Part shown: one piece after another, positions 1 to 47,383 of the stretch | How positions within the stretch are numbered: the first letter of the stretch is position 1 | Layout: the number at the start of each line of letters is the position of its first letter | Assembly: GCA_903909215.1 (NCBI GenBank) | Contig: CAIVUX010000003.1 | Location: 1-47,383 of the forward strand | Source: an uncultured Ferrovum sp. | GTDB taxonomy: Bacteria; Pseudomonadota; Gammaproteobacteria; Burkholderiales; Ferrovaceae | Direction of reading: 5' to 3' | Length of the DNA: 47,383 bases | The notes under the pieces: generated by a model | What the model was told of the DNA's origin: nothing | The model's database searches: none | The model's input: the letters and a program-made list of their open reading frames with translations, nothing else | Position numbers and translations under genes: made by a program

Positions 1-327
1 CCCCCCCAGGGGTCTGACCCCAATACTAACCCCAATACTGACCCCGTTGCTGACGCACCCGATCGTGAAGTGGTATTGGCCGCTATTGTGCATGAGCTTT
101 TACCCCTGTTGCATCAATTTGCCATAACTGGATTTGGGCCTTTAAAAGATGAATGGATGTCGCGCAGCATTCACCAGCACCGCATGATCCAACTCACGCT
201 CCCCGATGGGCGCATATCTACAGGGGAATCAGTAGGTGTTGATCATGATGGTGCGCTATTGCTTAAGCAAGGGGCTACCGTGCAACGCTTTTTATCTGGG
301 GAAATCTCCTTGCGAGTGCTCTCATGA
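1..327 (+). CDS. birA: Biotin--[acetyl-CoA-carboxylase] ligase BirA, C-terminal part (5' end outside window)
   Basis: The reading frame is open from the first base, so this is the end of a longer gene. From about codon 20 it reads like the end of bifunctional or monofunctional BirA: a helix ending in QFAITGFGPLKDEW, then the small SH3-like C-terminal domain with the typical GALLL and GEISLR strands. BirA joins biotin to the carrier protein of acetyl-CoA carboxylase in the cytosol. Its stop overlaps the coaX start (ATGA), and a birA-coaX pair is common in betaproteobacteria. An oddity is that codons 3-17 are built from the 13-nt repeat at 9-21 and a 12-nt tandem that gives DPNT-NPNT-DP, lying where other BirA proteins have a surface loop. 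A GTG at 70 could be mistaken for the start. Confidence 0.85.
   Translation, partial: PPQGSDPNTNPNTDPVADAPDREVVLAAIVHELLPLLHQFAITGFGPLKDEWMSRSIHQHRMIQLTLPDGRISTGESVGVDHDGALLLKQGATVQRFLSGEISLRVLS
9..45. repeat. GGGGTCTGACCCC unit followed by a 12-nt tandem, inside birA
   Basis: An exact copy of the window-wide 13-nt repeat is at 9-21. From 16 onward the sequence continues with a 12-nt period (GACCCCAATACT, AACCCCAATACT, then GACCCC). The period is a multiple of three, so the birA frame is kept. Confidence 0.85.
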
Positions 328-1037
328 AATTGGCTTTAGACATTGGCAACAGTCGCACCAAGTGGGGCCTCTTCACCAGTGAGGGCTGGGTGGATAAGGG
401 TGATTGGGAAACAACACAGTGGATGCAGCTCGCCTCACTGTTACAGCGGACACCCGCGCAGGTGATGGCGGCTCATGTGGCCGATCACGCAGTAAAGGCT
501 GGCGTTACACAGTGCTGTGCTGCGGCGGGCGTGCCCCTTCAGTGGGTTAATCCAAACGCACCTACCCCCTTATTGCACAGCCACTACGACACAGCACAAC
601 TGGGCGCTGATCGCTGGGCTGCGCTGATCGGCGCACGCACCCTGACACAAAAAAATGCCGTGGTGGTCAATGCCGGCACTGCCACAACAGTGGATGCACT
701 CAGCGCAGACGGTATATTTTTAGGGGGGTTTATATTGCCCGGCCTAACCTTAATGACGGCCGCTCTGGTTCAGGGCACTGCGCAGCTGCCGCACGACCGC
801 GGTCAATTCACCGAACTGCCTCTTAATACTGTGGATGCCATGTCCAGTGGTGCTGTTTTGGCTACCTTGGGGGCCATTGAACGCTTGGCCGCTACACTGC
901 ATGAACGCACGCAACAACCGGTTATTTGCCTATTAAGCGGCGGGGCACAAGATGAACTCATTACACGCCTCAATCTTCCGGTGTTGGCGATACAGAATTT
1001 GGTTCTAGAGGGAGTGGTCCGCCTGATGGCGGATTAA
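324..1037 (+). CDS. coaX: Type III pantothenate kinase
   Basis: Phosphorylates pantothenate, the first step of coenzyme A synthesis. The 237-residue protein has the usual type III features: the N-terminal phosphate-binding stretch DIGNSRTKWG (residues 6-15), GADRWAALIGA near residue 94, NAGTATTVD near residue 116 and GGFILPGL beyond it. It starts at an ATG overlapping the birA stop by four bases, so the two are probably translationally coupled. The end overlaps the stop of the convergent rfaE2 gene by four bases, both stops coming from one TTAA. Confidence 0.93.
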   Translation: MKLALDIGNSRTKWGLFTSEGWVDKGDWETTQWMQLASLLQRTPAQVMAAHVADHAVKAGVTQCCAAAGVPLQWVNPNAPTPLLHSHYDTAQLGADRWAALIGARTLTQKNAVVVNAGTATTVDALSADGIFLGGFILPGLTLMTAALVQGTAQLPHDRGQFTELPLNTVDAMSSGAVLATLGAIERLAATLHERTQQPVICLLSGGAQDELITRLNLPVLAIQNLVLEGVVRLMAD

Positions 1038-1522
1038 ATTCGAATGCGATGCAACAATGCGGTGGTGGAAAGTTGGTGCTCGAAGGGGATGGCCGCCACT
1101 TTACCCCCTCGAGCACGCACTTCTGCGGCACCCACGATTTGATCTAAGGGCCAATCGCCACCTTTTACCAAAATGTCCGGCAAGGATTCCAAGATACGTT
1201 GCAAGGGGGTGTCTTCATCAAACCAAGTCACCCCATCAACATCTGCCAACGCAGCCAATACGGCCATGCGGTCTTCTAAACTGTTAATGGGGCGATCATC
1301 GCCCTTACCCAAACGTTTTACGGAAGCATCCGTATTTACAGCCACCACCAGCGATGCACCCAAGGCGCGTGCTTGAGCCAAATAGGTGACATGGCCGCGA
1401 TGAAGAATATCGAATACGCCATTGGTAAACACCAAAGGGCGCGGCAACTGGTGCACACGCTCTAACCACTGGCTTGGCGCAGCGATTTTATGTTCGAAAG
1501 CGGGTATCGCAAATGTCGTCAC
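1034..1522 (-). CDS. rfaE2: D-glycero-beta-D-manno-heptose 1-phosphate adenylyltransferase (stand-alone)
   Basis: Makes ADP-heptose from heptose 1-phosphate for the inner core of lipopolysaccharide. The 162-residue protein is the cytidylyltransferase-fold half of HldE, with TNGVFDILHRGHV (nucleotide-binding HxGH type motif) near residues 33-45 and the late KGGDW motif. There is no kinase half, so a separate rfaE1 is expected elsewhere. The start is a GTG. It lies 14 bases downstream of dolP and appears to close the minus-strand yraN-gmhA-dolP-rfaE2 group; gmhA in the same group acts in the same pathway. Confidence 0.9.
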   Translation of the reverse strand: MTTFAIPAFEHKIAAPSQWLERVHQLPRPLVFTNGVFDILHRGHVTYLAQARALGASLVVAVNTDASVKRLGKGDDRPINSLEDRMAVLAALADVDGVTWFDEDTPLQRILESLPDILVKGGDWPLDQIVGAAEVRARGGKVAAIPFEHQLSTTALLHRIRI

Positions 1523-1536
1523 GATGACGCTTTAAT

Positions 1537-2256
1537 TTACTTAATGGCTTGTGCAGGTGGCAATACTTCGCTTTGCGGCGCTGGCGCTTGAACCTCTACG
1601 GGCTTACCTGATTTTGCAGGAGCATCCGTTTTGGTTGCATCCGTACTGGGTGGTGCCGACTTTTCGTTGTCAGGAATATTGGGGATATATTCAAACACTT
1701 TTACCACACGACGCACACCGGAAGTGGTGCTGGTAATGGCGCTGGCTGCATCTGCTTCAGCATGAGTTTCTAAACCCATCAAATACACCACACCGGCTTC
1801 GGTGGTAATGCTAATTTGTACCGGCACAAACTGATTATTGGCTTCGGTGAGTAAGCGCGTACGTACTTTGGTGGTCGTGAATGCATCAGTAGCCCGTTCA
1901 GAAAACGAGCTGTTACCGGCAATGGTGACTTCATTAATAACCGAGCGAATATTGGGCACAGCTTGAACCACGGCTTCCACAGCCTTACGGGTGGCTTGAT
2001 CTGGCGCTTCACCGGTTAAAAGTAAATTACGGTTAAAGCTGGTGGCGTTGACGTGTACCTTATCGCCAAACTTATCACTCACGGCATGATTGGCGCGCAG
2101 CTCAATGCCTTCATCTTCCAATTGCGCGCCCGACGTACGCCGGTCTGTAACGACCAAACCCGTTCCCACCATGCCGGTGGCAAACAATGGAAAGCATCCT
2201 TGCAAAAGAGGCAATGCGGCTACCATTAAGACCAATGGCAAAAGATTTTTTTTCAT
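1537..2256 (-). CDS. dolP: BON-domain outer-membrane lipoprotein, DolP (YraP) type
   Basis: The 239-residue protein starts with a lipoprotein signal peptide whose lipobox is LLQGC, cysteine at residue 21. Two BON domains follow (roughly residues 50-120 and 125-195); BON domains bind phospholipid surfaces. A proline- and alanine-rich tail ends the protein and is longer than in the E. coli homologue. In E. coli DolP supports outer-membrane integrity, and its gene follows yraN and diaA, as here. The start has a good AGGAGC ribosome site, and only two bases separate it from the gmhA stop. Confidence 0.87.
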   Translation of the reverse strand: MKKNLLPLVLMVAALPLLQGCFPLFATGMVGTGLVVTDRRTSGAQLEDEGIELRANHAVSDKFGDKVHVNATSFNRNLLLTGEAPDQATRKAVEAVVQAVPNIRSVINEVTIAGNSSFSERATDAFTTTKVRTRLLTEANNQFVPVQISITTEAGVVYLMGLETHAEADAASAITSTTSGVRRVVKVFEYIPNIPDNEKSAPPSTDATKTDAPAKSGKPVEVQAPAPQSEVLPPAQAIK

Positions 2257-2258
2257 GG

Positions 2259-3243
<985 letters not shown>

Positions 3244-3312
3244 GGCCCACCCCTTGCGCCTATATGCCCTAAGCGTTGAGAATGGGGCTGTTCTAAGCGA
3301 GGCGTTGCGTTC

Positions 3313-4170
3313 ATGTCCCACTCAATCGGCATTTTATTCATTGTGGCCACCCCCATTGGCAATCGGACTGATATCAGCGCGCGCGCCTTGGATACCCTGC
3401 GCACTGTAAGCTTGGTGGCTGCGGAAGACACCCGTAACTCAGGCGCTTTACTGCGCCATTACGGAATCGACACACCGCTCACCGCCCTGCACGACCATAA
3501 TGAACGCAGTGCGGCACCGGCATTGATTCAAAAACTGCAATCGGGTTTATCTGTTGCGCTGGTCAGCGACGCCGGCACCCCAGGCATCAGCGACCCCGGA
3601 GCGCTATTGGTAGATGCCGCTCTGAATGCGGGCATTACCGTCACCCCCATCCCAGGACCCAGTGCCGTCACCACATTAATGTCAGCCTGTGGGTTTTTAC
3701 AGAATTCCTTTTTGTTTGTGGGGTTTCTGCCCGCCAAGGCCTCAGCCCGTGCGCATGAATTACTGTCGTTAAAAACCCAAACGGCAACGCTGGTTTTTTA
3801 TGAAGCGCCGCATCGTATTGTGGAATGTTTGAGCGCTTTTGGGGAAGCTTTTGGCTTAGAGCGGCGTTTGGTGATTGGGCGCGAACTGACCAAGGTGTTT
3901 GAAACCGTTCACCGCTGTACTTTGGGTGAAGCCCTACTGTGGATTGAAGAGGATCCCAACCATCAACGGGGGGAGTTTGTTTTGGCCATCGAGGGGGCGC
4001 CACCGCAGGAGGCACCGGATGTCAGTACGCATGATGTGCTGCTGCAAGATTTATTAGAAAAACTATCGGTGAGTGATGCGGTGCGCCTAGCCGTTAAAAT
4101 TACCGGCGAGAATCGCAGTAAGCTGTATGCGCGGGCGCTAGAATTAACACCCAACAAAAACGATAATTAA
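3313..4170 (+). CDS. rsmI: 16S rRNA (cytidine1402-2'-O)-methyltransferase
   Basis: Methylates the ribose of C1402 in the ribosomal decoding site. The 285-residue protein has the tetrapyrrole-methylase-like fold: ATPIGN near residue 13, AAEDTR near residue 38, [12 protein letters not shown] near residue 82 and PGPSAV near residue 113. The usual leucine after ATPIGN is arginine here. It is divergent from yraN, as in many proteobacteria. The last four bases (TTAA) also provide the stop of the convergent YajQ gene. Confidence 0.93.
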
Positions 4171-4652
4171 TCGCGAAAATTATTAAACTGTAAGGGCAGC
4201 TCTAACTTGCTGGATTTTATTAAGGCAATGGCTTCTTGCAAATTGTCGCGCTTAGGACCCGTTACGCGCACAGCATCCCCTTGAATACTGCCTTGCACCT
4301 TAAGCTTGCTCTCTTTTAAAATCTTAACAATCTTCTTCGCCAACTCCGTCTCAACCCCCACCTTTACGGTAATCAGTTGCTTCACTTTATCACCACCAAT
4401 AGCTTCAGATTTTTTGGTGTCCAACGAACGAATGTCGATGCCGCGTTTAACAAGTTTCAAGTTTAAGATTTCTTTTATTTGCTCCAACTTAAAATCATCG
4501 TCGGCAAACACGGTAAGAGTAAACTCATTTTGCTCAACCCGCGCATCCGAGCCTTTAAAATCAAAACGGGTGCTCACCTCGCGATTGACTTGCTCCACCG
4601 CGTTACGCACTTCTTGCTTATCTACTTCGGACACAATATCAAAAGATGGCAT
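4167..4652 (-). CDS. YajQ family nucleotide-binding protein
   Basis: The 161-residue protein has two tandem ferredoxin-like domains and begins [19 protein letters not shown], the family signature. Members bind cyclic di-GMP in Xanthomonas, and others have been linked to nucleic acid or temperature responses. The end, [12 protein letters not shown], is also typical. It lies 14 bases downstream of argG on the same strand and may be cotranscribed with it. Confidence 0.9.
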
Positions 4653-4666
4653 AGTCCCAACCTCTT

Positions 4667-5902
4667 TTATTTACCACGCTTGGCACTGGACGCGCGCAGA
4701 CGTGCGGCAATACGCAAGCGCAAAGCATTAAGCCTGATAAACCCTGCGGCATCGGACTGCTGATACGCGCCGCCATCGTCTTCAAAAGTGGAAATGTTGG
4801 CGTCAAACAGCGAATTGGTTTTGGAATCACGGCCCACCACGATCACATTGCCCTTATATAGCTTTAAGCGCACCCAACCGTTTACCACGTGCTGCGTGTC
4901 ATCGATTAATTTTTGCAAAACCAAGCGCTCCGGGCTCCACCAGTAGCCGGTGTAGATCATGGACGCGTAACGCGGCATGAGGTCATCTTTTAAATGAGCC
5001 ACTTCGCGATCTAGGGTAATGGATTCAATGGCGCGGTGCGCTTTTAACAAAATAGTGCCGCCTGGTGTTTCGTAACAGCCGCGGGATTTCATGCCCACGT
5101 AACGGTTCTCCACCAAGTCCAGACGACCGATGCCGTGCTTGCCGCCTAACCGATTGAGCTCGGTGAGGACTTGCGCGGGTGAAAGCGGTTTGCCGTTAAG
5201 CGATACCACATCCCCTTGAATAAATTCTAAATCCAAATATTCTGGCTTATCGGGCGCCGCTTCCGGAGACACCGTCCACAACCACATGTCTTCATCGGGT
5301 TCGTGGGCGGGGTCTTCTAATATTTTCCCTTCATAGGAAATGTGCAATAAGTTGGCATCCATACTGTAGGGACTGCCGCCCGATTTATGTTTCATGTCCA
5401 CGGAAATGCCATGGGTTTCGGCATACGCCACCAATTTTTCACGGGAGGTGAGATCCCATTCGCGCCAGGGAGCGATGACTTTAATGCCAGGCTCTAGGGC
5501 GTAATAACCCAGCTCAAAACGCACTTGGTCATTGCCCTTTCCGGTGGCGCCATGCGATACCGCATCCGCACCCGTTTCACGTGCAATTTCAATTTGGCGC
5601 TTGGCAATTAAAGGGCGCGCAATACTGGTGCCCAATAAATACTCACCTTCATAAATGGCATTGGCACGGAACATAGGAAACACAAAGTCGCGCACAAATT
5701 CTTCGCGCAAATCGTCAATGTAAATTTGCTTAATGCCAAATTTTTCGGCTTTGATGCGTGCCGATTCCAGTTCGCCCCCCTGACCCACGTCAGCGGTAAA
5801 TGTCACCACTTCACATTGGTAAGTGTCTTGCAGCCATTGCAAAATAACGGAAGTATCTAAACCACCGGAGTAGGCCAACACAACTTTCTTAATGTCGCTC
5901 AT
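4667..5902 (-). CDS. argG: Argininosuccinate synthase
   Basis: Joins citrulline and aspartate with ATP in the seventh step of arginine synthesis. The N-terminal P-loop AYSGGLDTS (residues 9-17) is the pyrophosphatase motif; [12 protein letters not shown] near residue 120 and [13 protein letters not shown] are conserved substrate-binding segments. The 411 residues match the usual length. An AAGGA ribosome site precedes the ATG. The gene follows argF by 14 bases in a minus-strand argD-argF-argG run. Confidence 0.95.
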
Positions 5903-5916
5903 GAATCTATTTTTCC

Positions 5917-6834
5917 TTAAGGTTTGGCTACACGGCCCAAAATTAAATATTCCATCAATGCCTTCTGAGCATGCAGGCGATTTTCTGCTTCATCCCACAC
6001 CACACTCTGAGGCCCTTCTAATACTTCTGCCGAAACCTCTTCACCGCGATGCGCAGGCAAACAATGCATGAAGAGCGCATTAGAGCGCGCCACCGCCATC
6101 ATTTCTTCATCCACCTGAAAATCCACAAAGTCCACTTTGCGCTCATTGGTTTCCGCTTCAAATCCCATGCTGGTCCACACGTCGGTGGTAACCAAATCCG
6201 CGTTCTGTGCCGCCTTCATGGGGTCTTCGAAGGTGGTGAGATGCGCAAGCTCATCCGCGGTAATTAATTCAGTATTCAATGCATACCCTTCAGGGGATGA
6301 CACGTTTAACTGGAAATCAAAAATGTGCGCCGCCTGCAACCAGGTGCTGCACATGTTGTTGCCATCGCCAATCCAGGCCACCGTTTTTCCGGTAATGGAG
6401 CCACGCCGTTCAATATAGGTAAAAACGTCAGCCAAAATTTGGCACGGATGATACTGATTGGTTAACCCGTTAATGACCGGTACGCGCGAGTAGGCCGCGA
6501 AGCGCTCAATGATAGATTGATCAAATGTGCGGATCATAACCAAATCCACCATGCGCGAAATAACCCGCGCCACATCTTCAATCGGCTCGCCGCGCCCCAA
6601 TTGAGTGTCGGTGGTGGTGAGGTTAATAGAGGATCCGCCCAACTGGTGGATGCCTGCTTCAAAAGACACGCGTGTGCGGGTGCTTTGCTTTTCAAACACC
6701 ATGGCCAGCATCCGATCTCCCAGGGGATGGTAGATGGCGTAGGCCTTAAACATGGCTTTGATGTGACGTGTGCGCTCAAACAAATACTCAAACTCTTCGC
6801 GCGTAAAATCTTTAAATTGTAAAAAGTGCTTCAT
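5917..6834 (-). CDS. argF: Ornithine carbamoyltransferase
   Basis: Makes citrulline from ornithine and carbamoyl phosphate. The 305-residue protein carries the carbamoyl-phosphate motif STRTRVSFE near residue 50, the HPCQ segment near residue 129 and the late [10 protein letters not shown] motif with its catalytic cysteine near residue 256. The ATG overlaps the argD stop by four bases (ATGA), so argD and argF are probably coupled. Confidence 0.95.
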
Positions 6835-8009
6835 GGTGCAGTACTCAAAAACGTTTTAATCAGGGGCGCCAAGCGCATCACAATTTGGTCGGCCTCACCA
6901 TCGTTTAAAATAAGCGGGGGCAATAAACGCACCACGGTGTCGGCGGTGACGTTAATCAGCAGGCCCTTCTCTAAGGCCTGTTTCACCAATTCACCGCAGG
7001 GGCGCGCCAATTCAATACCCATCATGAGCCCTTGGCCACGAATAGCCATCACACCCGCCACGCCTGCCAGCGCTTCTGTGAAACCCGCGTGCAGCCGTTG
7101 CCCTTGGTGTTGCGCGTTTTCTAATAATTTTTCATCTTGCATGATGGAAAGCGTGGCCAATGCCGCGGCACAAACCAATGGGCCACCACCAAAGGTGGTG
7201 CCATGATTGCCCGGCTTAAACACATCACGAGCGGGACCGGCCGCCAAACAAGCGCCAATGGGGACGCCTGAACCCAATCCTTTGGCCAGCACCATGACAT
7301 CAGGAACGATTTGGGCATGCTGTGTGGCAAACCAATACCCGGTGCGACCAATACCGGTTTGCACTTCATCCACCATGTACAACCAGTCGCGTTCGCGACA
7401 CAGCTGCTGCAAACTGCGTTGGTATTCCACGTCGGCCACATTAATACCGCCCTCACCCTGAATCGGTTCGAGCAATACCGCCACAATATTGCGGTTATGT
7501 TCGGCCACGGCTTTTACTGCCGCCATGTCGTTGTAGGGAACCCGCACAAAACCCGCGAGCAGTGGCTCGAAGCCCGCTTGCGCCTTGCGACTACCAGTAG
7601 CAGAAAGCGTAGCGATGGTACGACCATGCCATGCCTTTTCCATGACCACGATCGTGGGGGTGTCGATGCCACGTTGATGACCGTACAGGCGCGCCAACTT
7701 AATAGCGGCCTCATTGGCCTCGGCACCGGAATTGCAAAAGAAAGCCTGATCCATACCCGCAAGCGCGCATAGGGCATCGGCCAATTCTTCTTGGTGCAGC
7801 ACGCGATAAATGTTGGAGGTATGAATCAGTTGCCCTGCTTGCTGGGCGATCGCTTGTACCAAACGGGGATGAGCATGGCCCAACCCATTCACGGCAATTC
7901 CCGCCAAGGCATCCAAATATTGGCGGCCGTCTACATCCCATAACCAGACGCCTTCACCGCGCTCGAAGGCCACGGGTAACCGGTTATAGGTGTTCATGAC
8001 ATGGCTCAT
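6831..8009 (-). CDS. argD: Acetylornithine aminotransferase
   Basis: A PLP-dependent class III aminotransferase for the fourth step of arginine synthesis; relatives also serve in lysine synthesis. In the 392-residue protein FFCNSGAEANEAAIK near residue 90 and MVDEVQTGIGRTG near residue 217 are family motifs, and VLAKGLGSGVPIGA holds the lysine that binds PLP. The first ATG at 8009 is used, but a second ATG four codons on is equally possible. It is the first gene of argD-argF-argG. I see no clear ArgR site upstream. Confidence 0.94.
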   Translation of the reverse strand: MSHVMNTYNRLPVAFERGEGVWLWDVDGRQYLDALAGIAVNGLGHAHPRLVQAIAQQAGQLIHTSNIYRVLHQEELADALCALAGMDQAFFCNSGAEANEAAIKLARLYGHQRGIDTPTIVVMEKAWHGRTIATLSATGSRKAQAGFEPLLAGFVRVPYNDMAAVKAVAEHNRNIVAVLLEPIQGEGGINVADVEYQRSLQQLCRERDWLYMVDEVQTGIGRTGYWFATQHAQIVPDVMVLAKGLGSGVPIGACLAAGPARDVFKPGNHGTTFGGGPLVCAAALATLSIMQDEKLLENAQHQGQRLHAGFTEALAGVAGVMAIRGQGLMMGIELARPCGELVKQALEKGLLINVTADTVVRLLPPLILNDGEADQIVMRLAPLIKTFLSTAP

Positions 8010-8054
8010 GGCTGCAATCCTAAGCGTAATGTGCTGCCTGCTCTAAAATGAAAT

Positions 8055-8080
8055 CGGCGGCGATATTTCTATCGCCGCCG
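8055..8080 (-). terminator. Probable intrinsic terminator of rpsT
   Basis: A perfect 10-bp stem (CGGCGGCGAT paired with ATCGCCGCCG) with a six-base loop lies 50 bases beyond the rpsT stop. On the minus strand it is followed by a T-rich tract (ATTTCATTTTA), as expected for termination before argD. Confidence 0.75.
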
Positions 8081-8129
8081 CCCGATCCTGCATTCTACTG
8101 TTTGCGTCCTGCTATTTGCGTCCTCGACA

Positions 8130-8396
8130 CTAGGCGGCCATGCCCTTGACTGCCGCAGAGAGTCTGCTTTTGGTGCGGGATGCGGTATTCTTGTGGATAA
8201 TTTTTTTATCCGCAATGCTATCAATAGTGCTAATGGACGCTTGAAAAACAGCCTGTGCGGCAGTCTTGTTTCCTTCGGCCACTGCTTTACGAACCTTCTT
8301 CACTGCGGTACGCAATGTGGAACGCAAAGACATGTTGTGGGCCCGTTGGGCTTGAGCCTGACGGGCACGTTTTTCAGCTTGGGCGGTATTGGCCAT
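8130..8396 (-). CDS. rpsT: 30S ribosomal protein S20
   Basis: An 88-residue basic protein that begins [19 protein letters not shown] and ends [13 protein letters not shown], the S20 pattern. It binds 16S rRNA early in small-subunit assembly. The ATG is preceded by TGGAGC. It is divergent from murJ, a widely conserved arrangement. The leader holds a short hairpin (GCGGC, six-base loop, GCCGC) about 35 bases upstream of the start. Confidence 0.96.
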
Positions 8397-8555
8397 GGTA
8401 ATGCTCCAGTTGCAAGAACCGCGGCTTCAATGCCGCAATTCCTTAAAGTTCTGTGGAAAACTGGGCATTCTAGGTGATTTCCTATCAAAAATCAATGGGC
8501 TCATCATTCCGCCCTCGAAGAGCCCAGGCGGGCTATGTTACCCTCTGTGACACTC

Positions 8556-10091
8556 ATGAACCTCCTTAAAGCCCTTGCCCAAACCAGCAGCATGACGCTG
8601 CTCTCACGCATCCTCGGATTTATCCGGGATGCCTCTGTTGCCCACGTATTTGGGGCCGGCGGCCTGACCGATGCCTTTTTTGTGGCTTTTCGCATCCCCA
8701 ACTTACTGCGTCGCCTGTTCGCGGAAGGGGCTTTTTCCCAAGCATTTGTCCCTATTTTGGCCGAAGCCAAGACCCGCTTAGGTGAGGAAGCGGCTCACCG
8801 CTTGGTGGACCATGTGGCCACTGCCTTGGCCTTGGTGGTGGCCCTAACATCCTTGCTGGGCGTGGTGTTTGCTCCTCAAGTGATCACTATTTCAGCCCCC
8901 GGTTTTGCCTCGGATCCTGATAAATTTGCCATTGCCTCAGACCTGTTGCGCGTTACTTTTCCTTATATTTTCTTTATTTCTATGGTGTCTTTGGCCGCCG
9001 GGGTGCTCAATACCTGGAACCGCTTCTGGGTACCCGCCTTTACCCCTGTATTGCTTAATGTCTCCTTTATTTTCTTTGCCCTCGTGGCAGCCCCCTGGTT
9101 TGACCGTCCCATCATGGCGTTGGCGTGGGGCGCTTTGGCGGGCGGTGTGCTGCAATTGCTGTTTCAAGTACCTTTTTTGCGCGGCATTCACATGTGGCCT
9201 CGTTTTCGCTGGAACCCCCGTGAACCGGGTCTGTTGCGGGTACTCAAACTGATGGGGCCCGCCGTGATTGGGGTGTCGGTAGGACAAATCAGCCTAGTGA
9301 TCAGTACTATTTTTGCCTCTTATTTGCCCACAGGCAGTGTGTCTTGGTTGTTTTATGCAGACCGTTTGATGGAATTTCCTACCGGCTTACTGGGAGCGGC
9401 CTTGGGTACCATTTTGTTACCCAGTCTGGTCAGCCATCATGCGGCGGGCGATGAAAACCGCTATTCCGGCCTCTTGGATTGGGGCTTGCGCCTTACCTTG
9501 GTGCTGACCTTGCCTGCGGCGGTGGCTATGGCTGTGGCGGGTGTGCCGCTGGTTTCCACGCTGTTCTTCCGTGGCGCTTTTCAAGCCCATGATGTGCTGA
9601 TGGTGCGCAATGCCTTAATGGCGTACAGCCTGGGTTTAACCGGCCTGATTGCCGTGAAGATTCTAGCCCCTGGTTTTTACGCCCGGCAAAACATCAAAAC
9701 ACCGGTAAAAATTGCCATTCTGGTATTGGCTGTAACACAGGTAATGAATGTGCTGTTCATGATTCCCTTTCAGCATGCGGGGTTGGCCTTGGCCACAGGA
9801 TTGGGCGCCTGCCTGAACGCGGGGCTGCTCTACCACGGCCTGCGCAGTCGCAATTTATTTCAGCCACGCCCCGGTTGGGGCCGTTTCTTCATGCAGCTCT
9901 TGTTGGCGTTGCTTGTCATGGGGGCAGTGTTGTCCTTCTTTCAAGGAGAGGAAGGGCGTTGGCTGAAGGGGGATAGTTGGCAGCATTTGCTGTGGCTAAC
10001 GCCTTTATTGCTGGGTGCTGGTTTTAGCTATCTGGCCACGCTCTGGCTGACTGGTGTGCGCTTGAGTGATTTCTCTAAGCGCGGCGCTTAG
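8556..10091 (+). CDS. murJ: Lipid II flippase MurJ
   Basis: A multi-pass inner-membrane protein (about 14 hydrophobic helices, 511 residues) of the MOP superfamily that moves lipid-linked peptidoglycan precursor across the membrane. The N-terminus MNLLKALAQTSSMTLLSRIL and the DAFFVAFRIPNLLRRLFAEG segment with its conserved arginines are typical. I chose the ATG at 8556 rather than one seven codons upstream, because family members start here. The stop TAG shares its G with the first repeat unit at 10091. Confidence 0.94.
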   Translation: MNLLKALAQTSSMTLLSRILGFIRDASVAHVFGAGGLTDAFFVAFRIPNLLRRLFAEGAFSQAFVPILAEAKTRLGEEAAHRLVDHVATALALVVALTSLLGVVFAPQVITISAPGFASDPDKFAIASDLLRVTFPYIFFISMVSLAAGVLNTWNRFWVPAFTPVLLNVSFIFFALVAAPWFDRPIMALAWGALAGGVLQLLFQVPFLRGIHMWPRFRWNPREPGLLRVLKLMGPAVIGVSVGQISLVISTIFASYLPTGSVSWLFYADRLMEFPTGLLGAALGTILLPSLVSHHAAGDENRYSGLLDWGLRLTLVLTLPAAVAMAVAGVPLVSTLFFRGAFQAHDVLMVRNALMAYSLGLTGLIAVKILAPGFYARQNIKTPVKIAILVLAVTQVMNVLFMIPFQHAGLALATGLGACLNAGLLYHGLRSRNLFQPRPGWGRFFMQLLLALLVMGAVLSFFQGEEGRWLKGDSWQHLLWLTPLLLGAGFSYLATLWLTGVRLSDFSKRGA

Positions 10092-10140
10092 GGGTCAGAC
10101 CCCATTTCTTGGGGTCAGACCCCGGGTGGGGTCTGACCCC
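10091..10140. repeat. Three 13-nt repeat units filling the murJ/cysB gap
   Basis: GGGGTCAGACCCC occurs at 10091-10103 and 10111-10123, and its complement at 10128-10140. The units make up nearly all of the DNA between the convergent stop codons of murJ and cysB. The inverted second and third units can form a 13-bp stem with a four-base loop on either strand, so a role in stopping transcription from both sides is possible. Confidence 0.9.
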
Positions 10141-10143
10141 TAG

Positions 10144-11061
10144 TTAATCCAGCGCTGCTTTTACCACCGCCTCTGTCAGGTGGGGGGCAAACATCTCAAT
10201 AAAATCGAGGGTGTACTGCCGCAAAAATGCGCCACGGCGAATACCAATACGGGTGGTGCTGTTTTCAAACAGATGACTGACATCAATGGCGCGCAGTCCC
10301 GTATCGCGAATGGGATCGAAGGCCATGGCCGCGATAACGCCCACCCCCATGCCCAACTCCACATAGGTTTTAATCACGTCCGAATCCAATGCGGTCAGCA
10401 CAACGTTGGGCTCTAGCCCCAAATGCTCGAAAGCCTGGTTGATTTTGGAGCGCCCCGTAAAGGCGAAGTCGTAGGTGATGAGCGGCAAGGCCGCTAATTC
10501 TTTTAAAGTGATTTTGCCGCGACTCAGTAAGGGGTGGTCAGGGCGCACAACAACACACCGATTCCATTCGTAGCAGGGCAATACTCGCAAATCCGCAAAC
10601 TGATCCAAGCCCTCCGTGGCAATGGCCAAATCAGCGCGGCCGGCCACCACTTCCTCGGCCACCGTGATGGGATTACCCTGATGCAAGATAAGTTTTACCA
10701 AAGGGTAACGCTCTGCAAAGCGGGCAACCACCGCCGGCAACACATACCGCGCTTGGGTATGGGTAGTGGCAATGGTGAGGGCGCCAACGTTTTGATTGCT
10801 GAATTCCCGTCCTGCGTCTTTTAGATTCTTGGCCTCTAACAGCACGCGCTCAGCAATGATTAAAATACGACGTCCTGGTTCGGTAACGCCCACCACCCGC
10901 TTGCCATTGCGCACGAAAATGTCCACGCCCAGCTCATCCTCTAACAGGCGAATCTGCTTGCTGATGCCCGGCTGCGAAGTAAAAAGATTTTCTGCAGCCT
11001 GCGAGAAATTAAGCCCCGCTTGGGCCACTTCCACCAAATAACGCAGTTGTTGAAGCTTCAT
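10144..11061 (-). CDS. cysB: LysR-type regulator CysB
   Basis: Controls sulfate assimilation and cysteine synthesis in response to N-acetylserine. The 305-residue protein has an N-terminal winged helix-turn-helix (NFSQAAENLFTSQPGISKQI, residues 18-37) and a periplasmic-binding-like effector domain. TTHTQARYVLP near residue 99 is the inducer-contact segment typical of the CysB/Cbl group. No cys genes lie nearby. A palindrome (11086-11101) 25 bases upstream of the start may be an autoregulatory site. Confidence 0.88.
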   Translation of the reverse strand: MKLQQLRYLVEVAQAGLNFSQAAENLFTSQPGISKQIRLLEDELGVDIFVRNGKRVVGVTEPGRRILIIAERVLLEAKNLKDAGREFSNQNVGALTIATTHTQARYVLPAVVARFAERYPLVKLILHQGNPITVAEEVVAGRADLAIATEGLDQFADLRVLPCYEWNRCVVVRPDHPLLSRGKITLKELAALPLITYDFAFTGRSKINQAFEHLGLEPNVVLTALDSDVIKTYVELGMGVGVIAAMAFDPIRDTGLRAIDVSHLFENSTTRIGIRRGAFLRQYTLDFIEMFAPHLTEAVVKAALD

Positions 11062-11085
11062 GGGATACGCCCTTTAGAACCAGAA

Positions 11086-11101
11086 GTTTTGTAAACAAAA
11101 C
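11086..11101. promoter_or_regulatory. Palindrome upstream of cysB, candidate operator
   Basis: GTTTTGT-AA-ACAAAAC, with perfect 7-nt arms, lies just upstream of the cysB start and next to A/T-rich DNA that could hold its promoter. Placement suggests autoregulation by CysB; that is inference only. Confidence 0.4.
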
Positions 11102-11226
11102 ACTATATTACTTAATATCACCGTAAAAATCTTACTGTCAGCCCCTTTGGGTACTGCAGCAACCTCCATGAGGCTGGCGGAACTGGCTGAATTTGCGGTA
11201 AAATTTCCTTTTTTCCGGGTCTGTTC

Positions 11227-12168
11227 ATGCGCATCCACTTGGGAATCCCAGCTTCCGCTATAGGCCCCCTGGCTCTTACCATTGGCAATTTTGATGGCGT
11301 CCACCTGGGGCACCAAGCCATGTTGCACGCCCTATCTACAGCAGCGCAGCAGCTGGGCCTCCCCACGGCAGCAATGACCTTCGAGCCGCACCCCCGAGAA
11401 TTTTTTTCACCACTTGATGCCCCCGCACGCCTCACCACCTTGCGAGAAAAGTTAGAGTTACTCGATAAAGCAGGTATAGATGAAGTGATTGTGCTGCGCT
11501 TTAACAAAGCCTTGGCCGATACATCCGCTGAAGTGTTCATCTCGCACCTCTTGGTAGAGCAGCTACAAACCCGTTGGCTGTTGGTGGGGGATGATTTCCG
11601 TTTTGGCGCACGACGCATGGGCCATTTCGAAACCTTACAACAGGCCGGCCTGGCACAGGGCTTCGATTGTTTTTCACTGTCCAGCATCCTGGTGGATGGG
11701 CAACGGGCTTCCAGCAGTGCTGTGCGCGAGGCCTTAATTGCCGGCCAACTCAAATTGGCCAGCAAGTTATTGGGCCGACCCTTTTCTATAACCGGTCGTG
11801 TTATTCCAGGCCAGCGCCTGGGCCGAACCTTAGGCTATCCCACCGCCAACTTGCGCTTGGGACGACGGATTGCGCCCCTGTCTGGCATCTTTGCTGTTAC
11901 GGTGAAGGGTTTGGAGGACAAAGCGCTACCGGCGGTGGCCAGTTTGGGCACACGCCCCACCGTAACCTGCCAAGGCGAACCTTTGTTGGAAGTGCATTTA
12001 TTTAATTTTAATTGCGACATTTATGGTGCACGTATTCACGTAGAATTTCATCATAAAATCAGAGATGAAGCACACTTTGATAGCCTTGATGTATTAACCC
12101 AACAGATCGCACACGACGCCGATGCCGCACGCGACTATTTTGACCAGCAACACTTGAGCGCCTCATGA
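11227..12168 (+). CDS. ribF: Bifunctional riboflavin kinase / FAD synthetase
   Basis: Makes FMN and then FAD. The N-terminal nucleotidyltransferase domain has [10 protein letters not shown] (residues 20-29); the C-terminal flavokinase domain has [20 protein letters not shown] near residue 188. The length of 313 residues is normal. It overlaps ileS by four bases (ATGA) and leads the ribF-ileS-lspA-ispH group seen across betaproteobacteria. Confidence 0.95.
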
Positions 12169-15008
12169 CTGATTTTAAGAAAACATTAAACTTACCCGAA
12201 ACACCATTCCCCATGAGGGCTGATTTGGCCAAGCGCGAGCCTTTTTGGATTGCCTCTTGGCAGCAACAAAAACGCTATCAGCGTCTGCGCCAACATTGCG
12301 TGGGTCGGACGCGCTATGTGCTGCACGATGGCCCCCCTTATGCCAATGGCGACATTCACATTGGTCATGCGGTGAACAAGATTCTCAAAGACATGATTGT
12401 GAAAAGCAAAACCCTCTCTGGGTTTGACGCGCCTTACGTGCCGGGCTGGGATTGTCATGGCTTACCCATCGAACACCAAGTGGAAAAGCTGCATGGCAAA
12501 CATATCGAGCCCGCGCACTTTCGCGCCCTTTGTCGCGAGTATGCAAAAACCCAAGTGGAGCGCCAGAAATTAGATTTTATTCGATTGGGTGTATTGGGTG
12601 ATTGGGAAAACCCCTACCTCACCTTAAACCCTCAAACTGAAGCCGACATCGTGCGTGCCTTGGCCGGCATTTGGAAACGCGGTTATTTGGTACAAGGGCA
12701 AAAGCCTGTGAACTGGTGTTTGGATTGCGGCTCTGCCTTGGCCGAGGCCGAAGTGGAACATGAGGACCGTAAGTCCACTGCCATTGATGTGGCGTTTGCT
12801 GTTACCGATCGCGCCGCCTTAGCCAAGGCCTTCAACATCACCCTGGACAGCACAGAAGCCTTTGCCGTCATCTGGACCACCACCCCATGGACCTTACCCG
12901 CCAACCAAGCGGTGAGTGTGAATCCGGAATTGGATTACGTGTTGGTGCGCACCAGCAAAGGTCTGTTGATACTCGCGCAAGAATTGATGGAACAGAGCCT
13001 GACCCGCTATGGCCTAGAGCCCCAAGAAATATTGGCACACACCAAAGGCGCTGCACTGGAACATTTGGCCTTGCAGCATCCTTTTATTGATCGCCCCTCT
13101 CCCATGATTTGCGGAAATCACGTCACCACCGAAACCGGTACGGGTTTGGTGCATACGGCACCCGCCCATGGCGTGGACGATTACGTAGTGGGGCAACGCT
13201 ACCACTTGGCGGTGGATAACCCCGTAGGGGGCAACGGTCAGTTTTATGAAAACACGCCTTTGGTGGGGGGTTTAAATGTGTGGAAAGCCAACCCCGTGGT
13301 GATTGAAGCATTGCGCGCACGCGGTCGTTTGCTGTGCGAAGCACAGATCACGCACAGCTATCCCCATTGCTGGCGCCATAAGTCGCCGATTATTTTTAGA
13401 GCCACACCGCAATGGTTTATTGCCATGGACGATGCGCCTCAAAATGGCAAGACGTTGCGCGACACGGCTTGCGCCGCTGTGGCGGAGACCACATTTTTCC
13501 CCGCCTGGGGGCAAGCGCGCCTTAAGGCCATGATTGAAAATCGCCCCGATTGGTGCGTGTCGCGTCAGCGCGCTTGGGGTGTGCCCATGCCCTTCTTCGT
13601 GCATCGAGAAACGGGAGCCCTGCATCCCAACACGGAAGCCTTCACAGAAACCATTGCGCAGCGCATTGAAATATCGGGGTTGGAAGCGTGGTTTGAATTA
13701 GATGCTGAAGAATTATTGGGCGATGACACCGCGCATTACCGCAAGCTTAGTGACACCTTGGATGTGTGGTTTGATTCTGGGACCACCCATGTCTCCGTAT
13801 TACGTCGACGCAGTGATTTGCAGTATCCCGCTGATTTATATTTGGAGGGTTCGGATCAACATCGTGGTTGGTTTCAATCCTCATTGCTCACCGCCTGCGC
13901 ATTAGATGGCCATGCCCCTTATAAGTCGTTACTCACCCACGGTTTTGTGGTGGATGGCACAGGGCGTAAGATGAGCAAGTCTTTAGGCAATGTTATTTTG
14001 CCGCAAAAAATCATGGACACCTTGGGCGCAGACAACTTGCGCTTATGGGTGGCCAGCACCGACTACTCTGGCGAACTCAATCTCTCTGATGAAATCTTAA
14101 AGCGTGTGGTGGAAGCCTATCGCCGCGTTCGCAATACGTTGCGCTTCTTGCTGGCGAACATTGCGGACTTTAACCCTCAGCAACATGCTCTACCACCTGA
14201 GCAATGGCTGGATATTGATCGCTACGCCTTGGCCCTGACACGAGAGTTTCAACAACAGGCTGTGGGTGATTATGAGCGCTTTGAATTTCATTTGGTGGCG
14301 CAGCGCCTACAGACTTTCTGCTCGGAAGATTTGGGTGGTTTTTATTTGGACATTCTAAAAGATCGCCTCTACACCGCAGGCGCCAGTTCTCACGCACGTC
14401 GTGCCGCACAAAATGCCCTATGGCACATCACGCAGAGCTTGGTGCGCTTGATGGCCCCCATCCTCACCTTTACCGCAGAAGAAGTGTGGGCTACTTTAAA
14501 AAACACCACACCCGAGCATGATGATTCCGTGTTCTTTCAAACCTGGCATGACTTGCCTACCGTGCCACAAGAAGTAGAGCGTGTAATCCACTGGAATCGC
14601 TTGCGCGCCCTGCGCACACAGGTACAAAAACGCTTAGAAGAGTTGCGCGCGGCGGGCGCCTTAGGTTCCTCATTGGCTGGTGAAGTGACGCTGTATGCCG
14701 AAGGATCAACGCTGGAATGGCTACACAGCTACAGCAACGATTTGCGCTTTGTGTTTATTACTTCTAGCGCCACTGTGGAAGACAGCGCTCAATGCACCAT
14801 TCCTGGCGATGCGCTAAATGTTAACTTGGCCGCCGTAGGAGAAGCTGCAATGGAAGTATCTGTGGTAGTGGTAGCCACCAGTCACAGCAAATGCGAACGT
14901 TGCTGGCATTACCGCGCGGACGTTTATCACACAGGCGCTCATGCGGGTCTATGTGGTCGCTGCATCATCAATCTGGAAGGTGCTGGTGAGGCGCGTCATC
15001 ATGCGTAA
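12165..15008 (+). CDS. ileS: Isoleucyl-tRNA synthetase
   Basis: A class I synthetase charging tRNA-Ile. HIGH is at residues 65-68 and KMSKS at 602-606. An editing domain lies between them, and the C-terminal zinc finger has CERCWHY and CGRC cysteine pairs. The 947 residues are full length. It overlaps ribF at the start and lspA at the end, so it sits in a tightly packed operon. Confidence 0.97.
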
Positions 15009-15465
15009 TATTTTGCATTGGTGGGGTCTGGCTTTGCTAATCGCAGCGCTCGATCAACTCAGCAAGTTTTATATTAACGCCACACTCTCACCCACTGAGC
15101 CTATTGTTCTCACCGGCTGGTTTAATTTGGTGTTGGCCCATAACTCCGGCGCGGCCTTTAGTTTCTTGGCGCAAGCGGCGGGCTGGCAGCGCTATTTCTT
15201 TTCAGGCATTTCTCTCCTCGCTATTATATTTTTAACGCGTCTTATCCAACAACATACTAAAAATCGTCACTTTTGTTTTGGCCTTACTCTGATTATGGGC
15301 GGCGCTTTAGGCAACTTGATCGACCGTGTGGCACAAGGCACGGTGACCGATTTCATTCAATGGCATGTGAGCAGCTATTACTGGCCCGCATTCAATCTGG
15401 CCGATTCTGCTATTACCGTGGGCGCCGTGCTGTTGATATGGGATTCTTTAAAGGCGCGTTCATGA
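15001..15465 (+). CDS. lspA: Signal peptidase II (prolipoprotein signal peptidase)
   Basis: An inner-membrane aspartyl protease that cuts lipoprotein signal peptides. Of 154 residues, about four hydrophobic helices can be seen. The two catalytic aspartates lie in GNLIDRV and FNLADSAI. The ATG at 15001 lies inside the ileS end (8-nt overlap); an upstream ATG at 14941 would add residues not found in the family. The stop overlaps the ispH start by four bases. Confidence 0.95.
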
Positions 15466-16400
15466 CATTGCAGAATATTTCTATTGTGTTGGCCAACCCA
15501 CGTGGCTTCTGTGCCGGGGTGGATCGCGCCATTGAGATTGTAGAGCGCGCCCTGGATCGCTTCGGCGCCCCCATTTATGTGCGTCACGAAGTTGTCCATA
15601 ATCGTTTTGTGGTGGATAACTTGAAACGCAAAGGCGCAATATTTATTGACGAACTGAGCGAAGCCCCCAAAGGGGCCACCGTTATTTTTAGTGCGCATGG
15701 TGTGTCTTTGGCGGTGCGCGAAGAGGCCGCCCAACGCGGGCTTGAGATATTTGATGCCACTTGCCCCTTAGTCACCAAGGTGCACACAGAGGTGTCGCGC
15801 TTGCATGCAGCGGGTCGTGAAATTGTCATGATTGGTCACAGAGGTCACCCCGAGGTTGAGGGCACCTTAGGCCAAGCCCCCAATCGCATTTACCTGGTGG
15901 AAACACCAGAGGATGTTGCGCTGCTGGTTGTTCAGAACCCCGCGCAATTGGCGTACGTCACACAGACCACCCTCTCAGTGGATGACGCACAACGGGTGAT
16001 CGCCGCATTACGTGCACGTTTTCCGGCTATCACGGGGCCACGCAAGGATGACATTTGTTACGCCACACAAAACCGCCAAGACGCCGTAAAAACATTAACC
16101 CTTGAGGCGGATTTGGTTATTGTGGTGGGTTCTCCCACCAGCTCCAACTCCAATCGACTGCGCGAAGTGGCCACCAACCGGGGTATTGATGCCTACATGG
16201 TGGACCGCGCTGACGATTTAAGAGCGGAATGGCTGTTGGGAAAGACCCGTATCGGTGTGACTGCGGGCGCTTCTGCTCCTGAAATACTGGTCTCTGAAGT
16301 CATTGCCCGCTTACAAGAAATGGGCGCTACCACTGTAGAAGAATTGGCAGGTACCCCTGAAAATGTCACGTTTCCATTGCCGCGCGCTTTAGGTGATTGA
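15462..16400 (+). CDS. ispH: 4-hydroxy-3-methylbut-2-enyl diphosphate reductase
   Basis: The last step of the MEP isoprenoid pathway, giving IPP and DMAPP. The protein has 312 residues, with the three iron-sulfur cysteines at 17 ([12 protein letters not shown]), 101 (DATCPLV) and 199 (DDICYATQ), and the TSSNSNRL substrate segment. The ATG at 15462 overlaps the lspA stop (ATGA). A longer frame upstream is a shadow of lspA. Confidence 0.95.
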
Positions 16401-16419
16401 ATTCAATTCTATTCAAGTC

Positions 16420-16447
16420 TATAGTGTTAAGTTATCAAAACTATAAT
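16420..16447 (+). promoter_or_regulatory. Inverted repeat over a -10-like TATAAT, upstream of the Fur-family gene
   Basis: TATAGT (16420-16425) and ACTATA (16440-16445) are perfect inverted arms 14 bases apart. The right arm overlaps TATAAT at 16442-16447, a good -10 match, 15 bases before the ATG. The layout suits autoregulation by the Fur-family product, but no good -35 is visible. Confidence 0.4.
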
Positions 16448-16461
16448 TCAGGTACCTCATC

Positions 16462-16905
16462 ATGATTATTGATAAAACGCCAGATCGAGCTGACACCATT
16501 AAGCTGTTGCGGCAATCGGACATTATTCCCACTCATCAACGTTTGGTGATCGCCCATGCCTTGTTTGCACGTCAGCAACATGTCTCTGCTGAACAATTAC
16601 TGGACATGGTTAACCAATCCCACACTGAGGTTTCTAAGGCTACTGTCTACAACACCCTTAATTTGTTTGCTGAAAAGGGTTTGGTGCGAGAAGTAATCGT
16701 AGACCGCAATCGTGTGTTTTATGACACCCGCGTGAGTGCACATCATCATTTCTTCGACGTAGACTCCTGCACACTCACGGACATCGAGCCCCGTGTGATG
16801 CATGTGGATTATGTACCCCCTCTACCCGAAGGGACGATACAAGAAGGTGTGAGTATTGTGGTGCGCATTCGGCGTAACCACGCGCCTGCTTCTGCTGCTG
16901 CCTAA
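16462..16905 (+). CDS. Fur-superfamily transcriptional regulator (Irr/PerR-like)
   Basis: The 147-residue protein has the N-terminal winged-helix domain of the family (SKATVYNTLNLFAEKGLV, about residues 53-70) followed by the HHHFFDVD metal-site segment with histidines at 94-96. The CxxC zinc motifs of Fur and Zur are absent and the C-terminal domain is short, which is closer to Irr or some PerR proteins. It would sense metal, heme or peroxide; which one cannot be told from sequence. It stands alone after ispH. Confidence 0.82.
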   Translation: MIIDKTPDRADTIKLLRQSDIIPTHQRLVIAHALFARQQHVSAEQLLDMVNQSHTEVSKATVYNTLNLFAEKGLVREVIVDRNRVFYDTRVSAHHHFFDVDSCTLTDIEPRVMHVDYVPPLPEGTIQEGVSIVVRIRRNHAPASAAA

Positions 16906-16932
16906 TATTTTCTTAATTATTCAATTTTAAAC

Positions 16933-17835
16933 ATGGCACCGATCCTATTAATCGGTGGGAGCGGCTTTGTGGGCCGCGCACTCACCGCTCGCCTCATGGC
17001 CTTGGGCCATACGGTGCTTATTCCCAGCCGTCATGATGCGCCTGCTCGTGATGCTGCTGCATCCCAAAACCATTGGCTGAAGGGCGACATTCACAATCCT
17101 GATTTTTTGAATTTTTGCTGTGCCTCTGTAGGCCCTCAGGGAGTCGTGGTTAATTTGGTGGGGTTGCTGCACGATACACCGGGTGTTCCCTATGGCGCGC
17201 AGTTTAGGGCCGCTCATGTCACCTTGGTGCAGTCCATCATTGACGCTATGGAGCAACAAGGTCTGCGACGCTTACTGCACATGAGCGCCTTGGGCGCGAA
17301 TAGCAGTGGGCCCTCCATGTATCAGCGCAGCAAAGGTGACGGAGAGGCGTTGGTGCGAAGCAGTGAATTGGATTGGACCATTTTTAGGCCCTCGGTTATT
17401 TTTGGCTTAGAAGATAATTTTATTAATCTGTTTGCCAAACTCTCTCGGTTTTTGCCTCTCGTCCCGCTGGCCAATGCGGATGCGCGCTTTCAGCCTGTCG
17501 CTGTGAACGATGTGGCAGAGGCCTTTGCGCGCTCCATCACCTTGCCTGATACGATCGGAAAAAGTTTTGATTTGGTGGGACCGCAAGCATACACATTGGG
17601 TCAATTGGTTCAATTATCCGGCAGGCGCATTGGTCACCAGCGGCGCATTATTCCTCTACCGGGTTGGGTGGGACAACTGCAAGCACGATTGTTTGAACTG
17701 ATGCCCGGCACGCCCCTTATGTCGCGCGACAATATTGCCTCCATGCAGTTGGATAATGTTTTGCCTGTGGGGGGTGTTAACGCGTTAACGCAAGTATTTG
17801 GAATCACGCCTCAGTCACTAGAGTCTTTGGCCTAG
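16933..17835 (+). CDS. NAD(P)-binding epimerase, NDUFA9-like (complex I family)
   Basis: An atypical short-chain dehydrogenase of 300 residues. The N-terminal Rossmann motif is GGSGFVGRAL (residues 8-17), with MSALGANSSGPSMYQRSKG near residue 117 carrying the SxxxxxxxxYxxxK-like arrangement. It resembles the proteins often named complex I NDUFA9 subunit family in proteobacteria, whose exact role is unclear; they may act in ubiquinone-linked metabolism. It follows the Fur-family gene by 27 bases and may be cotranscribed. Confidence 0.8.
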   Translation: MAPILLIGGSGFVGRALTARLMALGHTVLIPSRHDAPARDAAASQNHWLKGDIHNPDFLNFCCASVGPQGVVVNLVGLLHDTPGVPYGAQFRAAHVTLVQSIIDAMEQQGLRRLLHMSALGANSSGPSMYQRSKGDGEALVRSSELDWTIFRPSVIFGLEDNFINLFAKLSRFLPLVPLANADARFQPVAVNDVAEAFARSITLPDTIGKSFDLVGPQAYTLGQLVQLSGRRIGHQRRIIPLPGWVGQLQARLFELMPGTPLMSRDNIASMQLDNVLPVGGVNALTQVFGITPQSLESLA

Positions 17836-17851
17836 TCAATGCTGATTTTAA

Positions 17852-17873
17852 CCGGCAATAGGAAAATTGCCGG
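17852..17873 (+). terminator. Hairpin after the NDUFA9-like gene
   Basis: A perfect 8-bp stem (CCGGCAAT and ATTGCCGG) with a six-base loop lies 16 bases beyond the stop. There is no T tract, so it is at best a weak or factor-assisted terminator. Its right arm overlaps the -35 of the tRNA promoter. Confidence 0.45.
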
Positions 17874-17896
17874 CAACCGCCTTCAACGGCTATAAT
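17867..17896 (+). promoter_or_regulatory. Promoter of tRNA-Thr
   Basis: TTGCCG (17867-17872), an 18-base spacer and a perfect TATAAT (17891-17896) lie 14 bases before the mature tRNA end. This is the expected place for a stable-RNA promoter. Confidence 0.65.
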
Positions 17897-17910
17897 TGCA
17901 TCCCCATAGT

Positions 17911-17986
<76 letters not shown>

Positions 17987-18002
17987 ATCAATTCTGAAGC
18001 GT

Positions 18003-18962
18003 CTATTTATGCAGGCGCTGGCGCAACGCTTCGCATGGATCAGGGCGCGGTTCTTCGGGGACATAAGCCACCACATCAAAAGCATTCTGCGGTTCAGCAT
18101 CATGGTTCTGCGCGACCGTCGGTGATGTTTGATTAGACGATTGTGACTCTGACTCCAGCACGGCCACACTCACCACCACCGCATGAGGATCCATTTGATG
18201 CAACCACACGGGCACCGCCAAGTCATTGCGCAGATGCCCGTTACCGGCCAACAGCACCACGGGGCCATGGGTGCGTTGATGCAACGCCACCAACGTCTGA
18301 GCCATTTCATAATCACGCGCCCGTTGGGCATTCACCATGCTGGGCAGCAGATGTTCTGGCATTAAATTGCAGTGCCCCACACGCACTTCATTCAATAGGG
18401 CCTCTCTTTGCTCATTACTCCAAGCGCTGGGCTCATGGGGCGCTGAGCGTTCACCGCTCATAATTTGACCCAGCTCAGAGCGCGACAAATTTGCAGCGGC
18501 GAGTGGAATGCTTTGCGCCAATGCCCATGTGAAGACCGGTTCATAGAGCGGCCATTTCCAACCTTTAAAATCGAATTTCGCTTCTTCGGCAATACTGCGG
18601 GCTTGATTGGCGTCTGGTTGTTGATGCGCACTTTTCCAACTCGTGATAGCGCTATCTAATGCCGCTTGATTAAAAACATCCAACTGCTCCATAGCAATGG
18701 AAACTTTTCGTTGCGTTGTGAGTTGCTGCAGCCAAGAAAAGCGCAGCGCGTGGCCGGCTGCGTTGTCGTGCACTTCGCCCAACAAGATGTAATCTGCCGT
18801 GAGCGTTTGCTTGGGCAGCGGGTCATTGCTATCACTAAACACTTCAGGAGATGTGAGCGCCATCAGCGGAAACAGCAAGAGAAACAAAAATAATCGCCAA
18901 TAGGGGTCAGACCCCATTAGGGGTCTGACCCCTATTTCAATTTTGGAGGGTGAATTATTCAT
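18003..18962 (-). CDS. ChaN/Tiki-like heme-binding uptake family protein
   Basis: The domain from about residue 50 (DYILLGEVHDN, then SIAMEQLDVF, and later LLAGNGHLRNDLAVP) matches the Cofac_haem_bdg family that includes the iron-regulated lipoprotein ChaN. A hydrophobic signal segment (LFLFLLLFPLMAL) lies near residues 24-36, with no lipobox cysteine. The C-terminal 65 residues are low-complexity and not conserved. I favour the ATG at 18962; no strong ribosome site is visible. An upstream TTG (19004) and an ATG at 18917 are alternatives. The pair of 13-nt repeats at 18899-18936 codes for residues 9-21 or so, just before the signal segment, and the 18917 ATG lies in the repeat spacer. Confidence 0.75.
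   Translation of the reverse strand: MNNSPSKIEIGVRPLMGSDPYWRLFLFLLLFPLMALTSPEVFSDSNDPLPKQTLTADYILLGEVHDNAAGHALRFSWLQQLTTQRKVSIAMEQLDVFNQAALDSAITSWKSAHQQPDANQARSIAEEAKFDFKGWKWPLYEPVFTWALAQSIPLAAANLSRSELGQIMSGERSAPHEPSAWSNEQREALLNEVRVGHCNLMPEHLLPSMVNAQRARDYEMAQTLVALHQRTHGPVVLLAGNGHLRNDLAVPVWLHQMDPHAVVVSVAVLESESQSSNQTSPTVAQNHDAEPQNAFDVVAYVPEEPRPDPCEALRQRLHK
18899..18936. repeat. 38-nt inverted repeat of two 13-nt units inside the ChaN-like gene
   Basis: GGGGTCAGACCCC at 18903-18915 and its complement at 18920-18932 are separated by ATTA. The complementarity extends outward by AATA on the left and TATT on the right, so the arms are 17 nt each. The insertion keeps the reading frame of the minus-strand gene. 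Confidence 0.9.
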
Positions 18963-19028
18963 AATGACGAAAATACCATGAAAAATACCCACTGGGGACA
19001 ACAAGAACTTGCAGAATGCTGGATATAA

Positions 19029-19060
19029 AAAATAAGAGCAGCCTAAGCCGCTCTTATTTT
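19029..19060 (-). terminator. Intrinsic terminator of the porin gene
   Basis: AAAATAAGAGC and GCTCTTATTTT form an 11-bp stem around a ten-base loop, 20 bases after the porin stop. On the minus strand a run of six T follows. It would separate porin from ChaN-like transcription. Confidence 0.85.
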
Positions 19061-19080
19061 ATGCAACACGTTCTGTATCT

Positions 19081-20898
19081 TTAGAAACGATAGTTCATAC
19101 CCAAAGATATCCCTTCAAGATGATTTCCACCCCAGCATTGCGGTGATGAATCTACACCACCAGACGCTGAGATTCCAGGACCCGCATCATGGCAGTCTGT
19201 TTGCACGCCATGACCACCAGCACCCAAGTTATAGTGGGCATTGCCATGGTTGACTGTAGCCGCAAAGTTGCCGTAGAAGGATAAGTTACGATCTACTTGA
19301 TGTTGCAGCAACAAAGTGTACATATCGGCCGTACTGTTATTGGCTAAACTGGGGTCATAATTATGCTGCCCACCCGCATCCCCAGTGGGTAAATCTGCGT
19401 GACCCCAGCCAAAACTGACCTTATTGGCATAGGGTAAATCTTGCTGAATCATGAGCCAAGTGCCATCCCGCTGCCGCTCATTCTGGAAATTCAGGTACGT
19501 GGGGATTTTACGTGTCATATGTTCCCAGATACCACCCACCGTAGTACCAGTAGATTGGAAACGATACATTACGCCGATTTTGGTAGCTGCTTCATCACCA
19601 ACATCATCAGCGATTGCGTTTAGCACATTAGCATCGGTAAGGGGGTTGCTAAGGCCAGAAGCTAAGCCTGCTGGTATACCCGGTAGAGAACCTGCCAAGC
19701 CTACGATATCGCTGCCGCGATTTACTTTTGTATGAAGCTCATAAGCAGCGGTTAAATACCAAGCTGTTTTATCGTCATAAACCAAGCTGGCGCTAAAGGC
19801 GTTGTTAAAGCCACCGTCGTTACAACCATCCGGTGAATTCTGACTCGATCCAATATTGCTGCCCGCTCCACCAATCAGGCCGCCGCTGCCAGGTACGTTT
19901 CCGCCCGCACAATTTGAACCGCCTTGCGGAATGGAACTGCTATCCTGCGAACGGTTCTGCCCGGGCGAGAAGAGCGCTGCAAAACTCAAGCCTTTGTAGT
20001 TGGGTGATTCATACCAAATGGAATGTTCAATAATGGTACCGAACTCAACACGATTGTCGCCGCCGGTATTACCCATAATCACATTCATGCTGCCCAGTTT
20101 TCCTGCAAACGGATCAAAGATTTGCGTAGAGAGCTGGTAGGGCGCAAAGGTTTTACCAACCTTAACCGCACCCCACTCTTTGCCACCAAAACCGATGTAG
20201 CTAGTACCCGTGGTCAAGGCGCCTGATGCTGTGCTGTTTTGTGCGGAATTGGTTTGACCTGTTCCCGCTACAGCGGATAGGGCGATATTGGTTTGCAATT
20301 GCCACAGGAACTGCGAATTATTCCAGCTGGCAATAGGTTGGAAGCCGCGCAACCCCACATAGGTTGAGTTGGTAGAAATGGCCGGCAACATACCCACTGT
20401 TGAAATGGGAGATGCCCCAGCATGGTTGGCATTTGGTCCTTGCACCATTCCCGGCAAACCATTGGTTACATCATCTGCCGATACATCCAACTGACCGTAG
20501 AGGGTAATACCGCCGCCGCTGGGCATGCCAAAGGTCAGGCTGTCATCACGCTCACGGTGCAAGAAGTTAGCGCTATCCACTACGCCTGGATTGGCTGCAC
20601 CCGTGTGCATGTTCACCGTGCCAGGTTTGTAGCTATCGGGTTGCTGAGGAATTTGAATGCGCTCAAAGCTGGCGGTCACTTTTTTTGCATCTTCTGATGC
20701 AGTAGTAGCTTTTTGATCGGTTTTATCTTGCTTCTTGGAGAGATCATCCAATTTCTTATTGAGCATTTCCAGCTGAGCTTTCAGCGCTTTTATTTCGTCC
20801 TGCGTACCATCGGCATGAGCGGCCAATGGCAGAACAAGTGCGGAGCCCAGTGCAATTGCGGCCACCAGCGCCAGCGGTTTTAATTTCTTGTGAAACAT
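19081..20898 (-). CDS. Outer-membrane porin with N-terminal coiled coil
   Basis: The 605-residue protein begins with a signal peptide (hydrophobic core LALVAAIALGSALVLPLAA, cut near AHA-DG). A charged coiled coil follows (IKALKAQLEMLNKKLDDLSKK), then a serine/glycine/asparagine-rich beta-barrel that ends in MNYRF, with the terminal phenylalanine used by the Bam complex. Barrel strands such as ITLYGQLDVSADD and YVGLRGF are of the Gram-negative porin type. The start at 20898 has a GGGGAG ribosome site; an upstream frame to 20997 adds non-signal-like residues. The substrate is unknown. A perfect FNR-type site lies upstream. Confidence 0.85.
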   Translation of the reverse strand: MFHKKLKPLALVAAIALGSALVLPLAAHADGTQDEIKALKAQLEMLNKKLDDLSKKQDKTDQKATTASEDAKKVTASFERIQIPQQPDSYKPGTVNMHTGAANPGVVDSANFLHRERDDSLTFGMPSGGGITLYGQLDVSADDVTNGLPGMVQGPNANHAGASPISTVGMLPAISTNSTYVGLRGFQPIASWNNSQFLWQLQTNIALSAVAGTGQTNSAQNSTASGALTTGTSYIGFGGKEWGAVKVGKTFAPYQLSTQIFDPFAGKLGSMNVIMGNTGGDNRVEFGTIIEHSIWYESPNYKGLSFAALFSPGQNRSQDSSSIPQGGSNCAGGNVPGSGGLIGGAGSNIGSSQNSPDGCNDGGFNNAFSASLVYDDKTAWYLTAAYELHTKVNRGSDIVGLAGSLPGIPAGLASGLSNPLTDANVLNAIADDVGDEAATKIGVMYRFQSTGTTVGGIWEHMTRKIPTYLNFQNERQRDGTWLMIQQDLPYANKVSFGWGHADLPTGDAGGQHNYDPSLANNSTADMYTLLLQHQVDRNLSFYGNFAATVNHGNAHYNLGAGGHGVQTDCHDAGPGISASGGVDSSPQCWGGNHLEGISLGMNYRF

Positions 20899-21026
20899 TG
20901 TAGCTCCCCTCAGGTTATCGTGGTTTTCTTGCACTGCAACATGCAACCACTTGTTACATCGAGTTAAGAACATATCAATGGCGTCATAAAAATGCAATTA
21001 AATTTATATCTTTTTGTTGAACGGGG

Positions 21027-21040
21027 TTGATAGGCATCAA
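21027..21040. promoter_or_regulatory. FNR/ANR-type binding site
   Basis: TTGATAGGCATCAA matches the FNR consensus TTGAT-N4-ATCAA exactly. It lies between the divergent porin and aldehyde dehydrogenase genes. On the minus strand it is 19-25 bases upstream of TATAAA (21008-21003), roughly the spacing of an activated porin promoter. It also overlaps another possible porin promoter, TTGACA (21054-21049) with TATCAA (21032-21027) at 16 bases, which FNR would block. Confidence 0.55.
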
Positions 21041-21108
21041 GCATTGGTTGTCAAAATTCCGCCTTTTGGGGTAGCCTTAACGATTCCCCATGCCGCGCGC
21101 CATTGTTC

Positions 21109-22482
21109 ATGCCCTTTATTAGTCACAACCCCGCCACCGAAACGATTCTTGAACGCTTTGATAGCCTCGATAAAACTGCGCTGGCTGCACTTTTGTCACA
21201 AACCCATGCCGCCCAGCGAGAATGGCGTCACAGGCCTTTTGCGCAACGTGCTGCGCTGCTGCGTGCCTTAAACCACCTGTTGTTGGCGCAACAAGACCGC
21301 TTGGCAGCCTTAATTACCGAAGAGATGGGCAAACCCACCCGTGAGGCCCTCTCGGAAATTAAACGCTGTGCCGCCGTATGTCTTTATTACGCCACTGAGG
21401 GCGAGGCCTTTTTAACCCCGCAGCCCACAGCCTCCGATGAGTTACACCACAGCTACATTTCCTACCACCCCATCGGCGTGGTGCTGGGCGTTATGCCTTG
21501 GAACTTCCCGTTTTGGCAGGTGTTTCGCTTTGCTGTTCCAGCCCTCATGGCTGGCAATGGCGTGGCCATTAAGCATGCCCCCAACGTGCCGCGCTGTGCG
21601 GCGGCTATTGCGGAGGTTATGAGTTCAGCGGGCTTTCCCCCACACCTCATCACCAATCTCTACATAGAAGATGCGTTGGTGGCGGATGCCATCGCCAGTC
21701 CGCACGTGCAAGCCGTTACCCTTACGGGCTCTGGCCGCGCAGGGCGTGCTGTGGCGGCATTGAGTGGTGGCGCCTTAAAGAAATGCATTTTAGAGCTGGG
21801 GGGGTCAGACCCCTTTGTGGTGTTGGCGGATGCGGATTTAGAATGGGCCGCAGACCAAGCCATAACCTCTCGCTTTAGCAATTGCGGGCAAACCTGCATC
21901 GCCGCCAAACGGTTTATTCTGCTGCCCCAAATTACCGATGACTTTATTGCTTTATTGCAACAGAAGGTAGCCGCTTTGAAGGTGGGCAACCCGGCCGACC
22001 CGGGCGTTACCATTGGCCCTATGGCGCGCCAGGACTTGCGTGACAACTTGCAACGCCAAGTGGATCTGGCGCTGAGTGCCGGTGCCCACTGCTTAATGGG
22101 CGGCCATATGCTGCCCGGCCCTGGTTGGTTTTACGCGCCCACCCTATTAGATAACATCACCGAAAGCTCGCCGGCGTGGACAGAAGAATTGTTTGGTCCT
22201 GTGGCGCTCATCATTCGCGCACGCGATGAAATGGATGCCTTGCGTTTGGCCAATGACACGCCCTATGGATTGGGGTCTAGCGTATGGGGGCGGAATGCGG
22301 AACACGCCGAACAGTTTGCCGAAGGCATCGAAGCCGGCTGTACGTTTGTTAATGGCATGGTGCGCTCCGATCCACGTCTGCCCTTTGGGGGCACCAAGGC
22401 CTCAGGCTTTGGGCGCGAACTCTCCAGCCATGGCATTCGAGAATTCACCAACATCAAAACGGTTTGGGTGAAAAACGGATAG
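21109..22482 (+). CDS. Aldehyde dehydrogenase, succinate-semialdehyde dehydrogenase (Sad/YneI) type
   Basis: Oxidises an aldehyde to the acid with NAD(P); the closest family I recognise is YneI/Sad, which acts on succinate semialdehyde. The protein has 457 residues with PWNFPFWQ near residue 130, IKHAPN (family-typical in place of IKPSE), the general-base glutamate 229 in LELGGSDPF and the catalytic cysteine 263 in NCGQTC. The ATG at 21109 is preferred over a TTG two codons upstream; neither has a good ribosome site. The stop TAG shares its G with a repeat unit, and an exact 13-nt unit also lies at 21801 inside the conserved GGSDPF codons. Confidence 0.87.
   Translation: MPFISHNPATETILERFDSLDKTALAALLSQTHAAQREWRHRPFAQRAALLRALNHLLLAQQDRLAALITEEMGKPTREALSEIKRCAAVCLYYATEGEAFLTPQPTASDELHHSYISYHPIGVVLGVMPWNFPFWQVFRFAVPALMAGNGVAIKHAPNVPRCAAAIAEVMSSAGFPPHLITNLYIEDALVADAIASPHVQAVTLTGSGRAGRAVAALSGGALKKCILELGGSDPFVVLADADLEWAADQAITSRFSNCGQTCIAAKRFILLPQITDDFIALLQQKVAALKVGNPADPGVTIGPMARQDLRDNLQRQVDLALSAGAHCLMGGHMLPGPGWFYAPTLLDNITESSPAWTEELFGPVALIIRARDEMDALRLANDTPYGLGSSVWGRNAEHAEQFAEGIEAGCTFVNGMVRSDPRLPFGGTKASGFGRELSSHGIREFTNIKTVWVKNG
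21801..21813. repeat. 13-nt repeat sequence within the aldehyde dehydrogenase active-site codons
   Basis: GGGGTCAGACCCC encodes part of LGGSDPF, a motif conserved in this protein family. The amino acids are native, so this copy is not an inserted element. Confidence 0.8.
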
Positions 22483-22511
22483 GGGTCAGACCCGGGGTGG
22501 GGTCAGACCCC
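22482..22511. repeat. Two repeat units filling the gap between aldehyde dehydrogenase and ilvA
   Basis: A unit with one changed base (GGGGTCAGACCCG, 22482-22494) and an exact unit (22499-22511) form the whole interval between the convergent stops. The outer edges are ATA and TAT, and each TAG stop uses the terminal G of a unit. The inverted edges allow a hairpin on either strand. Confidence 0.9.
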
Positions 22512-24025
22512 TATTTTAGGAACAATTCATAGGCTGGGTTTTGGCTTTCATCCACCCAGGGGTAACCCAAACCGTTTAAAAATTTCTCAAAGGACTTCTT
22601 GTCTTTGGGCGGCACTTGCAAGCCCACCAACACACGGCCGTAATCGGCCCCATGATTGCGGTAATGGAACAGGCTGATGTTCCAGCCGGCGTTCATACTG
22701 TCCAAGAAGCGCATCAAAGCTCCGGGACGCTCGGGAAACTCAAAGCGCACCACCATTTCATTTTGCGCTTGCGGGGCACGCCCACCCACCAAGTGGCGCA
22801 CATGCAGCTTGGCCATTTCGTTGTCAGTTAAATCCAGCGCTTTAATACCGTGGCTTTTAAGGGTTTTCAGTAACGCGGTTTTTTCACGATCGTGCGCCAC
22901 GGAAACACCCACAAACACCTGTGCCGCTTCGGCATCGGCGTAGCGGTAATTAAATTCGGTAATGCCGCGCTCGCCCAACAATTCGCAGAACTTGCGGAAA
23001 CTGCCCGGTTTTTCTGGAATGGTGGCCGCGAACACTGCTTCACGGCGCTCTCCCAGTTCAGCACGCTCAGCAATAAAACGCAGCCGATCAAAATTCATGT
23101 TGGCGCCACACGCTATGGCCACCAAGGTTTTGCCTTTTAAGCGATCGCGCGCCACCACCTGCTTCATGCCCGCAATGGCCAAGGCACCAGCGGGCTCTAA
23201 AATGGCGCGGGTGTCATCAAACACGTCTTTAATGGCGGCACAGATGGCATCCGTATCCACGGTGACGATTTCATCCACCAAGGTTTTGCACAAACGAAAG
23301 GTTTCCACGCCCACTTCGCGCACCGCCACCCCATCGGCAAATAAGCCCACTTGCGGCAAACGCACGCGTCGTCCCGCAGCCAAAGACTGCTTCATGGCAT
23401 CGGAATCTTGGGGTTGCACACCAATGATGCGAATCTCGGGGCGCAAGCGCTTTACATAAGCTGCGATACCTGAGATCAGCCCGCCTCCGCCCACTGCCAC
23501 AAAAATGGCATCCATGGGTTCGGAGTACTGTCGCAAAATTTCCATGGCAATGGTGCCCTGGCCCGCAATCACGTCGGGGTCATCGTAGGGGTGCACAAAG
23601 GTGTAGCCCTTAACACGCGCTAGTTTCAGCGCAGCGTCATAAGCCTCAGAATAAGACACCCCTTCCAGCACCACCGTGGCACCGCGGGCTTGCACCGCTT
23701 CAATCTTGATGGAGGGCGTGGTGGTGGGCATCACAATAATGGCTTTGGCCTTCAAGCGCTGCGCGGATAGGGCCACGCCTTGGGCATGGTTACCGGCGGA
23801 GGCCGCGATCACGCCGCGTGATAATTCCGCCTTTGAAAGCTGGGCCATCTTGTTATAGGCGCCGCGCAGCTTAAAAGAGAAGACCGGCTGCATGTCCTCA
23901 CGCTTTAAAAGCACGCGATTGCCGAGCCGAGCCGAAAGCCGTTGGGCCTCCTGCAGGGGGCTTTCGATGGCCACGTCGTACACGCGAGTGGCGTTGAGAA
24001 TGCGTTCTAAATAGTCTATGGCCAT
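22511..24025 (-). CDS. ilvA: Threonine dehydratase, biosynthetic
   Basis: Deaminates threonine to 2-oxobutyrate for isoleucine synthesis. The 504-residue protein has a PLP-binding lysine in FSFKLRGAYNK (K52), the GGGGLISG phosphate loop near residue 184 and two C-terminal ACT-like regulatory domains (from about residue 330) for isoleucine feedback. The ATG at 24025 matches the family start (DYLERILNATRVYDVA). An upstream TTG would add 18 residues. Confidence 0.94.
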   Translation of the reverse strand: MAIDYLERILNATRVYDVAIESPLQEAQRLSARLGNRVLLKREDMQPVFSFKLRGAYNKMAQLSKAELSRGVIAASAGNHAQGVALSAQRLKAKAIIVMPTTTPSIKIEAVQARGATVVLEGVSYSEAYDAALKLARVKGYTFVHPYDDPDVIAGQGTIAMEILRQYSEPMDAIFVAVGGGGLISGIAAYVKRLRPEIRIIGVQPQDSDAMKQSLAAGRRVRLPQVGLFADGVAVREVGVETFRLCKTLVDEIVTVDTDAICAAIKDVFDDTRAILEPAGALAIAGMKQVVARDRLKGKTLVAIACGANMNFDRLRFIAERAELGERREAVFAATIPEKPGSFRKFCELLGERGITEFNYRYADAEAAQVFVGVSVAHDREKTALLKTLKSHGIKALDLTDNEMAKLHVRHLVGGRAPQAQNEMVVRFEFPERPGALMRFLDSMNAGWNISLFHYRNHGADYGRVLVGLQVPPKDKKSFEKFLNGLGYPWVDESQNPAYELFLK

Positions 24026-24138
24026 TGGTTTTTCACTGTTTAAGTGATCAAGGGTAACAAACTTTTGCGCATTGACCAAAAACGGTTGAGACGGACTCCG
24101 CTTGGGGTTATGCTGAAACCCTATGGATAGGAATCATC

Positions 24139-24798
24139 ATGACCCAAGATGAACTAAAACAAGCAGCGGCCAAGGCGGCCATGGCCTTCGTGGTGAAAGA
24201 CGCCATCATCGGTGTGGGCACCGGCTCTACAGTCAATTTTTTTATTGCCGAGCTCGCCAAAATAAAGGGGCGCATTGAGGGTGCCGTGTCCAGTTCACAA
24301 GCCTCCACGGCACTCCTAAAAGCCGCCGGAATTCCGGTGGTGGACCTAAACAGCGTCAACGACTTGCCTGTGTATGTGGATGGAGCGGACGAAATTACCG
24401 AGCATTTTGCTATGATTAAGGGCGGGGGCGGTGCGCTGGCGCGCGAGAAAATCATCAGTGCCGTGGCGCGTCAGTTTGTCTGCATCGCGGACGAAAAAAA
24501 GCGTGTTCCCGTACTGGGGCAATTTCCGCTGCCCCTTGAAGTCATCCCCATGGCCAGCGGTTATGTGTCCCGTGAAGTGGTGCGATTGGGTGGCAAGCCT
24601 GTTTTACGCGCGGGCTTTACCACGGATAACGGAAATATTATTTTAGATATTCACAATTTAAGTATTATCAACCCAGTGGAAATGGAAACCCAGTTGTCGG
24701 CCATTACAGGGGTGGTGATGTGTGGCCTTTTTGCGCGCCGCCCAGCAGACGTATTGGTGATGGCCACTGCACAGGGCGTGCAGATTCTGCGTCGATAA
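24139..24798 (+). CDS. rpiA: Ribose-5-phosphate isomerase A
   Basis: Interconverts ribose 5-phosphate and ribulose 5-phosphate in the pentose phosphate and Calvin pathways. The 219-residue protein has [12 protein letters not shown] (residues 25-36), VDGADEI near residue 81 and [11 protein letters not shown] near residue 93, all family active-site segments. A GGATAGGAATC ribosome site precedes the ATG. The phoU gene follows after 77 bases. Confidence 0.95.
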
Positions 24799-24875
24799 AG
24801 GCATCAAATTGTCATAAGCCTATGATACGATCGACAGATACAAAAAATATTCGCAACTCCTGAGAGAGAACCGCC

Positions 24876-25580
24876 ATGAGCTCAGAACATATCACCAAAC
24901 AATTTGACGTAGAGCTTGAAACCGTTCGCGCCAAAGTACTCAAAATGGGCGGACTGGTAGAAGAGCAGATCGAGCATGCCGTAGAATCCTTGCATAAAGG
25001 GGATCTCGCGTTGGCCGACCATGTGATCTCCGAAGACCACCGCGTCAACGGCTTGGAAGTGGGCATCGATGAAGACTGCACGCGCATCATTGCGCGCCGC
25101 CAACCCACCGCCAGCGACTTGCGCTTGGTATTGGCTATTATTAAAACCATTACGGATTTGGAACGAATTGGCGACGAAGCAGAAAAAATCGCCCGTATGG
25201 CCAAAATGATTCACGATACCGACCGCCTGCAAACCACCCGCTCTGTGGATTTGCGCCACTGCGCTCAGTTGGCCAAGGACATGGTGGGCCGTTCATTAGA
25301 TGCTTTTGCAAGGTTAGACGCCAACAGCGCCATGCAGGTGTTGCGTGACGATCAAAACGTGGATGAGTCTTTCCGTGGCATTTTGCGCCAGCTCATCACC
25401 TTTATGATGGAAGATCCACGCACCATTTCTAACTCCATTGAAATGCTGTTCGCTGCCAAAGCCATTGAGCGCATTGGTGATCACGCCAAGAACATGGCGG
25501 AATACGTCATCTTCTTAGTAAAGGGTAAAGATGTGCGCCATATCTCTATAGAACAGGTAGAGCAGGAAGTTATTTCGTAG
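24876..25580 (+). CDS. phoU: Phosphate signalling protein PhoU
   Basis: Connects the Pst phosphate transporter to the PhoR/PhoB sensor pair. The 234 residues form two three-helix PhoU repeats; [24 protein letters not shown] and [14 protein letters not shown] each hold the E/DxxxD metal-binding pattern. No pst or phoB genes are nearby. GAGAGA precedes the ATG. The end overlaps the stop of convergent yggX by 11 bases. Confidence 0.94.
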
Positions 25581-25842
25581 GCGGCACGTAACCGGCGGCG
25601 GCATCAGCCCCGTTACCAAAGAAATGTGCTTCCAATTGCTGGGCCAAGTAGGCGCGTGCCTTGGCATCGGCCAAATTCAGCCGGTTTTCATTAATCAGCA
25701 TGGTTTGGTGCTTAATCCAACCCTTCCACGCTTCTTCCGATACCTCGTTGTAAATGCGCACACCCAAGGGTCCGGGGTATGGCGCGTAGGCCAACCCAGG
25801 GGCCTCACGTTTTAACTTAATACATTGAACAGTTCTGCTCAT
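25570..25842 (-). CDS. yggX: Fe(2+)-trafficking / oxidative damage protection protein
   Basis: A 90-residue member of the YggX family, which protects iron-sulfur clusters from oxidants. [17 protein letters not shown] holds the conserved cysteine 7, and [18 protein letters not shown] is the family core. Its ATG shares one base with the argA stop (TAATG), so it is probably coupled to argA. Confidence 0.95.
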
Positions 25843-27170
25843 TATTTGGCCTTGGTTGTAAGCTGTTTTACAAACACCTTGGAACGGCGTTGGTAGTTGT
25901 AGAGTTCCTGCTTTTTATGCGGCAACACTTCAATCGTGGTTTCTACAAAGCCGCGCTCTACAAACCATTGCCCGGTACGCGTACTGAGTAAAAATAATTT
26001 TTGAATGCCTTGGGCGTGCGCCTGTGCCTCCACATGGTGCAGCAGCGTATCGCCGCGGCCCATATTGCGGTACTCGGGGTTAATGGCCAAGCAGGCCAGC
26101 TCTGCGGAATCTTCTGCGGTAAAAGGGTAGAGTGCCACACAGCCAATAATCAGGCCATCATGCAGCAGCACCGAGAAGCGCCCAATTTCAGCTTCTAGCA
26201 GTTTGCGGTTGCGCTTTACCAGCACCCCATCCGCCTCCAAGGGCTCTAGCAGCGCCACCAGTCCGGGCACATCGGCCAGAGCGGCGGGCCGCAAGGTATC
26301 GTTGGTGTCGCGCGTCACCATGGTGCCAATGCCCTCGCGGGTGAAGAGTTCTTGCACCAAGGCGCCATCCACGTGGCGTGTAATCAGATGCACGCGTGGC
26401 ACCTTGTTGCGACAGGCGCGCACGGCACAGGGCAAATAGAAGGCCACGTCTTCTGGTTGCGGCTGGCCGGTTTTTAATAAAGCCTCCGCTTCCGCAGCAC
26501 TCAGCTCGGAAAGGGTTTCTCCTGCGGCATTTTGCACACCCGGGGTATCGGTGAGGAAAATGAGCTTTTCTGCACCCAAAGCAATGGCGGTAGCTGTAGC
26601 CACTTCTTCCACGGTAAGGTTAAAAATCTCTCCCGTGGGGGAGTAGCCCAAGGGCGGCAGCAAGACAATTTCTTTATCATCTAAACGGCGGCTAATGCCC
26701 ACCGCATCAATTTTGCGCACCAAACCCGTGTGCTGAAAATCCACCCCATCCACCACGCCAATGGGGCGGGCGGTGACGAAGTTGCCACTGGCCACGCGAA
26801 TGTCCGAGCCCGCCATGGGAGAATTGGCCACGCCCATGGACAGCAGCGCCTCAATTTCAAAGCTTAAGGTGGCGGCGGCTTCAATCACACAACTCAAAGC
26901 CATTGGGTCGGTAACACGCAGGCCTTTTATATATTGAGGCTTTACCCCCCGCGCGGTAAGGCGGGCCTCGGTTTGTGGCCGGGCGCCATGCACCAGCACC
27001 AAGCGCACACCTAGGCTTTCCAGCAAGTTGAGGTCATGGGTTAAGGCAATAAACTTACCATCGGCCACCACCTCGCCACCGAAGGCGATCACAAAGGTGC
27101 GATCGCGGAAGGCGTTGATGTAGGGCGCCGCGGAGCGGAACCAGTTTACGAAGGAGTCTGATTTGGTCAT
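25842..27170 (-). CDS. argA: N-acetylglutamate synthase
   Basis: Acetylates glutamate as the first step of arginine synthesis. The 442-residue protein has an N-terminal amino-acid-kinase domain ([10 protein letters not shown] near residue 27, [10 protein letters not shown] near residue 58), which binds arginine for feedback, and a C-terminal GNAT acetyltransferase domain ([18 protein letters not shown] near residue 358). The ATG at 27170 is seven bases after rsmE; a frame reaching 27413 is a shadow of rsmE. It is separated from the other arg genes by some 18 kb. Confidence 0.94.
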
Positions 27171-27177
27171 GAAGGGA

Positions 27178-27936
27178 TTATAGCGGTTGCGTGGGCCCTG
27201 TTTCCACAAAATCACCCCAACGCCCCTGCAAGGTGGCCAGTAGGGCCATGGCGGCCGTTTCGGTGCGCAAAATGCGTGGTCCCAAGCGCAATGAAATGAA
27301 GCCCGCCGCCTGCGCGGCCGCCATCTCACCTTCAGTAAAGCCGCCCTCAGGCCCCACCAGCAATACCACTGGCCCCACAGGCGCGGTGAGTTGGTCCAAA
27401 GTGGTTTGAGCATGGGGTGCCAAAATAAGCTTCAGGCTATCGGCAGGCAATGTGGTGAGCCATTCTTGCAGCGGCGTTATTGCATCTACCGTAGGGACGC
27501 GATTGCGCCCCGATTGCTCACAGGCTGATATCACCACACGCTGCCAATGCTGCTCTCTTTTTTGAGCGCGCTCGGCGCTCAACCTCACCACGCTGCGCTC
27601 AGTACTAATGGGTGTGCAGCGGGCTACGCCCAGCTCCACTGATTTTTGAAATACCAAATCCATTTTTTCAGTCACGCAGAGAGCTTGCCCCAACCATACC
27701 CGCAATGTGGATTCGGCCTCACGCTCTGAGCGGGACACGCGCTGCACGTTGACCTCCCCGCCATTAATTTCAGTAATGCAGGCGCGCTCTTCCCCGCCCG
27801 TGCCATCAAATAAGATGATGTCTTCGCCCACCTTTAGGCGCAACACACGGCTAGCGTGATGGGCCACGGTGGCAGGCAAAGAGAAATGCGGATGGTCCGC
27901 CAAAGGGGTGTCGCAATAAAAGCGTGGAATAGCCAT
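27178..27936 (-). CDS. rsmE: 16S rRNA (uracil1498-N3)-methyltransferase
   Basis: Methylates U1498 of 16S rRNA; a SPOUT-class enzyme with a knotted C-terminus. In the 252-residue protein the N-terminal PUA-like part begins AIPRFYCDTPL, and VGPEGGFTEGE plus RLGPRILRTETA form the AdoMet-binding knot. The ATG at 27936 is chosen because upstream codons are repeat-derived. The palindrome at 27946-27983 starts ten bases upstream, where a ribosome site would be expected, and I see no other site. It leads rsmE-argA-yggX. Confidence 0.93.
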   Translation of the reverse strand: MAIPRFYCDTPLADHPHFSLPATVAHHASRVLRLKVGEDIILFDGTGGEERACITEINGGEVNVQRVSRSEREAESTLRVWLGQALCVTEKMDLVFQKSVELGVARCTPISTERSVVRLSAERAQKREQHWQRVVISACEQSGRNRVPTVDAITPLQEWLTTLPADSLKLILAPHAQTTLDQLTAPVGPVVLLVGPEGGFTEGEMAAAQAAGFISLRLGPRILRTETAAMALLATLQGRWGDFVETGPTQPL

Positions 27937-27945
27937 GGTTCGTTG

Positions 27946-27983
27946 TTTTGGGGTCAGACCCCGTACGGGGTCTGACCCCAAAA
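27946..27983. repeat. 38-nt perfect palindrome of two 13-nt units between rsmE and an IMPase-like gene
   Basis: GGGGTCAGACCCC at 27950-27962 and its complement at 27967-27979 are joined by the self-complementary GTAC. TTTT on the left and AAAA on the right extend the symmetry, so all 38 bases form one perfect palindrome. It lies in the divergent promoter region and within the presumed rsmE leader. Confidence 0.92.
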
Positions 27984-28013
27984 TAACAGATGGCACCATG
28001 CTATCATGCGCGC

Positions 28014-28796
28014 ATGCGCGATCAACTTATTCAAGTGGTTAAAACTGTCGCCCAGCAAGAGGTGATGCCGCGCTATTTGAAGGTGGCTCATGAACGAAAA
28101 AATGACGGCAGCTTATTTACCACCGCCGACTTAGCCGCCCAAGAAGCCTTGGTTACCGCCCTGAACGCCTTGCATCCTTGCCCCATCCTGGGCGAAGAAA
28201 TGACAGAATCGCTGCAGCATTCCATATGGAACCAACATAGCGTGGATATTTGGTGCGTAGACCCCATCGATGGCACCTCCAACTTTGTGCACGGCATTCC
28301 CTACTTCGCCGTGTCCGTGGCGCTGATGCGTAACGGTCGGTCTATTTTGGGCGTGGTGTATGACCCCGTGTCTGATGAATGTTTTTCTGCAGAAAAAGCA
28401 CAGGGTGCTTGGCTTAATGGGGTGCCATTGCCGATTGCTGAAACCGCGCCCACTTTGCAAGAGGCCATCGCGGGCGTTGATTTAAAACGTTTGCCTACTG
28501 CTCTGGCGCAGGCCTTAAGCGCCAATCCGCCCTACGCCTCACAGCGAAATTTTGGTGCCAGCACGCTTGAATGGTGCTATGTGGCCGCCGGGCGACTGAA
28601 CGTGTATTTGCATGGTGGTCAAAAGCTATGGGATTACGCCGCAGGGTCTCTTATCTTAGAAGAATCGGGTGGGCATTACTGCAGTCTTGATGAGCAACCG
28701 TTTTGGGAAGGCCAACCCTGGGCTCGCTCGGTAATGGCCAGCCTTAACCCGGAACTGTTTAATCAATGGCGTGATTGGTTGCGCACGGCGCGCTAA
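28014..28796 (+). CDS. Inositol-monophosphatase-family phosphatase
   Basis: A Mg-dependent sugar- or nucleotide-phosphate phosphatase. The 260-residue protein has the family motifs GEEM near residue 65, WCVDPIDGTSNFVHG near residue 80 with the metal aspartates, and WDYAAGSLILEESGG near residue 207. Candidates are inositol monophosphatase, CysQ-like or histidinol-phosphate phosphatase; sequence alone does not choose. The ATG at 28014 is preferred over one at 27990 because the family starts there. The end overlaps the cbbR stop by four bases. Confidence 0.85.
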   Translation: MRDQLIQVVKTVAQQEVMPRYLKVAHERKNDGSLFTTADLAAQEALVTALNALHPCPILGEEMTESLQHSIWNQHSVDIWCVDPIDGTSNFVHGIPYFAVSVALMRNGRSILGVVYDPVSDECFSAEKAQGAWLNGVPLPIAETAPTLQEAIAGVDLKRLPTALAQALSANPPYASQRNFGASTLEWCYVAAGRLNVYLHGGQKLWDYAAGSLILEESGGHYCSLDEQPFWEGQPWARSVMASLNPELFNQWRDWLRTAR

Positions 28797-29722
28797 ACTT
28801 TCTTCTTAGGTGTGGGCTTATTTTGCGCCAACATACCCGGGGCCTCTTCCAATAAAAATTGTTTAAAGGCGCGCGCCACCGGGGACAGTCTTTTTTCTTG
28901 GTGATGCACCAAGTGCCAATCACGCACAATGGGCAACCCGGGAACAGGCAACACCACCAACCGGCCGGTTTCCAATTCTAAAGTTATGGTATGTTCGGAC
29001 AAAAAAGCAATGCCCATGCCGGCGATGGCCGCTTGCTTAATGGTTTCATTGCTGCTCATTTCCATGCGCGGTTTAACCGACAGTGCATGGGAGGCTAAAA
29101 AGCGTTCCAATAGCTGACGTGTGCCCGAACCTTTTTCACGCAACAAGAAAGGCTCTTCCGCTACTTGCTCAAGGGTTAGCTTTTTAACCCCCACCAATGG
29201 GTGGTTGGGTGGCGCCACAATAAGATGTGAATTGCGCGCAAAAGATTCCGACACCACATCCAATCCCTCAGGGGGCTGACCCATAATCACCAAATCCACT
29301 TCATTGTTCACCAGTTGATGCACGATGCCATCGCGATTGCTCACCGATAACTTAAGCTGCACCGCAGGATGCAGCTCACAAAAACGGGCCAGTAGTGTGG
29401 GGGCAAAATATTTGGCGGTACTGATGATGGCAATGTCCAGGCGGCCACTAATCCCCTCGCGCAAACTCTCAATGGCTTCACGGGCCTCTTTCATTTGACG
29501 GGCTATAATGCGCGCATGCTCATGCAGGGCCACGCCTGCGTGGGTTAGGAAAATACGCTTGCCCATATGCTCAAAAAGCGGCAAACCCATCACTTCTTCC
29601 AATTGCTTCACTTGCATGGATACGGCAGGTTGCGTGAGGTGCAATTCCTCGCTGGCGCGTGAGAAGTTCAGCAGGCGGGCCACAGATTCAAAAATTTGCA
29701 GCTGACGAAAGGTGAAATGCAT
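28793..29722 (-). CDS. cbbR: LysR-type regulator, CbbR type
   Basis: CbbR activates Calvin-cycle operons in autotrophic proteobacteria. The 309-residue protein has the LysR helix-turn-helix (NFSRASEELHLTQPAVSMQV, residues 19-38) and an effector domain with TAKYFAPTLLARF near residue 101, LREKGSGTR near residue 194 and SNETIKQAA near residue 225, as in CbbR. It is divergent from gap-pgk-pyk, where CbbR genes usually lie beside their targets. No RuBisCO genes are in the window. Confidence 0.85.
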   Translation of the reverse strand: MHFTFRQLQIFESVARLLNFSRASEELHLTQPAVSMQVKQLEEVMGLPLFEHMGKRIFLTHAGVALHEHARIIARQMKEAREAIESLREGISGRLDIAIISTAKYFAPTLLARFCELHPAVQLKLSVSNRDGIVHQLVNNEVDLVIMGQPPEGLDVVSESFARNSHLIVAPPNHPLVGVKKLTLEQVAEEPFLLREKGSGTRQLLERFLASHALSVKPRMEMSSNETIKQAAIAGMGIAFLSEHTITLELETGRLVVLPVPGLPIVRDWHLVHHQEKRLSPVARAFKQFLLEEAPGMLAQNKPTPKKKV

Positions 29723-29735
29723 CGGTTATGCTCCC

Positions 29736-29754
29736 TTATAAGCCCATTTTATAA
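29736..29754. promoter_or_regulatory. Candidate CbbR operator next to cbbR
   Basis: TTATAA (29736-29741), seven bases and TTATAA (29749-29754) fit the CbbR-type TNA-N7-TNA rule. The site lies 13 bases upstream of the cbbR ATG, so it would suit negative autoregulation. Confidence 0.45.
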
Positions 29755-29888
29755 ACTTTCATTGGTCTCACTATCTTTTCTTATGATACCCCACCTGTCT
29801 GACAAAAATAACTGTTGCCGTTGCCACGCGGGGGATGACCGTAGCGTGCGGCTGGGTGATAATTGTGACCCCCTTATTACATCAGTGC

Positions 29889-29947
29889 CAAAACAGTAGC
29901 CTCTATTTCTAGACTTTGTATTAATAATTTTGGATGTTACTGTTTTG
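29889..29947. promoter_or_regulatory. Perfect 10-nt inverted repeat around the gap promoter region
   Basis: CAAAACAGTA (29889-29898) and TACTGTTTTG (29938-29947) are exact complements 39 bases apart. Between them is A/T-rich DNA with a -10-like TATTAAT (29919-29925) and no good -35, which suggests an activator-dependent start. The right arm is 30 bases before the gap ATG. The protein that would bind is unknown; CbbR is the obvious candidate by position, but the arms do not match its consensus. Confidence 0.45.
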
Positions 29948-29977
29948 TCACATTTTTTTATCTTTTAGGAGTGGGTT

Positions 29978-30988
29978 ATGAGCATTCGTGTGGGTATTAA
30001 TGGCTATGGCCGCATTGGTCGAAATGTGTTGCGCGCCCTATATGAGTCCGGACGCCGTGACATTCAAATTGTCGCCATCAACGATTTGGGCAATTCAGAA
30101 ACCAATGCCCACCTCACCCGCTATGACACCACCCATGGCCGTTTTTCTGCGGAAGTGTTGGTGCAAGGCGATAACCTGGTGATTAATGGCGACGTGATTC
30201 GGGTGTTCTCGCAACGCAACCCCGCGGATATTCCTTGGGCCAGCGTGGGCGTGGATGTGGTGTTGGAATGTACCGGCCTTTTCACCACCAAGGAAAAAGC
30301 ATCCGCCCATATTGCCGGTGGTGCCAAAAAAGTGCTGATCTCGGCTCCGGGCGGCAAAGACGTGGATGCCACTGTGGTGTATGGCGTGAATCACCACATA
30401 TTAAATTCCACCATGACCGTGGTGTCTAACGCTTCTTGTACCACCAACTGTTTGGCCCCCTTGGTGAAACCATTGCATGAAAAAATTGGTTTGGTGAAAG
30501 GCATTATGACCACCATTCACTCTTACACCAATGACCAGGTGCTCACCGATGTGTACCACTCTGATCTGCGTCGTGCACGCTCTGCCACCATGTCCATGAT
30601 CCCCACCAAGACGGGTGCGGCGGCGGCTGTGGGATTGGTGTTGCCCGAACTCAATGGCCGGTTGGACGGTTTTGCCGTACGCGTACCCACTATTAATGTA
30701 TCGCTGGTGGACCTAACCTTTGAAGCCGCCCGCGCCACCACGGTGGACGAAGTGAATGCCATTATGAAGGCCGCTTCAGAAGGTGAGTTAAAAGGCGTGC
30801 TGAATGTGAACGCCGCACCCTTGGTATCCGTGGACTTTAACCATGACCCCGCATCCAGCACCTTTGATGCCGGACTCACTAAGGTATCCGGTGGCACCCT
30901 CGTGAAAGTATTGTCTTGGTACGACAACGAATGGGGCTTTAGCAACCGTATGTTGGATGTAACAGCCTTCTGGATGGCAGCGCAGTAA
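29978..30988 (+). CDS. gap: Glyceraldehyde-3-phosphate dehydrogenase, type I
   Basis: Interconverts glyceraldehyde 3-phosphate and 1,3-bisphosphoglycerate in glycolysis and, in reverse, in the Calvin cycle. The 336-residue protein has [15 protein letters not shown] (residues 6-20) and the catalytic cysteine 154 in [18 protein letters not shown] ribosome site precedes the ATG. It is the first of four genes (gap-pgk-pyk-purC) reading away from cbbR. Confidence 0.96.
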
Positions 30989-31020
30989 AACCCCTATTAA
31001 TCCTCTTGTAAGGTGGCGGC

Positions 31021-32199
31021 ATGAGCGTTATTCGAATGCAGGACCTAAACCTCACCGGTCAGCGTGTACTGATCCGAGTTGATTTTAATGTGCCCCTTAA
31101 GGCGGGGGTAATCAGCGACGACACCCGCATTCGCGCCAGCCTGCCCACCATTGAGTTGGCCGTGGCTGCTGGCGCGCAGGTGATGTTGATGTCTCATCTG
31201 GGTCGCCCCACAGAGGGGCAGTTTGATGCAGAAAGCTCACTGGCGCCCATTGCGAAACGTCTGTCTGAGCTGATGGGCAAGCCCGTACCCCTCATTCGCG
31301 ATTGGCTGGATGGTAAAACCGTTGTGGCCCCGGGGGCTGTGGTGATGTTTGAAAACGTGCGCTTCAACGCAGGCGAAAAGAAGGATGATGATGCGCTATC
31401 GCGGCGCATGGCCGCCTTATGCGATGTGTTCGTCATGGATGCTTTTGGCACCGCGCACCGGGCCGAGGCCTCCACCCACGGCGTGGCACGCTACGCCCCC
31501 ATTGCCTGTGCGGGACCGCTGCTGGCCGCCGAACTGGAAGCCTTGGGACGCGCCCTAAAAGAACCCAAGCGCCCTCTGGTGGCTATCGTGGCGGGCTCGA
31601 AAGTATCCACCAAGCTGACCGTACTGGGAAGCCTTTCTGAAAAAGTGGATCAGCTGATTGTGGGAGGAGGTATTGCCAACACCTTTTTATTGGCAGCCGG
31701 TAAAAAAATTGGCAAGTCTTTGGCCGAACCCGATTTGGTGGAAGAAGCGCGCCGCATTATTGCCGTGGCACAAGCCCGTGGTGGCGATGTCCCCATACCC
31801 GTGGATGTGGTGGTGGGCAAAGAGTTTTCAGAAAGCGCAACAGCTGTCACAAAATCTGTGGATGATGTGGAAGCCGACGATATGATTTTTGATATTGGAC
31901 CTCAGACTGCTGCACGCTTGACTGAGATCTTAAAAAACGCCGGCACCATTGTGTGGAATGGTCCGGTGGGCGTATTTGAATTCGACCAATTTGGCGCCGG
32001 AACCAAAACCATTGCCATGGCCATCGCCGACTCTGCCGCATTCTCTATTGCCGGTGGGGGAGATACTCTGGCGGCTGTGGCCAAATACGGTATCGCCGAC
32101 CGTGTGTCGTACATTTCCACCGGTGGCGGCGCTTTTCTTGAGTTTTTAGAAGGGCGCCCACTGCCTGCTGTGGTCATATTAGAATCTCGCAACACTTAA
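31021..32199 (+). CDS. pgk: Phosphoglycerate kinase
   Basis: The ATP-linked step after gap. The 392-residue two-domain protein has RVDFNVPL near residue 20, MSHLGRPT near residue 57, [11 protein letters not shown] near residue 109 and the C-terminal nucleotide segment [13 protein letters not shown] near residue 365. It is 32 bases after gap with an AAGGTGG ribosome site. Confidence 0.96.
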
Positions 32200-32224
32200 C
32201 CCCTAACGCATTAGGAGCCTCCAA

Positions 32225-33652
32225 ATGCCCCGTCGTACAAAAATTGTCGCCACTATTGGCCCCGCTTCTAGCAGCCCAGAAATTTTAGAAAAAATGATTC
32301 TGGCCGGTATGGATGTGGCTCGGCTTAATTTCTCGCATGGTACCGAGCAAGACCATCTGGACCGTGTGGACCTCATTCGATCCATCGCCAAAAAACTGGG
32401 GCGTACGGTGGGCATCTTAGGCGACCTTCAGGGCCCTAAGATTCGCGTGGGTAAATTCCGTGACTCTCGCATTACCCTTAAAGCCGGCGAGGCATTTATT
32501 CTGGATGCCGCCTGCAGCTTAGGCGACCAAGAGCGCGTGGGCCTTGATTACAAAGAATTGCCGCGTGACGTAAGCATGGGCGATGCGCTGTTGCTCGATG
32601 ACGGCAAGATTGAATTGCGGGTGGAACGTGTGGAGGGCAACGAAGTGCATACCACGGTGGTGCAGGGCGGTGTACTGTCCAACAACAAGGGGATTAACCG
32701 TCGGGGCGGGGGCTTAACCGCACCGGCACTCACCGACAAAGATATTGAAGACATTAAGCTTGCGGCGCGCATGAAAGTGGATTACTTGGCCGTGTCCTTT
32801 CCGCGCTCTGGCGCTGATGTTCAATGGGCGCGCGACCTGCTGCATAAGGCCGGTGGCCACGCCCAAATTCAATCCAAGATTGAGCGTGCAGAAGCCATTG
32901 ATGCCTTAGAAGATATTATTGCCGCCAGCGATTCCATTATGGTGGCCCGTGGTGATCTGGCTGTTGAAGTGGGCGATGCCGCAGTGCCCGCCATGCAAAA
33001 ACGCATGATTCGTTTGGCACGCCAAATGAATAAGACCGTCATCACCGCCACGCAGATGATGGAATCTATGATTTCCAGCCCCGTGCCTACCCGCGCGGAA
33101 GTTTCTGATGTGGCCAATGCCGTATTGGATGGCAGCGACGCCGTGATGCTGTCCGCTGAGTCGGCTGCAGGCTCTTTCCCGGTGGAAGCCATTGCCGCCA
33201 TGGCACGCGTCTGTACCGAGGCTGAGAAGGAAGACACCTTAGAGCTGATTGGCTTGCACGAATCGGACCGCATTGATCAAGTGGAAAAAGCAGTAGCACG
33301 CGCCGTCATTCACACGGCCCGTCATTTGGGCGTAAAAGCCATCGCAGCCCTCACGCAAAGCGGCACTACCGCATTATTGGTATCGCGCGCGGATGTAAAT
33401 GTACCTATTTATGCCATGACCCCGGTGGAAGCCACGCAACGCAAGGTGACCTTGTTCCGCGGTGTGTATCCGGTGGATTTTCAGCATAAAACCGAAGGTG
33501 CTGCCGAAATTATCGCCATGGCTGAAGCGTGTTTGCTTGATTTAAAGGCGGTTAAAAAGGGCGACCTTATTTTGCTGACCATTGGCGAACCGATCGGAAC
33601 GCCCGGTGGCACCAACACCATGAAAATTATTCGCATCGGCGATCACGATTAA
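32225..33652 (+). CDS. pyk: Pyruvate kinase
   Basis: Makes pyruvate and ATP from phosphoenolpyruvate. The 475-residue protein starts PRRTKIVATIGPAS and has the MDVARLNFSHG, DLQGPKIRVG and MVARGDLAVEVG motifs. The active-site segment ITATQMMESMI is near residue 277. It is 25 bases after pgk. Members of this size are usually AMP- or sugar-phosphate-activated, but no regulatory trait can be read with confidence. Confidence 0.96.
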   Translation: MPRRTKIVATIGPASSSPEILEKMILAGMDVARLNFSHGTEQDHLDRVDLIRSIAKKLGRTVGILGDLQGPKIRVGKFRDSRITLKAGEAFILDAACSLGDQERVGLDYKELPRDVSMGDALLLDDGKIELRVERVEGNEVHTTVVQGGVLSNNKGINRRGGGLTAPALTDKDIEDIKLAARMKVDYLAVSFPRSGADVQWARDLLHKAGGHAQIQSKIERAEAIDALEDIIAASDSIMVARGDLAVEVGDAAVPAMQKRMIRLARQMNKTVITATQMMESMISSPVPTRAEVSDVANAVLDGSDAVMLSAESAAGSFPVEAIAAMARVCTEAEKEDTLELIGLHESDRIDQVEKAVARAVIHTARHLGVKAIAALTQSGTTALLVSRADVNVPIYAMTPVEATQRKVTLFRGVYPVDFQHKTEGAAEIIAMAEACLLDLKAVKKGDLILLTIGEPIGTPGGTNTMKIIRIGDHD

Positions 33653-33661
33653 GGGTTTTTC

Positions 33662-34540
33662 ATGAGCCTTGTTTTGCAAACCACCATTACCTCATTGCCT
33701 TTGATTGCGCGCGGCAAAGTGCGCGATATTTATGCGGTGGGTGATGCGCACTTGCTGATGGTGACCACCGATCGCTTATCGGCCTTCGATGTGGTGTTCC
33801 CCACGGCCATTCCCAATAAGGGAAAGATTCTTAATGACATGACCCATTTTTGGTTTAAGCATTTTGCATCGTTGGTGCCCAATCACTTAAGCGGTATCTC
33901 ACCAGAGAGCGTGGTGGCTGCCCATGAACGCAATCAAGTGGCCGGCCGCTCTGTGGTGGCCAAGCGCCTGAAAGCCTTACCCCTAGAAGCCGTGGTACGG
34001 GGTTATCTGGAAGGCTCCGGTTGGAAAGAATATCAACACAGTCAATCCGTCTGCGGCATTGCCTTGCCCGCCGGTTTGCAACGCGCCTCTAAATTACCCG
34101 CCCCCATCTTCACGCCTGCCACCAAAGCGGACGTGGGCGATCATGATGAAAACATCGACTTTGCTCGCACTGTTTCATTAATTGGCGAGGACATGGCCTG
34201 CCAAGTGCGCGATACGGCCATACGCCTATACCAAAGCGCAGCGGACTACGCCTTAACGCGCGGCATTATTATTGCCGATACTAAATTTGAATTTGGGTTG
34301 GATGAGAACGGCATTCTCACCTTAATGGATGAAGTGCTGACCCCGGACTCTTCACGCTTCTGGCCCTTGGATCATTACCAAGCGGGGGTTAGCCCGGAGA
34401 GTTTTGACAAGCAATTCGTGCGCAATTATTTGGAATCCATTCATTGGAACAAGAGGCCGCCTGCCCCTGAGTTGCCTACTGAGATTGCTGAAGGCACAGG
34501 CGCCAAATATGAAGAAGCGTTGCGCAGGCTTACGGCCTAA
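33662..34540 (+). CDS. purC: Phosphoribosylaminoimidazole-succinocarboxamide synthase
   Basis: SAICAR synthetase of purine synthesis. The 292-residue protein is of the longer type, with [12 protein letters not shown] near residue 17, [11 protein letters not shown] near residue 32, [13 protein letters not shown] near residue 117 and DTKFEFG near residue 206. It starts nine bases after pyk. In many betaproteobacteria fbaA stands between these two genes; it is missing here. The last four bases overlap the stop of the convergent EVE gene. Confidence 0.95.
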
Positions 34541-34992
34541 ATCATTTTTAGGATGGCAGTCCATTCTTTTTCCATGACCGGCGTAATGGATAGCCGGTTG
34601 CCACGCGCCAGTAATTTCATCTCACTTAACGCTGGACGCTCTCGCAACTCCGCCAAAGAGATGAGACGCGTTTTTTTAAGCGCTTTAATCTCCACATTAA
34701 ACCAACGTGGTGATTCCCGCGTGGCCTTAGGGTCAAAATATTTGGATGTTGCATCGAACTGGGTTTCATCGGGAATGGCCAGGCCACTTACTTCCGCAAT
34801 CCCCACAATGCCAGGCTCTGCACAGGTGGAGTGGTAGAACAGCACACCATCCTTCTTTTTCATATCCCGCATCATGAAGTTGCGCGCTTGGTAATTGCGC
34901 ACACCAAACCACGGCACGCGCTTGCCAGGCATTCTCAGCACGTCATCAATGCTCACTTCCGATGGTTCGGATTTCATTAGCCAGTAGGCCAT
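34537..34992 (-). CDS. EVE-domain protein
   Basis: The 151-residue protein is a single EVE (PUA-like) domain: [13 protein letters not shown] at the start, [13 protein letters not shown] near residue 28, GVLFYHSTC near residue 50 and PRWFNVEI near residue 94. EVE domains recognise modified bases in RNA or DNA; the function of the bacterial stand-alone form is unknown. The ATG at 34992 is the family start and lies six bases beyond the predicted 6S RNA end; an upstream start at 35061 would fall inside that RNA. Confidence 0.88.
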
Positions 34993-34997
34993 GGTAT

Positions 34998-35179
34998 GGG
35001 GATCCCCCGTGGGTGCCGTCCGGCTGGCATCTTGAACCCAGGCCTCAAAGGTGGTTACCAACCGAGCGCATCAGGCGCTTCCCTTAGGACGCGCACAACA
35101 GCGCTCATAGGGTTAATAACCGGGTTAGATGATTATCGGTTCAAAGAATTAAAACCGTAACGAACACCCCAGGGGAAAT
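34998..35179 (-). ncRNA. ssrS: 6S RNA
   Basis: The 182 bases between the zapA stop and the EVE gene read on the minus strand as 6S RNA. The 5' end ATTTCCCCTGGGGTGTTCG resembles the E. coli 5' end, and the 3' end GGCACCCACGGGGGATCCCC pairs back with it (CCCC with GGGG and GGGTG with CACCC) to close the terminal stem. Length matches the usual 180-185, and position just after zapA is the classical one. 6S RNA binds the housekeeping RNA polymerase holoenzyme and lowers its use in stationary phase. Confidence 0.88.
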
Positions 35180-35512
35180 CTAAAAAAGGTTTTCTTGATC
35201 AAAGAAGCAACGATCCAACCGCTTCTCCATGTCTTTAATCTTACGCTTAATATCGTCCACATCCCAGCTGCTGGCTGATTTATATTCCATCATTTCATAC
35301 ACTGCACCAAGCCCTGCCAATACCGCTGCACGCTCAGGCCCCACACCATCGGCCTGACTCTTCACTTCTCGCATGCGTCGATCTAAGTCCTGGGCAGCTT
35401 CTTGCAACAACGCTTGTTTGTCGGGTGCGGCTGAAATGCGATAGTTCCGGTCCAAAACCGTAAGTTCCATGGCTACTGATTCCACAACGTCCACAGGTTT
35501 GGATTTGCTCAT
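35180..35512 (-). CDS. zapA: Cell division protein ZapA
   Basis: The 110-residue protein has the ZapA N-terminal strand region MELTVLDRNYRISAAPDKQ, a long helix with MREVKSQ and GPERAAVLAGL, and a C-terminal coiled coil. ZapA binds FtsZ and stabilises the Z-ring. It starts two bases after the zapB-like stop. It has a 14-residue N-terminal extension compared with a start at the internal methionine 15, so the start is uncertain. 6S RNA follows immediately. Confidence 0.9.
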   Translation of the reverse strand: MSKSKPVDVVESVAMELTVLDRNYRISAAPDKQALLQEAAQDLDRRMREVKSQADGVGPERAAVLAGLGAVYEMMEYKSASSWDVDDIKRKIKDMEKRLDRCFFDQENLF

Positions 35513-35514
35513 GA

Positions 35515-35706
35515 TTATTCCGGCACCTCGCTGGCCAGCTGCTGCAAACGGTGGCGCGCCTCTTCCATTTTGGCGGCCATAATATTCATTTCTTCCTCTT
35601 TAGCCAGCAGCTCTTGGCGTAAGCGCAAGTTTTCAACTCGCAATTGATCGCATTGGCTAATTACGCGCTCAATCTTCTGTTCCAAACTGGCAAAATGTTT
35701 GTCCAT
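35515..35706 (-). CDS. zapB: Small coiled-coil protein, ZapB-like
   Basis: A 63-residue protein that is almost entirely heptad-patterned (LEQKIERVISQCDQL, then LRLRQELLAKEEEM), like ZapB. It sits just upstream of zapA in the arrangement usual for betaproteobacteria. ZapB links ZapA-bound Z-rings to the chromosome. The ATG at 35706 is chosen; one twelve codons upstream would add unlike residues. Confidence 0.78.
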   Translation of the reverse strand: MDKHFASLEQKIERVISQCDQLRVENLRLRQELLAKEEEMNIMAAKMEEARHRLQQLASEVPE

Positions 35707-35755
35707 GCCATCAATATAAGACCATGGGCTTTGTGGCGTCAATGCTTCTCTGATC

Positions 35756-35783
35756 TTTACTTTTTTTACCCATTGGTTACAAT
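35756..35783 (+). promoter_or_regulatory. Promoter of the cobalamin riboswitch-btuB transcript
   Basis: TTTACT (35756-35761), a 16-base spacer and TACAAT (35778-35783) put the start of transcription near 35790, just ahead of the riboswitch. The region from 35707 to 36138 otherwise holds only the riboswitch and its platform. Confidence 0.5.
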
Positions 35784-35793
35784 GGACGCAGCT

Positions 35794-35812
35794 AATGTGA
35801 ATGGTTCACATT
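35794..35812. promoter_or_regulatory. Perfect inverted repeat at the transcript 5' end
   Basis: AATGTGAA-TGG-TTCACATT, 8-nt arms, begins a few bases after the predicted start of transcription. It could be an operator or a 5' hairpin. It resembles a CRP site (TGTGA-TCACA), but with a five- rather than six-base spacer. Confidence 0.45.
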
Positions 35813-35990
35813 GGGGTGCTTGGGCGTTGTTCTTCCGCCCAAGTTAAACGGGAAACAGGTTTGATGCCTGTGCTGCCCCCGCAACGGTAAGTCCTGATCA
35901 CTTTGTCATTACAGTCACTAGGTCGGAAGGTTAACGCCCACGGCCCGGGAAGACGACAAAGGTTTTCGGATGAGCCCGGATACCGGCCCC
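35803..35990 (+). ncRNA. Cobalamin riboswitch
   Basis: The conserved core is visible in order: a GGGAA segment with the loop AGGTTTGATGCCTGT, then CTGCCCCCGCAACGGTAAG (the B12-box region), then AGTCACTAGGTCGGAAGG, then CGGATGAGCCCGGATACCGG at the 3' end. It lies upstream of a TonB-dependent receptor gene and would turn it off when B12 is plentiful. Confidence 0.92.
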
Positions 35991-36025
35991 ACGCTACAAG
36001 TCGCCAAATCCTTTGGCGCGCTGGA

Positions 36026-36085
36026 AATACTGCGGGGTAGCAGTATTCGGGCAAGCGCTCGTGAATACGGTCGCTTGATTTTTTT
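36026..36085 (+). terminator. Riboswitch expression platform with terminator
   Basis: AATACTGC (36026-36033) pairs with GCAGTATT (36040-36047). Next, CAAGCG (36052-36057) pairs with CGCTTG (36072-36077), followed by seven T (36079-36085), as in an intrinsic terminator. An alternative helix, GTATTC (36043-36048) with GAATAC (36063-36068), cannot coexist with either and would act as an antiterminator. Confidence 0.65.
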
Positions 36086-36138
36086 GGTTTTCCTGGAAAT
36101 ATCCCTAGTGTTTCCCTGTCTATTACAGGGAGATTATT

Positions 36139-38100
36139 TTGAACATTCGTCATTACTTGGCTATTTTTGCCAATGCATTACCACTTTTCCTAAGTTTTAT
36201 GTCGGCGCCCACTTCTGCCGCGGAACCCACAGATTCTGCTGCCGCCTTGCCGCTTATTACCGTATCGGCTTCACGCTTCGATGAATCGCTTGGGCAGACG
36301 CTGCCACAAACCACACTCATTACCCACACTGCAATCGAAAAAAGTGGTTTAACCGATGTTTCTCAAATTTTACAAAAACTGGGTAATGTGCCCACGCGCA
36401 TTAACCTAACGGGCGCTCAGGATTTATCCATAGATTTACGGGGCTATGGCGCCACCAGTGACAACAATGTGGTTATTCTTCTGGATGGGGTTCGCTTATC
36501 TGAAATTGAGCAAGCCACTGCGCGCGTTTCCATGATTCCAGTAGAAACCATTGATCACATTGAAATTATTCGCGGTGGTTCTAGCGTACTTTATGGCGAA
36601 GGTGCAACAAGCGGCGTGATTAACATCGTAAGCCGAAAACGTTTAGACGATCTGGCTACGGTGTCTGCAGGCTTGGGCAGCTTTTCCACGCAGGAAAGCA
36701 GCGCTTATGTTTCAAAACAAAATGGGGCAGTCTCTATTGCCGCTTACGGAAAAACGCTGAACACCGATAACTATCGCCAGAACAATCAGGCGCAAATACG
36801 CTCCGGTGGCGCAGCGGTGCAATATCAGCCGCAACCCAATACTCTTTTGGGCATGCGCCTTTACACCGACCAAGAGGCCACTCATTTGCCCGGACCATTA
36901 ACACTGGCTCAGTTTCAACAGAACCCACAACAGTCCATTAACCCCAACGATTATGGCACCACCAGCGGCAACACCGTCACCCTATTCGGCTCTACGCTGA
37001 TTCAAAACACCGAGTTGGCGGTGGACATTAACGCGCGCAACAAACAGGCCAACAGCGTTCTGCCCAGTCTTGGGGGCAGCACAAACAGTTCAGCCCATTA
37101 CTTTGGTGTTTCACCGCGGGCCAAAATTCATGATTTGTTAGTCGCGGGAAATGATTTGTCCTTCGGCATGGATCTTTCACGTTGGGACCGTACCTACTCG
37201 TCAATCTACCCCGCCTATCCCGCCTTTTCTACCATTGATGAATCCCTTGTTCAAAACAGTCTTGCCGCCTATTTTAGAGACGATTGGACGCTTAGCCCCA
37301 GCAATCGCCTCACAATGGGCGCTCGCCTGGAAAACATCCAAAAGGAAGTGGTTCACTTTAACGGGGCGGGAGCCAGCCCCAACACACGTAACGCCTTAAG
37401 TGCTGTTGAGCTTCAATACACCCATTCATGGAGCAGTACTATGGAGGCCTATGCGCGCACAGGTCAAAGCTATCGAGTGCCCAATATTGATGACTTGCGT
37501 GGTGCGGCCGCCAGCTTGTTGCCGCAAACCGCCCTAGACTTCGAATTGGGGCTGAGCTTTCAGCGTTTGTCTCCCAGCAACGCCACATTGCGTGTTTTTA
37601 GAAGCGATATTCACAACGAATTGGCCTACGACCCCGTTCAATATACCAATGTTAATTTAGCGCCCACGCAGCGCGAGGGGGTGGAGTTGGAAGGGCGCTA
37701 TCAAGCGGCATCAGGCATTGCCTTACGAGGGTCTTTGCAAGTGATTCGTGCCTTGTTTAGTCAAGGAGCCTATGCCGGCAATCGCGTCCCGCTGGTTCCC
37801 TCGTTTAACGCTCAATCGGGTATCGAATGGGAGGTCACCCCCAATCAGAGTGTGGACTTGTCTGCGCGATTGGTGGGTCCACAATATGTGGACTCTGACT
37901 TTACCAACACGCTGGCACAAATTCCCTTCTTCTGGACCGCAGACTTGCGCTACTCCAATAAGCTCTCGGCGCACTGGAGCATATCTATGTCTCTTAACAA
38001 TCTTTTAGACAGGAAGTATTACGATTACGCGAATAGTTACAGCGGGTACTACCCCTCACCCGGCCGCAATGGTGAAGTGCAATTAAAATATCACTTCTGA
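36139..38100 (+). CDS. btuB: TonB-dependent outer-membrane receptor, probable cobalamin receptor BtuB
   Basis: The 653-residue protein begins with a signal peptide (cut near SAA-EP), then a plug domain (ILQKLGNVPTRINLTG, DLRGYG, VILLDGVRL, IEIIRGGSSVLYGEGATSGVINI) at about residues 55-165, then a 22-strand-type barrel ending in VQLKYHF with the terminal phenylalanine. The start is a TTG at 36139 behind CAGGGAGA. The cobalamin riboswitch upstream supports B12 uptake as its job. Its end overlaps the convergent BtuM-like gene by ten bases. Confidence 0.9.
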   Translation: MNIRHYLAIFANALPLFLSFMSAPTSAAEPTDSAAALPLITVSASRFDESLGQTLPQTTLITHTAIEKSGLTDVSQILQKLGNVPTRINLTGAQDLSIDLRGYGATSDNNVVILLDGVRLSEIEQATARVSMIPVETIDHIEIIRGGSSVLYGEGATSGVINIVSRKRLDDLATVSAGLGSFSTQESSAYVSKQNGAVSIAAYGKTLNTDNYRQNNQAQIRSGGAAVQYQPQPNTLLGMRLYTDQEATHLPGPLTLAQFQQNPQQSINPNDYGTTSGNTVTLFGSTLIQNTELAVDINARNKQANSVLPSLGGSTNSSAHYFGVSPRAKIHDLLVAGNDLSFGMDLSRWDRTYSSIYPAYPAFSTIDESLVQNSLAAYFRDDWTLSPSNRLTMGARLENIQKEVVHFNGAGASPNTRNALSAVELQYTHSWSSTMEAYARTGQSYRVPNIDDLRGAAASLLPQTALDFELGLSFQRLSPSNATLRVFRSDIHNELAYDPVQYTNVNLAPTQREGVELEGRYQAASGIALRGSLQVIRALFSQGAYAGNRVPLVPSFNAQSGIEWEVTPNQSVDLSARLVGPQYVDSDFTNTLAQIPFFWTADLRYSNKLSAHWSISMSLNNLLDRKYYDYANSYSGYYPSPGRNGEVQLKYHF

Positions 38101-38666
38101 ACGTAAGCCTCTGGATGGCTTCGTAGGCGCAGTACCGTAATCACCGTGTGAAGCAACATGGCCGGCGCCATCCAGAAAAAGAAAGATTGCACAGTTTCAG
38201 GCAACCATGTCACCAGATAAATCCACAAACCCATGGGGCTGATGACGCCCTGTGGGTTCATCAGCAGATAAAAGCCGCCACTGGCAAAAAATTCAGCGGC
38301 CAAAATGCTGGTGAGGCTTAAAGCAAAGTAAGGCAATGTGGACCAACGGGGGGTATAGAGACTGGCAAAACGGCGTCCGGCCCACCACAGCACACTGTAA
38401 GCGGGCACCATAAACAGGTAGGCGGGAACAAAAGTCGCCTCCGTAACGCCACCCCAAGTCATGGCCACAAAATCAATGGTGGCCACCAACAGCAGGCCCG
38501 CTACCAGGAAAGTAGGCCGGCTCAGGTAAAACCCACCCAAGAAGAAAGCGGCCCATGTGGCGGGAGGCAGGTGCAACTGAGTGGCAAAATGCTGACTATG
38601 CGTGACGATGACCAGCACCGCAAGCACGGCGCCTAGGGCAAACAACTGTAGTTTGGAAAGCTTCAT
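38091..38666 (-). CDS. Multi-pass membrane protein, BtuM-like cobalamin transporter candidate
   Basis: The 191-residue protein has about six hydrophobic helices and a sequence pattern (LPPATWAAFFLGGFYL, TWGGVTEATFVPAYLF) that I recall from BtuM-type S-components for vitamin B12 in betaproteobacteria. It stands next to the riboswitch-controlled btuB. It has no cysteine at all; in Thiobacillus BtuM a cysteine near residue 80 binds the cobalt, and here residues 79-80 are F-V. The start at 38666 precedes MKLSKLQLFALG; a frame to 38801 adds unlikely residues. No ECF ATPase genes are near. Confidence 0.6.
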   Translation of the reverse strand: MKLSKLQLFALGAVLAVLVIVTHSQHFATQLHLPPATWAAFFLGGFYLSRPTFLVAGLLLVATIDFVAMTWGGVTEATFVPAYLFMVPAYSVLWWAGRRFASLYTPRWSTLPYFALSLTSILAAEFFASGGFYLLMNPQGVISPMGLWIYLVTWLPETVQSFFFWMAPAMLLHTVITVLRLRSHPEAYVQK

Positions 38667-38778
38667 ATTGGTTTTTCTAAGGGAGGGGTTGCTATTGATT
38701 GGAATAGTACCAGATTCCTTAAAATTCCTCCGGGTTTGGTACGGTATACTATTCCCCTCACTGTAAGGATGACTCTGC

Positions 38779-40536
38779 GTGACATCAGCGAAAAAAACCA
38801 TTCATAGCGCCGTACTCTACCGCCGTCTGCTGCGCTACGTGCTTCCCTACCGCTGGGAGTTTGTGGGTGCCATTGTGGCCATGGTGATTACCGCCGCCAC
38901 AGAACCCCTTCTGCCGGCCCTATTAAAACCCCTGTTGGACATGAGCTTTGTGCACAAAGACCCGCTCTGGATTCAGTGGGTTCCGGTCATGCTGATGGGC
39001 ATGTTTATAGTCCGTGGCATTGCCAACTTTATCTCAAAGTTCGCCATGAATTGGGTGGGCAATAAAGTGGTGATGGATTTGCGCGGCGAAATGTTTCAAC
39101 GTCTGTTGCAAATGCCCGTGCGCTATTACGACGAACGTCCGGGTGGGGTGATTATCTCTAAGCTGTTGTTTGATGCCGGGCAAGTCATGACAGCGGCCAC
39201 CACGGTCATTACCAATTTGGTCACCGACACCTTTGTGGTGATGGGGTTGCTGGGTTGGTTGGTATACCTCAATTGGCAACTGACCAGTATTACCTTACTG
39301 GCGGCACCTCCCATTGCATGGATCATGAAAAAATTCAACGCGCGCTTGCGCAGCGTCAGTCGCGACGGCATGGTGGCCATGGGTGCCATCACCACCGTAT
39401 TGGATGAGTCCATTAATTGCCAACGGGTGATTAAAGTGTTTGGCGGTGCTGAAGTAGAAACCGAACGCTTTCATCAGGCCAGCAACCGCGTACGCCGCAT
39501 CAGCATGAAGCAAGCGGCAGCCGGTGCTGCCAATGTGCCCTTGGTGCAGTTTTTTGCCGCTCTCTCGGTGGCGGCTATTATTTGGTTGGCCACACGCCAG
39601 GCCAACGCGGATGAAACCACGGTGGGTGGATTTGTCTCTTTCATCACCGCCATGATTATGTTGTTGGCCCCGCTTAAGCGCCTCTCTGACATCAGCGAAT
39701 CATTGCAGCGCGGCTTAGCCGCTTCAGAGAGCGTGTTTGATTTAATCGACCAAAAACCCGAAGAAGATCACGGCACGGTAGTGGTAGAGCGCGCGCATGG
39801 TGAATTGCAATTCGATCAGGTTTCGTTTTCTTATCCCAGCGGCAACCGCCCCGCCCTTGAAAATTTTAACCTGCTGATTCAACCCGGTGAAACCGTGGCC
39901 TTGGTGGGACAATCGGGCAGCGGTAAAACCACGCTGGCCAATCTCATTCCGCGCTTTTATCACCCCACTGCGGGCGCTATTCGCCTGGACGGCCATACGC
40001 TAGAATCTATGACGTTGGGTAGCCTGCGCGCCAACATCGCCTTGGTTAGTCAAGAAGTGGTGTTGTTCAACGACACCGTGGCGCATAACATTGCCTACGG
40101 CCCCTTGCGCAGTATTTCTATGGACCGCATTCGCGATGCTGCTCGTGCTGCTCATGCGCTGGATTTTATCGAGCAACTGCCTGATGGTTTTAATACTTTG
40201 GTGGGCGAGAACGGGGCTCGGCTTTCAGGTGGGCAGCGTCAACGCATTGCCATTGCGCGCGCCCTGTTAAAAAACGCGCCGATTTTAATTTTAGATGAAG
40301 CCACTTCGGCCCTAGACAGCGAATCGGAGCGCTCAGTGCAAGCCGCACTGGATGCGCTTATGAAAGGACGCACCACCTTAGTGATTGCGCACCGCCTATC
40401 CACTATCGAAAACGCAGATCGCATTGTGGTGCTACATGAAGGAAGAATTGTAGAAATGGGCACCCACAGCGAACTGCTGACTCGCAACGGACAATACGCC
40501 CGCCTACATCAAATGCAGCCGCTTAGCGCCATTTAA
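38779..40536 (+). CDS. msbA: Lipid A export ABC transporter MsbA
   Basis: Flips lipid A-core across the inner membrane. The 585-residue half-transporter has six membrane helices followed by an ATPase domain: Walker A GQSGSGKTT near residue 377, signature LSGGQRQR near residue 484, Walker B ILILDEATSALD near residue 503, H-loop AHRLST. The GTG start at 38779 follows AAGGA by nine bases. It starts the run of lipopolysaccharide genes to 44527. The end overlaps the convergent glycosyltransferase by 14 bases. Confidence 0.93.
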   Translation: MTSAKKTIHSAVLYRRLLRYVLPYRWEFVGAIVAMVITAATEPLLPALLKPLLDMSFVHKDPLWIQWVPVMLMGMFIVRGIANFISKFAMNWVGNKVVMDLRGEMFQRLLQMPVRYYDERPGGVIISKLLFDAGQVMTAATTVITNLVTDTFVVMGLLGWLVYLNWQLTSITLLAAPPIAWIMKKFNARLRSVSRDGMVAMGAITTVLDESINCQRVIKVFGGAEVETERFHQASNRVRRISMKQAAAGAANVPLVQFFAALSVAAIIWLATRQANADETTVGGFVSFITAMIMLLAPLKRLSDISESLQRGLAASESVFDLIDQKPEEDHGTVVVERAHGELQFDQVSFSYPSGNRPALENFNLLIQPGETVALVGQSGSGKTTLANLIPRFYHPTAGAIRLDGHTLESMTLGSLRANIALVSQEVVLFNDTVAHNIAYGPLRSISMDRIRDAARAAHALDFIEQLPDGFNTLVGENGARLSGGQRQRIAIARALLKNAPILILDEATSALDSESERSVQAALDALMKGRTTLVIAHRLSTIENADRIVVLHEGRIVEMGTHSELLTRNGQYARLHQMQPLSAI

Positions 40537-41263
40537 GCCACAGTTTGGCGTAACGGTAAAATGTAGCATGAGCATTGGTGACCGCAAGCAATAGCCCCTG
40601 ACCGCCATCTAAAAAACTTCGTCGCAAAATATAGGTTCTAAAAAAAGCCCATAGCCCATGCCCTGTAGCCCCCCATAAGCTGGCGCTTTCGCCGCGCACA
40701 TAGGATTGCTCGGCACCTAAGGTGGAATAGCGATTGGCTTTGCCAATGGCCTCTTCCAAACTGGTGTAGGTGTCATGTTGCAAAGGGCTGTGCAAGGTTT
40801 CCACGGCCCCATCGGTGAGCAAGCGTTCATGCACCAGATCATCAGAAAAACGTGCAGAGCCACGCCGGAACAGGCGCGTCACATAATCAGGCCACCAACC
40901 GCCATGACGCAACACGCGCCCACAATACCTTGAAGCACGCGGGATGCGGAAGGCGTTGGCAGCAGGAAACTTCATCACCGCTTCAATCTCGGTGCGCAAT
41001 TCTGGACTTACGGTTTCATCCGCATCTAAAGACAGCACCCAATCCCCACAGGCCAAATCAATGGCACGATTTTTTTGTGGGCCAAAGCCTGGCCAGTCGA
41101 AGGCTTCTTCCACACGGGCCCCTAGAGCGCGTGCTTTTTTAACGGTGGCATCGGTACTGCCGCCATCCAAAACAATGCGTTCGTCAGCCCAGGCCACGGA
41201 AGCCAAACAGGCTTCGATAGCCCGTTCTTCGTTGCGCGCAATTATCACCACTGAAAGTGTCAT
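40523..41263 (-). CDS. Family 2 glycosyltransferase, WaaE/KdtX-like
   Basis: The 246-residue protein has the GT-A start LSVVIIARNEERAIEACLASV, VLDGGSTDAT, the DxD-type SLDADE near residue 87 and the family-specific FGPQKNRAID and HGGWWPDYVTRLFRRG. Related WaaE enzymes add glucose to heptose I of the lipopolysaccharide core; the acceptor here is not proven. The ATG at 41263 overlaps the epimerase stop (ATGA), so the two are coupled. Confidence 0.85.
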   Translation of the reverse strand: MTLSVVIIARNEERAIEACLASVAWADERIVLDGGSTDATVKKARALGARVEEAFDWPGFGPQKNRAIDLACGDWVLSLDADETVSPELRTEIEAVMKFPAANAFRIPRASRYCGRVLRHGGWWPDYVTRLFRRGSARFSDDLVHERLLTDGAVETLHSPLQHDTYTSLEEAIGKANRYSTLGAEQSYVRGESASLWGATGHGLWAFFRTYILRRSFLDGGQGLLLAVTNAHATFYRYAKLWLKWR

Positions 41264-42264
41264 AGGTAATGGCTCCGATACCAAGAAACAAATTGTTGTA
41301 TCCCGACTTCCAATGAAGTTTGCGGCAACGCACCCACTGCTTCTGTAAGGCGTATGCCGTCGGCAAAAGTGGCTTCCACATCGCCCGCTTGCATGGGCAT
41401 GAGCTCTTGAATAGCCGCGCAGCCCAAATGCCGCTCCAATGTTTTAATCAGCACGCCCAAGGCCACGGGTTGTTGGTTACCGATATTATAAATCCGCCAT
41501 GGGGCGTTACTGCTGGCCGCGTCCGGTGCCGCGCGATTATATTCTGTGTTGGCGGTGGCGGGCTTTGTTAGCACGCGCACAATGCCCTCCACAATATCCT
41601 CCACATAGGTAAAGTCGCGCTGCATATGACCTTGGTTAAACACCGCAATGGGCTCGCCGGCCAAAATGGCGCGGGTAAATTTAAAGTACGCCATGTCGGG
41701 TCGGCCCCACGGACCGTATACGGTAAAGAAGCGCAACCCGGTGGTGGGGATATTAAACAAATGACTGTAGGCATGGGCCATCAGTTCGTTGGATTTTTTG
41801 GTGGCGGCATATAGGCTGGCGGGGTGATCCACCGCATCTCCCTCGCTCCAAGGCATATGGGTGTTGGTGCCGTATACGCTGGAAGAGCTGGCGTACACCA
41901 AGTGCTCCAAAGAGCTGTAGCGCGCCCCTTCTAAGATATTTAAAAACCCCGTGACATTAGAATTAATGTACGCGTGGGGGTTTTGCAAGGAATAGCGCAC
42001 ACCTGCTTGAGCCCCCAGATGCACCACATGGGTAAACCCCGCGCGCGCGAAGAGTGCTGTGATTGCCGCGCTATCCGCCAGGTCCAGCCGTTCAAAGCGA
42101 AAGCCCGGCTGACCCTGCAACTGTTTTAAGCGCGCTTCTTTTAGTGCCACGGCGTAATAATCGTTGAGATTATCAATACCCACTACAGAATGGCCCTGGG
42201 CCAAAAGGCGCCGCGCCACGTAAAAACCTATAAAGCCTGCTGCCCCAGTAATAAGAATTTTCAT
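41260..42264 (-). CDS. UDP-glucuronate 4-epimerase-type NAD-dependent epimerase
   Basis: The 334-residue protein is an extended SDR: GAAGFIGFYVARRLL (residues 7-21), HLGAQAGVRYSLQNP near residue 82 and the catalytic YAATKKSNE near residue 151. GAAGFIG with the AGVRYS segment and TVYGPWGRPDMA are typical of enzymes making UDP-galacturonate from UDP-glucuronate. It would supply a sugar acid for surface polysaccharide. It is coupled to the glycosyltransferase and divergent from waaC. Confidence 0.87.
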   Translation of the reverse strand: MKILITGAAGFIGFYVARRLLAQGHSVVGIDNLNDYYAVALKEARLKQLQGQPGFRFERLDLADSAAITALFARAGFTHVVHLGAQAGVRYSLQNPHAYINSNVTGFLNILEGARYSSLEHLVYASSSSVYGTNTHMPWSEGDAVDHPASLYAATKKSNELMAHAYSHLFNIPTTGLRFFTVYGPWGRPDMAYFKFTRAILAGEPIAVFNQGHMQRDFTYVEDIVEGIVRVLTKPATANTEYNRAAPDAASSNAPWRIYNIGNQQPVALGVLIKTLERHLGCAAIQELMPMQAGDVEATFADGIRLTEAVGALPQTSLEVGIQQFVSWYRSHYL

Positions 42265-42329
42265 GGGGAAATTTTAGCATGGCATACCCGCAGGTAGCCG
42301 CAAACCGCTGCACAGCCTAGAATGGCGGG

Positions 42330-43277
42330 ATGCGCCGAATTTTAATCATCAAAACCTCCTCCTTGGGGGATGTGGTTCACGCTTTGCCCGCCGTGACGGA
42401 CATTGCCCATCATTGCCCCGACATCACCATCGATTGGTTGGTGGAAGAACCTTTCGCAGCCATTCCTCGCCTGCACCCTGCCGTGTGCCGCATTATTCCC
42501 GTGGCCACACGCCGTTGGCGTCATCGGCCATGGGCGCGCACCACACGTCAGGACCTCCTGGAATTGCATAAAGCCTTACACGTTCACCATTACGATCTCA
42601 CGCTGGATTTACAAGGACTGATTAAAAGCGCACTGCTGTCTTGGTTAACACCCGCACATCGCGTGGGGTTGAGTTGGTCCAGTGCCCGCGAACCCTTGGC
42701 CACCTTGGCGTACCAAGAAAAATTTGTAGTGCCTTGGCATTTGCATGCGGTAGAACGCAACCGCTTACTGGCTGCACAGGCCTTGGGTTACACACCCGAT
42801 GCCACTGTGCGTTATGGAATTACCTCTCCGCTCTCAGCGCCCCAATGGGCACCCAGCCATGGGTATGCAGTGCTGTTGCATGCCAGCAGTCGCGCAAAAA
42901 AAGAATGGCCGGAGAATCATTGGGTTGAATTAGGTCATCAACTAAACGCTCGTGGGTTGCGCGCTATTTTGCCTGGCGGCAATCGTGTGGAGCGCGAGCG
43001 CGCGCTTCGTCTGGCAGAAAAAATACCACAGGCGCAGGCCGCCCCCGCGATGGATTTGGCTCAAGTTGCAGCCCTACTGGCTCACGCACAGGCGGTGGTG
43101 GGTGTGGATACGGGTCTTACGCATTTGGCCACGGCCTTTAATCGCCCGGTGGTGGCCATTTATACCGCTACCGATCCACAGGCCACAGGGGTGTACGGCA
43201 GTGCTTGGGCGGTAAATTGTGGCGGCAAGGGCTTAATACCCACCGTATCAGAAGTCATGCAAGCCCTACCATGTTGA
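42330..43277 (+). CDS. waaC: Lipopolysaccharide heptosyltransferase I
   Basis: Adds the first heptose to Kdo2-lipid A. The 315-residue GT-B protein starts RILIIKTSSLGDVVHALPAV, has DLTLDLQGLIKSALLSWL near residue 89 and the late GVDTGLTHLATAFNRPVVAIY near residue 251. A TAGAAT sequence lies only seven bases before the ATG. The stop overlaps the waaA start by seven bases. The gmhA and rfaE2 products upstream in the window make its donor. Confidence 0.93.
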   Translation: MRRILIIKTSSLGDVVHALPAVTDIAHHCPDITIDWLVEEPFAAIPRLHPAVCRIIPVATRRWRHRPWARTTRQDLLELHKALHVHHYDLTLDLQGLIKSALLSWLTPAHRVGLSWSSAREPLATLAYQEKFVVPWHLHAVERNRLLAAQALGYTPDATVRYGITSPLSAPQWAPSHGYAVLLHASSRAKKEWPENHWVELGHQLNARGLRAILPGGNRVERERALRLAEKIPQAQAAPAMDLAQVAALLAHAQAVVGVDTGLTHLATAFNRPVVAIYTATDPQATGVYGSAWAVNCGGKGLIPTVSEVMQALPC

Positions 43278-44527
43278 CTACCTTACGCCGCTACAGTGCT
43301 TTGCTGGTTGTGCTGCTGCCCTTTGCATTTTTGCGCCTGCTCTGGCGCAGCCGGCTTGATGCGCGCTATCGTCAACATTGGGCCGAACGGCTGGGTTATT
43401 ACCCCCTACATCCACAAAAACCCATCATTTGGTTGCATGCTGTATCGGTGGGCGAAACACGTGCTGCTACTATTTTGGTGCCCCTGCTGCGCACCCATTA
43501 CCCGCAGCATCAACTGCTTATCACGCACATGACCCCCACAGGACGCGCCACCTCGCCTGAATTGAATGGGGATGTATTGCGCGCCTATTTACCCTATGAT
43601 CTGCCTTCTGCAGTGGCGCGTTTTTTGGCGCATTTCAAACCAGCGTTGGGGTTGCTGCTTGAAACCGAACTCTGGCCCCACCTCATCGCCGCATGCCGCA
43701 ACGCTCAAGTTCCTCTGCTGCTGGTCAACGCGCGCTTATCTGAAAAATCGGCTGCGGGTTATCGTCGCCATCAACCCTTGGCAGGCAACACCTTGCGTGG
43801 TCTGTCTTTAATTGCCGCGCAAACCTTTAACGATGCGCAGCGCATTAAGGATTTGGGTGCGCAAGATGTGGTGGTGTCGGGAAATTTAAAATTTGACGCA
43901 CCCACTCCCAGCGCCAACCCCACCGATTTACCTTGTTGGAGCATCACGCGACCGGTATGGATGGCCGCCAGCACGCGTCCCGGCGAAGAGGCGCTGTTGC
44001 TAAACCTGCTGCCACGCTTAAATATTCCCAATGCCTTACTGGTATTGGTGCCACGCCACCCACAACGCTTTGCTGAAGTGGCCGCCTTGCTACAAGCCCA
44101 CGGTATTGACTTTGTGCGTCGCTCGGAAGGACGTCCTGTCCCCGATAATGTGCCGGTACTATTGGGCGACAGCATGGGTGAAATGTCCGCTTACTATCAA
44201 TCCGTGGATGTGGCTGTTATTGGTGGCAGTTTGCTGCCCTTTGGCGGACAAAACTTAATCGAAGCCACCGCCGTGGGTTGCCCTGCCATCGTGGGCCCGC
44301 ACACTTATAATTTTCATGATGCCGCCGATTTTGCCGTGGCGGCGGGGGCCGCTGTGCGTGTATTGCAGCCCAATGAATTGCTGACCGTACTGCCGGACCT
44401 ATTGGGCAATCATGAGCTGCGCCAACGCATGGGCGATGCGGGCCGTCACTTCACGCTAGCCCATCGCGGTGCGGCACAAAATATTCTCACCCTCATTCAA
44501 CGCTTTCTCCCTGTACGTCATGAGTAA
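43271..44527 (+). CDS. waaA: Kdo transferase (3-deoxy-D-manno-octulosonic acid transferase)
   Basis: Adds Kdo to lipid A precursor at the inner membrane. The 418-residue protein has an N-terminal anchor (YSALLVVLLPFAFLRLLW), HAVSVGETRAA with the catalytic glutamate near residue 60, LLLETELWPHLI near residue 133 and GGSLLPFGGQNLIEA near residue 317. The ATG at 43271 is inside the waaC end. It overlaps greB by eight bases. Confidence 0.94.
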   Translation: MLTTLRRYSALLVVLLPFAFLRLLWRSRLDARYRQHWAERLGYYPLHPQKPIIWLHAVSVGETRAATILVPLLRTHYPQHQLLITHMTPTGRATSPELNGDVLRAYLPYDLPSAVARFLAHFKPALGLLLETELWPHLIAACRNAQVPLLLVNARLSEKSAAGYRRHQPLAGNTLRGLSLIAAQTFNDAQRIKDLGAQDVVVSGNLKFDAPTPSANPTDLPCWSITRPVWMAASTRPGEEALLLNLLPRLNIPNALLVLVPRHPQRFAEVAALLQAHGIDFVRRSEGRPVPDNVPVLLGDSMGEMSAYYQSVDVAVIGGSLLPFGGQNLIEATAVGCPAIVGPHTYNFHDAADFAVAAGAAVRVLQPNELLTVLPDLLGNHELRQRMGDAGRHFTLAHRGAAQNILTLIQRFLPVRHE

Positions 44528-45074
44528 AGCCTTTACGCGCGAATCCGATGGCGAGGATGATGATGAACTGCAGAGCGCGCCCAGCCTGCCCGCGGGTGCA
44601 CCCAACTACATTACACCCGCCGGTTATGCCCATCTGAGGGCTGAGTTTGAACAACTGTTGCGCGTGGAGCGCCCCAAAACGGTGGAAATCGTATCCTGGG
44701 CGGCTTCTAATGGCGATCGCTCAGAAAATGGTGATTACATTTATGGCAAGCGCCGCTTGCGCGAAATCGACCGACGTCTGCGTTTTTTAACCAAACGCCT
44801 AGAAGCGGCACAAGTGGTGGACCCCCTGCAGCAAAAAGGCAATGGCCAAATATTTTTTGGGGCTACGGTGGTGTTGCGGGATGAAGAGGATGCGTTACAG
44901 ACCTATCGCATTGTGGGAGTAGATGAAACGGATTTTGCGCGCGGTTGGATTAGTTGGGTTTCGCCCATTGCGCGCGCATTGCTCAAAGCGCGCGAGGGCG
45001 ACACGGTAAAGTTTCAAAGCCCAGCCGGCATCCGTCAGGTAGAAATTGAATCAGTGGAATACCGCGTGGAGTAA
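44520..45074 (+). CDS. greB: Transcription elongation factor GreB
   Basis: Rescues backtracked RNA polymerase by inducing transcript cleavage. The 184-residue protein has the N-terminal coiled coil with the acidic tip GDRSENGDYIYGKRRL (near residues 67-82) and a C-terminal FKBP-like domain (VVLRDEEDALQTYRIVG, ISWVSPIARALL). An N-terminal stretch of about 25 acidic residues (DGEDDDELQ) is an extension compared with E. coli GreB. The ATG at 44520 overlaps waaA by eight bases. Confidence 0.92.
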   Translation: MSKAFTRESDGEDDDELQSAPSLPAGAPNYITPAGYAHLRAEFEQLLRVERPKTVEIVSWAASNGDRSENGDYIYGKRRLREIDRRLRFLTKRLEAAQVVDPLQQKGNGQIFFGATVVLRDEEDALQTYRIVGVDETDFARGWISWVSPIARALLKAREGDTVKFQSPAGIRQVEIESVEYRVE

Positions 45075-45097
45075 TCCTGCGCGTTAGGTTGATTGCA

Positions 45098-45748
45098 TTA
45101 AAACGTAAAGCGTTCCGGTTGTGCGGCATTGTGCAAAGGAGGCACCACGGTCTCAAACAACACCTGCGCGGGTGTTGACAGACCATCCACGCTTTTCACC
45201 CAGCGCGTGGCTTTCATGGCTGGGGCATCGCCCACAATGGCGATTAAGCGCCCACCGGGAGCCAGTAAATCAAAAAAGGCTTGAGGAACAGTTGGCAAGG
45301 AGCCTGTAATAACAATGGCATCCCATAGCTGTTCCGACATCCAGCCCCGTGCGGCATCCGCCACTTCCACGGTTACACTCTTGTAAGACGACAGTTTTTG
45401 CTTGGCGGCGGCGGCCAAATCGGGATGAATTTCGATGGTGGTGACGCAATGCGCCAAACGGCTCATGAGCGCTGCCATGTAACCGCTGCCCGTACCCACT
45501 TCTAGCACCCAATCCGTAGGTTGCAGGTGTAATTCTTGAATCAATCGGGCCTCTAGCTTAGGCGAGAGCATATGCTCGCCATGCTCAAGGGGCAGTTCCA
45601 TGTCCACAAAAGCCAGGCTTCGCCATGGGGAGGGTACAAAATCTTCGCGGCGCACCGTGTAGAGCAAATCCAGAATGGTGGTGTTGAGCACGTCCCAGGG
45701 ACGAATTTGCTGTTCTACCATGTTAAAACGGGCTTGTTCGATGTTCAT
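45098..45748 (-). CDS. pcm: Protein-L-isoaspartate O-methyltransferase
   Basis: Methylates isoaspartyl residues for repair of aged proteins. The 216-residue protein has the AdoMet motif VLEVGTGSGYMAAL near residue 81, LEHGEHMLSPKLEARLIQ near residue 58 and the late GGRLIAIVG. The ATG at 45748 (MNIEQARFNMVEQQIRPWDV) is the family start; upstream codons to 45823 are unlikely. It is convergent with greB over a 23-base gap, the only such gap without a repeat or overlap in the window. Confidence 0.9.
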   Translation of the reverse strand: MNIEQARFNMVEQQIRPWDVLNTTILDLLYTVRREDFVPSPWRSLAFVDMELPLEHGEHMLSPKLEARLIQELHLQPTDWVLEVGTGSGYMAALMSRLAHCVTTIEIHPDLAAAAKQKLSSYKSVTVEVADAARGWMSEQLWDAIVITGSLPTVPQAFFDLLAPGGRLIAIVGDAPAMKATRWVKSVDGLSTPAQVLFETVVPPLHNAAQPERFTF

Positions 45749-45870
45749 GAATGCCACTCCAGAAGCCTTAGGTGTCGGAGGCACTAGTTTACCAAATTCT
45801 GCACGGCTCCCATAGCCTCTCAAAGGGCAAAATGACCCTTGTTCTTGATCAAGTCTTAACGCTCATGGAC

Positions 45871-45899
45871 GTTCACCCGGTTCTATAATCAGGGTAAAC
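45871..45899 (+). promoter_or_regulatory. dctA promoter region with inverted repeat around TATAAT
   Basis: TATAAT at 45884-45889 is a perfect -10. It is enclosed by GTTCACCC (45871-45878) and GGGTAAAC (45892-45899), inverted arms with one mismatch. No convincing -35 is seen. The start codon of dctA is about 85 bases downstream, and no sigma-54 site is visible. Confidence 0.4.
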
Positions 45900-45973
45900 T
45901 GATGCGACTCTGTAATTAACGTCTACTGCGCTCAGTTCTGGACAAAAACCCTAAATAGAGAGAGGCCCTTAAA

Positions 45974-47224
45974 ATGAAAAGATTAATGAGTACCCTATAT
46001 TTCTGGGTATTGCTGGGCATTTTTGCCGGCGGCCTATACGGCTATTTGGACCCTAAAGACGCAGTGGCCTTAAAGCCCTTTGGGGATGGCTTTATTGCGC
46101 TCGTTAAAATGATGATTGGTCCGGTGATTTTCTGTACCGTGGTACTGGGCATTGCCGGCGCTGGTGACATGAAAAAAGTGGGGCGCGTGGGCGGCAAGGC
46201 GCTGATTTATTTTGAAGTAGTATCCACCTTCGCGCTGCTGATTGGTTTGGTAGTCATGAACACCATTAAACCGGGCAAGGGTTTTAACATCGACCCTGCC
46301 ACGCTAGACCCCAAAGCGGTAGCCTCCTACGCCAAAGCCGCCTCCGATCAAACGGTGGCCGATTACATTCTGCACATTATTCCCAAAACATTATTGGATG
46401 CCTTTACCAATAGTGGTGATTTGCTGCAAATTTTATTGGTGGCTATTTTGTTTGGCTGGTCCTTGGGCCGCATGGGCAATACCGGGGAATACATACACCG
46501 TTTCATTAATGAAATTTCACGGGCTTTCTTCAGTATGATGAATGGCATCATGAAGCTGGCACCCATTGGGGCTGGCGGCGCCATGGCCTTCACCATTGGT
46601 AAATATGGTGTGGCTGCCCTAGGCCCCTTAATGTCATTGATGGCCGTGTTCTATCTCACCTGCCTCATTTTCATTATTGTCGTATTGGGTGCCATTTGCG
46701 CCGTAACCGGTTTCAATATTTTCCGTTTCTTAAATTACATTAAAGCGGAGTTGCTGACCGTGCTGGGCACCTCTTCTTCAGAGGCGGCGTTGGTGCCGTT
46801 AATGCAAAAACTAGAAAATGCGGGTTGCCCTAAAGCCGTGGTGGGATTGGTGGTTCCTTCCGGTTATTCGTTTAATCTGGATGGCACCAACATCTACCTC
46901 ACCATGGCCTCCTTATTTGTGGCGCAAGCGCTCAATATTGATCTGTCCTTAGAACAACAACTCACTTTGCTGTTTGTGGCCATGCTCACGTCTAAAGGCG
47001 CATCCGGCGTTACGGGCGCGGGGTTCATTACCCTAGCCGCCACCTTGGCCGTAGTACCCAGCGTACCCGTGGCGGGGCTGGCGCTTATTTTAGGGATTGA
47101 TCGCTTCATGTCTGAAGCGCGCGCTATTACCAACTTCATTGGTAACAGCGTGGCCTCCGTGGTGATATCCCGTTGGGAAAAAGAGCTGGATTACGAAAAA
47201 CTAAACAAGGCCTTAAAGGGCTGA
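45974..47224 (+). CDS. dctA: Dicarboxylate:cation symporter (DAACS family, DctA)
   Basis: An inner-membrane importer of C4-dicarboxylates (succinate, fumarate, malate). The 416-residue protein has eight or so hydrophobic helices and the reentrant-loop motifs [17 protein letters not shown] near residue 262 and [15 protein letters not shown] near residue 295, typical of DctA. A GAGAGG ribosome site precedes the ATG. The thiC start is 19 bases after the stop. Confidence 0.93.
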
Positions 47225-47242
47225 TTGTCGGAGTGTGTTGGA

Positions 47243-47383
47243 ATGAATGCTAACCCTAAATTTCTTGCTGAAACGGCTCATGTAGATGAAGCCTCCGTGG
47301 CTCCGTTGCCCCAGTCCCGTAAAATTTACGTGGAGGGCTCGCGCGCCGATATCCAAGTGCCCATGCGAGAAATTAGTCAGTCG
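47243..47383 (+). CDS. thiC: Phosphomethylpyrimidine synthase ThiC, N-terminal part (3' end outside window)
   Basis: The frame is open to the last base. It starts [18 protein letters not shown] and ends with [21 protein letters not shown], the signature ThiC N-terminal segment. ThiC makes the thiamine pyrimidine from AIR by a radical-SAM reaction. It follows dctA with only 18 bases between, and I see no THI-box (TPP riboswitch) there, which most thiC genes have. Confidence 0.9.

Follow-up and report, generated by a model that had tools for sequence, protein, structure and literature searches.

How did a perfect 38-nt palindrome come to stand at 27946-27983 of the window, the 47,383-nt stretch analysed here, and why do its outermost bases agree with each other and differ from those of a second palindrome built to the same plan? 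The first reads TTTT-GGGGTCAGACCCC-GTAC-GGGGTCTGACCCC-AAAA and the second, at 18899-18936, reads AATA-GGGGTCAGACCCC-ATTA-GGGGTCTGACCCC-TATT, which forms 17 perfect base pairs closed by a loop of 4 nt (ATTA is not self-complementary). The two sequences are as a preliminary description gave them, each of 17+4+17 design, the first with a GTAC centre and the second with an ATTA centre. Each consists of two copies of a 13-nt unit, GGGGTC[A/T]GACCCC, in opposite orientation with 4 nt between, and the unit is itself palindromic with an odd centre. Folded as single DNA strands, the two palindromes reached -20.1 and -20.4 kcal/mol, and 0 of 200 shuffles did as well in either case. The gene to the left of the first palindrome encodes an RNA-methyltransferase on the minus strand (ORF 27178-27999 as listed, with a true start probably near 27938), and that to the right belongs to the inositol-monophosphatase family on the plus strand (ORF 27990-28796). 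The second palindrome falls within a listed minus-strand ORF (18003-19004), upstream of its ChaN/haem-binding domain, and therefore probably lies at or before the true start. In the window the 13-mer stands at six places (Table 1); matches with up to two mismatches number 24 (both strands, each unit counted twice) against 0.88 expected from shuffles, the largest of which gave 6.

Table 1. Positions of the 13-mer and of associated 12-mers, in window coordinates unless a stretch is named.
Feature	Position	Strand	Details
Flagged inverted pair	27946..27983	.	flank TTTT, unit 27950-27962, spacer GTAC 27963-27966, unit 27967-27979, flank AAAA
Second inverted pair	18899..18936	.	spacer ATTA, flanks AATA/TATT
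Three-unit cluster (+, +, -)	10091..10140	.	units 10091-10103, 10111-10123, 10128-10140; spacers ATTTCTT, GGGT
Two same-orientation units	22482..22511	.	22482-22494 (one mismatch), 22499-22511 (exact); spacer GGGT
Single unit in aldehyde-dehydrogenase gene (ORF 21103-22482)	21801..21813	+	encodes GGSDP of ELGGSDPF motif
Unit at left contig end	9..21	-	followed by GGGGT-type 12-mers, minus strand
GGGGT-N7 12-mer, example	L041:3556-3567		
GGGGT-N7 12-mer, example	L061:40-63		
GGGGT-N7 12-mer, example	L043:8631-8641		
GGGGT-N7 12-mer, example	L105:17274-17285		

The unit belongs to a large family. Exact copies number 329 in the window's genome (G000, 1.53 Mb), 163 forward and 166 reverse, and the reversed 13-mer, used as a control, has 0 copies in that whole genome. 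Unit-level statistics cover stretches totalling 1,214,104 of 1,534,657 bases (21,107 of them N), which hold 252 exact units and 54 one-mismatch units, against 2-7 of the latter for four control palindromes; two-mismatch forms in the same bases (29) are at background (controls, 31-51). With up to one mismatch allowed, units form 175 clusters: 76 singles, 73 doublets (58 of them '+-') and 26 larger. Exact inverted pairs with gaps of 0-14 number 84 in the window's genome, and the commonest gap is four, in every orientation. Among the 50 of these 84 pairs that were listed, the 38 four-nt spacers are recurrent (GCAT/ATGC 10, ATGG/CCAT 5, CCCA/TGGG 5), indicating that pairs were copied as units. Contig ends lie within 110 nt of a unit in 20 of 87 cases, against 1.4 expected, so the hairpins probably break the assembly. 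Positions 22-84 of the window are identical over 63 bases, in opposite orientation and adjoining a unit, to L061:1-63, where contig C19 begins; C3 and C19 are probably neighbours that the assembly split at the hairpin. By a home-made greedy ORF call, 44.6% of clusters fall deep inside ORFs, where 74.1% of random positions do, and intergenic sites are over-represented, most of all those between convergent genes (14.3% against 1.2% of random positions); intergenic clusters comprise 25 convergent and 9 divergent cases, with adjacent ORF pairs at 156 to 135. Once the 13-mer is masked, 9-mers such as CCACCACCA (190) and CGCGCGCCA (148) are very common in the window and L031-L109.

That flanks differ between loci and match within each locus, as the preliminary description had proposed, holds for part of this family. 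In the genome-wide check of flank co-variation that it had suggested, the 36 four-gap '+-' pairs exceed shuffles: outer flanks match over 3.0 nt on average, where shuffles average 0.84 (largest 1.61), runs of at least 4 occur in 13 pairs (mean 1.8 and maximum 8 in 10,000 shuffles) and runs of at least 8 in seven (mean 0.23, maximum 4), the longest extending up to 19 nt. As a rule the proposal fails, since 15 of the 36 pairs are mismatched at the first flank base, and unmatched flanks, which the description itself had named as refuting, are found at many loci. The '+-' pairs with other gaps have a mean run of 2.0 against 0.71 in shuffles, singles carry little signal (0.69 against 0.44; largest shuffle 0.73), and at clusters of at least three units the outer flanks do not clearly exceed shuffles (0.81 against 0.59; largest shuffle 1.08). 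Of 18 equal-gap triplets, such as [+]CCTA[-]TAGG[-], seven carry spacers left and right of the middle unit that are exact inversions of each other (mean 0.77 and maximum 5 in 10,000 shuffles). Together, these results demonstrate locus-specific matched flanks in about a third of four-spacer pairs and frequent inversion of triplet spacers. Fold-back copying or template switching, the description's first explanation, is thereby supported for a minority of loci (the 13 pairs and seven triplets), many others being unmatched. Beyond the first mismatch, in pairs with runs of at least 4, agreement falls to 27% of 136 positions, close to background. Such a drop fits the copying of a stretch with definite bounds better than it fits the description's second explanation, selection for stable stems, if that acts gradually.

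Part of the flank agreement arises from the motif's edge preference, T-W upstream and W-A downstream, which is also seen at genic singles; TT or TA is combined with AA or TA at the edges of 27 of 50 pairs. The longest runs are not all independent events, because a GGGGT 12-mer stands at -12, on one side or both, in four of the seven runs of at least 8 (L061, L041, L065 and L038), of which three resemble one another in flank sequence; several long runs with a degenerate GGGGT-N7 block at -12 may be related to one another. Pairs with GCAT/ATGC loops have matched runs of 5, 6, 11, 2, 0, 8 and 8. In 23 outer flanks a degenerate GGGGT-N7 12-mer immediately adjoins the unit, at -12 or -11, and some of these 12-mers repeat the adjacent 7 nt. 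GGGGT with up to one mismatch occurs 32 and 25 times at -12/-11, against about 3-14 elsewhere, and tandem 7-nt duplication at period 12 is weakly raised (14 of 333 flanks against 7.3 at random positions). Target-site duplications did not exceed shuffles beyond 2 nt (2-nt matches, 10 against 6.2 expected in 57 pairs), and self-BLAST for paralogous flanks returned 22 matches, including the window/C19 overlap and the related contig ends L065/L084, and no recognisable empty site. An intrinsic terminator was rejected: the stem is followed by no T-tract, the flanks being T-rich upstream and A-rich downstream. A GTAG/GTGG guide at the hairpin foot is absent from the 20 commonest flank tetramers of 332 flanks, whose edges are A/T-rich.

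Units inside genes are of two kinds. Clusters deep in ORFs number 78 of 175, of which 50 are singles, and the encoded peptides are mostly GSDP, GQTP, GLTP or GVRP. Genic units were aligned pairwise, with approximate gap placement, to E. coli MG1655 (comparison stretches placed by gene position), to stretches of the relative G006 and to PDB sequences. Homologs could be aligned for 25 of about 50 deep genic singles (21 exact and four one-mismatch), some of them distant (NuoG, 27% identity), and 23 of these 25 gain or lose at most one residue: the aldehyde dehydrogenase (ALDH) of the window, MiaB, NadC, PrlC, PmbA, GltB, NuoG, DdlB, NudL, TrpF, GlyS (twice), MutY, HrpA, PheT, Era, RmlA, MnmC, two ABC-transporter ATPases, L061, L071 and L086. 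The ALDH unit adds zero residues relative to the best PDB homolog or E. coli AldA, and its GGSDP residues are also present in that PDB homolog; at the ALDH, MiaB and TrpF singles all or a large part of the residues belong to the family's own sequence. The two exceptions are Mpl (10 residues) and the second unit of D-Ala ligase (28).

By contrast with singles, genic pairs and multiples carried at least four residues absent from the homolog in all ten cases judged (Fmt 11, MnmE 6, Mpl 7, BioF 4, HrpA 8, RecJ 9, UvrD 5-9, L108 8, tartrate dehydrogenase 5 and MnmC about 8), one MnmC pair being ambiguous. Often the excess is about 4-9 residues, short of the 10-11 that a complete inserted pair would add, and in three multi-unit cases residues of the homolog are also missing from the query close by (11 in Mpl, 6 in RecJ and 4 in L108). 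A PDB search with L058:9055-10908 gave zero matches. Outside multi-unit clusters, the unit core encodes 24 of 28 GSDP peptides, where codon usage expects 0.22, and the remaining four equal the composition background of 4.1; for GQTP it encodes 8 of 11 (0.59 expected) and for GLTP 6 of 20 (0.70 expected). From these counts and the alignments it follows that a unit mostly supplies residues of its own, which overwrite those of the host protein without making it longer. Pairs and multiples in genes carry residues that homologs lack, and singles replace native codons, over which they were apparently written rather than inserted between them. Five-gap '+-' pairs lie deep in ORFs in 9 of 11 cases, against 2 of 36 for four-gap pairs, which fits preservation of the reading frame.

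Beyond this genome, units identical to those of the palindrome frame Y1-transposase genes of RAYT/TIRYT type. The terminal inverted repeat (TIR) motif given for TIRYT transposases (RAYT group 1 or subclass 2.1) in the accessible text of PMC3733652 and PMC6006769 is GGGGWSAS, which GGGGTCAG, contained in every exact unit, fits. When species genomes were scanned, inverted pairs turned up in several phyla, in at least 114 stretches; 20 genomes were picked from those carrying such pairs, and 16 of them gave a Y1_Tnp match. In these genomes, chosen for carrying pairs, an exact 13-mer lies within about 1.5 kb of the Y1-transposase locus in 14 of 30 cases and on both sides of the gene in 10 of 30, the both-side genomes including Dorea D27, Lachnospiraceae CE91-St61, Massilia TS11, Thioalkalivibrio, Alcaligenaceae CAII-53, two Halomonas, Hyphomicrobium and an Acidimicrobiales genome. 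Near the five IS200-like matches of over 100 bits there was no exact 13-mer, and several RAYT-sized matches also had none nearby (for example L263, L274-L276, L281 and L282). Two of 30 transposase loci of relatives (L122 and L128, from G056 and G053 of the same order) are flanked on both sides by GGGGTCAGACTC-type repeats. In the window's genome, which is 99.85% complete, a profile search for Y1_Tnp (PF01797) gave zero matches, and the TIRYT protein of G053 as query gave zero in this genome and in six family relatives (57-99% complete), with three matches in G053 and two in G043; a transposase could still fall in a gap of the assembly or under masked bases (21,107 N in 1,214,104 bases).

The same design takes different forms from genome to genome. 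Each genome has its own spacer length: 4 in Alcaligenaceae CAII-53 and, for the most part, in the window's genome, 10-11 in Dorea D27 and 12 in 18 of 22 pairs of Cellvibrionaceae AOL6 (G071), with units often abutting in G043. The GTAC spacer of the first palindrome recurs in 13 of 36 CAII-53 pairs, 2 of 4 Rugamonas pairs and 2 of 22 AOL6 pairs. CAII-53, with the same [+]N4[-] plan, has a mean flank run of 0.39 against 0.34 (36 pairs, one of 8 nt), and 1 of its 11 singles lies in an ORF (211 kb of stretches chosen for holding pairs). The flanks of Dorea D27 are a fixed TIR of about 10 nt, with clear covariation at position -2, so the preliminary description's statement that the flanks do not mark a fixed element end does not hold in general. 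Between relatives there is also a dialect, the one-letter variant GGGGACAGACCCC, in one sister genus (g7). It occurs 14 times in 258,654 bases of G006, ten of these in five pairs with 5-nt gaps. The form GGGGWCAGWCCCC counts 84 in G006 and 68 in G023, where the form of the window's genome counts 5 and 8, and 2 to 7 in three other g7 genomes, so only two of five are variant-rich. At one orthologous genic site (L086_5658) each genome has its own form. The GGGGACAGACCCC units of G006 (L343-L345) often have aaatt or tttt just outside.

Several known systems resemble this family in part. TIRYT TIR families share the motif, the identical 13-mers on both sides of Y1-transposase genes elsewhere, and the dimers and clusters; unlike them, the window's genome and six family relatives have no detected transposase, and the window's genome has genic singles by substitution and, in a minority of pairs, locus-specific matched flanks. 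Because no Y1 transposase bracketed by it was found in the same genome, the family is classed as related to TIRYT TIRs and orphaned, and not as a full member. REPIN/BIME elements (GTAG-tagged REPs of RAYTs), as far as the available text describes them, likewise have two inverted palindromic units with a short spacer in many, often intergenic, copies, whereas the present family has no GTAG tag, a 13-nt unit and no RAYT found in the window's genome. HIP1 of cyanobacteria occurs in genes. It is, in the accessible part of PMC4390886, a short and highly overrepresented palindrome, from which the 13-mer differs by its odd centre and by forming hairpin pairs. The uptake sequences of Neisseriaceae (DUS) and Pasteurellaceae (USS) are alike in being overrepresented short motifs with substituted genic copies, inverted intergenic pairs and dialects, in those portions of PMC2397512, PMC3630211 and PMC1939737 that were available; they differ in that the 13-mer is itself palindromic and equals a transposon TIR, and that its pairs lack the terminator layout of DUS pairs. 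The density of DUS in meningococci is given in the accessible text as about one per 1.15 kb (PMC2397512), and that of the 13-mer is about one per 4.7 kb. The exact 13-mer as a text string was not found in open-licence literature, in which we also saw no link of REP/RAYT to uptake sequences.

We suggest, at a probability of about 0.5, that this is an orphaned TIR/REP hairpin family that has grown in part by fold-back and whose motif has separately been driven into genes. The pairs would be TIR/REPIN-like hairpins that originally spread together with a transposase, which has either disappeared since or escaped the searches. As unit and pair each self-fold, a stalled nascent strand could fold back and copy its own flank or a neighbouring unit, which would extend the palindrome into host DNA (TTTT/AAAA, AATA/TATT, runs up to 19 nt) and add units, while the A/T edge preference would set a base level of flank agreement. 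Quasipalindrome template-switch mutagenesis would correct imperfectly matched flanks to perfect inverted matches over a bounded length; here template switching is put forward as the way in which a repeat family grows. Single units in genes may stem from a separate sequence-specific process of substitution, candidates being DUS-like biased recombination or HIP1-like selection for a bound or methylated site, the latter as has been proposed for HIP1. Against the whole stand the recurrence of GCAT/ATGC loops, where fold-back predicts random ones, the 15 of 36 pairs with unmatched flanks, the RAYT-sized matches lacking a 13-mer, the genic pairs with about 4-9 extra residues instead of 10-11 and the three multi-unit cases that also lack 4-11 nearby. 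In a bolder version, tentative and rather unlikely, the transposon-end hairpin has turned into a genome-wide signal: after loss of the transposase, biased uptake or recombination would rewrite near-matching genic sites, with a one-letter dialect in the sister genus, and pairs would still be growing by fold-back. If true, this would join two repeat classes that are usually kept separate, the REP/TIR hairpins made by transposases and the driven motifs to which DNA-uptake sequences belong, in a case where the origin of a driven genomic motif is traceable; the matched flanks would be a natural record of hairpin-driven template switching.

A DUS-like drive might by itself account for both kinds of site, an uptake- or recombination-preferred 13-mer accumulating through substitutions within genes and in the form of inverted pairs outside them, with transposon-end identity due to shared origin or coincidence. 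We regard it as a real possibility, if still an unlikely one. The 23 of 25 genic singles that are in place, the equal copy number on both strands, the convergent intergenic sites favoured by inverted pairs, and the dialect, with each genome's own form at the orthologous site, agree with it. ComEC is present in the window's genome, yet also in 10 of 14 control genomes, and units are spaced slightly more evenly than random (CV 0.92 against 1.08, sd 0.09), yet within 2 sd. Drive accords poorly with pairs that have inserted residues and recurrent spacers, with a 13-mer that brackets transposase genes elsewhere, with two-mismatch forms that are not enriched, with a variant abundant in two of five g7 genomes and paired in 10 of 14 G006 units, and with pairs devoid of the DUS terminator layout.

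Selection for longer stems, for instance for RNA structure or protein binding, is clearly doubtful: spacers covary like hairpin stems in Dorea D27, strongly (L284-L318; 26 ten-nt spacers, z 2.3-4.2), and to a weak degree in AOL6 (z at most 2.3 over 18 spacers, with one position falling short of expectation), and A/T edges are preferred on both sides, but 15 of 36 pairs have no flank match while others have long perfect runs that end abruptly, and the four-nt spacers of the window's genome show less pairing than shuffled ones do (0.16 and 0.13, where shuffles give 0.24 and 0.30), although a 4-nt loop need not pair. Pairs might instead have inserted into sites that were already inverted repeats. 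The inferred empty sites at long-run loci would be perfect palindromes of 16-22 nt or more, and identical GCAT pairs have different matched flanks, which this would predict; but such a genome should hold only about six perfect 18-nt palindromes by chance (an estimate from 4^9) and most pairs are not in one, making the idea very unlikely. Just as improbable is an ordinary decaying REPIN/TIR family, of old insertions with unrelated flanks, matches by chance and A/T bias, and singles as remnants. Sequence identity with TIRYT-associated units and the many unmatched pairs speak for decay; flank runs above all shuffles at part of the loci, the ratio of exact to one-mismatch units (252 to 54) and genic singles that are not insertions speak against it. 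Copies of the 13-mer without a Y1_Tnp match were also seen in G074 (Omnitrophota, 221) and G079 (Betaproteobacteria RYN_577, 382), possibly further orphan families, and the Dorea D27 and AOL6 pairs with 10-12-nt spacers form a natural test set for hairpin constraints.
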